Assembly: GCA_020747065.1 (NCBI GenBank)
Contig: JAGMVK010000022.1
Span: 248,001 to 312,000 of the forward strand
Direction: 5' to 3'
Length of the DNA: 64,000 nt
Source: Cadophora sp. MPI-SDFR-AT-0126
Taxonomy: Eukaryota; Ascomycota; Leotiomycetes; Helotiales; Ploettnerulaceae
Each line of letters starts with the position of its first letter. Positions within the stretch are counted from its first letter, which is position 1. Position numbers and translations under genes: made by a program. This document shows, piece by piece, positions 1-64,000 of the stretch. Below the pieces are notes generated by a model. It saw nothing but the letters and a program-made list of their open reading frames with translations. It was not told the DNA's origin and did no database searches.

Positions 1-134
1 TACAAACTCTCGGTACGCTGTCTAAGATGGAGAACTTACGAAAGTCTCTGTCGGAAAATCTTATCTGGACACGAGCGAACTGGTTCTTGAGGCCGATTTC
101 CGCCCACCTTTTGCACACTAATCTCTAGAGATAG

Positions 135-677
135 CTAATTAGTTTGAGAAGCTCTCTTGTCAAGGGTTCCGGGTAGATTTACAAACTTGCTGATGTGGCT
201 GTGGCCAGTGTCTAAGTCATGCGGTTGCGGCGGCGCCGAGGCAAAACTTTCCACGCTTAGGCTGGCTCTCTTCCAAAGAGGTAGCAGGTTCTCTTTGTTG
301 TAACCCAGAAGTTTGTAAATTTTTGTCCACACTTCCTCAGGCATATTTAAGATATGGCAATTGGCGTTCATCCAGTCAGGCTTAGGAAATTCACCGGGAA
401 ATATATTGTCCAAGCCGTCTCTTCCAGCCGCATAAAAACACTTGTCGACATGCATGAAAGAGAGTACATTCCTGCGATCTTCAGAGCTCCAAGTTGCAAA
501 AACGGTTTCCCGATCTTCCAGTTTCCCGTCCACTATCCGTCGATGTATACGATGGCCACTTGTCAGGTACTGGAAAATCGACTTCGCGATGATCGACCGC
601 GGCGGAGGAGGGTAATCATCGAGATATTCAACAACTTGTGTGACAGGTCGCGGGGCGACGATATTTGGTCGATCCAT
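135..677 (-). CDS. Hypothetical protein with a short F-box-like segment
   Basis: I do not recognise this protein. The open frame has no intron and gives about 180 residues from the ATG at 675-677; an in-frame ATG at 729-731 would add 18 hydrophobic residues that look less like a natural N-terminus. The C-terminal half contains a stretch beginning LNMPEEVWTKIYKLLGY that loosely resembles the first helix of an F-box (Leu-Pro-x-Glu-(hydrophobic)-x-x-x-Ile), but an F-box normally sits near the N-terminus and the rest of the motif is not clear. The protein has no signal peptide or membrane segment. The frame is fairly rich in charged and aromatic residues, unlike a random ORF. It could be a truncated or mis-modelled gene; the true exon structure is unknown. 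Confidence 0.45.
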   Translation of the reverse strand: MDRPNIVAPRPVTQVVEYLDDYPPPPRSIIAKSIFQYLTSGHRIHRRIVDGKLEDRETVFATWSSEDRRNVLSFMHVDKCFYAAGRDGLDNIFPGEFPKPDWMNANCHILNMPEEVWTKIYKLLGYNKENLLPLWKRASLSVESFASAPPQPHDLDTGHSHISKFVNLPGTLDKRASQTN

Positions 678-2020
678 TATGAAGACAATCAGAAACCAGA
701 CGGACCGGTGAATGCACCTGATGGTGTGCAATCGCGGAGAAGCAATTGGGGAACGAGGTAAGAGAATGCATCTGTCATCTGAAAGCGACGAGATCCAGAA
801 GATAGTATTGGAAGCAGTCCTGGGCGAGCGAAGGACAAGAGCAGGAGATGAGTATGAGTTTAAGACTTCTGGGATAACGGCAGGTCATATCAATACGAAG
901 CAGTCATTTTTCTGACGTGGTTGTGCATCCGGCAATCGCAGAGGGCTGCAACAAAATGGAAAAACATCATTCGAGATCCCTTGGTCGTGCGTCGGGTCTG
1001 CAGCACAGAGGCCCGGCTTCGCACGAGCATGTAAACCTATCATTCAACGGCGGAATGTTAGGCTGCAGAACATCTCGCATTAACTGACAGTCATGTGTGT
1101 TGTTTGGCGCAATTGAAGCCAGTCGATTCGACCAGATCGTGGTGGTTGCAGCAGCTTGCAGGGATAATCGCTAACTTAGGTGCATATTGACAACGGATGA
1201 GGTCGACGGGAGGGTTCGATTGATGCTGTCCGTACAAAAACGGATTGCGTCGACGTGCATATGACACTGCAAAATCATCATCTTCTGGCGTCAGCTAGTT
1301 CCATTTGGTAGGGTGTGTCAGCCCTTTTCCAGAATGCGTTTGAGGCGTGAACAGTGACTTGTGAGTGGTGTATTCCTGGCGCTTAACGGTTGTCGCCTGC
1401 AGCCGCCCCCTGAAGGTGATAGGCACCGCGGATTCTGCTCCCCATGTTCCCAATCCTACCGGTGGCTCAGGAACGGGCCGCAGCCCGTATCGGTGTTCTG
1501 CATTTTGTTAGACATCTCTCATTCTGTTGCTCTACCTTGTTCATGGTTACGTGGATTGAACTCAATTCCCAGCAGCCCACAGGACGAATTCTGCTTGGGA
1601 TGGAAGGCCATGCACATGTAAAGTGATAGTGACTATGCACGCAGCTTGATTCGAGTATGTTATTGACTGCAGGTCATCACGACTGTGAGCCAACTCCTGC
1701 AGCGGGCTGTTGATAATCTGGACTGGACGGCGTGGTACAGGATTCAACCCCACGTTGAAATTTCTTTTTCATGTTGGTTGATTGTGATATTGACATGGTG
1801 TCAGTTCTCCACGAAGTACATCCTTCTTCGAGTCAATCAAGATAATAGGAAGTACCAAGAATGAAATACCCAATCCAGCTAGAGGAAATTTGACCCGCAG
1901 GACGCAGACCGCTCTTATGCTATGAGTCGATTCTGGAATCTAGAGCCGAGCCGAGTGATCGATTATAATAGTTGATCTCTGAGCAGGAGGCTAACGGTTC
2001 CTACCAAGGTGCACATGTGT
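678..2020. other. Intergenic, nothing recognised
   Basis: About 1.3 kb between the hypothetical gene and the 3' end of the phosphopantetheine adenylyltransferase gene. Only short overlapping frames are present on both strands (longest under 90 codons), with no domain and no plausible splice pattern. I see no repeat or RNA gene. Confidence 0.6.
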
Positions 2021-3250
2021 CTAGAGCGACGAGGTGCGAGCGACCTCAGCCCTGCGCTTCCGGATCGCTGTACTACTTATCTTTGAGGCGAAGTCCTCGG
2101 TCTTGGTTGGATTTGGCTCAACATCCTCGGCATCGAGAACATCAACCTCAAACACCTCAAGAGCCTTCCATCCTTTCTCTAATCTCTTCTCATTGACTGC
2201 TTGCCCGCCTGACCTCGTCTCTCCAGAGACGACCAGAGCCGTCACACTTTCATCCGTAATGGTCGGACCGAATGGATCTTGTATTTCGACACATTCGATG
2301 GTGATCGAGCATGCTTTGATAGTGGTATGGATCGCCCGACCATTTGGAACGGGTTCATCATGTGAAGTGACTATGGTTGCCTCTTCTCGGCTGGAACGTG
2401 TGAAGGAAAGTACAGATAGCAGGAACTGGACTACGTCCTCTTGCCGCTGGTTCCAACTGTTCAAATACTCGGCGTACTTCTTGTTCTTCAGTAACTCGTC
2501 TCCTGTGATACCAACAATCAACCTCCGGTTGACTGAAGCAAGAGTGTCTGGTTGAAGGAGAAGGGCCGTGGCTGTAAGCAAGAGCTTATGGCCCGCATGG
2601 AGGTGATCAAATGTCCCACCGACAGCGACAACCCTGTGAGTTGCAGATGACCCTGCAATAGCATGTGCAGGTGTTGGGATCTGCTGCACCATGCTAATTC
2701 CCCCTCTGATGAGCTCCACGTGACCGACGAGTGGTGGGCTGTTCCGATTTGCAGCTCCCACGTAGCTTGCAAGAACCTTCTGTCCTTCCTCTCCCTCAAC
2801 GGAGAAGATTTTGTTCCAATGACGTCTTGTCGTGGCAAGGGTTGGCAGGTCAATAATTGGCCCAGCCATGAAGTTTCCTGACCCAGCCTCTTGCTCTTCG
2901 AGAGAAGATTTGGAGATGTCGTAGTCTAGGAAGAGGACGCGAGCGTCGATGGACCCAGGAGTGTCCGAATCAACATCGACGCCCAGTTTGGCGCAGACAA
3001 TGCAGATGAGGCCGTATACACCACCGAGCAATTTTTGAACCTCGTCATAGATCTGACTTCTTGGGAGACGAAGGCGGCCATGAAGGCTTGGGCATGGTAT
3101 GACCACGAGAAGCTGGCTACTGGTTGGAAGGCGGCTGAGGGACGATATGGTGGAAGTGACTGAAGGACGGTATGCTGCCGAGAGAGATGCTGCCGAAATA
3201 GGCGAAGGGGGAGGTGCGAGGAGGAGAAGGGATGGTAGATTAGTCGGCAT
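2021..3250 (-). CDS. CAB4: Phosphopantetheine adenylyltransferase (Cab4-like)
   Basis: Predicted to catalyse the fourth step of coenzyme A synthesis, transferring AMP from ATP to 4'-phosphopantetheine to give dephospho-CoA. The gene is a single exon of 409 codons. The nucleotidyltransferase domain occupies about residues 205-400: GGTFDHLHAGHK at 211-222 carries the HxGH nucleotide-binding motif, and SSTAIRKR near residue 393 matches the second conserved motif of the family (the equivalent of ISST(x)xR). The first 200 residues are less conserved, as in fungal Cab4 proteins, which are stand-alone enzymes, unlike the bifunctional human COASY. The start chosen is the first ATG of the frame; the N-terminal Ser/Pro/Leu-rich segment might contain an alternative later start. 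The protein is probably cytosolic. Confidence in function is high. Confidence 0.93.
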   Translation of the reverse strand: MPTNLPSLLLLAPPPSPISAASLSAAYRPSVTSTISSLSRLPTSSQLLVVIPCPSLHGRLRLPRSQIYDEVQKLLGGVYGLICIVCAKLGVDVDSDTPGSIDARVLFLDYDISKSSLEEQEAGSGNFMAGPIIDLPTLATTRRHWNKIFSVEGEEGQKVLASYVGAANRNSPPLVGHVELIRGGISMVQQIPTPAHAIAGSSATHRVVAVGGTFDHLHAGHKLLLTATALLLQPDTLASVNRRLIVGITGDELLKNKKYAEYLNSWNQRQEDVVQFLLSVLSFTRSSREEATIVTSHDEPVPNGRAIHTTIKACSITIECVEIQDPFGPTITDESVTALVVSGETRSGGQAVNEKRLEKGWKALEVFEVDVLDAEDVEPNPTKTEDFASKISSTAIRKRRAEVARTSSL

Positions 3251-5528
3251 GTTGATTATACTTGATGCTCAATTGGAATTCTGAATGTGGTTGTGAGATG
3301 TTACTGTTCTGGGCTCAGATCCCCATGTGTTATCCTGGCGGCTAGCCGAGATGATGGCATGGATGAAGGTGACTCGACTGTAGAATGAGAAGTCGGCGAA
3401 TCATAGAATAAATCTTTGGTTGAAGGCGTAGATTTGATTTCAACAAGATGGATGACGTGAAAGGAAGTAGCTACGGAGGTACGCCAGAACAAGCCACCGC
3501 GCCTGATATCTATGTGGAGATAATAGCCGCTGTTCAAGGACAGGAGCATCAACATGCGAATCGGATCATTCTCGTCCCAGGTCTCAGTTCTACATCCATA
3601 ATTCTTTGATTTAAAATTTTCAAATAGCACAAAAACAATTAATATGTACATCCGAGCCGTAAAGCTCTGATCATTGTACAAGTTAACCTAGATCCTTTAT
3701 GTTCCTCGGGCAATCCCGGTCCGGGACCTCGGTCTGATGGATCACGGGGCGAGGGCGGAGAAGTGACTGGTTGGACTTTACAACGCACAAATTACATGTA
3801 ATTGTTTGCACAACATTCTGATCTTATTGTCCATTTGCTGCAGAGGACAAGGACTCGATGGAGAAGAGAACCGCCTACTCGCCAAAACACAGCTTGGATG
3901 TGGATTGAATCATCCAACAGCACTTCATATCTACACCCGAACTCCAATACTCCAAAGATAATTGTCCCTTTCGATATCAGATCCAACGGCCATGCTGCCC
4001 TATCGACTTTGTCATAATCTTCCGTACTCATTCCTTCGTCTCGGGTTCGATTCCTCCAACCAACCTATCTCTTCCTTTCAAACCAACCACTGGAACCTGC
4101 AATAGCCACCGATTGATCCATCACCCACTCGCCAACTCCCAAATACTTGTCTATCCAGACATTGATATCTTTGTTTTCGGTAATCGAATCTTTCTTGAAA
4201 CTGGGCCTAAGGTCCCAACGTGGGTCTTGTTAGTCTAACTGGTCTTCTGAGAGATGTAGCAACAGAGGGTAGATGTGGTTCATCTGCTGTCCACGATGCA
4301 CTTGAAAGGCCTGGGCTATGACTTGTGCATTCTGGTCTGTTGGACTTCATGTTGGAGGTTGACATACGTTAAACCAGTTGATCTCTTCATTCCAGCAAGA
4401 AATGCAGAAACTACAGCAGATTAGCAGATCTCTCCTCTTACACACAGCAGATACATACAGAGGACAGCATCAAATGCATAGTGAGTTAATCTTCCGAGCT
4501 TTCCCCATAAACCAAATGTTAGCAGGTTGAGGAACTGAGCTGATTAGGTTTCCAGTCCAGAAGACTCGTAACACAGGGGAGACTGACAACCATCTTTGCG
4601 GATTGTGTATGTTTAGATTCACTTTGGAATGAAGTGTCGGGTGAGTTCACAGCTTTGTTATTTTTGGCGCAGTTGGACCGTTTCTTCGTAGCTTTGTTGC
4701 AGTTGTCCTCCGTTGAATGTCGCAGGAAGTCTTGGACAATGGAGACAAGCTCGGGCGGCGTTTGATTTAGCAACCAGGATCGTTAAAGACTTGAAGATTT
4801 CCAGATGTACGCGCAGACGCTCTGCAAGCTTGCGAGTCAGGGCTTTGTTGCGCTGAGGGTAGCGAGTTTGGATGTATGTTCGAAGTGCCTCCAGAGTGTT
4901 CATGCGTGGAACCAAGTGACTGTCGGGGAGATCCCATGGCAAAGCCGCCTGGGCGGGACAACAGAGCGGAGCGGGAGCCGCCAGGCACTCAAAACGGCAG
5001 CCTTACAGACAGTGTTCAGTACCACTAAAACATCCTGAGCTGGAACGCCAATCAGACACCGCCCTTCCTAGCGTGGGCTTAGCTCTGGTTGAGCAGGGGA
5101 TTTTTTGGTGAGGGACGCTTGCTTGGTGGGATGAACATTCCTTTTTCTCCTGCAGCTGCTGAGACGAGACTGGACAAGACAACAGCAGACAATTCCCTCA
5201 TCTACTCGTGAGTTGCAGATTCTTTCGTCCACCTCCCCTTCCCTTCTATAAAGAAACATCATCTCCATCTTCACTCTGCAAAGCCTTCAGTCGCAGATTT
5301 GCATTGTCTTGGAATTCGTTGGTGGGATACCCAGAGCTCTGTTACCCCACCAAGATAAGAAAAAGTCGAGGACGCCGGCTGACCAACGGCTATGATTGAT
5401 CTAGAAATACTCGAGATATTCACCTTCAAAGTCCATACAGACATACCTTCGAGCTCGCCGCCTTCGCTTCACCCTTTCGAAGACAATAAATCGATTTCGC
5501 TCGATCATTCGCTCCACCATAATTCATC
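3251..5528. other. Intergenic / pyruvate kinase 5' region
   Basis: About 2.3 kb without a supported gene. Short frames on both strands (for example minus 3301-3681) have no recognisable domain. The stretch just upstream of 5529 is pyrimidine-rich, which is usual for promoters of strongly expressed fungal glycolytic genes, so the last few hundred bases are likely the promoter and 5' leader of pyruvate kinase. No specific operator is claimed. Confidence 0.5.
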
Positions 5529-8317
5529 ATGGCAACCGCAATGGAGCATCTCAGCGCAGGATCGAGAGTCCAATGGGTATGCCATATCTCGCTATATTCT
5601 TCTCAGTGATCTGGGATCTGGGATCTTGGATTATTCGTCTCTGATGCTGATTCTGATCCCGATCCTCGATTTTAAAACATGAAGAAAGAGTGCCTGCTAA
5701 CTTCATGATTAGCTCTCCGACCTGGACACCGAGTTCAAGCCATCCAAGAACTATAGAAGAACAAGCAGTAAGTGATTTTTTTGTTTGGAGAGATGTTTGT
5801 TTGGAACGAGATGGTGGGGGCTGGGGTTGAGTTCTTTGCACTGCGAATACACCGAAGACCATGAAACCCACGAGAAGCATCGACGACTACCCCGCAGACC
5901 ACGAGATTTTCGAATACCTCTTCCCCTTAACATATGTCGTGGAATATTGCCCTGCGGTATGGGATGGAGGGGAGGCCTTGCATCCGGTCGGAGTCCGCAT
6001 ATCCGATCTCCACACCAGGACTCCGAGCTCGTATCGTGGCTGAGAATCGATCGATTGGAATCAATTTCTGCAACAATCTACGTTCCTAAGTCTGGAAAGG
6101 AAATCACAACAGAAAAACGAGGTTGCTGCAACTTACTTAAAGCCCTTCATCCAGCCTTCCAGGCGAGTGTCACGACTTCGGCAGCCCGCGGCATCTCCCA
6201 ATCGCCCATCTTGGAGATGGGCTGAAATTCGGCGAACGTCGTCCCATGGTATCCGTGGCAACTCAAAGCTATTGCCTCTCATTATAATGTATCTGCTGTT
6301 GCTGCTTGGGACTGAGCAAAATGTCCAGCCATTTTCTAAGACATTAGGCAACTTTCCTCCCAGCAAATCCCTTCAAGGCAGCCTACCGAGACTAGCTCTA
6401 TATCAGTCTTAGATTCCCAATCTTACGGATTGAAATTGTTACGCTCGCTCTCAAGAAAGCATTTCGCCGCGCCCTGAGGTCCCATACTCTTCCTCGGACA
6501 CCGGTGCCCAATACTAGCCGCAACTGAGCTGCCTTCCGAACCTTAACTAAGGAGCTGGACTTTTTCTGTTGTCAGAGCTTAGTCTATGATGTTGTTTCGT
6601 GGCCGGAATTTCTTATGGTGGTCGTACTTCTGCAGCCTTTTGCTAACAACCGCCAGTTATTTGCACGATTGGGCCCAAAACGAACTCAGTCGCCGCCCTC
6701 AACAAGTTGAGAACCGCTGGTCTGAATGTCGCTAGAATGAATTTCAGCCACGGTTCTTACGAGTATCATCGTAAGAAATTTCCCTTTCTTTCTTTGAATC
6801 CCTGGTGTTTCCCCTTGGATATTTTCGGATCACGTGCTCACAATATTTATAGAATCTGTCATTGATAACGTACGCGAGGCCGAGAAGGTCCAGAAGGGAC
6901 GTCAAGTAGCAATTGCCTTGGACACCAAGGGGCCTGAGATCAGAACCGGTAACACCGCTGGTGATATCGATATTCCAATCGCTGCCGGAACCGAGATCAA
7001 CATCACAACAGACGAGAAATACATGACTGCATGCGATGACAAGAATATGTTCGTACAAGATGTCTTCTTTCAAAGGTGAAAATCTAATTATTCTGCTTAG
7101 GTACGTCGACTATAAGAACATCACCAAGGTCATTGAGCCAGGACGTATCATCTATGTCGACGATGGAGTCCTGGCCTTTGATGTCTTGTCAATCGTTGAC
7201 GAGAAGACCATCCGTGCTCGTGCCCGCAACAACGGCAAGATCTCTTCCAAGAAGGGTGTCAATCTCCCCAACACCGATGTCGATCTCCCAGCTTTGTCCG
7301 AGAAGGATCAAGCCGATCTCAAATTTGGTGTGAAAAACAATGTCGATATGGTTTTCGCCTCGTTTATCCGCCGTGGTGAGGATATCAAGTCCATCCGCAA
7401 GGTCCTCGGTGAGGAGGGAAAGCACATCCAGATCATCGCGAAGATCGAGAACAGACAAGGTCTCAACAACTTTGCTGAGATTCTCAAGGAAACCGATGGT
7501 GTCATGGTTGCCCGTGGTGATTTGGGTATTGAGATCCCAGCAGCTGAGGTTTTTGCTGCTCAGAAGAAGATGATTGCTATGTGCAACATGTCTGGCAAGC
7601 CAGTTATTTGCGCCACCCAGATGCTTGAGTCCATGATCTACAACCCTCGCCCAACCCGTGCCGAGATCAGCGATGTCGGCAACGCCGTCACTGATGGAGC
7701 CGACTGCGTTATGTTGTCAGGTGAGACTGCAAAGGGTAACTACCCCAACGAGGCTGTTTCCGAGATGCACGAGACTTGCTTGAAGGCTGAGAACACCATC
7801 GCTTATGTTTCTCACTTCGAGGAGCTCTGCAACCTTGTCCAGCGCCCCGTCAGCATCGTTGAGTCTTGCGCTATGGCTGCTGTTCGTGCCAGTCTGGACA
7901 TGAACGCCGGTGCTATCATTGTTCTTTCCACCAGCGGAGACAGTGCTCGTCTTCTCTCCAAGTACCGCCCAGTCTGCCCAATCTTCATGGTCACCCGTAA
8001 CGCTAGCGCCTCCCGGTATGGTCACTTGTATCGTGGGGTCTACCCATTTTACTTCCCAGAGGAGAAGCCAGACTTCACCAAGGTCAACTGGCAAGAGGAT
8101 GTTGATCGCAGAATCAGATGGGGTATCTCTGAGGCTATGAAGCTCAAGGTTCTCAACCAAGGTGAGACCGTCGTTGTTGTCCAAGGATGGAAGGGAGGTA
8201 TGGGTAATACCAACACGTAAGTCTTCACGATTCCAATTCAGAAATCGTGCTAACCAAAAAACTAGTCTCCGTGTCATCAAGGCAGAGCCAGCCGATCTTG
8301 GTCTCGTTGTTGATTAA
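5529..8317 (+). CDS. pkiA: Pyruvate kinase
   Basis: Cytosolic glycolytic enzyme that converts phosphoenolpyruvate and ADP to pyruvate and ATP. Model: exons 5529-5576, 5713-5767, 6657-6770, 6853-7048, 7101-8216, 8266-8317; the sum, 1581 nt, gives 526 residues, the normal fungal length. Visible hallmarks are ICTIGPKT and the [10 protein letters not shown] segment (substrate and K+ site) in exon 3, [11 protein letters not shown] in exon 4, [12 protein letters not shown] in the barrel, and the Lys/Glu-containing [10 protein letters not shown]. The start ATGGCAACC has the short, variable N-terminus of fungal enzymes. Every exon junction preserves the conserved protein sequence, for example KNMYVDYKN across the fourth intron. 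Codon choice in the main exon is strongly C-ending, fitting high expression. The second intron, 889 nt, is unusually long for this genome. Confidence 0.97.
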
Positions 8318-9021
8318 AGAGCTCACTCATCGCCTGATTTGATAAGTTCTTGCTACACCCATAGAGCACCCCCGCCATACTTTTTAGTCAGCTTCTTCAA
8401 AGGGCCTGCTTAGTTATGCAATGATTGCAAAATGGTTGATCATCGCAGTAAGGCGGAAAGGAAACGGAAGAGAATCGTACACATTGCGTTGGTAACTAGT
8501 TTGAGCGAAATACCAAATGGTTGCGGTCGGACAACCTTGACTTGATATGTGATTTCAAGGTGCAAGTGTAGTACCCTTCCCTAATGTTTTTGATTTTATT
8601 TGTGCATTTTCATGTTCAAGCAAGTGCTCTTTGATTCCTATCCCGATGTAAAATATCATTTTCGATTCAGTTCATTGTCGTTATTGCATATCGTATACTA
8701 GCTGGAGTGACCCACGAAATCGGATAAAAGCAACAGTAACCCACTTTCCAACGCACATTCTCTTAATTACTGTTCCTTTGGTGTCTACCTCGTTAGCTTT
8801 GGACAGAATTTCCGCCTCGGTACCAAAGTTATTCGACTGCTAGAGTACGCCAACCAACCGAGTCTGTACGAAGTCAATTGTACCAGTTTGAATTCCAATA
8901 CATCCCTAAATATATTCCACATAATAGACTTATTTCTGTCAGCACCTTGTCTTCTTTCTTCCAAAGCCAATTTTTAATTCACACAAGGATACAGTTTTAC
9001 AATTCCCAACATATCATCAAA
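8318..9021. other. Intergenic, pyruvate kinase 3' region
   Basis: About 700 bases holding the presumed 3' UTR of pyruvate kinase and the 5' region of the next small gene. It is AT-rich with no coding frame that I can support. Confidence 0.5.
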
Positions 9022-9543
9022 ATGTATTATTCCACTTCACCAAACACAAACACAACTACCACCCCAGCGATATCTATGCCCCACAGCCAAAGCATACTTC
9101 AATCAGATATCTGGCTGACAGTAGGGTATCTCACTGTAAGTCCTTCTTCCACGCCCACTCCCGATCCTTCTCTCCACTTCTCCGATCCCCAACAATCCCC
9201 TTCACAACTCTAAGCCCTCGAGCCCCAAACTCAAATGCCAAAACCCATCTAACACTTCTCAACACAGCTTGTGATAGTAATCGTCCTCGTTATCCTCGCC
9301 AACATCTTTCACGAAAGACTTCTTACTGCCTGGTCACGATACCGTTCCAGTGCTTACTCCCAGAACAGTACGAGCAACAGAATAAGCGAAGAGGAGAGTG
9401 ATGTAGATGTGAATGGTGTGAGGAAGATAGAAGAGGGCTTGATAGGCACTCAGGATACCCGTGCGTGCTGGAAGAATCAGAGGAGAAAGGTGGATGAACT
9501 GGAGATGTGTGTTTGGGAGAGCTCGAGCGATGCTGTGTTGTAG
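9022..9543 (+). CDS. Small single-pass membrane protein, unknown
   Basis: Two-exon model (9022-9135, 9268-9543; 129 residues). The intron starts GTAAGT and ends CACAG, and both exons join in phase 0. The N-terminal 30 residues are Ser/Thr/Asn-rich. The membrane segment spans the splice junction (from about residue 32, ...VGYLT then LVIVIVLVILANIF, to about 52), followed by a basic patch and an acidic tail. A Thr-rich outside, one helix and a charged cytosolic tail suggest a plasma- or endomembrane protein, but I recognise no family. It is followed 355 bp downstream by a second small single-pass gene on the same strand with the same two-exon architecture. The splice signals and well-placed hydrophobic segment are the only support; no function is proposed. 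Confidence 0.5.
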
Positions 9544-9897
9544 GTTGGACTGTCAAAGAAGGGAAGGGAGAGAATAATCGCACTTTCCCTGCGTGAAAGC
9601 TTGAAGCCTGGATGAGAATTCTTTCAGACTGAGATATCCTGATTGTACAAAGAATTCGAAGCGTGCACTTCCGAAGGGATGCACCTGCTTTTTCTGTTCC
9701 ATGCCGCTCTGAAAAAAGGACCTCTCGCTGGCCGCCTCCCGTCTCCAAACAATAATAACATATTCCAAACAACAACAACATCAGTCGCATCATCATCAAG
9801 CCAGCATCACTCATCACATTTACTTTATTCCCTGAGAGACCAATTATTGTCAAGTCACAAGTCAACAAGTACCCAGCAGCTTTCAATCACATCCGCC

Positions 9898-10363
9898 ATG
9901 CATACGCCCTTCTACCTTTTCCTTCGCGAGGCCGATGCTGCCACTTCCGCTGCAATCTTCAAAGAAATCAACAACTCGACGAATTCCACGCGCAACGCAA
10001 CTGACGGCAACCCAGACGGGGATTTTTCCAAAGTAAGAACACGCAACCCCTTCTGCTGCATCCAACAGCTCAAAGTACTGTACAGCTATTGGGGAAACGT
10101 TGCTAATTCTACGATTGCGTCTGCAATAGCTTCGCATATATTTGCCCGTTACCTTTGGTGTTAGGATCGCAATCTCGATTCTGCTTTGCGTGGCAAGATC
10201 GGTTAATAAGTGTTGCTGTCGAAGACGACAGAATATTGGGGCGCCGCAACCACAACTACAAGTACAGAATCCGCAGACAAATGGAGTGAATGGAACGAAC
10301 AATATACCGGGTCAGAATATGGCTCAAAATGACCACGCATCGGAGTCGAAGTGCTGTTGGTGA
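9898..10363 (+). CDS. Small Cys-rich single-pass membrane protein, unknown
   Basis: Two-exon model (9898-10032, 10130-10363; 122 residues) with a GTAAGA donor and an AATAG acceptor in phase 0. Residues 1-45 are polar with several Asn-x-Ser/Thr sites (NNSTNSTRNAT region), consistent with a lumenal or extracellular N-terminus. A single hydrophobic helix (about residues 48-66, ending LLCVARSV) is followed immediately by NKCCCRRRQ, a triple-Cys plus basic cluster that could be palmitoylated, then a Gln/Asn-rich tail ending KCCW. No family is recognised. It lies beside another gene of the same architecture, which suggests either a tandem pair of related proteins or two independent orphans; the sequences themselves are not obviously alike. 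Confidence 0.5.
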
Positions 10364-12099
10364 ATAGATGGTTATTGGATGAAGTGTGTGGGTTTGGACG
10401 TACTGGCGGGGTTCGAGAATATTGAAATATGGATATGTTTATCATTATGGGGCTAGAGGCTATGGGTTATGGCTTTATTGACGTGAGGGGTATTGGACTA
10501 ATGGGTTTCGAGAATCCTGTCGGGAGAGAAGGTCGCTCGCAATGTACACGTTTGCATAATCAACGGGGCTCAATTGAATACTTTAGGGGCTTACTGTGCT
10601 CCCCCAAGCTTTAACAGCTTAAGATCTCTTCTTATTCCACTTTGATTCATGAGACCCCAGCGACATACATCTCGACCAAGTAGAGTGGCCCCTGTGTACC
10701 ATTAAGATCAAAGTACCCTAAATGTGGAATCATACAACTGGACGAAAATAGCAGCCAGTCCCGAGAACTGCAACAGAGCCCTACTTAAATGAAGTTGCAG
10801 GGCTGAGACTATATCTAACGCTGCTGAAGACGTTGTTCGACCGCCCTCTAATCACGAAGCAGGAATGGAGGTATCACCCTTGGCATTCATGCATGGAAAT
10901 CGTACTCGGGGAGATTACTGAAGTCTTAGAAAAAACCGTCATTGGAAACAGGAGTGATTCATTCAGAGAACTGACCTAGTCTTAAGCAGGACGAATATCT
11001 GTAATAGCTAGTTCAAATAATACAGCGTTCAAGTGTCATGTGGGACTGAAGAGGGAGGGGCGAAATAAACGAGGTATTTGTCCTTCTTTCAGACGTAAAC
11101 AAAGTTCTATCAACCAACAGAGAAATGAGTTTTAAACTTTGTCTGGCAAGACTTGTCTAGACAGTTGCATAAACAGAAGAGTGGATAGCGCATTATCAAG
11201 CAAGTCTGGATTTTTAAAATCTAAAATCCGGATTCTACGTCACGGACTGGAATGCGGATGGTGACGGCCTTTCACAAATAACAAGTCTCCAGCCCAATCA
11301 AAATGGGACTTGCAGTCTATTTATAATACGATCGTGCAGACTATACTAATTTATTTCGATCTTGTGTTGGAATGATCGAGTGAGGATGAATCCTTCTAAA
11401 TCAAAACTGCCCCCAAACTCTAGTGTAGTGACGGAGGTACACGTCCAATCACTTGTGTATCCCTCAGATCCTGTGTTTATGTCCCGCGGATTGAACGATC
11501 CAAACCTCATCCTTCTCATATCTTGACACTCACAACTTAAAGCGAGTTGCGAAATCTGTGCAACAACCTATTCCCCTCCTCCCCCCTCCCGCGCTTGGAT
11601 GGCGGCCCACAAGCTCTTGGTCATCCTTGTTTACCTCACTTCCCTCTCACCTTATATTTCATTTCCGATATCCACCCTCCAACCTCGCTTGCGAAATTTC
11701 TCGACCTCTTTCTGTGTCTTGAGCTTTTCTGTTTGGGAAATGTTGCCCCAGGCATTTTTGGGATAGTTATATGTGCAATGTGAAGAGGACTAAATCAGTT
11801 ACATGATAAAGAGTGTAGGAAATGATTTTATATGGGGTAGTATGATCAGTGTCTGTCGATGGATCTGTTGCCCGATAGCAGTGGGAGACCAGGCTACTAT
11901 CAGGAGAAATACTGAAGGCGAATCGATGCAGAAGAACCAACAAAGGGGCTGAAGTCGCTGGACGTCTCTGCTATCACATAGCCTAGCTCTCATGCTGTGA
12001 ATTTGGGAAATAATGTTCAGAGATTGGAACGAAAGTTTACAGCGAATACAGATACTGTGCCACGGTGTTCCTCCCTGCTCGCTCATCGAAAAGTACTCA
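10364..12099. other. Intergenic, nothing recognised
   Basis: About 1.7 kb, AT-rich in its middle, with only short frames. It includes the shared 3' side of the small membrane-protein gene and the convergent DUF21/CBS gene. No RNA gene or repeat was recognised. Confidence 0.5.
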
Positions 12100-14042
12100 T
12101 CACGACCCATTCGCCCTCCCCAACAACGGCGTATCCTCACCAGCCTCTCCACCATGGCCCCTCTCCCCACCATTCTCCCCCTCATGATGATGTTCCCTGC
12201 CCGGCTTAATCTTAATATTAGCATACTTCGTCGAACTCGGATGATTAGCCGGGTTCGAAGGTCCCAAATGCTTGATACCCTGCGCCGCCCTGTGACTAAA
12301 TCCAGTAGACGTACGACGAGGTTTCGCGAACGTCTGATTCGTGCCCTCGACTTCTGAACCGGAGATGACGGGCGTGGACTTGCTTTCGGAACCGGCTTGG
12401 ATGGCTGCTATTTCGGGGGCTGCGATGATTACGGGGGCGTTTAGGGTGCGGCGGACGGAGCGCTGGTTGTCGACGTAGACGTCGGATTCGTCGACGATTT
12501 CTCTGGAGGGGCTTGGTCAGAAAATTCACATAAATTCATTCACTTTGGGTTCTGTCATTTTGCCCAGTGTAGATCTTTGGACTTGGATGAAAGGAGGAAG
12601 GTGTATGAGGAAGGTGTACGTACTCGCCGATCAACTCTTCAATGACATCCTCAAGAGTAACAACCCCCAAAGCACCCGCCTGACCACCGGGAGAGTCCGA
12701 GACAACAACCATGTGAGACTTGCCCTCCTGGAAGAAATTGATGATATCCAAGCACGAAGTCTCAGGGGCCGTCTCAGGGAGAGTAGCCAATGCAAGATCA
12801 CACACGCTCTGAGCATCTTCAGGATCATAAGTAATCAGCATCCTCACCAGTAACATGCCAATAAAATTCCGTGGGTTGTTGGGCGTATGAATCGGGATTC
12901 TGGAGTACCCAGCCTGGAGGATCTTATCAACCATTTTCTCGTCGAGAACAGTGTCGCTCGACATGATGAAGACATCTTCAATGGGTGTCATGATACTGCG
13001 GACCGATTTTGCTTTGAGGTCAAGGACGGCGGTAATGATGGTCACCTCGTCTTCGTTGAGTCGCTCGCCGGGTGATTTGCCGAGGGACATGTGAAGGGAG
13101 ACGAGGGTTTTGAGACCAGCTTTCTTGTAGACGGTGCCGTGGTCCTCACCGAGAAGGTAGTCTAGGAGTTTGGCTGTTGGCCAGGCGAGAGGCGACATGA
13201 TGTACATCAGGCCAAGTACGACGGGTGAGAGATAGGAGCCGATTTGGAGACCATAGCGGACGCAGATGGATTGAGGGATGACTTCTCCGAAGATGACTAT
13301 TCAATGTTAGAACAGGTCTTCATAGAATGCTGTGAGGGCATCGAATCGTTTCAATCTGAGCGGAGAAGTTTAGAAAGCAGTCAACAAATGCTCGCTTGAG
13401 TAATCGTGACCTGAATCTTCCTCTCAATCCATACATACCAATCAAAGCCGTAGAACCCACAACAGCCGGCCACCCTCCTCCTAGAGACCTATCCAGAATA
13501 ATAGGCAAAGTCTCATTCGTGATAACATTGCTCAGCAAAAGCGTGACCAAAACCCAATGCTTGCCCCTCTTCAGCAATCTCAGCACGCTACCAGCATGTT
13601 TCTTCTCACTCTCCTCTCCCGAATCATGAATAACCTCAAGATAAACCTCATCTTGACCCATCAATCTGTACCCCGCAAATATAAAAAAAAATCAGTAAAT
13701 TTCTCAAATTAAATCTTGAAATTTGGCATTTCAGCCTCCGAAACAAGGAAGCGGGGATGAGACATACGCAATCGTCAAACCAGCGAAAACTCCTCCGAGA
13801 AGCACGAGGACGAGTGCGATTCCTAGATACAGCCATAATTGCGGATCATCTGGACTGGCACCTTCGTCTTCTTCGAATCTTGAAATGGGCGTTGAGAAGG
13901 GTAATGCGAGGGCTCTGAGGAGAGGTAGGTTCATGAGGATGCTGACTAGCGCAGTAGATCCCAGTCGCTTCGACATCATCAGCGACACCAGGAGCAGCAC
14001 TTCCACTGATATGGAACGATTTGATTGACGACGACAGAACAC
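12100..14042 (-). CDS. MAM3: DUF21/CNNM-type membrane protein with CBS pair (Mam3-like)
   Basis: Membrane protein of the CNNM/CorC family, in yeast Mam3, a vacuolar protein linked to Mg2+ and Mn2+ homeostasis. Model on the minus strand: 13768-14042, 13439-13665, 12624-13296, 12100-12502 (1578 nt, 525 residues). An N-terminal hydrophobic segment is followed by the DUF21 domain: [21 protein letters not shown] and [13 protein letters not shown] are typical, as is [16 protein letters not shown]. The CBS pair begins after DYLLGEDHG, with [12 protein letters not shown] and the second repeat around [22 protein letters not shown]. The C-terminus is a polar tail with HHH and Gly/Glu-rich sequence, ending PLLGRANGS. 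All introns restore conserved residues. The whole protein is intact. Assignment to Mam3 is by family; the transported ion is not shown. Confidence 0.92.
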
Positions 14043-14665
14043 TATTCCTGGGATTGAATTCTAGAAAGGGTGATTGACGATTCTTTGAAGGGAGAAGTGA
14101 GAAATCTGAATGAGCGAGTTGAGATTGAAAGAAGATTAGAATGCGTGTCAGCCTGTAAATTTAGTAGGGTCTCCGTGCCGGTTATCCTGTTTCGCAGTTT
14201 GGACGAGCCGCCAAGTTCTGGGCTGTGGTGCATTGGGAACGTTTTGGCGGGTTGACGCCGAACTTCCTGTTCTATAAAATGACGTTCGTACTTCATTTAG
14301 ATCTGTGGACGACCTCTCGATGGGATTTCTCTTGCAATCGTTGATTTTCACTCATTTTTACTTGAGGCTTCATTGTTCTTTACACACCAGAGTTACGGGC
14401 TTCAGGCGCTAGGTAAGTTAACCCTTTTCATCTTGAAAGCTTCTGCTGCTCGAACGAACGCGACGAGAATCCTAAGTGCCTGAGTTTGTGTACCAGAACG
14501 ATTTTCCTGCTACCAAGTCCATGTATATTACAGAATCGAAGTTTTGAGAGCAAAACTAGGAAGATCATGTTACGACGTTGATATCAATGATTCCTTGTGT
14601 CGATTTCAAAATGGAACTTCGTCAGGAGTGGTGGAAACACTCCTCTATCCATCATTCAGTCATTC
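14043..14665. other. Intergenic between divergent genes
   Basis: About 620 bases between the start of the minus-strand DUF21/CBS gene and a small plus-strand gene. It is likely to hold both promoters. Only short overlapping frames are present, and no site was recognised. Confidence 0.45.
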
Positions 14666-15210
14666 ATGCGTTCAAACTTGATATACTTGATAGCAATATC
14701 CGTCTGGGTCACTTATTTCCAATTCCAACCCCAACTTCCTCTCCACTGTCCGCCCCCAAATACCATCATCCCATCCACCAAATCCCCTCACTCCCCACCA
14801 CATCCAGAACACCGCCCAATAGTTCGATCACCCAGGCGGTGTCGAAGCGCCTTGGGAAACCTACTTGCAAGAACTGTACGTACTTAACGGAGCCCAACAA
14901 TCAAGGTCAGAGACAGACATGGATGCCACCAGCCCAGCCCAGCTACTGAATATATCCAAGCAGCACCTGCTCATGCTCGTCCTGATTCAGTTTCTTCTAA
15001 TCGAGAGCCTAAACATTGCACATTCAGCAAGTAAGCAAAATCTCGAATCCAAACTCCACTCCACATCCAATCTCCCTCCCTCACGTTATCCATCAAAGCC
15101 TCATATCTGTTCCCTGCAAATAAACAGGCTTCTCTAGACCTCTCCCTATATATACTTACAACTTTACTGAGCACGTACTACAGAGGACAGTATTACACAG
15201 TCCTCACTAG
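14666..15210 (+). CDS. Possible small membrane protein, three exons
   Basis: Tentative model of exons 14666-14707, 14823-15030 and 15128-15210, which sums to 333 nt and 110 residues. The middle exon is the best evidence: after an AATAG acceptor it reads FDHPGGVEAPWETYLQELYV and continues into a hydrophobic segment (KQHLLMLVLIQFLLIESLNI), then an exact GTAAGC donor. The last exon follows an AACAG acceptor in the correct phase. The first exon is short and its donor (GTCACT) is weak, so the N-terminus is uncertain. No family is recognised. The overall form, a short polar N-terminus with one membrane helix, resembles the two small genes at 9.0 and 9.9 kb. Confidence 0.35.
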
Positions 15211-16150
15211 ATATAACACAAAGCAGAATTACTCCCTCCCTCACTCCCTCCTTCCCTTACCCCTTCTTTCCCTCCCACCATCCATCCAACTCCCCACCTC
15301 CTTGCTCAACCCTCCCATCATCCAAATCTTCTTCAGGTTCTCATTTCGATATCCTTTTCTGCCTGTCATGTTCTGCCATACTGCCGAGTAATTAAGTAAC
15401 CAATTAGTGAATGGAGAAGAAACCAGGAGTTCGAATCGCGCTTGTTGGTGATATTTGACGTGAAAGTGGGATGGGAAAGAAAGTAAAAAAAAAAAAAAAA
15501 AGAAACAAAGAGAATAAATACGGGAGGGTGTGATGGGAATTTTGATGGGAAGAGAAATGTAATACAGTGGGCAAGGGATTAGAACGACTGGAAGGAAGGG
15601 AGGGAAGGGAGAAGGAAGGAAGAAAAGAGTAGATAGGAAGATCAGAGAGAGAAAACGTTGAGAGTGTTTAAGACCGACGCAATATAGTATATAATCACGA
15701 AAGAACGGCATACTGCTTGCTGAGCTTGTGACTGCAACTAGAAACGATTTCAGAAAAAAAAAGTTAGGTGGGTGTAGGAGCACGAGGATGAAACGAGGTT
15801 TTTTTCTTTTCAAAAATGACAGAATAACTTGTTATGTGATTGTAATGGCACGAGTACGTCTTTAGACAATAACAGATGCGCGAAGAATCGCAGGAATTTA
15901 GTGAACGTGATGAACGAGAGTTTATATTACAAGTTATATCATTCTCAAACGATTGGCTTTGCTTGTAATAATGTTTCTACTCCACCGCTCTAATATCATG
16001 GGGTATACACACACAATACAAACTCCCTTTCCCGCCACCATGCCCTGTCCACCCATTTCCATTTCCATTTGATTTGATTTCCCCACCTTCCTTCCTTTCC
16101 GTTACACGAAATACACATGCAATACAGAGAGATAAGACGAGAGATTGCAT
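15211..16150. other. Intergenic, low-complexity
   Basis: About 940 bases with pyrimidine/purine-skewed tracts, including a run of A at about 15485-15501 and GAAGG-type repeats near 15590-15630. The long minus frame here is compositional. This is probably the 3' side of the permease gene and the small plus gene. Confidence 0.5.
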
Positions 16151-18120
16151 CTAGAAGACAGCATTGAGGAAACGCTTCCACGCTGGCTTAGCAGCCATGA
16201 TCTCACGATGAGCATTGATAGACTCCCAATCGTGCTCACGACGTCCGGTATCGACATCCATATCAGCGAGCTTGACCCATCCCTTGCGCTTCCAGATCCA
16301 GCCGACGACGTAAAAGAGGATGACGACTGGGAGGGCGAGGTAGGCCTTGAAGAAGTCCTCGGCTGATGCGAGACCACCACCGATGGGGGCGATGGCAACG
16401 AAGAATTGGGCGGCCATACAGATGAAGACGAGGAAGAGACCGAGGTAGGATCCGTAGACTCCACCAATGGCTTGGAATGGAATCTCGTCGAGGGTGTGGC
16501 CTTGGGCCTTCCATCCGGAGCGGAAACGGATGTGTGCCTGTTCAAAATGTTAGAAATTGCTTTTCTGGACCACAGAGGAAATTCAACAACTTACCAAGCA
16601 GATGGACCCCCAGGTGAAAAGAGCCGCGAGACCAGACAACGCAAGAAGCCAGTCGAAGACAACACCACCGGATGAGGCGAGGACAATGTAGGCGAGGGCA
16701 CCAAAGAGGAGATTGACGGCGACGGACCAGGTAGGACGTCCAGCACGGTCGATGGTGGCGAACAACTTGGGAGCGTAACCTTGCTGGGCAAGAGCAGTCA
16801 AGGTACGGGAACCACCGTAGACGCAAGAGACACCAATGGACATGACGGAGACGAGAATGACAATGTTCATGAAGTGGTCGAATCCCTTGAGACCGGCATA
16901 CTTTCCGGCAAGCACAAATGGTGATGTACCGTCGGCGTATGGGTTATCGGCGCCGAGTAGTTGATCATCCTTGGAGCTGACCAAAAGACCAACGAAAGTA
17001 AGACCAAGGATATAGAACCTGATATTCAGTTAATAAATTGTCAAATTGAAACGCTTCAAGTGTACTTACAAAGTAATTCGCCAGAAGACTTGCTTGATGG
17101 CTCCTGGGAGGGACTTGGCTGGGTTTTTGGCCTCAGCAGCGGCAAGACCGACAAGCTCAGTTCCGGAGAAAGCGAAGGCTGCAACGACGAAGACGGAGCA
17201 GAATCCACGGAATCCGTGCTGGAACGCACCTGGGTCGTACCAAAGACGAGCACCCCAGTACTCGCTGTAACGTCCACTCTTTGGTCCACCACCGCAGACG
17301 AGGATGAGAGCGATGAACATGAAGATGACGGTAGCACTGAGCTTGAAAATAGCTGCAAAGAATTCCTCCTCAGCGTATCCAAGAGTACCGAAGATGTTGG
17401 TGATAATGATGAAGACCCAGAAAATTGTGATCCAAACAGCCACACTGGTATCTTTGTCCCAATACGATACTGTGAAGGATACGACTGTTAATTCAAGAGG
17501 TAAGACGATCAGCCATTGGATGACCTAATTTACGTCAGCGATGTTTTGGCGATGTTTATGAATTCGGGTAACTCACGTAATTCCAGCCCATGGCGAAACC
17601 CCAGGATGCATCGATAAACCGGATAGAGTAGGTGTAGAAACCACCAGAGATGGGGAACATGACAGCCAGTTCACCCAGAGCATAGACGACGTTGAAGATC
17701 ATGACACCAGCGATGAGGAAACAGATCAGGACGGAAGCGGGACCACCACTGGTGAAGGACTTTCCGGAACCGACGAAGAAACCAGCACCAATCGAACCAC
17801 CAATTGCAATCATGTGCAAATGACGGGCTTTCATGGACTTATCGAAATCCGCCACTTGTCCATCAGCGGCAGTACCTGCGAGGTAGTTAGCATATAGCTA
17901 TGGGACGGCAAACGAGGTTACACGAACGTTTCTGGAAACTCCTCAAGTTCAGACCGTTACGGGTCATGAAGTCAACCTCACGGTTGGATGGCAGGTCGCC
18001 ATGGTGAGTGAGAGGATCGTGGCCGGTAACCACACCCTTCTCAGTGTCGCGGACTGGGGAAGTCTCGGTGTCGCTGCCCTTGATGGGCTGGGTCCCCGCT
18101 GGGTACTCCTCCTTGGACAT
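16151..18120 (-). CDS. Amino-acid permease (YAT family)
   Basis: Plasma-membrane amino-acid/proton symporter of the fungal YAT family in the APC superfamily (Gap1, Dip5 and relatives). Model on the minus strand: 17928-18120, 17577-17875, 17070-17524, 16595-17018, 16151-16537 (1758 nt, 585 residues). A polar cytosolic N-terminus of about 75 residues precedes KARHLHMIAIGGSIGAGFF, the first membrane helix with the family's substrate-binding G-(S/T)-G motif. Further hallmarks are FPISGGFYTY, FSGTELVGLAAAEAKNP, SVMSIGVSCVYGGSRTL and the conserved QGYAP. Twelve membrane segments are apparent. All five exons join at conserved sequence, which makes the model secure. The N-terminus contains Lys residues where Gap1-type permeases are ubiquitinated. 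The specific substrate cannot be read from sequence; broad neutral amino acids are plausible. Confidence 0.95.
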
Positions 18121-18516
18121 ATTATTAGATCGTTACTGTATGGAAGGAATGTAGAGGACGACAACTAGGCGCAGAGTCGAAGTCGTGTTGGTGATGAACC
18201 CTCGAACTGGCGAGATACAGGGACTGGAACAGGAAGAGGAAACAGGAGGGGAAGAGTTTCATTTTGTATTCACGCAGAGCCGGCCCAAGGTAACCCAGGT
18301 TATTCACAGCTCCCCTCCCTCCCAAACTCAGCTCCTGGTCCTCCTCCCATGGGATCAACGGGGGGCATGTCGCCTCCCTTGTCACGCAGACTGTGGATAC
18401 TAAACCAGCATGGATTGACCATTAAAGGCACAGCGATAGCGACCTTCTGGATGGAGGAGTTTGGTCTCTTGGCAATGGCTTGCCCAGACGTGTTGCCAAG
18501 GGACTTATGGCCTTGT

Positions 18517-18522
18517 CTTATC
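18517..18522 (-). promoter_or_regulatory. Possible GATA site upstream of the permease
   Basis: The plus strand reads CTTATC, i.e. GATAAG on the permease strand, about 400 bp before its start codon, with a CCAAT-type pentamer (ATTGG on the plus strand) next to it. Fungal amino-acid permeases are commonly controlled by the AreA/Nit2 GATA factor under nitrogen limitation. A single six-base match occurs often by chance, so this is a suggestion only. Confidence 0.2.
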
Positions 18523-19798
18523 TATTGGCCGCTTGGCTCAATAATAAAACCGACCGCATTCCATGCTAGCCTAGAAATTGCCAACAGCACAAGATCTCTT
18601 GATCGCATCAAGACCAGCATTCTTGTGCGTTCCATCTCTTGTAAATTACCTCGCCGCCTTGGATGCAGAAGAGCCGCAGTGGGCGTTCAACGACACGTCT
18701 TGGACAAGGTAGGTGAAATGCGCATCAAATTATATCGTGAAAAGATCTGCGATGGCGACAGTGGCTGAAAGCCTCTAGCAAACAATCATGCAAGCCCCGC
18801 GTTTGGCTAATACCAATTACTGTGTTCTCCGGTAGATTAGAGTTGCTGATAGCGCTGTCACTGGACTAAACAGTGGGGTTCGGACAGGGAGGAGGGAGCG
18901 GGAATGGGACTGGCGTGAAGGCTGATGCGGGAAGAAAGCAGTAGAACACATAGCAGACCAGAGCCCGTCCGGAGTAGAGCATGCCTGCCCTGGGTAGTCC
19001 AACGGGGGGGGTTCAAGGGCCATCACTACTGGTGGATCCGTAATAATAAAGTCAAGGTGGTGGTGGTGAGATGGCGATGATGGGAAGGGAAGGGCAGGGT
19101 CCCAGTAGGCAGTGCGCGAGACCCGAGGGGGAAAAGTGAAAGAAAGAAGGAGGGAGGGGAGGGGAGGTGGGCACGACAAGGGAGTGCGTGATGATCCCAG
19201 GCTCCCGTCCCCATCCCATTTCGACTTTCATTCCAACGGCCCCATGTTGTCGAGGCAGAACAGAATAGAACAGGACACGGCAAGCGGCTTTCACGATGCG
19301 TCCCTTCCCCTGCGAGCGAGGGATCGAAGAGATGGATGGCTGATCAGGACGTCCGTCCATCACTCGTTGCTGGTGTGGTAAGAGAAACAGAATGGTGGAC
19401 CGAGGCCGAGGTGACAACAGGATAGGATAGGCGAAGGCAAGGGAGCGTGATTCGAAGATGCTGTCATTAGTGTATCGTGGGATGTCTAGTGTTCTGTCAA
19501 TCGAAGCCTTGAGGCGGTCTTGGACTTCTTGGTGGAACATCACGACGACAAAGCACACGAAGAGCACGAGAGAGAAAGAAAGACACACGCACACAAGACT
19601 CGGAGAGAACGAAGCCAGTGCAGCATCTGGGCAGATGAGGATGTTCCAATTGAGTTTGGTCTACAAGTGAACCCTGTCAGTCCAGGCCTGTCAGAGCTCC
19701 TGAAACCGAATTCAAGAAGCGGGGCCGTCTTGGCAGGTCACGAGTCCTCAGCATGATTCGTGCTTTCTTCCCCGCCTCCGTTTACAACTGTCCATTTT

Positions 19799-19818
19799 TT
19801 TCTTTCTTTCTTTCTTTC
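19799..19818. repeat. TTTC microsatellite
   Basis: A run of about five TTTC units directly after a T tract. Simple-sequence repeat without other context. Confidence 0.7.
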
Positions 19819-22800
19819 CCTAGTTAGGAAGGAGCTTGGGTCCCGTAAACACTGGTCACAAATGCCCCGCCCCCCCCGGCTTGCCGAACTTTTTGCATCG
19901 CATCCTCGCCTCGCCCGCCTCCATCCATGCTCCATCGCTATGAACCTTATCAGCTTGGCGTCCCCTGATCCAATAGGAGTCTCCGAATAGCCTCGCTTTC
20001 AAATTGTCACCGATGGATAGACGCGGCTGCCCCGGGATTGGCCCTGTCTCGACTGCTCCTTGTCATGTTCCCTGTTCCACCGCCACCAGGACCATTTCCT
20101 CGCCGCCTTCCATTCTGCTTCCAGAACGATTCTCGACCAAAGCTAATGCTAGCCAAGGCTGAGAATTACCAACGTGAGGAATCGCCAAGGCTGAGATTGC
20201 AAGTGAGACCTGGAGAGTGCCTTTTTTGGAGGGAGGAAGAAGGGGATAATCGAAGCGAGGTGGCTGGCTTGTTGTCTACGGACGTACGTATCTCGTTCTC
20301 TTTCAGCTTCCCTTTGCTTTCTCTTTCTCCTTTTCGGGACTGCCTTTCCCTCTATCCTCTGCAGACTTGCTGGCGTCGCTTCATTCCGAGCGAGGCGTCA
20401 TCTGTGAGCCGCGATCCGTCAAACCGCCCGTGACCCGTGTGAACACAACACAACATGGCCCGACACACCACTTCATTTCTATTCTCGCCTGGTGCAGCCA
20501 CACGATTGGACCTTCCGTATTCAAGTTCGCTCTTCCAAGCCTCATCTGCGTTCCCGTATTGCAGCCAAGGCCGTGCGATCCCAATAAACGTTGTTGTCCT
20601 CTCTTGTCCTCCCGTCACTAATCCGATCCTCAGCCAACAGGAATCAAACATGAGCCATTTTTAAACCGCATCCCAGGTTTGCCAACCCGGCTTCGGCTTA
20701 TATTTTCTTCCAGGTGCTTATGTTGGCTTGGGTTCATGTTACCGCATGGCGTGCCTACTTGGCTAAGTACAGTAACACTTCTAACGACTTTTAATAAACT
20801 GGCGGCAAGAGTACCTTTGTCGGATATGTACCCTGTATCAAACGCTCGAAAACAGTTTCGCATTGACGCCAATCATGCCAGGTACATCTCAGAAACGCAC
20901 ACTAAGACCACACTATGGGTTTATACCGGAGAATTATTTACTTACCCGAAGAACAACAGAAGTTGCGATGGTACCCGCAACTACGTATTTGTCTCCTCAG
21001 TGGGTATCAAATTCGCCCCTCTTCGGATTGATTAACTTCAGGGTACGGTATGGGTATGCAGGTTTCGTCTCCGCTTTTTGCACTTTTGGATATCAGTTCG
21101 TTAATCTTCGCTCCATTCGAATTACAAGGTTTCCTATCTTTTCTGGGGAAGGATTTGTTAGATCGTTGACTACACGTTCTCCACTTCTCTAAGTTCGTCT
21201 CACGATGTTGTCTTACAACTTGCAGATACTCGTGGAGATCCAAAATCAAAAAGTATGGTGAGGTCAACATCCGGCAATTGCTCTGTGTTCGAGGGGTAAA
21301 GATATTCAATTACGCGATCTGTTTGTCACAACTCCCGGCTTAAGGTTTCCCCTCATTCTTTTTTTATGCTTTCATTGCACATATTACGTTTTCCGGCATT
21401 TGCGACAAATGTTTATTCGTCTACTTCCGGGCCAGTTTTCGTAGCTGTTACTTAACAGTCAAATCTTTTTTAATCACCTGCTTCTCTTGAATATATCCCT
21501 CACTATTACAAAGACTAGACCGGGGCAAAGATACTTTCCTTAGACTCTGACACCAAGAAGCTAGAAACATTCTAGAAAACTTACTGACTTTTGCAGAAAG
21601 TCAGATCAATCCCACCGTGACCCCTAAAACCTAGATCCATACCCAGACACTTACAGATACCAAGCAAATCAAAATCTCACCACTTCAATTCAGGACAAAC
21701 AACCGTTCCGGACTCCCGGCAATCCTTTCTGGCCGATCATCCATGATCCTTCTCCAAACCACCTCATCCCTCTCTTAAGTCTCGCGCATCAATAAATCTC
21801 ACCATCCGTATCTCACACCAATCAAAGTAATCATATTCATCTCTCCCGCACCCACATACCCACATCCTTCTAGAAGAATTTTCGAAGGATCGAGGATCTT
21901 CCGACATGGGAGGTATGGGGCTCGCGTGCGCCGCATCCCATCGTGGCGCTGAGTCGTTCCAAGACGCGAAAGCGAGGGCTCACTCACACCTCACACATCC
22001 ATGAGCTTACTGCCGCGAATATGCAATGCGGTATTCCGTGGCCGAATCTTACTGCTTGGCCTTGAAACCCCACGAAATGCACTTTTAGCCAGCGCCACCC
22101 GCTTTGTCCAATGGCACGACGTGGCCTTGGTATGCATACAACTTATGACTGGGATACTGGCAACTGGGTTGCAAGCGAGGAAGAGAATCGGTTTCTCGCC
22201 ACTTCCTTTCAAAATCTCATGCGACCTCACCTCAAATCACCTCACCACACTCACTTCTTTTTCAAACTTCGCTCCACGGCCTGCTGCCTCAGTTTTCCAG
22301 GTTCCTAGTCCAATCGTCCCAATCGCATTCATTCCCCCCCGGATTTCTCACTTTTGAAATCCTCCCTCATATGCATTCTCATTCTCTTCCTCCCATTACA
22401 TTCACTCAGTCCTCCCGCCATCAGGTCACTTTCCCACCCCCAAGTGCACTCTGCAATCTCCTCATCTTCTTATCCACCTCATGCCCACTCCCAAACAAAA
22501 CCCAACCAGCAAATACAGAATCACAACAACATGTGTCGTGCCTAGCAGCGTGAAGATGTTGGCTAAGAGGATGAACTGAACTCCCAGCCAGGGACAGATT
22601 TGCTATTGTTCTATACTATCGCAGTCTTTTACTTCTCCCCTTTTTCCTTTCTTGCCTATGGATTCTGAAGGCTCGAAGGTAAGTCGCCTGGGAGAGGAGA
22701 GGAAAAGTGGTATATAAGTCAGTGAGTGAAGAGTACTTAATGGTGCTTTACTACTCTTCAGAACGTCATTTATCTTCATGGTTACCCTCTCGATCGTCGG

Positions 22801-23334
22801 GATGGTATTTCTAGCTGGTATAAGCTGGATTGGCATTTCAGCGTCCATTTTGCTGCGTTTTCGTTTCTCTCCCTCCTTCCTCAACACCTCCCCTACTATT
22901 GCATCGTCGTCGTTGTCCTTCTAAGTACGAAAATGTGGGAACTAGAGAACGAGCAGATCTCACTTCTCACTCAAGCAAAGTCAGATTGTGAATTGCTTCA
23001 CCGGTTCCCTTGATTTATTTCCACTTTTCGTACTGATGGCTAGATTTGTAGTGTCGTTTGCTTGTTTTAGGCATTTCACGGATTAGAGTACAGTACCTAT
23101 CATACTAAATTCGCGATAATACTATAACATGTAGTTCTTGCTTGTGCGCTAGATTTCTCCTGCTATGATGCTATACCCTTGTGCGGACCATGTCTATGGC
23201 ACCTGAACTATTGTCCTATTATGGGATTTCCGTTGTGATATGCGCCGCAACAACTACCTCTCAAACTTGATTGTCGCCCGCCGTATGGCCTTGCATCTCC
23301 TTTGAGCGCTACTCCTTTGTCTTAATTTCAATTC

Positions 23335-24121
23335 TCATTTCCATTTCCGCTTCCATCTTAAGCTCCGAATATCCCGTACGAAAGAACCCTCTTCTTCTTC
23401 TTCTTCTTCTTCTTCTTCTTCTCCCCCTTCTCCCTTATCCCCCTTCAGCATTTTCTTCCTCCCCAGAAACCTCCCCACACCCCTAACCGCCTCAGAAGTC
23501 ACACCTTCATCTCTCTCCTCCTCGCTATCATCATCATCGTCACTTCCCGCGTTTTCATCCTTCCGCTTCCACTCATCATTCCCTCGATCCTCAACCCCAA
23601 TCGGATTTCTGGCTTCCAGATCTAAATCTGCCTTCGACGCGGGTGGTCATATGACAGCTTTTGGCAGGGGCTGAGTCTGAGCTTGACTTTCACCTTGAGC
23701 TTGAGTTTCAGTTTGAGACAGCAGAGAATAACGCGATTGACGTCCACGACTATCGTGGATCCGTCGTATCCACACCCCTATGAGGTAACTGAGTAGGAAT
23801 ATGAGTGGGACGAATGTGTATGCGAAGATCTGTGTATGCTATACTTCATTTTATTCAAGTCAAGGCGATGGAAGGGTGGGGACACATTGGGAAAGATGCG
23901 GAGGAGGGTTGGAGAATCAGATGCCAGAGGGATCATGGAGGTTCAGCCGAGGAAAGAGATTTAAATGTTATTCGACGTACCTTTACCCTTCTTGCCGCAT
24001 CAGCATCGATGTCTAGTTGGAAGGGGGACATTCGACGCTGTATCGTCGAGCTGAGCCTAGATTCCATCCTTTCGTTCCTTAGCAGCATGTCCACTTTCGA
24101 ATGCAGTATCTGAACTTTCAT
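23335..24121 (-). CDS. Doubtful coiled-coil/membrane protein, interrupted or unusually spliced
   Basis: On the minus strand an open segment starts at the ATG at 24119-24121 (MKVQILHSKVDMLL..., helical and charged). It splices at 23981 with a GTACGT donor to an acceptor at 23830-23832, and continues with a hydrophobic helix (FAYTFVPLIFLLSYLIGVWIRR) and a Gln/Thr-rich tail. The frame then meets TGA at 23647-23649, giving 107 residues. The same frame stays open beyond it for another 103 codons, encoding acidic, poly-Asp and poly-Glu sequence, until a TGA at 23335-23337. A 66-nt GT..AG segment covering the first stop would keep phase, but its donor (GTGAAA) is weak. The true 5' end may lie further upstream, as the frame is open to about 24158. 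Not recognised as a known family. Confidence 0.35.
23391..23422. repeat. CTT (GAA) trinucleotide repeat
   Basis: About ten CTT units in a row. Read on the minus strand in the open frame described for 23335-24121 it encodes a run of about eleven glutamates. Confidence 0.85.
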
Positions 24122-24199
24122 AATATCATATCTCTGCTCTCTAATCTCATTGATCTTGATTTACTTCAGAGTTATATATCGTGAGTGAGCGAAAGACGT

Positions 24200-25258
24200 G
24201 CTAGAGACACAGACGAACGATCCGCTCCACTCATCAATTATTCTTTGGAAGGAACGTTAAACCTAATATTGAAAATTAAAAGCAGCTTCGGGTAAATCAA
24301 TAAGAAGTATTTGAATTACAATAATCACACACATTTCATAGACGTACCGTCTTGAATTTCTCAAGTGTGCTGCTTGGTGGCTTAGTGGGTGTTTGGTACA
24401 GCACCAGACGGCGAACTGATCTAGGTTAGCGAACCAAACCACATTTTCGTTGCTTCCAACAGTATATTCACTAGCAGATTAAGTATAAGGCAGCTCTACC
24501 GTTTAATTATCAGATGCTCATCTCGTTTGGTCTCAAGTCCTGATCTAGGGCGACATGCTGCTAGACTCGATTTGTGGTTGAAATTGCAGCTTGGAGAAAG
24601 TACTTTTGTGGAATGCTTTTTGCTCTACTTCTTCAAGGGAAGAACGAAGAATAGGCAAGACATTAGGCTTTTGTTTGTGATAGGCCACCTTAATCAAGGG
24701 ATATATGTGTACGAGACTAGACATATATGTATCTCTCATGGATATGGCGACTCCTCTCAGCGTAGTGGCCTCCCCCTCAGTGAAAGATATTTGAGCTTTC
24801 ATGAAATAGAACTTGGTCGTAAGATACCAAACTTTGCGAAAGATTGGTATTGAGTGAAGAAAATCGGAGTAAATGCCGATGGTCCTTGACTTCAAGCTTC
24901 ACTTCCATTCCAGCGGCCTGGTCGAGTGGTTTTGGCGATTGAATTCAGTACGGACCAATATCAGTGCTTCAATACTCTGTAAAGAGAATTCAAAGACTAG
25001 TTTTGGTATTAAGTATACTTGCTGATGGGAAAGGGGATAGCACTCGCATATAGACACAGAGAGGTGTATGTGTCGCGAGTACTGGTGGTGTTTGCTATGT
25101 ATCGCACCTATATGCTGACTCGTTGGGACTGAGTAAAGAATTTACATTGCCAGAGAATGGAATCGTATATACATCAACTCAAAACTGCTATTCATATACA
25201 ACCCCTCCTTACCTTATTCCTACTCTTTTTGCTCATTCCCGTCAGTCATCAAGCCACC
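24200..25258. other. Intergenic, nothing firm
   Basis: About 1 kb. A minus-strand frame at 24545-24895 (116 codons) has no recognisable motif and no convincing splice partner, so I do not call it. AT-rich otherwise. Confidence 0.4.
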
Positions 25259-26344
25259 TCACAACCCCACCGCAGCCTGTACCGCCGCACCAACCAACTT
25301 CTGAATCGCCTGGCCTGGATGATAATCATTGAACCAAAGACAACTCACCCCATCCGCATTATAACACAACGCATCCTTCGCACCATAAGTCTTCGGATCC
25401 CTAACCGCCGCACTAAACGCAGGCGCTGTATCCACCACCAAAGTCTTTACCCCCGCATCTCCCTTCCCAACCCTCCACTTCTCCACCGCCCCCTCCAAAA
25501 GCTCATTATACCTCACCACCGCCTTCCCCTCCGCAACTTGCGTCGCATTCCCCTGCTTCGCAACCAACGGCGTCAACTCAATCGGCGGGACCGTCAACAG
25601 CGCAATCTGTCTGGCGCCTCCCACATACAACTTCTCAACCTGTTGCATATAAACATCTATGATGTTCTCGCTCAGCGCAGTCCAGTTCGAGCTCGACCAC
25701 GCATTGCCGACGTCGTTGACGCCGATCCAGATCCCGAAGAGGGTGTCGGCGCTTGTCCATGGTGCGTAGCTTGGGTGAGGGGAGGTGGCGAGGTTAGAGC
25801 TGAAGAGGGAGACTTGGTCGATTAGAGAGAGGACTGTTGAGGTGTAGGGTTTCACGAGGGTTGCGGAGGTGGTGGCGCCGCCGGAGGCGAAGTTGTAGGT
25901 TAGGAGGGAGGGAGTGGGTGTTTTGGATAGGTAGGTGAGCCTGATGAGTCGGAAGATTAGTTGTTTGCGAGTTTCGTGCTTGTGAGTCTGGTGTCAAGCG
26001 ATGACCAGGGAAACTACCTACCAATTGTTGCCACCGCTTGTGGTGTAACCTGGGAACGTAGGATTGCCGATTGGATTCGATGTGGAAGGTTTGGCTCCCT
26101 TGATATCAAAGCCGGTTTGAGAGTAACTGTCTCCGCTGTTCATCTGTTAGTACAGAACAAAATTATCACCGGACGGCTGCTCGTATTCTAGGATATTTAA
26201 ACATGGATGAAATACCTACAATGTAAAGAAATACTTGTATGGTGATGTCCCGTTCGCTTCCTTTTCCGTAAGTAATGGAGATATAGGGATAGCAAATGTA
26301 AGAGAAGCGAAGGTAATGAACGTTGACAACGTCGATGAAATCAT
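25259..26344 (-). CDS. Secreted CE16-type SGNH acetylesterase
   Basis: Predicted secreted carbohydrate esterase of family CE16 (GDSL/SGNH fold), which removes acetyl groups from plant cell-wall oligosaccharides. Model: 26220-26344, 26022-26135, 25259-25940 (921 nt, 306 residues). An N-terminal signal peptide (about residues 1-18) is followed by [13 protein letters not shown] with nucleophile Ser45, the classic CE16 block I. The first acceptor is the second AG in the region; using the first would bring a stop codon into frame. [11 protein letters not shown] and [11 protein letters not shown] are conserved, and IWIGVNDVG is block III with the Asn. The C-terminal block reads FNDYHPG with His287; the residue three before the His is Asn rather than the usual Asp, with Asp one place later. 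Three exons, all phases consistent. Substrate is inferred from family only. Confidence 0.88.
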
Positions 26345-26874
26345 GATGTCGATTTTGCAGCTGTACAAACCCGAGAAGACGAGAAAGGCATATATAGAGA
26401 ATTAAAGTAATGAACAGAACAGAACAAAGCAGATCAAGACAAGCAAGAATAAAAGGAAATTCAAGATGTTTATATACGACTCCTCACCGACGAAACACCC
26501 ACGATGAAAGCCAGCGGGATCAATTCATCCCATCGTTTCATTTAAGTTTGCGGGTGATGTTCAGGCATGCCATTCCGGAAGGAAGGTGCCATGTTCCTGG
26601 ACGTACTGAATGACGAGTATGTAATTAATTGATCTATGGATATAGATTGATAGATGTAGAGTGAATGTGGGGTGCTGGGGTCTGAAGATCCGAGATCTTG
26701 TCTGGGGTTGATTACCTCAACCGTACAATAATTAGCCGGATGGAAAAGTGGTATTTTGTCCCACCTATGGAACTGAGGGGACGAAAATGCGGGCGATGAA
26801 AATGCGACAAGTTCTTAAATCTGTTGAAAAGATGATTTTGAATGGACGTATTGTCTTCCTCGGATATGGACATC
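26345..26874. other. Intergenic between two minus-strand genes
   Basis: About 530 bases upstream of the CE16 gene and downstream of the fusion hydrolase. No coding frame supported; presumably the CE16 promoter. Confidence 0.5.
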
Positions 26875-28542
26875 TCAACCAAGAAGCTTCGTGACAACCT
26901 CGGCGAATTTGTGTGGCTTCTCAACCATAGGCAGATGGCCAGCTCCATCAATAACCTCATATGCAGCGCCATTACTTCCATACGAAGCAGCCATCTCTTT
27001 CATGGTACCAGGCAATACTCCATCGCCACTTCCTACGACAAAAGCACCTTTGACAGTACTCTTCTTCATCTCCTCCTTCAAATCATATTCGAAGAGTGCT
27101 TCAACACTCTTTTTGAATCCCTCCAAACTATTGTTCTTCACCATATCCTTGACTTGCAAACAAGTTTTCTCCAATTCATCTCCATCATAACTCTCCTTCA
27201 CAAACCATCGTCTCGTTGTGATCTCAGCAAGGTCTTCACCTACGATCTTCTCTCCATTCGATGTGGTGGCTGATTCTTTCTCCGAAAGCGCAATACGCTC
27301 GCCCCAAGCTTTGGAATTTCCAGCTGGAGATTTACTGCTCGTGTCGCAGGAAATGAAGGAGGCAACCCGATCAGGGTATTTCAACGCGGTGTTGAGAGTC
27401 GTGCATCCACCAAGAGAGACCCCTATTACCGCCGCAGCTTTCTTGACTCTTAGAGCGTCTAATAGCGTGATAATGTCGGATGCCAGCACGTCCACTGTGA
27501 CCTTTTGACTTCCGCAATTTGCGCTTCTGCCACGAGTAAGATATCGTAGGACTCTGTACTTCTTGTTTGCTGGGACGGAAAAGAAGGAAGCGAGGAACCC
27601 ATCCCACATTTTGTAGTCGACAAGAATCGAGTTGCTGAGCACGATCAATGGTGCATCTGGATCTTGCGATCCCTCGAGTCGAAACGGCAGCTCCACCCCA
27701 TCTTTCGTTGTGATGAACGATTCGATTGCTCCGGCTCCACCAGGAGAATCTGGAACAGTCTTCGTGAGAGAGGATTGTACATCGGAAGAGTGCCATGATG
27801 CGAGGTTTGGAGCCAGATGTCGAGGAGCAGGCCCAAAGGTATAGTACAAATCATACACTCTTCTACCCTTCTGCTTGACGCTCTTGGCCCCAATCTCTTT
27901 GGCCCACGGCGTCGAAACCGCAGCCTGGAATTCTGGCCCTCCCAAGCCATTCTGCGGTTTGTATTCATGCAATGCCAAATAATCGACTGGTGCGTTCGGA
28001 TCAATTGAACTCGTTACAAATCGTCTTGTCCGTAGCCATCCCGGTACTTTCGACAGCATAGGCACATGTTCCTCTTGATACCACTTCTCGACCTCCTTCT
28101 TCGGCTCTTCTCCCGGAAACAAGCTCAAGAATACCGCTACAATGACATTCCCCTCTCCTTCATTCTCCACTTTCTCAAGCAATTTGAATTCCTTGCTCTC
28201 CCAAGTCTGCAGATGGTCGTACAGTCTCCGATCGACCTTGATCTCCTTCATTGTATCTGCCTCCCTCTGGCTCTTCACTGGCTGGTCTCGTAATCGCAGA
28301 TAGGTATCTTTCGTCAATTCGTTCATGTCCGTAATATCGTACACTGCCATCCATTCGGGCTTCTCCTCTGACGGCGCCGCACCCTCCAGATCGTTTGCGC
28401 GATAACGGAAGCCATTGGTGACAAAAGGCAGACGAAGCCGAGTAGGACCGTGTTCGTTATTGTACCAGTCGTGGAATTGAGCAATGGGAAGAGTAGGCTT
28501 CGGCTGCATGGTAACGTACAGAACGCCGGATGTTGGAGCCAT
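26875..28542 (-). CDS. EthD-like double barrel fused to alpha/beta hydrolase (enol-lactonase-like)
   Basis: Single exon of 555 codons from the ATG at 28540-28542. An upstream in-frame ATG at 28794 would add 84 low-quality residues; the chosen start directly precedes the conserved GVLYVTMQPKPTL. The first roughly 250 residues look like two ferredoxin-like dimeric alpha/beta-barrel (EthD-type) repeats: FHDWYNNEHGPTRLRLP and later KWYQEEHVPMLSKVPGW, each with the typical W-Y-x-x-E-H pattern. The C-terminal half, from about residue 285, is an alpha/beta hydrolase like 3-oxoadipate enol-lactonase: nucleophile elbow GVSLGGC, then GSGDGVLPG with the likely acid, and GAGHLPMVEKP with the His. A role in aromatic-compound breakdown through a beta-ketoadipate-like route is inferred; the exact substrate is unknown. 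No signal peptide, so probably cytosolic. Confidence 0.85.
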   Translation of the reverse strand: MAPTSGVLYVTMQPKPTLPIAQFHDWYNNEHGPTRLRLPFVTNGFRYRANDLEGAAPSEEKPEWMAVYDITDMNELTKDTYLRLRDQPVKSQREADTMKEIKVDRRLYDHLQTWESKEFKLLEKVENEGEGNVIVAVFLSLFPGEEPKKEVEKWYQEEHVPMLSKVPGWLRTRRFVTSSIDPNAPVDYLALHEYKPQNGLGGPEFQAAVSTPWAKEIGAKSVKQKGRRVYDLYYTFGPAPRHLAPNLASWHSSDVQSSLTKTVPDSPGGAGAIESFITTKDGVELPFRLEGSQDPDAPLIVLSNSILVDYKMWDGFLASFFSVPANKKYRVLRYLTRGRSANCGSQKVTVDVLASDIITLLDALRVKKAAAVIGVSLGGCTTLNTALKYPDRVASFISCDTSSKSPAGNSKAWGERIALSEKESATTSNGEKIVGEDLAEITTRRWFVKESYDGDELEKTCLQVKDMVKNNSLEGFKKSVEALFEYDLKEEMKKSTVKGAFVVGSGDGVLPGTMKEMAASYGSNGAAYEVIDGAGHLPMVEKPHKFAEVVTKLLG

Positions 28543-30343
28543 GGTTGCAGAGGGTTGGTGATGGTCTTGGATTACTGTTGCGAGTGCAGAATGATTGCTT
28601 CGAGGATGATGAGAAGAAATGTCAGGAACCGTGAAGGACAAGGAGAATAAAGAACAGGAAGAAGGCTTAACCGCCCACTCACAGTGGGGACTCGCCCTGA
28701 AGCCCCCATACCAGAGTGGTGGTGGTTGGAGTAGATGCGGGGAGGATGTGGAGATCGGCACCTCTGCCGGGAACCAGAAGACAATTCTGACCATGATGCG
28801 GGGCCATGGAGGGGCAGTTTTCAGGGACCGTTCTTCACCTTCGAGAGATACAACACAATAAGCAAATACGATGCTGGAGTTTGATTTGAATATAACCCTT
28901 ATCTATGATGTTGATATCGATTGTCCTTCCTTACCTTTCAGTCTTGAATTCATCGGTATGTCGAGAAAGTAAGAGTTCCCAAAACGCTTCAGACATTGAA
29001 GAGCTCAGATTAGCCATTGAATAGTTGACAGGCGAGAAAATTGCGTCCGAATAACATTTGATTCCTCCATCAAGTTACAAAACATTCCATGATTGTTCAT
29101 TTCATTCGTAGGAGTCGTTGAAAGAAATTGACGTCTGATATGGAACCAACTTTGGTCAGGCGCGGAAAAGACTTTATCCGGTCAGGTCTGCCGACCGCGA
29201 AACTCCTCGAACGTCACGAACAGCATTATTTTCTATGTCATTATTGATAGTTGCCTCACATTTTTGGTGATCTGAGAGAACGATGCAGATTTGGTGGCCG
29301 AATTTTGTCTTTTCCTCTACCAGGACTTTAATGAACAACACCGCTAAGTCAGAAACATGAAGTCCTCTCTCGAGTAGAACCCATACTCGGTCGTGTAATG
29401 TTCCTGAAGAATACGGGCCTGGGCATTCTCATTTTCTATCCGAGCTTCTCCCTATAGACTCCTGCCATTGCTGAACCCCTAACTTCATGTTTACATTTCT
29501 TTCCCTTCCCGTTATGAAGCGAGAATCCTGCTGACTCAGCACACTCGAGTCAATATCCCTGACGTGGGACACATCAATGAGGAAGCCAGTTGGATTTTCA
29601 TGACTGTGTCCCATGGGGATAGGAAGTACGTCGTCACATAAAGCATCATCCAAATCTAAGTTAAAAATCTAAAGTTTCCCCCCTCTCCGATGCGAAAACT
29701 CAATACGCGATTAGGCTCACTGCTGAGCCCAACCTGAAAGCTCAAAGCAGAATGACAATGTGCAAATTCCAGGGAATCCGATTTCCGAGAGTAAGCCGAA
29801 AATGCCCGTGCAAATAGGCATGGACTCGTGCCGGTGCATCGGTCGGGCATGTTGCACTTTTCCGGGGTTTGACGTCGACTGTGCAGGAGTTGAAACAGGG
29901 TTACTGGAGACGGTGAGGGCGAGATGTCTGTGTGTGCATATATGACTGCAAAATTTGTTGTGAGAGTTTCGAGGTGAGCATAGGCGATTGGCAGGTGCGA
30001 AGACTCGCGCGAGTTGCGCTGGATTTTCGACTCCATGGTTAAGAGCCCAAACACAGGTTAGCTGAACTTTCCCAACAACCCAGCGCTCCTGCCGTAGCAA
30101 TCCCCTGAATCACTTGGAGAATGATGCCATACTTTGATCTAAAATGTGTATCAATATTCAGTTTAAAATGTTTGTATTCATACAGGAGCAAACTTAAGGG
30201 CTTAAATGTTCAATCGTTGTGAAATCCACCTCAGCGCCGTTCCCAGGTATATGTGTTGCGCCCAGACCGTCCAATTCTGCCTTCTATGCTAGCCTTGTCA
30301 TGCACCATGGAGATTCTATGATGAAATCCAGATGGAAAATATC
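28543..30343. other. Intergenic, nothing recognised
   Basis: About 1.8 kb between two minus-strand genes. Short frames near 29650-30100 lack domains. Probably contains the promoter of the fusion hydrolase near 28550-29000. No repeat or RNA gene seen. Confidence 0.5.
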
Positions 30344-31862
30344 TTACTGCTTTCGCACCAATTCATCCGTACTGAGGTAACTGCGAGCTAAGCGAAAGTC
30401 CCCCACATCTTCACTCTCATTCAAGCCAGCCATCGCACCGCTCTTCGCTCTGGTTTCAACAGTATGACCGACCTGTACTTGTATCCTTTCTAACGGGTAG
30501 TTCCCACTACCATTCTTCACCTGATCCGCCCTTCCTCCATTGCCGTTCTCAAGATCGTGCAACTCATGTTCATTGTGCTCTCCAATTTTAGCAATTGCAT
30601 TGCCTTTCTCAGCCGAGATATACGTGGTCACGGATCCATTCCCGATAACCTGGTCCCCAAAAACACCAAACCGTTCCAATTTATCCATGGTACCTGCTGT
30701 CGGCGAAGCGATGGACTCGCTCTCTCGCTGTTGTGTTCGTCGAGAATTGAGAGCGAGACTGGCTGCGGATCCCATGCTTGCCCCGCCACCAGAATCTTTA
30801 CTTGTGACCCAGTGAAGCACCACGACCGAAAACAAGATATCTGCGTTACAGCACATCAAACAGATCCATGCTTCTTCGCCTTTAAGTATCATGAGCACGG
30901 TCAAGTTGACGACGGATGAGGTGAGTGTTGCAAGAGAGCCGACGAACGACCGGAGTGCGATTGTGCGGAGGGCACTGTTGGGTGTGTTCTTGTAGGAATA
31001 GAGGGAGCGTAGTGGGAGGACGAAAAGCATCGTTAAGTAGAAGTTGACGACAGCGTCGAATATGATGAGAGGCATCATCGCCTTCATTTCCATCCCAATG
31101 ATACATGTTCCGTCCGGAGTGAAATATGCTGTTCGATAGACGAAGTTGAGAATGACGCAGATGATGTAGGGAACTAGATAGAGGTCAGACCCAATCATAT
31201 AACTCGTCTGAAAAATTGCCTACGTAGCATGCCGAAGCAATTAAACAAATACAGTTTCGACTCCAGCCGTGGCGTCGAAACACTCCGAATTATATAAACC
31301 TTTTCGACCAGGAAGTAGTATATTATCTAGCGGTTCTGTCAGTGGAAGTTATCTCTATTATTTACTGGCAGAACTCACAACCTAGAAATCTGTTAGCCAT
31401 GCGTCTTGATGAATGGGTAGAGTATTTACTTTGGTCGACATGTAGCAAATGAGACAAAGTAGAATTGCTGCACCGCATATCGTCATGTTCAGATTGAGAC
31501 CGAAACCATGCTCCAATATTGCAGTAGCGAAGATGAAGAGGATGGAGTCGAAGTAGATAGTCAAAATGACTACGGTCCGTCAGCTGTCACTCTTGTGTTC
31601 TTCTGAATGACTTACGCCATCTTGTCAGTGGTACTTTAGACCAGTCTTTGATTGCTTGTATTCTCCGTGCTGAATGGGAGTGTCAGTTTCCATCCCAAAA
31701 TATAGGATAAGCCGACTCACTGAAGCAGACTGCAAGCACTGATATCGTCAACATCGAGAGTATTGTTGAGAAGACCATCCCCGCTCTGGGGATTTCTGCA
31801 GGAACATGATTGATGGGTTCTGCCCCCACTGCGCGGGGTTGCGCCTGCAGCAAAGTCATCAT
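30344..31862 (-). CDS. Multi-pass integral membrane protein with a 3-nt microexon
   Basis: Model on the minus strand: 31721-31862, 31616-31669, 31430-31569, 31379-31381, 31224-31326, 30344-31173 (1272 nt, 423 residues). About seven membrane segments are visible, with a cytosolic-looking polar C-terminal tail of about 150 residues rich in Ser, Gly and charged residues. The arrangement YFLVEKVYIIR, then RLESKLYLFNCFGM, matches a widespread but uncharacterised group of fungal seven-pass integral membrane proteins, as far as I can recall; no function is known to me. The exon joining MSTK to IIYYFLVEK needs one extra valine to fit that group, supplied by a GTT triplet with its own flanking AG and GTGAGT. 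Introns are 46-52 nt each. It could be a receptor-like protein, but that is speculation. Confidence 0.75.
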
Positions 31863-32928
31863 GGTGATCGTACGACTTCTAACAAAATCATCGTGAAGTC
31901 AAGAACGGGGCTTGCTGTAAGATACAAATACTCATGAAAGCCACGAGTCAAGTCCAGTGCACAGACTACTGACTTCCCGTGCGAGGAGTCAAAAACTTAT
32001 GGATGAAAGGTTACCATCATCCTGGAGTGAAAATCCCCGCAGAACTGGGGCATGGCTGTCTTGTGAAAGTCTGAGCGTGGAGACGAGAACCAATAATTGG
32101 CCCTGGCTGGAAAAAGAACGCGCATATGTCTAAAATATCGATGGCTAATGAGAAGCATCAGGAAACAAGGTTTCTAGATTTGAGAGGCTTATGACGGGTT
32201 GGGGAGCGGAAATGGTGGCCTGCATTCTCTGTGGCTTGATTTGGCAAGCATCCGACAAACCTTTCCCAGGTCTGGTCGCACCAACACACCGTGAAGTCTT
32301 GTTTGCTGGCTTACCAGCAGGTGTCTCGCTGGGGTTTCCCAGATCTCGGGAGAGATCGACAAGCGCCCGAAGACGATCCAGACTTAGGTAGTCTCAGCGT
32401 GTTCGTCCCGATTTGCTCAAATGTGTGAGGCTATCGACTTTCAGAATAGGAGAAAAAGCAATGTGGATCTTCGACTTGGAGATACACAATCGATTGTTGC
32501 CGCAATCGTAAGGGGTGTCACAACAACGCCACGAACTTCACCGAGCAGAATTGACAATGAAACGATAGGTATGAAACCCTTTCTCGGATATCGAAAAATT
32601 TCGACGGGAGGGAGAGATCAAAAGAAGGTTTAGGGAGCTCTCGATGCCGGTTTCGACTCCGCTCTGCTTCCACTCACATTGGAAACCCCACGCCGATCAT
32701 CGTTTCTCTATCTTCCTGATATATGTTAGCACGTTCCTATACCGACCGAATAAAATCGCATCAAAATACTCATGGACGGCCAGTTTTCTGTGCATCATTA
32801 AGTGTCTTCGAGATCTCGATACCTTAAGTAAGGGACGAGATCGATACCCGGCCGCCACGCTCGAGAATAGTGCCTTGGTAAACAGAGGCTAGAACTTGTT
32901 CTAGTTTATTTTCATCCTTGTGGCAATA
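31863..32928. other. Intergenic upstream of the membrane-protein gene
   Basis: About 1.1 kb, including the presumed promoter of the minus-strand gene ending at 31862. Only short frames; nothing recognised. Confidence 0.45.
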
Positions 32929-33830
32929 TTACAGGTCGGTTATTGTCGTGATAGCACCATCACGGACCGTCGCGAGCGCAGCTACTCGAGTAGTTCGATC
33001 GGTTCCAAGAAACCCAGGCTGATAGCTAAGCGAATGCCCTCGATTTATCGATTTTATTCCGAAGAAAAGGTAAGTGATTCGGACTGCAGATTTGGGAAGA
33101 GAGAGGATGGCCGGAATGGTGACCTGGCGATACTGGTCGACGAGTCTGCTCAACGTTGCGTCTTCGTGCTGGTGGAGACGCATTGACCACAAAACGATGA
33201 TGCAAGCCGAGATGCCCGGGCTGACTCTTGGACCATACTGCGATCCTAAGTCAGGTCCAGATCTGCCATGACCATGTGGCTTACGCCTCGCGGCCTCCCT
33301 TGCTGCACGATAATTGTTTGATGCTGTAATTTCCAGCTTCCTCAGAGCGGCCATTCCGAAATGGCGATGGACATAATTCGTGTCCCTAGGTCAGCTCGAA
33401 TTTGTTGGAGGATGAACAGCGATTCGTTCATTGTTTGATCCCACCATCGAAGAACTCCTTGCATGGAGCCTCGTTTTCTCTGTATAAGCGACTGTTTACT
33501 TTTTGATGCGAGATTGCTGAGACGTCTACGTGGTCTGTGGGCTGCTGTTGGCACCAGCAGCGTCTGGCCGGCAAGCGGATACGGAGTTCAAGGCTCAACT
33601 GGTATCGTCTCCGATGCGATTCGGAAAATACTCCATCAGCCCAGCCCGACCGAGAAACATCCGTCCCGGGGTATCTCGATTCGGAGGCAATGAGCCGGTA
33701 TTGACAAAGCAGGGCGTCATTAGAAGTTGGCTCCTTCACTTGGATCTTTTCCAGACCCCTACGAGGATCTTCAATATACATCAGATTTCTAAGGACCATT
33801 TGGTTATCAATCGTAAGCAGCTGATCTGAT
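32929..33830 (-). pseudogene. Degenerate coding relic
   Basis: Read on the minus strand, one frame runs on with protein-like composition but is broken by stops (TGA, TAG, TAA, TGA) between about 33600 and 33390, while its downstream part is open for 141 codons (32929-33354, beginning MAALRKLEITASNNYRAARE). The neighbouring upstream piece in the same frame reads like continuous coding sequence (NTGSLPPNRDTPGRMFLG, then ACRPDAAGANSSPQTT). This pattern suggests a decayed gene rather than random sequence. I could not identify the parent family. No obvious target-site duplications or terminal repeats are visible. Confidence 0.3.
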
Positions 33831-34171
33831 AAGATAATGCCGATTCCTTAGCAAAGGAATGGAACTTCGGTACTAATAACTTGGCCTGTCTGGCACATGA
33901 AATACGGATATCGGAGTTCGATATCAGTAAGATGACTACGTCTCATTGGCCACCTCTACCTAAAAGTCCTTGACATCAAGATTTCTTGTATCTTACTTGA
34001 TGGCCTGATGCAGTGAGCAATCAATGTGATTCTCAAAATGGATTCGTTTGAATTAGGCAGGTCGATTTGGAATTTTTTTTTTATATTTGGTGGTGCCTCC
34101 TTCTCTGTCTTTCATTTAAAGTCAAGCTTGTGGCCTACATTTTGGTTTGTTTACTTATATTTGTCCTCACA

Positions 34172-35803
34172 ATGTCTTCAACACTTGACGAAAGGAAGAC
34201 CCGCGAGGAGACAGAAGCATCACAGCCAATATCACCATCAGTCCAAGAACAAAGAGGGCAAACAGGCAATGCTAGAGATCTCGAAAAGGGTGTCTGTACA
34301 AGGGTAAAAAGTGATGAAGACGAATTGGTAATTCCCCTTCATCAACTTGTAACCGAGTGCTGACCAGCGTCAAGGTGACCTGGAATGGCGAACACGACAA
34401 AAATAACCCATACAACTGGCCAAGCTCTCGCAAATACACCATGACGGCACTCATGTCTCTCGGGGGGCTGGTGTCCACCTCCTCAACAAGTATGATGGCT
34501 CCAGCATTTTCCCAAATCAGTAATGACCTTAGGATCAGCGATTCAAAGACGCAGTTGACAATGTCAATCTACCTGTTGGCATTCGTGTTTGGACCAATGG
34601 TAATCGGACCTCTTTCTGAACTGTGTGGAAGAAAGAAGTTGTGGATTTTCTGTCACTGTTGGTATATTAGCTGGAATGCCCTGGCTCCTGTTGGCCAGGC
34701 AAGTGGGATGATGATTGCTGCTCGTTTTCTCTCCGGCTTTGGTGGAAGCGTGTCGATATCAGTAAGTCAACCGCGGTTCTCTTAGTACCACTTCTCATCG
34801 ATATATCTAGATCTCAGGACCTACAATGGCAGATATGTTCAAGGCCGAACAGCGAGGGAAATCATACGCACTAGTCACTTTTGCACCTTATCTTGGAGCT
34901 GCAATTGGACCCCTCGTTGGCGGAGGACTTTCTCAAGCGGCAGGATGGCCATGGCTGTTCTGGGCCGTCTCCATTTTTGACAGCATACTCATCACAATGT
35001 TTGCCATTTTCACACAAGAGACCTACGCACCCGTCGTCCTCGCCAAAAAGTCTAAGCAACTTCGACAAGCTACTGGTAGAGACCACCGGACAAAATTTGA
35101 GCGCAGCCATCCCAGGCTTTACCAGAAGCTGAAAGTGAGCATGATGCGGCCTGTCAAACTCTTCTTCACAAGCCCAACTATCCTCATTCTCGGTCTTCTC
35201 ACCTCATACAGCTTCGCCGTTTACATAATCGCCCTAACAACTTTTTCCACGATGTGGCAGGAGGAATATGGCCAATCGAAGACCAAAAGCAGTCTCAACT
35301 ACATCGCTATAGCTCTCGGCTCAACAGTCGGATCTCAAGTCACGGGTCCCCTCATCGACATCGTCTGGGCCCACCTCAGAAAGAAGAACAATGGCGCTAC
35401 AGCCCCAGAGTACCGCGTCCCCATGATGATACCTGGTATACTCATCATGCCCTTAGGACTCTTTATGTACGGCTGGGCAGTGGAGAAGCACTTACATTGG
35501 ACAATCGTTGATCTAGGAGCCGCTCTTATGAGCGGCGGCATGATGTCGTCCAGCAGTGTGATGTTCTCATATCTCATCGATGAGTTTGCGCAACATTCAG
35601 CAAGCGCAAATGCTGCTTGTAGAATCCTGTCGAACTCTTTCGCTTTTGGATTTCCGATATTCGCACCGAGTTTGTATGGGAAGCTGGGATATGGGTGGGG
35701 GAACAGTATGCTGGCATTTTTGTATATTGGGTTGGCTTTTCCGGCCCCTTGGATTCTGTGGAAATGGGGCGCGAGGATAAGAGCTGTAGGGAGACCGCAA
35801 TGA
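34172..35803 (+). CDS. MFS multidrug-type transporter (DHA1)
   Basis: Proton-coupled efflux transporter of the major facilitator superfamily, DHA1 group. Model: 34172-34327, 34375-34761, 34811-35803 (1536 nt, 511 residues). The acidic cytosolic N-terminus of about 50 residues is followed by WNGEHDKNNPYNWPSSRKY, the signature that precedes helix 1 in this group. Motif A appears as GPLSELCGRKKLW between helices 2 and 3, and SGFGGSVSIS-ISGPTMADMF spans the second intron where the family has its motif around helix 5. GAAIGPLVGGGL is the helix-5 antiporter motif (motif C). Twelve helices are apparent with a long central loop. It opens the accessory block that ends with the UstYa and peptide genes and could export a product, but distance alone is weak evidence. 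Confidence 0.9.
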
Positions 35804-36257
35804 GTGTTCAGACTCTAATAATGTGATTGATGAACAAAAGTGAGAAGATGATCAGTCTAACTTAGATCATCCTCGAGGCTGACAACAGCCGTGCTGGATA
35901 GTGCTTGCACCACAGCATTTCGCAGCACATTTGGAGCCACCACATTCTCATCCCTCTTTACCCGCCGCTCATACATGTCAGCTTTATCCTCCAATATGCA
36001 CACGCCGCAGGTACAGTCGCGTGAAGGCCACGCCACGTCATGTCCTTGGGTACTGACTGTCACATCGCATTGAGCCTTGGACGTGCTCCGACGCATGCTC
36101 AATCTCAAATTTCAACTCTTCGCTCGGTCGAACATCCGACTTTAAGATTCTCCTTCCAGATGCACTCAGCCTTCAAGTTGATGAACAAGCATGAGACTCA
36201 CCGTACCGCTCGTCCATGTTCTGCAATCATCTCAAAGAGGAATTAAAATTTTCGGCA
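35804..36257. other. Intergenic
   Basis: About 450 bases between the transporter and the protease-like gene. An 83-codon minus frame (35857-36108) has no recognisable feature. Likely the promoter of the gene at 36258. Confidence 0.4.
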
Positions 36258-37464
36258 ATGGCAAAATCCAAATTCCTCTCCTGTCCCCGCTGCAAGATGG
36301 AGCGTTGCCGATGGAAAGCCATCCTGTTGTTGTCATTGGGGTTTGCCCCCAAGCTCCTGGCTTGTTGATTATCACTGACATTACAGGATGCCCTGAACTG
36401 GTGTCACACGGCTAGAATAGCGGTCGGATCACCGCCTCAGTACTTTAATGCGGTGGTGGATGTCAGTACCTCTGATCTTACCATCCCTTCGCCGGCCTCA
36501 CGACGGACGTCATCACCTCCACTGCACTTTTACAATTCTTCTCTTTCAAGAACCTACGAGCCAAACGGTACCAAAATCTCGTCAAATCCCCTTGGTATCA
36601 AGACATCTGGTTTTCTTTCACAAGACAATTTGCATCTCTCCGACATGAGAGTGAAAGACCTTTTGTTCGAAGAAGCTACGTATCACGACTTTGAAGACTG
36701 TACGTATTGCAACTGGAATTACGATACGGTTCTTCCTCTCGGGCTTTTCAATCAAAGCGCCGCGAGGAATTTCATGTCGCCGATTGCAAAAATCACATCT
36801 GATCACCTCCTGGACGAAAATATCTTCTCATTACGCCTTTCAAGAAACACTCACGACGGGATTGGGCAACTGATTCTAGGTGGCCGTATCGATCCCTCGT
36901 TTTCATATGGCCTTGAGTTTACCATTCCAGTCGTGGCTTGGGAGAACGAATGGGTGGAGCAGCCGAACTGGAAAGTTGCAGCAGATTCAATCACTCTCGG
37001 AGACCCGTCCGTCAAGCCATATGTTCATCACTCTTTTGGGAATCGGACAATTGCAGTATTTCATACTGTGATCTCATGGATTGTACTGCCTCATAAACTC
37101 GCGAAGCAGCTGAACAGGGCTCTCGGTGCCAAGCACTGGGGTCCATATGCATTCGTCGATTGCGCAAGACGTCCAGATTTTCCCGACCTGACTATTGTCC
37201 TTGCTGGCCAGGAATTTGTCTTGACTCCATACGATTACATTATTGAGCAGGACGAATCAGGTAGAGTATCTTGCATGAGTGCATTCTTGGAGGATGTCGA
37301 CGAAGAGGGAACCATATTCTTGGGAAGTGCGTTTCTGAAGACGTGGATAACGGTCTGGGACTGGGAGCATCGTACCATAGGATGTGAGTTTTTGAGAATT
37401 TCCATGCTCGTAAGAATGTCGACTAACTCCAGATAAAGTTGCCAGAGCCATCCACACCGTCTGA
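36258..37464 (+). CDS. Pepsin-like (A1) protein with lost catalytic motifs
   Basis: Pepsin-family fold but predicted not to be a protease. Model: 36258-36340, 36416-37383, 37433-37464 (1083 nt, 360 residues); the phases agree and both introns have CTGAC or CTAAC branch sites. A hydrophobic signal-like segment (WKAILLLSLG) leads straight into VGSPPQYFNAVVDVSTSDLTIPSP. That aligns with the first active-site block (DTGSSDLWVPS), so DTG has become DVS. In the second block, where DTGTS is expected before the VLP, the sequence is HTVISWIVLP, so the Asp is His. Other family signs are GIGQLILGGRIDPS, the flap region and GTIFLGSAFLKTWITVWDWE near the C-terminus. The 5' splice is the least sure part, and the signal segment sits unusually close to the domain. 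Confidence 0.6.
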
Positions 37465-38820
37465 TATACGAGAGCGTCTTTTCGTGTCTTGAAGGAGTGC
37501 ACTTTGCCTACGATTGATGTACAGGGATCAAGTCCTGACCAGCCTACCGAGCAAATCTGTTTGCGACTAATCACACTCTGTGGTCGCACAAGAATGGTCG
37601 TTTCGAAGTGTCTGCGCAAATTCTACTGTGTGGGCAGTACCGCCAATTGCGATGGTTGTAATTACGATGGCTCCACTAGTATCAGTTACCACGGTCCACT
37701 TCACAGACGCCCGCTCTGAGGACGTGACTTCATTTTATCCCTATCACACTCAGCATACCTTCCACGCATACCGCTGTGGGACATGCACTCCGGACCAAGG
37801 GGTTTGCGGAGACCCTATTGGCAAGCGGTGGAGCCTATGCGTCCAGCTTAACCGGATGCTACACCACCCCCACAAACACAATCAGCCATGCCCAGATGCC
37901 GTTCAAGTCAAGTGGTTTGTTCGAAATTCCTGCATCGGGTATGCGTGTTCTTCTAACCTACTCGGTGCTTCATCTGAGCAGGATAATGTCAATAGAACGT
38001 ACCTGGGCTCACACTTTTCTCGTATCGCCGCATCTTACCCCGCCTTATAATTTAGATGAAGTCCGGTTTCTCGAGACTGCCAGACGCATGTAACTTTCCA
38101 TTCATCATATCGCCCTGCATGTCGCCACTATTTTCAATGTAGAGTGGGAACACTTTCCACATTGTCCCTTTTTGAAAGTCTATCTGTTGGGCCGCTGAGA
38201 ATGACCTGATGTTTCAAATGCTTTCATGTCAACGAATCACTCTCTTCATGTCCGACTTTACTTTGCCTGCATCCTCTTCCTGAAAATCTCATATTAGGCT
38301 TTGACATTGAAGTAATGTTCCGTCTGTGGCTCGTATCTCCTATCCAACCTGCTGTTAGTCGGTCCGCGAAGTTGACCTCCTTTTTTTCTTATTGTATGAG
38401 CCATATTCCATGCCTTACTCATGTCTCCTAAGGTTGCAAACTTCGCGTTCTTCAAAATCCCGTACATGAATATCCGTATACTTCGTGCGTGTTAAAATAC
38501 ATTCGAGGCTTCAACGCTTTCAGGCAAGTGACTGCGCCTCTGAGGTACATGTTTTTCCAAATGTATTGGACAGGCATGCAAAATCCTATTTATTCACTTA
38601 TCCTCCTTATGAGCAGGTGTGTGCATATATCCCAGCAACGAAGGGACTCTTGTAGGCTTTCCGGCTTCAGCTTCGCGTGAAGAACCATACTGGGTCATAT
38701 TATGGTAGATTGTGGATGAAGTATAAAGACAAGCGGCCTTGACAGGACCTATTCCAGTGCTATTTCTTCCAATCTTGTCTTCTGCTCGTGACTTATAGGC
38801 TTCATGCTAGATTAGTGACA
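37465..38820. other. Intergenic, possible unassigned coding traces
   Basis: About 1.35 kb. Plus-strand frames at 37580-38050 and 37776-38093 overlap in different phases; one contains a Cys-rich piece (RCGTCTPDQGVCGDPIG) and the other a Ser/Thr-rich piece, but neither has a start, splice pattern or family that I can support. The 3' part, near 38700-38820, precedes the GH55 gene and probably holds its promoter. Confidence 0.35.
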
Positions 38821-41800
38821 ATGACACGACTCCAAGATTGGAATCTTCTAAGTCTGCTTCTCGCTATTATCCTCATATCAAATGCTGCCGTCTCACATCT
38901 GTTCGAGGGCCACCCATATCTTGGAACCCAAGAGCAACACAATGAGATCTTCAGGATTGGTGCAGAGCGTGCTTCAGCCCGAGAATTGAATATTCAGCAT
39001 TTCCCAAAGGTTCCAAGATCTGTTGAGGCTCTAAGTAAGCACGACAACACACCTGAATCCAAGATCGAGGCTGCTCGCGCTCTCGTTGCTACAGCACAAG
39101 CAAACTCCGCCGCGATAAATCGAGCACGAATGGGACTTCCTTTGAGAAACACATATCGATCACGGCATTCCCAGCACCAGCAGCAATCTCGTCGAGACAG
39201 TGTTGCGTTGCCCGTACTAAGCACTGAGCTGATTGCTGCTGCAGCTCTCGTTGCTGAAGTTGATTCCGCTGCGCAAGCCAAAAACGGTACCCTCCATGAG
39301 GATTACTCGGAGTTTGATGCTCTGCGAGCTCGGCGTGATGGTAAAACCAGCCAAAAGGAAAAGAGGCAGACAAGTTCCTTTTGGATGGAAGGGCTGGAAC
39401 GTCATGGTACCCAATTAGGAGATACTACCTACCAGGTTTGATGGATGGATTCCACAAGTTGTGTACTTTGCTTATCATATTTGTGTAGGTGTGGAGAAAT
39501 GTAAAAGATTTTGGAGCCAAAGGTGATGGCATTACTGTTGGTCATAACTCCTGCACTAATGGACATGTGCTGACAAGCTTCAGGATGACACCGCCGCAAT
39601 AAACCGTGCCATAAGTGACGGAGAAAGGTGCGGTGCGCACTGCCTGTCTGCCAGTAACAAAGGAGCAATTGTGTACTTCCCATCGGGAACATACCTAGTC
39701 AGCTCTCCTATCATATCGATGTACAATACGCAAATGATAGGAAATGTGAGACAAACCAAAAACAACGCAATCACTTCACTAATCGTCGTTTAGGCCAATA
39801 GTTTTCCTGTAATTCGAGCTGCTGCTTCATTCCTGGGCTTAGGAGTTGTCACAAGTGATGTCTACTATCCCGATGGCGGAGGAGAAGAATGGTACATCGA
39901 ACAGGTGAGTTTCCATCTTGAAATTAAACACTAATCAGGATACTCACACTGGTCAGTCCAACTTTTATCGACAAATTCGATACTTCATTATCGACATATC
40001 GCAAGCCACCAAAGGAACTGCTGATGTCCCTATCGCAGGCATCCACTGGCAGGTAGCACAAGCGACGAGTTTATACTTTGTCAATTTTATCGCAGCGAAG
40101 AAACGGGGACTTACCAAGTTGGCATCTGTAACCTGATCCGTACACTTTTTCACTGTCTTACATCTCTGACTAATTTGGCTATAGTTGCTGAAAATGGAAG
40201 TGGCGGATTCATGAGCGAACTCACTTTTATTGGTGGAGCTTTCGGACTCTGTAAGTGACTTCTCGCATGCATTGTGAGCAATATGTTGATCGTTCCACGA
40301 TAGTGGGAGGCAACCAACAATTCACGTCTCGATCTCTAACATTCTCGAATGTCGAGACTGCGGTACAACTATTTTGGGACTGGGGCTGGAGCTGGATTGG
40401 TACGTACATCGAAAATTGCAGAGTCGGTTTCAATCTACTATCCCAAGACGGAAAGACTCGAGGAATTGGGTCTTTATTGGTTCTAGACTCACGATTCGTC
40501 AACACGGCACAAGGAATACTTACCTTCCCCCCGGTGGCAGGTGCCGCGAAGGGTACTACTGGTATCACGCTCGACAACGTTCAGTTCGAGTCTGTGGCTT
40601 CTGCGGTTACGGACACAGCCGGCAAAGTATGGTTAGCGGGAAGTGCTGGCAAAGTTGATACCTGGACGCTTGGAAACACTTATTTAGGCCAGAACTTCAC
40701 GGGTAAGCGACTACATGTGATAGTCTGGATCGATCGGTATGCCTCTCAAATGCTGACAGAATGCAGTGGGATATACAACTGGCACTTCATTCAGAACTCC
40801 TCGCCCAGTTATTCTCACCGCCAATGCCAACTCTCCCAATCAAGCCAAAAATGCCTTTCTGGAACAGCCAAAACCTCGGTATGAATCGCTTCCGACAAGT
40901 CAATTTGTACAAATGAAATGGTTTGCGAAAGGTTCGTCAACCATCTGACAGCTGAAGTCATGCATTCCTGTAACTTACAATTGCGAAGGCGACGGGGTCA
41001 CTGATGATACATCAGCTTTCCAAGCTACGATCAACGCCTACGCGGGAACAGGCAAAGTTATCTTCGTCGATGCGGGAACCTACATTTTGAAAGACACCAT
41101 TACCATTCCTTCCGGATCACTGATTGTTGGGGAATGCTGGCCAAGCTTGATGGCCTCAGGGAGGAATTTCCAAAATGCTTTGAAGCCTCGCGCTCTTTTC
41201 CAAGTCGGAGCCGTTGGTAGCAAGCCTGGTAAGGTTCAAATCCAAGATCTTCTCTTCACGAATACGGGTGCAACGGAAGGACTAGTAGCAGTGGAGTGGA
41301 ATTTGCCAATGGACAATCCGAGTTCTGGATCTGCAGCCATGTGGGGTAGGTTCAACAGCACTGATTGTGGAGATCGCACTTGTCCTAACGATATTCAGAC
41401 TCCCACGTAAGAATTGGTGGTGCCATCGGATCTGACTTGCAGCTCAAGAACTGTCCTGCAAGTCCTCCGAATAGCACGAAGACACCATGTAAAGCGGGGT
41501 CCATGATGTTCCACATCACCTCTACTGGGCAGGCATACCTGGAGAATGTTTGGCTGTGGACCGCAGACCACGACATCGACGACGCCAAGAACAGTCAGAT
41601 CAATGTTTACGTCGCACGAGGACTTCTCATAGAAAGCAAAGGCCCTGTTTGGCTATACGGAACTTCAGTCGAGCATGCTGTACTATACCAGTATGAGTTC
41701 TACAATGCGAACGGTGTCTTCGCAACTATGATACAAACGGAAAGCGTAAGTTATTGGAGTCTTGTCTGATGCACCTATCTGCATTTGTTAACTTCCGTAG

Positions 41801-43720
41801 CCGTATTTCCAGCCAACCCCGCCACCACCGGTACCATTTGCAGACGCCGTGGGTATTTTCAATGGTGATGCCAGGACGAATTGCACTAGTACACGCTCTG
41901 CAGGCTGCGATGCCTCATGGGCGGTTGTGGTCCAGTCCTCATCTAATCTTACCATTGCAGGCTTAGGTCTCTACTCATGTAGGTGATGGCTGTCCCTTTC
42001 AATTCCACTATACACTAAAACTGAAACCATCACTCTTTCAGGGTTCAGCAGTTACACTCAGACTTGTGTGAACACTCAGAGCTGCCAACAGGCTTTGATA
42101 TATATGGACACAGAACAGACATCGGTTAACAACCGCTTGTGGAATATTGTCACCATCGGCGCCGACAGAATGTTTGGTCATCCAGACAACGAAATATCGA
42201 TCCAAATCGATGCAATCGCCAACACGAATGCAGTCGCCTATCCATGGTGGAGTCTCATCACGACATATATCGTGTCTTCATTCACGATCTTTCCAGCCAA
42301 CCATGACTTCTACGGACTCGGGGACTCCTTCTCTGCCGGCATAGGAGCGGGTGCTACATACACACCCCCAGATTACCCCAATCCAGATCCCAACAACGAC
42401 TGCGCAAAGTGTATCAATGCATATCCAAATTCTATGAAGGTAAACGGGCCGCACTTGCAAGACTCTCGCTTTCGATTTTTCTCTTGTTCTGGTGGCAAGA
42501 CAGACAGTATCGTGAGCCCTCCCGGACCAGGAAAGGTAAGCCAGGTCGAACTCATCAACGCCGATCATCTGGTGACCAAGGTGGGATTCTCAACCCTATC
42601 CATTGGCGGCAACAATGTAGGGTTTTCAAAAGTCCTCAAACGCTGCATTCTCCACGTGAAGAGTGACTGCGAGGAGCAGTTCACGCGTTGCGAGCGACGG
42701 ATCAACGGTGGTGTTACAGGACCCGATGGCCAACTTCAGGCAAATCTCACTGAGAGCTACAGACAGATTCTGGGACAGATGACAGTTCCCACATTTATAC
42801 TATATGTGACCGGATACGCCAGGTTCTTCAACGAGCTTACAGATGTTTGCGACGATAAGAAAATGATGCCCGTGCCTTTGATTGGTGGGGTAAGTGCTTT
42901 TCAACCCAGAATCATCGTGATAGAGACTGATTTGTATCGTTTATCCAGAGAGTTCGACCGTTGTTGAGCAAGGAATTACGTGCGAGAGTCAACAGGGCTG
43001 CGCTGGCCTTGAATACGCAGATTCAACGAGCAATCGCCACTGTCAACCAAGAGAATATCGATAGGGGGTCCGGGAAGAGGGTTCGCTTTGTCGATATCGA
43101 TGATGTAAGTTATACTTTGGGGCCCTATCTGTTTCCCTACTTCGTATCTTGACAATCCGTAAGATTTGTGACTGACAGTACCCTCAGATATTTGAAGAGC
43201 ATAGGTTCTGCGATGTAGGAAATGATAGAAGCGGAGACTGGAAAAAGAATGCATGGTTTTTCCCACCGCTCATTGGCTGGGATCGAAACAAGAATTCACC
43301 AGACGACGAAGAGGGTGAGCTGGACAGCCCAGGACCAGTCCCGATCCGGCCTACAACCGATCTTAGCAAAATCGTAGGTTATCATTCTTCCGCATTAACG
43401 CTTTGAGACTTTAAAGATCAGAAACCTATCTGATCTTCAAACTAACCTAGTGCCAGAACATCAAAACATGCGAAGCAGACGCAGAAAAAAGTGGACATTG
43501 GGGCGATGAGTTCATGTGCGAGTTGGCTCAAGACCTTGCGGAGTCGACGGCCACCAACAAGACATTCGTCCCTGTGGAAGATAGCAACGGCGTTGTGGTC
43601 TACAACCAAGATGTCCGGGTCCTTTGGACAGACTGGATCTTCAGGGCGTTTCATCCGAAGAGTATTGCGTATGAAAGGATTGGTGCTAGGATTTACTATT
43701 ACTACTATACACATTTCTAG
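38821..43720 (+). CDS. GH55 exo-beta-1,3-glucanase fused to SGNH hydrolase, one apparent frameshift
   Basis: Fifteen-exon model: 38821-39435, 39489-39536, 39584-39745, 39794-39904, 39957-40127, 40185-40250, 40304-40702, 40767-40931, 40989-41345, 41399-41745, 41801-41978, 42042-42889, 42949-43104, 43188-43373, 43451-43720. The total is 4079 nt, one short of a multiple of three. With one base restored in exon 5 the product is about 1359 residues. A signal peptide and an Ala-rich pro-region end at KEKR (181-182), a likely Kex2 site. Two GH55 right-handed beta-helix repeats start at KDFGAKGDGITDDTAAIN and WFAKGDGVTDDTSAF, with AENGSGGF and YPWWSLITTY. Eleven residues later, in the same exon, comes an SGNH domain: GLGDSFSAGIG (Ser969), SIGGNNVGF (1061-1068) and FHP (His1338). 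Predicted secreted, acting on fungal or plant beta-1,3-glucan and an unknown ester. Confidence 0.85.
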
Positions 43721-44415
43721 TGATGGGCCTGCAACGGCGGGGATGCCATGGGCCAACCGGGACCTGAAGTGATTGGTCGATTTCTTTTCATCATATTGAC
43801 CAAACTTTGAAACCTTCAAACTCTAAGACTTCTGAGGAGACTAGATTTCCTGCTGGTTTTGCAAAGCCCTGCTCTCCGGGTTTCATTTCTGTTTTCACAA
43901 GCTCGTTGGTGAGAATCAAGAGATGCGTAAGCGAAGGCTATTCGAACATCTCTCCTGATTCCTCGGCTAACGCGGATGAAAACACGATGCTGTGTCTCAA
44001 GCAAGTTTCGTAACGACCATCACATTGTTCGGATTTCTCTCGCTATCCGGGCTTTTAAACTGGACTCCACTGGCTTTATGAACTGATGGGGCAAGAATTG
44101 GAGCAGAGTGAGGTACCAGCCTCGCTACGTTCAACGTTCTTGGGAACAGGGCAGGTAGTCACTGCATGCTTCGATCTCCTACATTGCTTTGCAATTGTCG
44201 CTTGAGGCAGACAGGAACAATTTGAAGGACATGCTGGGGCGATTTTGTGTATGATGGGTAGTACCGTAGTTTAGTCTCGTGTTTGAGCTCCAAGAAGCTG
44301 TTCCGAGATAGAGGATATGGAAATGAGAACAGCCATCCAGGTATATATTAAGATTACACCCCGTCCATATTCTATTGAAGCATAAGATCGTCAAGAGAAA
44401 AGATTCTTGCTTCGC
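43721..44415. other. Intergenic between convergent genes
   Basis: About 700 bases between two converging genes, so mainly 3' flanks. Nothing recognised. Confidence 0.5.
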
Positions 44416-45460
44416 TCATGGCATTGTCTCATAAACATCTGCTATCCTTGGCATTTGCAAGTAGTCCGCCGGCACATCTTTTGGTGCCTGATGCTCGAAT
44501 GCCCATTGCCGTATATCCTCAAAGTTCCTGCACTTATGCCTGGTGTTGAAGTCTGGGTATGCCGCTGGCTGATCCTTATTCCACCATACCTGCCCCAAGA
44601 CCCCCACATCAGCCGTACACATCAATTGCTGCCGTAAAGTATCCAGGCAATGCGCTGAGAGTTGCGAAGTCAGCTTTGGATATTTGCTTGGAAGACCCCA
44701 AGAGGTACAGAAGCGGCGCTACTTACTGACGTGAAAGCGCAGGATCTCGTCTTTGTTGCTGAATGCCCCTTTCCCCAGGCTGTGATAGTAATCGAAATTG
44801 AAATACAGAGCCTGTCTTAAAAGATTCAGACAATGTAGATGGTGCAAGCCTTCAACGTTCGCAGGAAACCCTCCACCATATCGTTCTGAAACCTGAACCT
44901 GGGAGTCTATCAATCCAGATGCTGCTGCCAGCTCGGGAGGTACAATGGCAGCTCTGTCTGTTAGGAAACATGTCAGCAAAATACACAGCTGAGAAAGTTT
45001 TATGACGGGTTGATGGGTTGACAAACAATCTACTCCGAGAGTTTGCCATGCGGCATCTACGGCCGGTGATCCTGTTGCTCGGAAGATGTTCTCATGCATG
45101 AGAGAACCGTTGAATCTTTGAGTCGCATATCGTATAGGCACATCTTTGAGAACCGGTGCTAGATAGTCGTCAGCACCCTACTATCACAGACGGAAATTAA
45201 ATCATACAATAGTTCGAAGTATGCGCGATACAGAATCTATCTGGATTTCCTCGACCTCCAATCCATATTCCAACGAAAACCGCAATTACAAGAGATGTTA
45301 ATATCGCTATTGCGGAGCAGAATCGAGCCAGTCTGGATTTTTGAGAGCTAGCTAATAGTGGCACACGTGGGTCCTGCACCGAATCTTTGATCAAAGACTC
45401 GCAATCTTCATCTGTTGATGGGCGGTCCAGAGACTCATTCGAAGACTTGAAGGGGAACAT
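44416..45460 (-). CDS. UstYa-family (DUF3328) oxidase
   Basis: Member of the UstYa/DUF3328 family, membrane-anchored copper-type oxidases that cyclise or oxidise fungal ribosomal peptides such as ustiloxin, phomopsin and asperipin. Model: 45208-45460, 45027-45158, 44727-44957, 44416-44654 (855 nt, 284 residues). A cytosolic N-terminus (about 44 residues, Ser/Asp-rich) precedes one membrane helix (AIAILTSLVIAVFVGIWIG), placing the catalytic part in the lumen. The two diagnostic HxxHC motifs are intact: HHLHC at 167-171 and HVTHC at 204-208. RFNGSLMHEN, IVPPEL and YGGGFPANVEGLHHLHC are typical, and WWNKDQPAAYPDFNTRHKC follows. Each intron removes sequence absent from the family. In-frame ATGs at 45488-45490 and 45527-45529 are alternative starts. 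The secreted Tyr-repeat peptide gene is 1.4 kb away. Confidence 0.92.
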
Positions 45461-46895
45461 CTTGCTTCTAGTAAAGAAAGTGCCATTCATGTGGTCTCGA
45501 GATCGAATTGTAGAGAATTGGCAGGGCAAGATCCAGGGTGGAAATCTCTCGCGGCAAAGAATACCATCACATGTCGTGTGTACCTTTGGTGACCCTGCAG
45601 CTCGACTATCTCCACAAGCTCACTTTTGCCCAAGCAGTGAAGCCACAATTGGGCTGTTTTCAGCTGAACAGCTGTCGGTGTCTAGCTTCCCATGAAGCTT
45701 TACACTTTTCCTCATCCGTCGACGCCTCGAAGAGGGGTAGCTCCTATCGCAAAGCACAAAGTGTAAAAAAAGCCATGGTGAAATACACCTTATGCATGCG
45801 GCTTGATGATCGATCGGTTCTAGATTTGCTTGAGGAATGCGCCACCAAATCCGCTGAATGGGTTAACCTGGGGAAGCCTCTTCAGCCCTACTGTAAATCT
45901 TGCTTGGCATGCAACGCATCGGTGATATCGCTTAACGACAACTGCGAACTAGACTGGTTCTTGTTATTCAAAGTCAATGGCTCCGGTTCCCATATGATGG
46001 ACTCGGTCTCCTGCTGTAGATCTTGATGAGATCATAGCATGTGGTGAGAGCCGGGAGTTCGTTGCAAAGGATAATATCTGGAAGTTTAAGTATTGATCTG
46101 CCAGATCTTCTGCGGGGTAAAGACCGCCGCTCAGATATGATGCCCGCGAGAATTCTGTGATAACCTCTGCTGTCTATCTAAAGACCTCTTTGCTTAGCCT
46201 GTGGTGGTCATGGCTTTCAATATCCGACTCCCAGCATGGACACTTGCCCAAGAGGTCACAGGACTTTATCCGAGCTGCAGTCATGATATCCACAGGTACT
46301 TCTAACCAATACTCTGAGCCTCGAAATGCTAGCGTAGTGACAATGTTGGCAGCTTCCCTTGCCAACGTTCTTAATTCGACTATGTGCATGTACCTCTAGG
46401 ATCTCCATGCCGCATTCTTGGCGAGGCTGGGTAGTCACCACTCGTACGGAGGTACCGAGGGTAAAAGGCTCGATGCCATTGGTAAACAAAACGAAACCAT
46501 CAATAGCCTCTAAAATCCGAAAACATGGATGTCTCAGAGAGCAGGAGTGACAACGAACAAGATTCAAGATCTAGTAAAGTGGCTTCCAAATCGACGCTCC
46601 CATTGGCTGGTGATGACGTCCATGGACCCAAGAATGAGGACTTTTTAACTCTACTGAGATAATGTCTCAAAGTAACATGGTGTACCCTCAGGTGCATGGA
46701 CGTGGCAGCCATTCTAAGCCTTATTAGAGCTCGGCTGAGCTTCATCCAACAGGGCGGCAAAAGAAGCATGTGCAGAGCTTGTAGCTCTAATAAGTAGCTC
46801 TGCCCAGCTCGAGAACAGAAAAAAAGTCGTCGTACCTGCAGCTCCTGAGTCTCTACAGTTCAACTTTGTCCATAGCCTCAGCAAAAAAATTCATC
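45461..46895. other. Region between UstYa and peptide genes, with coding traces
   Basis: About 1.4 kb. On the minus strand, parts read as fragmented coding sequence: a frame near 46560-46400 (EAIDGFVLFTNGIEPFTLGTSVRVVTT), one near 46390-46174 (ELRTLAREAANIVTTLAFRG), and another near 46030-45890. They could be exons of a decayed or unresolved gene, but I could not join them into an intact model or name a family. The last 200 bases before 46896 probably carry the promoter of the peptide gene; that of UstYa lies near 45461-45900. Confidence 0.35.
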
Positions 46896-47416
46896 ATGAA
46901 GTTCACAGCTGTTCTCCTTCCTCTCGCGCTTGCTTCTACAGCATTTGCCGCTCCAGTACCTGTGGAGGCTCGTGAGGCAGCTCCCCAATACGCCGATTAT
47001 GGAGATTAGTAGGTACTTTTCTGTTTAGACGTCCTGATATACACACTTCCCGCTTACTCGCCTCCACGTGGTTTGCTGACTTCTAATCCCTCAGTGCCGA
47101 TGCCACTTACGCATCCTATGGGGACTATGCTGGCGCTCCTGTCGCTCCTGTCGCTAACCCAGCAGCTCCTGCAGGAGGATACGGAAGCTACGGAGGTAAG
47201 CTTTCACCGTCTCAAATCTCCCTGTCACTTCTCCAAGACATCACGGCGCAGCACTCACTAGAAGGACCTCGAGAAATACTGGAATGACTTCTGGAATGCC
47301 TCGCATTGACAGAGCTAATTATCTGCATAGACTATCCTGCCCCAGCCGGAGGGTATGGTTCGTACGGCACCTACAAGAGAGCGCTTGGAGCATTTGTCAA
47401 GAGAATCTTTGGTTAA
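46896..47416 (+). CDS. Secreted Tyr/Gly-repeat peptide with Lys-Arg sites, candidate RiPP precursor
   Basis: Three-exon model (46896-47008, 47095-47195, 47331-47416; 300 nt, 99 residues). Start ATGAAGTTC is followed by a clear signal peptide (residues 1-18, ending AFA-AP). The rest is built from a Tyr motif of the form YxxYGxY, found four times at residues 32-38, 43-49, 67-73 and 80-86. The last two lie in two 13-residue tandem units (61-73 and 74-86; APAGGYGSYG in common). Lys-Arg pairs at 87-88 and 95-96 are possible Kex2 sites near the C-terminus. Signal peptide, aromatic repeats, Kex2 sites and a UstYa gene nearby fit a fungal ribosomal-peptide precursor, although classical ones have a Kex2 site after each repeat. 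A structural wall peptide or effector is the alternative. Confidence 0.8.
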
Positions 47417-47648
47417 AGCATAGGCGCACCTATGATGAGAAGAATGAGAGGTACTAAAGAGATCACAATGAGAGTATTTCAAGCTGACTTGCATAGATTA
47501 ACAACGCATGAGGGCAGAAACGTGCAGAAACTGACGGGTTGGAATTGCTTCTTTTCGTGTGGTGGTGACATGAACCAGGGGACGAATACGTACACGAGAA
47601 TTTGAACTCACATAATGCTGTCCTTACTTATATAATCAATGGAAATTC

Positions 47649-48488
47649 TTAATTCGACTTCTGATTCTTTGCGATGCTCTTCGCAACATTCTCCCAAACC
47701 TGTCCATCCATGATGCCGCTCTTCTCATTGTGAACCCCAAACTGTCTCACAGCTTTCCCCATCCACCACGGCCTCTTAGCATTTAGTTCTGTCGTATCGC
47801 GACAGTAGTTGGCAAAACCCATGCGCTCTCTGGTCGCATGTAAGTCCCCAACTTTGACTCGTGTCACCCTCGGTTTGCCAATGAAATTCATGGTCGTAAT
47901 GTCGAGCTCTGCGGCCTTGGGTAAGGTCTTAGAGTACCGCAGCAACATCTCGTGGGATTGGCGGGCGAATATCGGCAGCCGAAGATGTATGTACGTTACG
48001 AAGGGCGATGAGATGTAGGCAATCACCGTGACTGGCACAAGCCCGGCCACCATAACTGGTTCAGTGTAAGTATCTCAAGCGTCTCAAATTTGGAGAGTAA
48101 AAGGTAGAGAAGTTCATGAATCATACCACCGGCAGCAGCCCCATTTGATTCATCCGCATAAAAATGCGTGGGAGCCATCACGGCACAGAAGAACGCGCAG
48201 ATGAAAATAGTGGTGACTTTTAAGCAGCCAAGAAATACCGTTCTACCGGTACCTGCATGATAGATAATCAACCGCTCAGGAAATCCTAGGTGTGTCAGAG
48301 CCATTTTCAGTATTCATTGGAAGCAACCGAGACTCACGAGCCTTTTTAGCTCCAGGTTTTGGCATACGACTGGCTGAGCTGTTTAATCGTATTTTCAGAA
48401 TTGAAGATCTGAAAGTTAGAATTCCCACAGATTGAGGTCTCCTGAGGGTATGTAAGATGGCCCTAGGCTTGATCCATTGGAGCAGCAT
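47649..48488 (-). CDS. Mitochondrial inner-membrane protein, TMEM70/TMEM186-like
   Basis: Model: 48338-48488, 48127-48285, 47649-48055 (717 nt, 238 residues). The start ATG at 48486-48488 gives an Arg- and Ser-rich N-terminus without acidic residues (ILHTLRRPQSVGILTFRSSILKIRLNSSASR), a typical mitochondrial targeting sequence. An upstream in-frame ATG at 48800 would extend it by about 100 poor-quality residues. The body has ERLIIYHAGTGRTVFLGCLKV, then two membrane helices (TTIFICAFFCAVMAPTHFY and AGLVPVTVIAYISSPFVTYIHL), followed by a conserved matrix-side tail (TMNFIGKPRVTRVKVGDL, RPWWMGKAVRQFG). This is a conserved Pezizomycotina protein that I recall as loosely related to the TMEM70/186 group involved in respiratory-complex assembly; the relationship is uncertain. 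Confidence 0.8.
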
Positions 48489-49609
48489 CGTGTCTGGATT
48501 GGATGGGTTTGCGGAGGAAATAGGGGTTGCTGCACGTGCCAGTGTCAGGCCGACGGCGTTTGGTAGAATTATGGGAGACAGTATATGTGGCGGGCTGGTG
48601 AGGACCGCATAATTATCAAATGATGACCCCCGAAATGCTTTTGCTTTTTGAAAAGACGACTGTGGAGCATGAAAAGATCGCGAGATTCGCAGCTTCGTCA
48701 AGCACTTCTGCCCGCTCTCACCGCCTAGAGAACCGGATTGGGGAATAGGGCCAGCTGCAAGACTTCTACTTGTGTGCGTAGAAGTTTTTGATTTTTGCAA
48801 TTCTACTTACAAATGGGACATTTGAAAGAAAATTAATCACATTCTCTAGACCATCATCTTTCGTCTTCGCTGCTTCTATTCATATACTATATCTTGCATG
48901 ATGTTGATAGGTCCCGCAACGAAGTAAGCGACAAAACCTCGATGCTCCTCTGTGTTCCCCTAAGCGTTGTATTCAAAATGCAGTTTCTCTGACCTCGACT
49001 TAGGTGTTGACATTTCTGCGAGATCCACATCCTCATCCAGAGAGTTTGCTACCAAAAAGAATTCGCTATTTCAAATTCCAGACGATATAATTCCAAGAAG
49101 TGGGGTCATTGTTTCTCGGGACCGAGATCTGTCACTAGAATCTTTCTTTTCTATACAAATGTTGTATGTTTTCTTAAGGAATATGCTTTGGGAATCGACG
49201 CCGTAATTGAGTGACGAGTGACACGAATAGAAGAGCCGTTGAGACTTTGCCTGATTATTAGTTTTATCTGCTGAGCAGTCAACTTGGGACATCTGTAATG
49301 TAAACGAATCTCTGGAAGATACTGACTGGGTCTTTTCAAGATGACCCAAAAATGGAAAGGAATAGCGAGGTCAAGCACGTAAGCGAGGATGTTGTCCGAG
49401 GGGCTCCAATTGTTTTGGAAAGTCAAATCAAGACAACTTCGTTTACTCAAGGCTTCGCCCTCGAACCAGTCATTGAACCTAATACTTTACCACTGCCACT
49501 CGATTTGAGATTTCCAATTATACCTTATGTTCCCACTCGTGTCACTTTTACTCAAAACAATGCTTAGCCCGAGAATTAAAAAGCACTCTACTGAATCCAA
49601 TCCACCCAT
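48489..49609. other. Intergenic, nothing recognised
   Basis: About 1.1 kb of moderately AT-rich sequence between two minus-strand genes, with only short frames. Contains the presumed promoter of the mitochondrial protein gene. Confidence 0.5.
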
Positions 49610-50929
49610 TCATAAATCGCGATTCCTCTTCTCCAATCTCTCCAATCTCTCATCCCTACATCTCCTCCCACCAATCAAAGGATTGCACCTAACTGTCTTC
49701 CCATCCTCAAACCTCGCCACAAAACTACTATTATACCTCGCCGCCATGCCCACAGTTGGAAAGTCCGTTGAGATTAGCTGTGCACCACTCGCGAGTGCCG
49801 CATCCCTCATCACGAAACTGTTCTCCAGCACGGTTCTAATCGGCACATCGCTCCTCGTTCTCACAAAATACCCCTTCTTCACAAGATCCTGGATAAGCTG
49901 CAAATTATCGCCTGTTGGATCATTACGCTTCAGAAACGCGCCGTCTGATTCCCCAGGCACGGAATTCGTGAATATCGCACGACCTTCGAGATTCTCATGT
50001 CCGTTCGCTCGATACGGATTACGGATGATACCGGGGTCTGGCTCATTGTCCATGAGGAACATCACTTTGTTCCTAGAGGATTTCTGAGTTGGCCAGCCGT
50101 ATTGGAGGACGGATTGCTCGAGTGTGAGACCTGGCCTGCGAATATCGTCTGGAGTGATAAGCTCGTCGTCGCTGAAGACGGAGCGGATCTCTGTGTCGAC
50201 TGTGGGAATGTTGGTGCTGTTCCAGGGCTCACCTGGGGTACCTCCCAATGCGGCGATCGCGGGATTTTGGTTGACGAATTCGAGCATAATGGGGATGAGG
50301 GTGTGGCCGCTATTGGCTTTGGACCAGGTTCGTACTTGCGTGAGACAGTCGACCAATGTAAAGCCTATGTACCAGATGATCAGCAATTTGCAAACTTGAT
50401 ACACCGAAAAGGAACGGAACAAGATCTCAGGATGAAGAGGGAGACAGGATCGTTCCTCACAGTGCGAGTTCACGTCAACATCAGCAATATGCAAGACCTT
50501 CGTCCCCGGAAGCGCCAGCGCAGGGACATCCGGAAACGGCAAGTTAGAAAGATTCCTTGCAAGTGGAGTAGCATACGTTCCGCCCGTCGAGTCGGCAAAC
50601 AGGTCGAATTCGAGACCACGCATAGATTGGTAGGTGAGCTGGTCGGAGATCGTAGCGTGTGAGTAATATAAGTCTTGAGCGGTGCTTAGACCGACAACGT
50701 TCTCGATGAGTGGGCGCTCAGCTAAAGTTGTTTCGATGTGGTAGCTGTTGTGGGTGCCGATTACTTGGACTTGATTTAAACGGAGTCCATTACGATCGCG
50801 GAATAATGGAGTTGCGAACGCGGGTGGCAAGGCACCTGTTTGTATCAGCGTGTTTCGGTAGGGTGATGTTGTTGTAGCACTTACAGCTGAGAGCAAGGAC
50901 GCTGCAGAAAGAAGTTCTGAAAACCATAG
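49610..50929 (-). CDS. Secreted PI-PLC-like phosphodiesterase
   Basis: PLC-like TIM-barrel phosphodiesterase, related to the calcium-dependent phosphoinositide phospholipase C (PI-PLC-C1) group. Model: 50887-50929, 50461-50835, 49610-50364 (1173 nt, 390 residues). The first short exon supplies a signal peptide (RTSFCSVLALSCALPPAFA) and joins in phase to the main body. QVIGTHNSYH contains the catalytic His43 region, and GLEFDLFAD carries a likely metal ligand. An in-frame 96-nt intron (50365-50460) must be removed: without it the conserved HIADVDVNSHCFTLVDCLTQVRTWS would be interrupted by 32 foreign residues. VMFLMDNEP and QLISTDFPT are typical of the second half. Predicted to be secreted; substrate not shown. 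The last 20 residues are Arg/Glu-rich. Confidence 0.88.
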   Translation of the reverse strand, partial: LWFSELLSAASLLSAVSATTTSPYRNTLIQTGALPPAFATPLFRDRNGLRLNQVQVIGTHNSYHIETTLAERPLIENVVGLSTAQDLYYSHATISDQLTYQSMRGLEFDLFADSTGGTYATPLARNLSNLPFPDVPALALPGTKVLHIADVDVNSHCEERSCLPLHPEILFRSFSVYQVCKLLIIWYIGFTLVDCLTQVRTWSKANSGHTLIPIMLEFVNQNPAIAALGGTPGEPWNSTNIPTVDTEIRSVFSDDELITPDDIRRPGLTLEQSVLQYGWPTQKSSRNKVMFLMDNEPDPGIIRNPYRANGHENLEGRAIFTNSVPGESDGAFLKRNDPTGDNLQLIQDLVKKGYFVRTRSDVPIRTVLENSFVMRDAALASGAQLISTDFPTVGMAARYNSSFVARFEDGKTVRCNPLIGGRRCRDERLERLEKRNRDL

Positions 50930-52036
50930 CTAATGCCAGAGCACTGAGCTACAGAGAGCTATGAGGCTTCCCAGCAACTGTTCTTGACGAAAATGGACTT
51001 TATATATCCACTTCTCTGATCAATCTGACAATGCCTCGAAGATCTGTCACGAAGTAATCTCCGAAGCTGCAGTAAACAAGTACACAGACTCAATGCAGAC
51101 TCAAAATTTACAAGGAAGGAGGACATCCATTTTAGTAGAGCGGCACATGATCCCAAGTTCGAGCTGGAAAGTTAAAATCATGCATTAGGTAAGGCACCTA
51201 TACGACACTAACATACAACTAGCAGGTCACATCGCGTTCCGAGCCAATTGGGGTCATGCCTTGTGCCAAGCTCAGGAACAGAAGCAGCATTTACGCTTAG
51301 TCCTGGTACAGCGAAATGATGCCCGCAGTTCCTTCCCAATAGAAATAGGTCTAGAGAAATGTCCTCTAAAATATAATTATACTATTTTACGTTCAAATCT
51401 TCTATGACCTGAAGTTTTGGGGAGTGTGGAATCATTCTTTCATCCCATTCACAGTGTTTTGAACTGCCCATGTTCTCCTGTTACGGGGGGCGGGAGCCAA
51501 GCTTTACCCCTCTCCGAAATGACAGCATGATCATAGAGTTGCCTAGGTACAATTGATGCATGTGTCTTTCAAGCACTTCCACCTGGTATAACCAAGTTTC
51601 ATTTGCTGAAAACATCTAGGCTCTGAGATAATAAAATACAGGACTCATGAATGCCATCTTCATTCGTCCGTTCATGGTCACGTGCATAGAATGTGTTTAC
51701 TTTCATGAAGCGAACCGAGAATGGATTGGGGAAAAGGAAACACCAAGATGTTGCAAGAGAAAGACCATGCCATCAAGTGCCTTTTTCAGAAACCTGTTTC
51801 TTGTATACTCTGCTTTCAAATTATATCCTTGCTGTTCTTCCCCTCTTGAAGATACCACAAGTCTCCGGTGACGGCATCAAGAGTGATTCACTGACCATAC
51901 ACTTGGCATTTATGATACCAAAGAACAGCTATTATTCCATTCAGAGTACAATAGCAACAATCCAACTCTACGTTCCTATTGTACATTAAAATAAGGCCCC
52001 AATAACGCCATAGTCGACCCTCATCTCACTCTCGAA
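50930..52036. other. Intergenic between divergent genes
   Basis: About 1.1 kb between the divergently transcribed phosphodiesterase and hypothetical genes. It should hold both promoters. No supported coding frame or repeat. Confidence 0.5.
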
Positions 52037-53891
52037 ATGTCTACCGTGTCATTCCTTCCTTCCAATGAATCCCTTATGTTTCACACTTATGATGTGCCGC
52101 ATCTGCGGAAATACCCAAAACTTAAAATCTCTTAACAACAAAGCCGTCGAAACAATAAGTCTAACATTATCAAGACAACACTGAAACGTGGAGCGTATTT
52201 CGGGCAACTTTTGGACCCAGAGATACAATGCTCTTGTGAGACATCGAATAGTGTTGAACGGTCTGCACGAAGTCGTACCCGATTCTGCACTAACGGAAAT
52301 GATAAAGGAAGTTGATGATGATTTGCTGCGCCGTGAGGGGCAAATGGCTGAGCATCTCGCTCTTGAGCAACAGATTGTTGCAAGCTCTGCTGGCGAAATG
52401 AATTCTGGCAATTCAATCACGCCTAGTGAAAGTGTGAGTGTGAGCGTAAGACAGAGAATAGAACAAGAAGCTGCCGCTACTGCTGAGGTTTGCGTTCCTT
52501 GATGCACGTATTTGTCTTCGAATCCCTGGCCGTCTTGACCGAGACAGTGCTTCGATGTCAGGCTGAGGAAGTTGTGTACAAAAGTGCTGACTCTGCTACA
52601 GACAATGGAGGATGACAGAGATTCCAGGAAATTAGGAAAGATGAGAGAGTTCTCACATTGCCATCTCTCGGGAAGTGATTTGGATCCTCATCCACTTCTC
52701 ATGAAGAGATCATGCCTGATAGTTGAAGCATGGCTGGAGAAGTGTGACGCCGCTGCTGCCACTGGCCAAGAACAGGACTTGGATAGTGACTCTGCAGTTT
52801 TTATCCTAAGAGGCTTCCATGAAAGACCCCAACCTGACGTCGAAGTTTGGCATAGACCTCTTCGAAATAGAGAGAGCCTACCCGCTGGCTTCACTCCACG
52901 TGGGAGAGACGACTCTACCCATCATCATCGCCAGCAAACAGACTACGAACCGTCTTTACGCAACGCTGACCATGGTTCCGACCTAGACTTCGACCCCGAT
53001 AGCCCTATCAATGACAATATGTCGATAAAGGCGTCTCCAAGGCGCAAGATTAAATTTGCCGAAAAGCTATTCTCCGCTCTACGCCCGAAGAAGCCAAAGA
53101 GTTGGGACAGAAATCATGGCACGCAACGACGAGTCAGGTTCGAAGAAGAAACAAGGCCACAGAGACATCGAGCGAAGCGCGAGAAATCAAAGATGGGGGA
53201 GAGAGAAAGCATGGTTGAGGAGGATGGATACCGCACTTCAGTCATCTCACACTACGATGCGAATCTCCACCGGTCGATGGACATTGATGCCATTAGCGCG
53301 ACTTCGAGCTCAAATGAGACCACAGAGAACGTTGATAAGGAGATAGAATCCGATTTGTCCGTTCTGAGCAGTCGAGATTCAGAGATGAACCTCGGAAGCA
53401 TCATGGGGCAACCCGCTTCACCTCCTTCAGCTTATCTTTCGACCGAGTCCTTACCTCTACCTCAAGAAAACCTAGAGTTCCAACCAAGCCCACCCAAACC
53501 GAACTCTCCCTGGTTGGATAGCCGTTATCGGGCTCGCATTGGTGAAACCCCTCACGGCAAAGCGACCTCTTCGTCAGCATCACATCGCATCGAGACACTC
53601 CCACCGGGCGTCACTTCCATCGTCCCTACTGTCTACCCGACAGAGAAGCCAAGCAAATCCGACTTTGATAAGAACAGAGAGGAAAGACGAGCTGAACGCA
53701 ATGCAATTACGCCTGTTCTTCTACCAGAGATGATCAACTTTGTTCATCACAAGGAAACAGGTCGTCGAATTGCTACGCCAGAAGCCAGAGATTTGAAAGA
53801 TCGTCGAGCACAGCGAGGATTGAAGTCATCGGGGACAGAGAATTACCGTACAGATGAGAGGAAGAGGCTTTGGTCGTTGGAGAGGGCGTAG
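52037..53891 (+). CDS. Large, mostly disordered hypothetical protein
   Basis: The main parts are clear: an exon open to 52487 (GTTTGC donor) joined in phase 0 to 52602-53891, encoding about 430 residues. The 5' end is uncertain. One choice is the ATG at 52037 (MSTVSFLPSNESL) with an intron from the GT after YD (52094) to the CAG before AGATACAATGC (52213); the conservative alternative is the ATG at 52299. The protein starts with a helical, Glu-rich segment (DDDLLRREGQMAEHLALEQQIV). It then becomes a long polar, low-complexity region with basic patches (RRKIKFAEKLFSALRPKKPKSW; RRVRFEEETRPQRHRAKREK) and ends with a helical EERRAERNAITPVLLPEMI and an Arg-rich tail. No family is recognised; a nuclear or scaffold role is possible but not shown. 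Confidence 0.6.
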
Positions 53892-54551
53892 GGTGGAAAA
53901 GGCTTGGAAGTGTTGAGATTATAGATGAGAACGGGTGGAGAAAGGATAGGATGGAGGAATCGGATAAGGACACAAGGATAAGAATTAGGGCATAATCGGC
54001 GAAATAGCTATGATAAACTTCCAATCCATTATTGGAAGACCATAAAATGAACAGCATTCGTACTTCTTTCGACTGATATTGGGCTTTTGAGGTTGGAATG
54101 TGGTTGTTGAAGAAGTGACAATGAGTGCTTTTCAAAGTGCATGTAATCTTGGCTGCGAGACCATTGCCTGCAAAAGTGTCAATTGTGTACATCACGATTA
54201 TGGATTCAATGGCGGCATTACTTGTAACTGACCCAGACCTAGAGCATTCAAATAAAGAAAGACACCTGGGCAGCGGAAGTGGAAGTTGTATGACCAAAAT
54301 GAGGATCCAGATCCTTGATGACAGGGGTTCGCGGGTGCGGGCCAAGTGGTGGAGCCGGCAATCACGACCCGCACGCGCTCCCAACGCGTCTTCCCCAAAC
54401 TTTCGAAGCTCTTCATTTCTACGGACGTACTTAGTCCAGCTGCTTCCCAATGTCCATAGCTTTACCCTTCAACATCCCGATTTCTCGACCAAACATCTGT
54501 TCTTGTTACCTGTATTATACGATAACCCCTCACTTTTATTGAACGGTCAAT
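53892..54551. other. Intergenic upstream of MSH6
   Basis: About 660 bases between the hypothetical gene and MSH6 on the same strand. A minus-strand frame of 225 codons crosses it but overlaps the 3' part of the upstream gene and has hydrophobic, Ser-rich noise-like sequence. The last 150 bases are probably the MSH6 promoter. Confidence 0.5.
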
Positions 54552-57500
54552 ATGGGAAAGGCAAAGGATGGGTCAGCTACGCCTGCCCGGGCCCCTGCAT
54601 CATTGCAGAAGCAGAACTCAAGTGGTGGACCTTCATCAGGGCAGCGAACGATTCAGAGTTTCTTCGGGAAGAAAGCAGCCAGCAGCGGAACTACTCCCAA
54701 CAGTTCCAACGGCGTCTTGAAGGCCAATGAGACTTCGAATGCCGTCAACGCCATGGCGAAGGCTACCCTCCCAGTCAAGAAACCAGCTTTCCGGAAGCCT
54801 GCTGTCAAAAGCATGACTCCTGTACCAAGTAGCGATGCTATAGGCCCGTCCAGCTCTCAGGAGAACGAAAATGGAGGGATTCCAGAAGAGGTAGAGGACA
54901 TTGGTCTGCCGTCGCCTTCCACACCTGCTAAGAGAGTTCAGCAGGCTGTCAATGGAAACGGTCTGGCATTGGGTAGCAGCCCATCGCGCAAGGTAAGCAA
55001 ATTGCACGTCCGAAGTCACTACCAATCTCTGATTGATGGATCTAGGCAAAGAAAGTTGTTAGTTATGCCGAGTCGGACGACGATGATGACGAGGATGCCT
55101 ACGACCCAGCTGGAATCAATACAAAAAGGAGAAAAGCTTCCAAGGCCAAGATTGAAGAGGATGAGGATGAAGATGATGCATTTATTGGCGGCCTAGATGG
55201 TGCCGCTGACGATGATGATGGTATTGAACCCTGCCTACACCCGGGAAACTGTGGCTAACACAATGTAGATGATATGGACGATTTTGTCGTGGACGATGAC
55301 TCGGATGCTCCTATCAAGCCTTCGAAGAAAAGAAAAAGACCAGTGTCGACCTCAAGTTCCCGTAAACGCTCGAATGCAAACATAGCTCCACCTACACCTG
55401 CTCCCGTTGAAAGAGACGAAGAAGACGAAATGGAGATGGAGATCCCACAAACCTCAACCGCACAGCAATGGATGTACGACCCAGAGAATACACAGCTACT
55501 GTTGGACAAGTCGTCGAGTGCCCTCAAGACCCCACAATCGAACAAGAAGAAGCCGAAAGAGAAAGCATGCAAGAGTGAGCCGGAGCACCGATATCCATGG
55601 TTAGCAAACTTGCAAGATCTGGACCGCAACCCCATTGGACATCCGGACTATGACCCCAGAACTGTCTACATTCCTCCTGGAGCATGGGCGAAGTTCTCCC
55701 CATTCGAGAAACAGTACTGGGAAATCAAGCAGAAGTTCTGGGATACAGTTGTCTTCTTCAAAAAGGGCAAGTTCTACGAGCTGTACGAGAACGACGCTAC
55801 AATTGGTCACCAGTTGTTTGATCTCAAGCTCACAGACAGAGTAAACATGCGAATGGTTGGGGTTCCGGAGATGTCTTTGGATCATTGGGCCAACCAGTTT
55901 GTCGCCAAAGGATTCAAGATTGCTCGTGTTGATCAGTGCGAATCTGCCCTTGGCAAAGAAATGCGTGAAGCGGAAGGCAAGAGTAACGGAAACAAGGCCC
56001 CTTCTAAGGCCGACAAGATCATTCGTCGTGAACTTGCCTGTGTTCTGACCGGCGGTACCTTAGTCGAAGGAAGCATGCTTCAGGATGACATGGCCACGTT
56101 TTGTGTGGCTATCAAAGAGCAAATGCTTGATGACCTACCAAATTATGGGGTGGCATTTGTCGATACTGCAACTGGACAATTCTTCCTCTCAGAATTCGTG
56201 GACGATGTCGACCTGACGAAATTCGAGACCTTGATTGCCCAAATCAGACCCCAGGAGCTACTTCTGGAGAAGTCCCATCTTTCAACCAAAGCACTTCGAA
56301 TCTTGAAAAACAATACCAATCCGACCACTATTTGGAATCATCTGAAGCCAGGCAACGAGTTCTGGACTGCCGACATCACCCGAAGGGAGTTGGACTGTAG
56401 CGGGTATTTCGTCTCTGAGGAAGACGACAGTAAAGAAGTATGGCCAGAGAAGTTGAACGCTGCAAGAAGTAGCGATGTCTTGATGTCAGCCATGGGCGCT
56501 CTCGTTCAGTATCTCAGGACACTCAAATTGGAGCGCAGCCTTCTGACCCAAGGTAATTTCACCACCTACAGTCCAATCCAGAAAGGCACTACTTTAGTGT
56601 TGGATGGACAGACTCTCATCAACCTGGAGGTTTTTGCCAACAGTTTTGATGGGGGCCAAGATGGAACCCTCTTTACTCTGCTCAATCGCTGTGTAACGCC
56701 ATTCGGCAAGCGCATGTTTCGACAATGGGTCTGTCATCCTCTGGCAGATACCTTCAGGATTAATGAACGCCTTGATGCGGTTGACATGCTCAATAAGGAT
56801 CGCACCCTCAGCGAGCAATTTATTGAGTCAATGACCCGAATGCCAGATCTGGAGAGATTGATTTCTCGAATCCACGCGGGCTCTTGCCGGCCAGACGATT
56901 TTGTCAGAGTAATCGATGGCTTTGAACAAATTGAGTACACGATGAGCCTGTTGCAAGCTTTCGGTGGGGGTGACGGCATTGTTGATCGGCTCATTGCTGC
57001 CATGCCAGATCTGACAAAGCCACTCAAGTTTTGGAAGACAGCATTTGATCACTCCAAGGCAAGAGAATTCAAGCTCCTCGTGCCAGCACGAGGAGTCGAA
57101 GAGGACTTCGATGGCAGCCAAGACCACATTGAAGAGATCGAAGGAGAATTGGAGGCCTTATTGAAACGGAAAAGGAAGGAGCTGGGCGGCAATTCATCCA
57201 AGATCAACTACAAGACTATAGGCAAGGAGATCTACCAAATGGAAGTCCCCGTTTCAATCAAGGTGCCGAAGGATTGGAGCATGATGTCCTCGGCTTCTGG
57301 GTTCAAACGCTACTACTTCCCAGAGTTGAAGACTCTCATTCGACAATTGCAGGAGGCTCAGGAGACTCATGGTCAGATTGTAAAGCAAGTGGCAAGCAGG
57401 TTGTATGCTCGATTTGACGAAGACTACAACCTCTGGCTGCCAGCGGTCAGAGTTGTATCACAACTTGATTGCTTGATCAGTCTTGCCACAGCATCCGCTG

Positions 57501-58443
57501 CTCTCGGAGAGCCAAGTTGCAGACCAAACTTCGTCGATTCAGAACGAAGTGTGATCGAATTTGAGGAACTCCGCCATCCTTGCGTGCTGCCCAATGTCGC
57601 CGACTTCATTCCAAACGATGTAAAGCTTGGTGGAGATGCAGCGAACATCAATTTGTTGACTGGCGCAAACGCTGCTGGAAAGTCTACAATGTTGCGAATG
57701 GTAAGTAATTTTATTCTCATTCAAATTCCGTATCTTCTAACACTTTTTAGACCTGTGTCGCCGTCATCATGGCCCAGATTGGATGCTACGTGCCTTGTGT
57801 TTCCGCGACCCTCACTCCCGTTGATCGAATCATGTCTCGCCTGGGCGCCAATGACAACATTTTCGCTGCCCAATCAACCTTCTTCGTCGAGCTCTCAGAA
57901 ACGAAAAAGATCCTCGCGGAAGCCACTCCCCGCTCTCTCGTCATTCTCGACGAACTCGGTCGTGGAACGAGCTCCTACGATGGCGTAGCTGTGGCACAAG
58001 CAGTACTACACCATGTGGCAACTCACATTGGCTGTACTGGTTTCTTCGCAACACATTACCACTCTCTCGCTACCGAGTTCGCTGGCCATCCCGAGATCGC
58101 TCCAAAGAGAATGCAAATCCATGTCGACGAGGACAATCGACGTGTCACCTTTCTCTACAAACTGGAAGATGGTGTCGCAGAAGGTAGTTTTGGAATGCAT
58201 TGTGCTGCGATGTGCGGTATCCCAACTAAAGTTATCGACCGTGCCGAAGTTGCAGCCAAGGAGTGGGAGCATACCAGTCGCTTGAAGGAAAGCCTGGAGA
58301 AGGCGAGAAGTGGATGTTACATCCCACTTGGTGTACAGAGCGATGTCAGCTGGATCCTCAAGCAAGCCATGGGAGGCTCTGCTGAGGATGGTGTTGAAGA
58401 TAGGGGACTAGACGTCTTGATGAAGGCCATTGCTAGATTGTAA
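54552..58443 (+). CDS. MSH6: DNA mismatch repair ATPase Msh6
   Basis: Nuclear MutS homologue that pairs with Msh2 (MutS-alpha) to recognise base-base mismatches and small loops. Model: 54552-54992, 55046-55220, 55269-57700, 57751-58443 (3741 nt, 1246 residues), the usual Msh6 length. The PCNA-binding PIP box QRTIQSFF is at residues 31-38. A long acidic, Lys-rich disordered N-terminal region follows. The mismatch-binding domain shows the Phe-x-Glu wedge in KGKFYELYEND (near residue 372), and the lever, clamp and ATPase domains follow. Walker A GANAAGKST is at about 1004-1012, right before the third intron. Walker B ILDELGRGTS (near 1080) and the signature FFATHYHSLA are in the last exon. All exons join conserved sequence, so the assignment is secure. 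Confidence 0.97.
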
Positions 58444-59378
58444 AATTCAGTGGGGCAGATTGTATTTTATAAGGAACTGGATGGAGGGTGGAGTTGATCT
58501 GATTTTGGGTCACTGTATATGTTTCCCTTGCTAAGTGGACAGCTCTTCCTAGCTTCAAGGCGTTGTACGGCTGGCTATTTCTTTGGGGGTATGCAATGTA
58601 GTCAGGAATGCACATTTAATAGATGAGAGCACAAGTTTGCTTTTAGAATGTCAGGATGTTGAAAGTCGAAAGTCGATTACCGCTTTGCCTCAATGTGTTC
58701 AATCTCCTCAACATCGATACCTTTTCGTCCCGCCCACGGCATTTACAGCGGTTCCAAGCACTGTAGGCGTTCTCTTCGGTCGTCTCGACTTTGAAAACAT
58801 GATCAACTTCACAACCTCCTCACTTCCTCTCCCATTCAAACGCACACAAAAACCCCCTCTTCAAACGCGAAGAACGAAAACAAGAAATGAAAGTAAACAT
58901 ATACAAATCGTCTATCTCCCCAGCCGCGACCCGCCACGCGCCAGACGCCATTCATCTGAATCTGATTTTTGGTTCCGGATGCTACGGCCCTCCATTCCGG
59001 ATCAGCAAAGTGTTCATAGACGCCGTGCAGGAGGCGGTGAAGCCGATGCGGGATTGTATCCAATGGGATGTGTTTTATCGCGATCGAGAAGAGAAGGTTG
59101 GCGTTGACTTAAGTGGGGAGGCGGGATTGGGGCGGGATTTAGCGTGCCTGTGCCAACTAGTGAGTGGGGACGAGGAGGAGAGTGAGGGGGAGGGGTTTGG
59201 AACTGGTGACTGTTTGGAATGGGAACACGAGCAGTGCTTTCATTTCTAATGAATGTCTATCTTATCTATCTCGATCAATGTGCCCACCTCATCTGCATTG
59301 AGCAGTGTACTAAGCTAGCCATTTTTGACTGCTTCCCCCTTCTACGCAAGCAGCTACTCGTAGCTGATCTCTCTATCT
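58444..59378. other. Intergenic between converging genes
   Basis: About 930 bases downstream of MSH6 and of the GH36 gene. A plus frame at 58887-59249 (120 codons, acidic C-terminus, GSGCYGPPF) might be a small gene, but it has no recognised family or splice evidence. Confidence 0.4.
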
Positions 59379-62300
59379 CTAAGTAGGATTGATGTAAATT
59401 TTCACCTCAACCTCATTGCTCCATCCAGCTTCTAGATCCAGCTCTTTCCATGCAGTTTCGACATCGACTTCTAGTACGTGTACGTCTACCCTGCTGATCT
59501 TGACCGTATGGACTGGGAGGACTTTGCCTTGAATGGTGATCATCATTTTGTCTTTATAGGAGAAGGTTGGAAGGGTGGAAATGTAGAGGCCTGAGGATGT
59601 TAGTTTTACTTCAACGAAATGAAGGTGGACGATGATAGGAAAGGAGGTGAAGCTACATACCAAGAACACCCAACGCCTTGATATTGGTATCGATCACAAT
59701 CTTCCCATTCTCGAGTTTCGTGATATGATTCGCGACCACAGCAGCAGCGCCTGCCATCTTGCCCAGGAGGCCAAGATTGGCAACCCAGGCTGTCTCCTTT
59801 TTCTTCTCGTCAAAGAATCCACGCAGAGGGTACGCAGACATGATCTCGTAACCGCGAACGCCGAGTGAGATAGTGACGAGGCTGTTGGCGTCGACGACTT
59901 GCATGGGCTTGGTGACCAGGCCGCTGGAATGTGCGCGGATGACATAGTATTGAGCTTCAACTACACCAGGGAATTTGGAAAGGGGAATGAGCTCAGTAAG
60001 AGGGCGTTGGGATACGTTGAAGAATCCGACGATGCCGGTCCCTGTTACTGCAGCGCCTAGTACTGTAAGTGGAGGTTTTGTGCGAAGTTGGTACTGACTC
60101 ACCATGATATGTTCCAACAAGAAGGAAGTGATCATCATCATATCCGTTATATTGGTCCAAACTCTTTCCAACAACACTCGGTCTGAAGATAACAGTCTTG
60201 CCTCGCGGGGATGGTCCGGTCATCTGGTTGATGAGATCCAAATCATGCTCGCCAGGAACATCTGTGATGTAAATTGGCCCTCCAGAAACACACCTTGCTG
60301 CAGCATGAAAGCCAGAGTATTCATGAACAGTTTGAAACATATCCCAATCAGGAATCAAGTTCAGGTGCTGTGTGAACAACGCATTGTGTGCGTTGACGAA
60401 GATATGCCATGGATGACTAGTGGGAATCTCGGGGAAGAAATCGTCTGAATTTCGGACCAGTAGTGGTGGTCTGTTCGTTGGCATTTGGGAATGGAACAAA
60501 ATCTGTGGTGTTTGAGACATGCAAGAAATTGCCTTCACGCTGAAGTGTCGAAGGGTAGAAATGTTCCATGCGTCAAGATAGGCTGGGATCAAATCACGGC
60601 GAGCTTCAGCGGAAATAAAAGTATCAAGCATGAACTGCGCACTGCGATTACCGTCAGCATGCCGAAAGTTCGAAGTACGGGTTTCTGTACTCAGTTTTCA
60701 CCGCGTCCACACCACAAGACGACAAGAATCGGTAGAAGTCATCGTAGAATTTGGCAACATCTTCCTTCGCCACAACTGTCATCTGGATTTACGGCAACTT
60801 AGTCTCATAACGAACACCAAACCGAGAAATTTCAACTGACCTTGCCTCCCAAAGGAAGATTTCTCCTCTCGGCATCTTCTCTGACTACCTCGACAGTTTT
60901 ATATGTTTTGGCAATCTTTCCATCGGGAGCAAGTCCTCCCCAGTACCCGAGAATCGCGTGCCAGACTGCGATGTGTTGAATACTGGGTTGCTTTTCTCGG
61001 ATGAGATTCACCATGTGCTTTAAACCTTGTGGGAATGCATCTCTTTCCGCTTCAAACTCCTTCCACCCATGCTGGAACTGACCATGGCCGCGGTAGTCAA
61101 TTGATTGCCAATTGTCATCAATGATGAAATTAGTCACGTTAATTTGGTTCTCTGCAAGAGTAGTGACGGCTTTGAGGACTTTCTCCTCGGTAAGTCGTTG
61201 CCCGAGAGCATTCCATGTGCCTATGGACTTGTCAATTCAAGCCAAAACGGTACGGCGTCATTCCCAACTCACAATAAGTTAGCCCATCATACCAATTTTC
61301 GGCCCAAACTTTTGTCTTTTCATCTCCCTCATTTAGAGCTTCAATCTCCTTTTGCTGCTCTCCGCTGACGGCTTGTGCTGTTGAAATAATGCCCCGAGCA
61401 TGATACATTACAGCTGCATTGGCAGATTCAAAATCGTCACCAAGGCCAACTAGAATCCTCGATACTTTGTCTTCTGCACTGTCGTTTCGAATCTACATAC
61501 TTTAGCGGGCTTCGACACACATAACCCGTACCAAGACTTACATGTAATATCACATTTCCATCGCTGTCACTCGTAAATAAGGTCATGACATCGTCGACAC
61601 CAGTGATGGCCAGAAGAACCAAATGCTTCCCCGTCAGACTCAGAAATGAGCACATTACTGCTTCTTTATCAAGCTCAAAAACAGACTTTCCCTGGCGAGG
61701 AGCCAGCCATGGAGACCAGATCCGAACAAGAGCAAACCATCTTGGACCAATCAGTAATTTGAAGCTGGAAGATATAAAGTTCTACCAAAAGATGATGAAA
61801 AAGAGAAATGAACACATAATAGAATTTCGAGTGATGGCTGACCTTGAGAATTTTCCGGAACCCCATGGCAGACCGAATTTCATATCTTTGATTGTAGACT
61901 TCTCCCCATCTGCTGCTTCAATTGGAGCTTCAACCGACCAAAGTGTAGTTCCAGGCGACTGGCTCCGGTAATTTTTCGATTTGAGAATCGGATTTAGACC
62001 TATGATATACTCTCCCAGTTCACTTGAAATGGTATCCTGACTAGTCACCGTGCTCAACATAACAATCCCATCACATGTACCCTGGTGATCCTTGACCCAT
62101 TTCCACGACTCGGTTGGGCCAGCACGAAACTTGATTGTGAAGTTCGTAGGAAGATGGATGGCCAACGGAGTAGTAAAGTAAAGTCTGCTCTGACCAGCAC
62201 TTCCTTTCGAAGCTTGCAATTCAGAAGGAAACGCAGCAGCTTTCAAAACGGGGTCCATAGGCACTTCCCGCCATTCCTTTCCTTCAGAATGCCACAATGA

Positions 62301-62519
62301 GACTTGCCACGGATCCGAGGCTCGACTCGAATCAACCTCGAGCAACGCCGTGAAGACAGTCGTGTGCTTCTCGATCTGTGTAACCTGACCCAGAGCTGGG
62401 TAGGTTGAGATATATGCTAACATACTTGGATCGTCCGAAGCCGGAGGAGCTTTTTGTTTGGGTATATATTGTGCTTGAAAGACTTCATTCCCGTCAGCAG
62501 CACTAATGAAAGTAGTCAT
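59379..62519 (-). CDS. GH36 raffinose synthase / alpha-galactosidase family protein
   Basis: Glycoside hydrolase family 36, raffinose-synthase (Sip1) branch, acting on alpha-galactosides by hydrolysis or transfer. Model on the minus strand: 61843-62519, 61542-61740, 61273-61492, 60841-61220, 60691-60782, 60103-60641, 59661-60056, 59379-59590 (2715 nt, 904 residues). An N-terminal beta-sandwich covers roughly the first 330 residues. The barrel has WYDGLTYCTWNALGQ, INVTNFIIDDNWQSI and GVDAVKTDAQFMLD, with the predicted nucleophile Asp at about 523, created exactly across the 60642-60690 intron. RCVSGGPIYITDVPGEHD carries the probable acid/base. No signal peptide is obvious: the start MTTFISAADGNE is cytosolic-looking, though an in-frame upstream ATG at 62813 exists. 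Whether it synthesises raffinose or only hydrolyses is unknown; hydrolysis or transfer in raffinose catabolism is the cautious reading. Confidence 0.92.
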
Positions 62520-62937
62520 TGTAAATGCCGCGATGAGCTGGAGAGGGAAGAGTTTCACGAAAGTGAGGAAATACACATACAAGAGAGTGAGAAAGAGGCA
62601 GAAAGAAAAGGAAGATTTGCAGGAGGAGCACAGTTTAGTTGCCAGCACCCAAGTGCAGTGCAGCTGATGATGCAGGGACAGGGACGCTGAACTAGCAGAG
62701 GCATGGGGGTAGCTCCAGGTCATCTGTGCGCATGTGGGCCCACTCTGACGCGCGTGCTCGGGAAAGCTTCGGGACGCGTCTAAATATTCTTCTGGAAATA
62801 TCAACAGCTTCATTTCTGCAGTATCGTTTCACTCATTTGTCTACCTTAATTGCTGATGTTCCATAGGAACAATTCGGCGTTTTAAAATCTCCTTCTTTCA
62901 CTGTACATGTATTCATAGTCGTCATACGCCGCCCACC
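62520..62937. other. Divergent promoter region
   Basis: About 420 bases between the starts of the GH36 gene (minus) and tyrosyl-tRNA synthetase (plus). It should contain both promoters; no specific site is claimed. Confidence 0.5.
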
Positions 62938-64000
62938 ATGGCATCACCCTCCTTATTTCGAAGGTCTACGAGACCTGACCTTTATGTTTGCGCCAGCTGC
63001 GCCCTTCGAGTCTCGCGACCACCCACAACGATAGCTAGGCGATGGATTGGCTTGAAGTATCTTGCGAAGGTAGCGAATGCCGAGGCAGAATGGCAGGAGA
63101 AGGCTTCCAAAATCAAAGCTGGCAAACAGAAGAGCATGCTCACAATTCTTGAGGAAAGAGGTTTGGTCAATACAATTACAGGGTAGGCCCTGCCTGTCCT
63201 CTGCCTCTATCTGGTGCTAACATGCGAAGCGATCGTAATGTTCTTGATCAGTACATGACGAACAAACGAGTCGGCGCCTACGTCGGGATCGATCCCACTG
63301 CTGCTTCGTTACATGTCGGTCATTTACTACCTCTGATGTCCCTATTCTGGATGTACGTACATGGTTACCACACAGTGTCACTACTTGGTGGAGCGACTGC
63401 GAAGATTGGTGACCCAACGGACCGCTTGACAACGAGGGAAATGGAGCCTGGCGCTGTGCGAACGGCAAATATGGCGAGAATGCACTTCCAGCTGAAGAAA
63501 TTATGGTTGAATGTCGAACAATACGGGAGGAAATATGACTACAAGTGGGAATGGTCATGGCATCGGGAGTTGATCAACAACAATGCATGGTGGAACAAAC
63601 TACCAATGCTAGAGGTGTTGCAAGTCCTAGGGCCGGGGATGCGGCTGGGCTCTATGCTGGCTCGAGACACGTAAGTTTGCAAAAGAAAAACTAGCAGATC
63701 CCAGTACTAAAATATCCAGGGTGAAAAACAAGATGAGCAAAGGGGATGGAATGTCATATGCAGAATTCAGCTATCCTCTTATGCAGGCTTGGGACTGGTG
63801 GTACATGTTCCATACGAAAGGCATCAACATGCAAATTGGCGGTTCGGATCAATATGGAAATATTACGGCTGGAATCGACGCAATCAAGCACATCAAAGCA
63901 CATCATCCAAATCCTGTTACACGAAATGAAGCAATGGCCGTTGGCCACCCCTGGGGATTTACAACACCCCTTCTCACGACAGCAGCTGGTCAGAAGTTCG
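62938..64000 (+). CDS. MSY1: Mitochondrial tyrosyl-tRNA synthetase, 5' part
   Basis: Class Ic aminoacyl-tRNA synthetase that charges mitochondrial tRNA-Tyr; in Pezizomycotina the homologue (CYT-18 of Neurospora) also helps splice group I introns. Exons: 62938-63182, 63230-63670, 63720 to beyond the window end, so the gene is incomplete here. The N-terminus is basic (FRRSTRPDLYVCASCALRVSRP) and suits mitochondrial import. GIDPTAASLHVGHLLPLM holds the HIGH-type motif, GGATAKIGDPT follows, and NKMSKGDGMSYAEFSYPLMQAWD and INMQIGGSDQYGNI are standard tyrosine-binding-site sequences. Both introns join conserved residues. The KMSKS-type loop and the C-terminal S4-like domain lie past position 64000, so the RNA-splicing capacity cannot be judged. 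Confidence 0.95.

What the first reader, a model, noticed from the sequence alone, without database searches (positions are those of the whole stretch)
44416..47416. Candidate minimal fungal RiPP locus: UstYa oxidase plus Tyr-repeat secreted peptide
Seen: an intact UstYa/DUF3328 gene (two HxxHC motifs) lies 1.4 kb from a 99-residue gene with a signal peptide, four YxxYGxY repeats and Lys-Arg sites. Known: dikaritin-type pathways combine a Kex2-processed secretory precursor carrying aromatic core repeats with UstYa oxidases that cross-link Tyr side chains. Inference: the Tyr repeats are the substrate of this oxidase, giving a cross-linked Tyr-rich peptide. The layout differs from described clusters: no Kex2 site between repeats and no methyltransferase, peptidase or second UstY gene in sight.
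Basis: partly seen in the sequence, partly recalled or inferred. Interest (0 to 1): 0.85.

Follow-up and report, generated by a model that had tools for sequence, protein, structure and literature searches.

The report
UstYa oxidase with Tyr-rich peptide precursor
In a fungus, a gene for a peptide-modifying oxidase sits head to head with a gene for a secreted tyrosine-rich peptide; the same kind of pair recurs elsewhere in this genome and probably in distant fungi, so the two likely make a modified peptide together.

Summary
At 44416-45490 (-) lies an intact four-exon UstYa/DUF3328 gene with HHLHC and HVTHC. At 46896-47416 (+) lies a three-exon gene for a 99-aa secreted-type peptide with four YxxYGxY units and two KR sites. 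They are divergent, 1.4 kb apart, in a genome matching Cadophora sp. MPI-SDFR-AT-0126.

The pairing looks more than chance. A genome-wide Tyr-motif search, blind to UstYa, gave two places with spaced repeats: this one and one on contig C4, which encodes a three-core Kex2-repeat precursor, divergent and 1.4 kb from a UstYa paralogue. Geoglossum umbratile (another class) has peptide and UstYa relatives under consecutive locus tags on one contig; Mollisia scopiformis has both on one contig.

The peptide belongs to a widespread family that my paper searches did not find described: signal peptide, one to three Tyr-rich cores, Kex2-type sites, often an amphipathic tail. "No Kex2 between repeats" is a single-core state within it.

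Best reading: a two-gene, dikaritin-like RiPP cassette. The chemistry is inferred, and linkage in most other carriers could not be checked. New variant of a known kind.

The parts
44416..45490 (-). UstYa/DUF3328 (PF11807) oxidase gene; exons 45490-45208, 45158-45027, 44957-44727, 44654-44416; 294 aa (284 aa in the public record); predicted membrane helix, then a domain with HHLHC and HVTHC
   Evidence: Spliced by hand with GT..AG introns; Pfam match 140 bits; identical public protein P0032; AF2 model, mean pLDDT 74, helix 42-69 in P0032 numbering read as the membrane anchor
45491..46895 (.). Divergent intergenic region, 1405 bp, between the two start codons (shared promoter region inferred)
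   Evidence: no k-mer sharing with the C4 intergenic region beyond chance
46896..47416 (+). Tyr-repeat secreted peptide precursor gene; exons 46896-47008, 47095-47195, 47331-47416; 99 aa
   Evidence: frame slip at exon 3; corrected; relatives
46896..46949 (+). Signal peptide (residues 1-18, boundary approximate)
   Evidence: Read from sequence; Pfam MF_alpha_N only E = 0.084, below cut-off
46974..47374 (+). Tyr-rich core, about residues 27-86 (12 Tyr in 60 residues), interrupted by two introns; four YxxYGxY units
   Evidence: N-terminal processing site (AR before EAAPQ) is inferred
47375..47380 (+). Lys-Arg (residues 87-88), Kex2-type site that ends the core
   Evidence: Sequence; a dibasic site followed by a 7-14 residue tail ends 64 of 123 family rows, window included
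47381..47413 (+). C-terminal tail ALGAFVKRIFG (second KR inside)
   Evidence: Tails as a class are amphipathic: mean helical moment 0.546 against shuffled mean 0.316, maximum 0.378 in 1000 shuffles, 61 distinct tails; the window tail alone is not significant (0.24 of shuffles reach it)

Best explanation
A two-gene, dikaritin-like RiPP cassette. The peptide enters the secretory pathway by its signal peptide. The neighbouring UstYa protein, a single-pass membrane protein with its HxxHC domain in the lumen, oxidises Tyr residues of the Tyr-rich core, probably forming Tyr-derived cross-links and possibly hydroxylation instead. Kex2 cuts after the KR that ends the core, freeing a core of about 60 residues and the tail, which may act as a follower recognition segment. 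The modified peptide is secreted. Shown: intact genes, a real peptide family, a second linked pair in this genome. Indicated by tags and contig lengths: linkage in two other fungi. Inferred: the enzyme-substrate relation, the chemistry, the order of steps and the role of the tail.
For: Intact divergent pair. Second pair in the same genome: C4 UstYa (P0072, 52% identical to the window's) and a 218-aa precursor with three KR-flanked Tyr cores, found by motif and not by position. The chance that one given place lies within 3 kb of a UstYa locus is about 0.4%. The intergenic distances are alike, 1405 and 1425 bp. Geoglossum umbratile: peptide P0165 = M1839_000997 and UstYa P0053 = M1839_000998, both on a 101,775-base contig. 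Mollisia scopiformis: P0161 and P0039 both on a 1,547,631-base contig. The window, Mollisia and Geoglossum UstYa proteins fall on one side of the tree, a 34-row group (SH-aLRT 89, midpoint root, quick search), the C4 paralogue on the other. Bridge peptide P0182 has C4-like cores and a tail of the window's kind. Published link: 22% of Kex2-repeat precursors have DUF3328 genes nearby, and Tyr is more common in those, 65.6% against 38.2% of repeats (PMC7329392 section 7).
Against: No product, expression or binding data. By displayed name only 4 of 23 named peptide-family species also appear among the 120 UstYa hits listed (of 456). In 2 of those 4 (Mollisiaceae sp. DMI_Dod_QoI, Pseudogymnoascus VKM F-4518) the listed UstYa is on another contig, though both hits lie on the C4 side of the UstYa tree. 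Seven named genera in the window's UstYa group (Acephala, Phialocephala, Bisporella, Oidiodendron, Xylogone, Cryomyces, Glarea) show no peptide relative among the listed hits; this is weak, since the window's own peptide gave no identical hit either. Direct BLASTP of the two peptides of this genome is weak (E = 0.034), and the genome search with the window peptide did not find the C4 gene, so their common origin rests on bridge sequences. Mollisia linkage is contig-level only. Geoglossum adjacency rests on tags and contig length, not on DNA that I read.
Confidence: 0.72

Rival explanations
1. The peptide is a Tyr/Gly-rich structural, adhesive or wall peptide, assembled through its low-complexity aromatic repeats or oxidised by general peroxidases, and the UstYa neighbour is incidental.
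For: Low-complexity Y/G/P composition; a widespread family with many members whose neighbourhood is unknown; Pleosporales members such as Bipolaris end differently and may lack the partner.
Against: Two of two spaced-repeat places in this genome (stricter pattern) lie beside UstYa genes; consecutive tags in Geoglossum and same contig in Mollisia.
Confidence: 0.12
2. A sub-case of the best explanation: UstYa acts on the peptide but not by cross-linking; it hydroxylates Tyr (DOPA-like) or dehydrogenates residues, giving a metal-binding, adhesive or pigment-forming peptide. Its odds overlap with those of the best explanation.
For: The UstYa family does ether formation, hydroxylation and chlorination (PMC12048977 passages) and desaturation (PMC10512285 passages); 12 Tyr in a 60-residue stretch is many for small macrocycles.
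Against: [quoted passage not shown]
Confidence: 0.3
3. The Kex2-released tail is the bioactive product (a signal or membrane-active peptide), and the Tyr region is a pro-sequence.
For: Tail present in 64 of 123 rows and amphipathic as a class.
Against: No such tail in the C4 precursor or in Bipolaris and Exserohilum members, while every one of the 123 rows keeps at least two YxxY steps; two of the 61 distinct tails are acidic.
Confidence: 0.12

Closest known systems
Dikaritins (ustiloxin, phomopsin, asperipin-2a, victorin)
   Same: Signal-peptide precursor, Kex2-type sites, Tyr-containing core, UstYa/DUF3328 partner with two HxxHC motifs
   Different: Here one long Tyr-rich core (about 60 aa, 12 Tyr) instead of several short cores; no second UstY in the window and no tyrosinase, methyltransferase or S41 peptidase in the 30 ORFs scanned; product unknown
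Asperipin-2a pathway (aprA, aprY, aprT, aprR)
   Same: A single UstY protein, Tyr-rich core, very small cluster (PMC6514808 passages)
   Different: No isoflavone-reductase-like domain among the 30 ORFs scanned; an MFS gene lies about 9 kb away with no evidence of linkage; core length differs
Kex2-processed repeat proteins (KEPs; Le Marquer 2019, Umemura 2020)
   Same: The C4 precursor and relatives such as P0177 have Kex2-separated repeats
   Different: The window peptide fails the published rule of at least 3 repeats of at least 8 aa between Kex2 sites (PMC7329392 section 13), so such surveys would miss it

Membership tests
Dikaritin RiPP | UstYa/DUF3328 oxidase with two HxxHC motifs (suggested class-defining feature, PMC12048977 passages) | tested here: met
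   PF11807 140 bits; HHLHC and HVTHC
Dikaritin RiPP | Precursor with ER signal peptide | tested here: inconclusive
   Clear by eye, no SignalP; Pfam MF_alpha_N only E = 0.084
Dikaritin RiPP | Repeated cores separated by Kex2 sites | tested here: not met
   Window gene: no dibasic site between Tyr units. Met in the C4 precursor and, by a simple split at KR/RR/KK, in 15 of 123 family rows
Dikaritin RiPP | Tyr in the core | tested here: met
   12 Tyr in residues 27-86
Dikaritin RiPP | Oxidatively cyclised product | not testable with these tools
   Needs mass spectrometry
KEP (Umemura 2020 rule) | At least 3 tandem repeats of at least 8 aa between Kex2 sites | tested here: not met
   Window precursor has one core; C4 precursor has three
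Alpha-factor type pheromone precursor | MF_alpha / MF_alpha_N domains | tested here: not met
   13.2 bits against cut-off 22 for MF_alpha_N; no other Pfam family listed at E <= 1

The most novel reading that the evidence does not exclude
A widespread class of two-gene fungal RiPP cassettes, uncatalogued because its precursors are small, intron-split and often single-core. One UstYa enzyme installs many Tyr modifications along a 40-60 residue peptide (a cross-linked or DOPA-rich mini-protein rather than a small macrocycle), guided by a conserved amphipathic follower segment. The cassette has existed as a unit since before the split of Leotiomycetes and Geoglossomycetes and was duplicated with its divergent layout.
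Probability: 0.38. Interest if true: 0.78.

Novelty: new variant of a known kind. Interest (0 to 1): 0.62.

Why it matters
UstYa genes are numerous in this fungus (46 matches at 26 places by my grouping, 25 of them with a match over the cut-off), but few family members have known substrates (recalled). A two-gene pair with a recognisable precursor gives a direct enzyme-substrate test, shows why repeat-based searches miss precursors, and may reveal UstYa acting on long Tyr-rich peptides.

Tried and rejected

Literature: searches for the letter strings YGSYG with fungal and secreted, AGGYGSY and YGKYG, and for Cadophora with RiPP, listed no paper that describes this family; the wider listings were read as titles and abstract starts. 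Supplementary tables were not readable, so some members may be listed there; the Tyr-rich type G-6 of Umemura 2020 could be related.

Own errors corrected: one search slipped the exon-3 frame (fixed). The automatic splice model read through introns (replaced). The tail count was too low because gapped alignment rows overwrote sequences (rerun); may have read the same gapped rows. The repeat scan did not flag the C4 gene itself, so its blanks at other UstYa loci mean little. The chance script used 27 UstYa loci; my recount gives 26.

Full report
What is there. The window is contig C15:248001-312000 of a 54-Mb, 38-contig fungal genome. Its UstYa protein is identical over the aligned part to a public protein of Cadophora sp. 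MPI-SDFR-AT-0126 (P0032), a member of Helotiales. The UstYa gene has four exons, 294 aa by my model, and both HxxHC motifs. The peptide gene has three exons and 99 aa, with 12 Tyr in the 60-residue stretch before the first KR. The two genes are divergent with 1405 bp between the start codons.

Family of the peptide. One single-sequence search (31 proteins at E <= 1) and one profile search (139 at E <= 0.01, 120 listed) gave 122 distinct relatives (count). Twenty-three named species are among them; by my reading of the names they belong to Leotiomycetes, Geoglossomycetes, lichen fungi, Sordariomycetes and Dothideomycetes (only Geoglossum, Mollisia and Cadophora were looked up). Each of the 123 rows, window included, has at least two overlapping YxxY steps. 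Sixty-four of 123 end in a dibasic site plus a 7-14 residue tail, and as a class the tails are amphipathic (mean moment 0.546; 0 of 1000 shuffles reach it); the window's own tail is not significant alone. Fifteen of 123 have two or more Tyr blocks separated by dibasic sites; the split also took KK, so a few may not be Kex2 sites. The window peptide itself gave no identical database hit, so it seems unannotated in the public proteome.

A second pair in the same genome. The pattern for YxxYGxY gave 170 matches genome-wide, of which about the first 100 are listed. The stricter Y[G/A]xYGxY gave 18, all listed. Non-overlapping double matches within a few hundred bases occur only at C15 (this gene) and at C4:797074/797320; overlapping runs occur at C11 and C23. 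Reversed-pattern controls had more matches than the motif (362 against 170, 69 against 18), so it is the spacing, not the number of matches, that stands out. The C4 place lies beside the UstYa hit C4:793792-794382. Reading it gave a ten-exon, 218-aa precursor with three KR-flanked cores, 1425 bp from the UstYa start by my reading, divergent. The two UstYa proteins are 52% identical. This place was found without using position, so it is a fair test; the chance that a given place lies within 3 kb of a UstYa locus is about 0.4%. Genome searches with the window peptide and the C4 peptide found no further copy at E below 0.3, but the first did not find the C4 gene either, so more distant copies could be missed.

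Other species. In Geoglossum umbratile the peptide relative P0165 is M1839_000997 and the UstYa relative P0053 is M1839_000998, both on a contig of 101,775 bases. In Mollisia scopiformis P0161 and P0039 share a contig of 1,547,631 bases. I infer adjacency from the tags; I did not see the DNA. Two more species occur in both lists with the genes on different contigs, but their UstYa hits (P0136, P0107) lie on the other side of the UstYa tree, with the C4 paralogue. For 19 of 23 named peptide species no UstYa hit is listed under that name, and 336 of 456 UstYa hits were not shown, so linkage there cannot be told.

Control in the same genome. At C33 a classical Kex2-repeat precursor (repeats around ALGNYYEQ) lies next to a group of UstYa matches. 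So a multi-UstY locus of the canonical kind exists beside the two-gene pairs. DNA around 10 further UstYa places of 26 was fetched (C33 only in part) and scanned by script, a scan that missed the C4 gene and is therefore insensitive.

Mechanism. AF2 gives a long N-terminal helix (42-69) that I read as the membrane anchor, and puts both HxxHC motifs on helices of the part after it (mean pLDDT 74). That, the signal peptide and the Kex2 sites put enzyme and substrate in the same compartment (inference). UstYa proteins act on Tyr of Kex2-processed cores (PMC7329392 section 7; PMC6514808 passages), and a single UstY suffices for asperipin-2a. I therefore favour UstYa oxidation of the Tyr core. Cross-link versus hydroxylation is open.

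Place among known systems. It works like a dikaritin pathway; formal membership is incomplete because Kex2-separated repeats are absent from the window gene and the product is unknown. The published rule for Kex2-repeat proteins would miss it (section 13 of PMC7329392). Papers seen: PMC6339444 abstract and sections 6, 10, 16; PMC7329392 abstract and sections 6, 7, 13; PMC12048977, PMC6514808 and PMC10512285 passages only; others as search listings.

Noticed in passing
G000 C4:793792-797388 (L019/L020): Second UstYa plus Tyr-repeat precursor pair; the precursor gene has ten exons including two 9-nt microexons inside the repeats.
   Followed up: yes
G000 C33, about 976138 (minus) with UstYa matches 976942-980981 (L033): Classical Kex2-repeat precursor with ALGNYYEQ-like repeats beside several UstYa matches; looks like a canonical dikaritin-type locus.
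   Followed up: partly
G000 C36:2636000-2645999 (L030), near UstYa C36:2635560: Tandem-repeat ORFs with RR sites (unit around SGEGVVVADKEKYD in one frame, another repeat in the second frame); coding frame not decided.
   Followed up: no
G000 C20:135734-144359: Dense group of UstYa matches (nine HMM matches within 9 kb); no repeat precursor flagged by my simple, insensitive scan.
   Followed up: no
window 34318-43720: MFS transporter, aspartyl protease, rhamnogalacturonase/pectate-lyase-like ORFs and an SGNH-like ORF without Pfam match, all on the plus strand on the far side of the UstYa gene.
   Followed up: partly
family rows P0182 and P0230: Bridge peptides that combine C4-type Tyr cores with the amphipathic tail of the window's kind.
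   Followed up: partly
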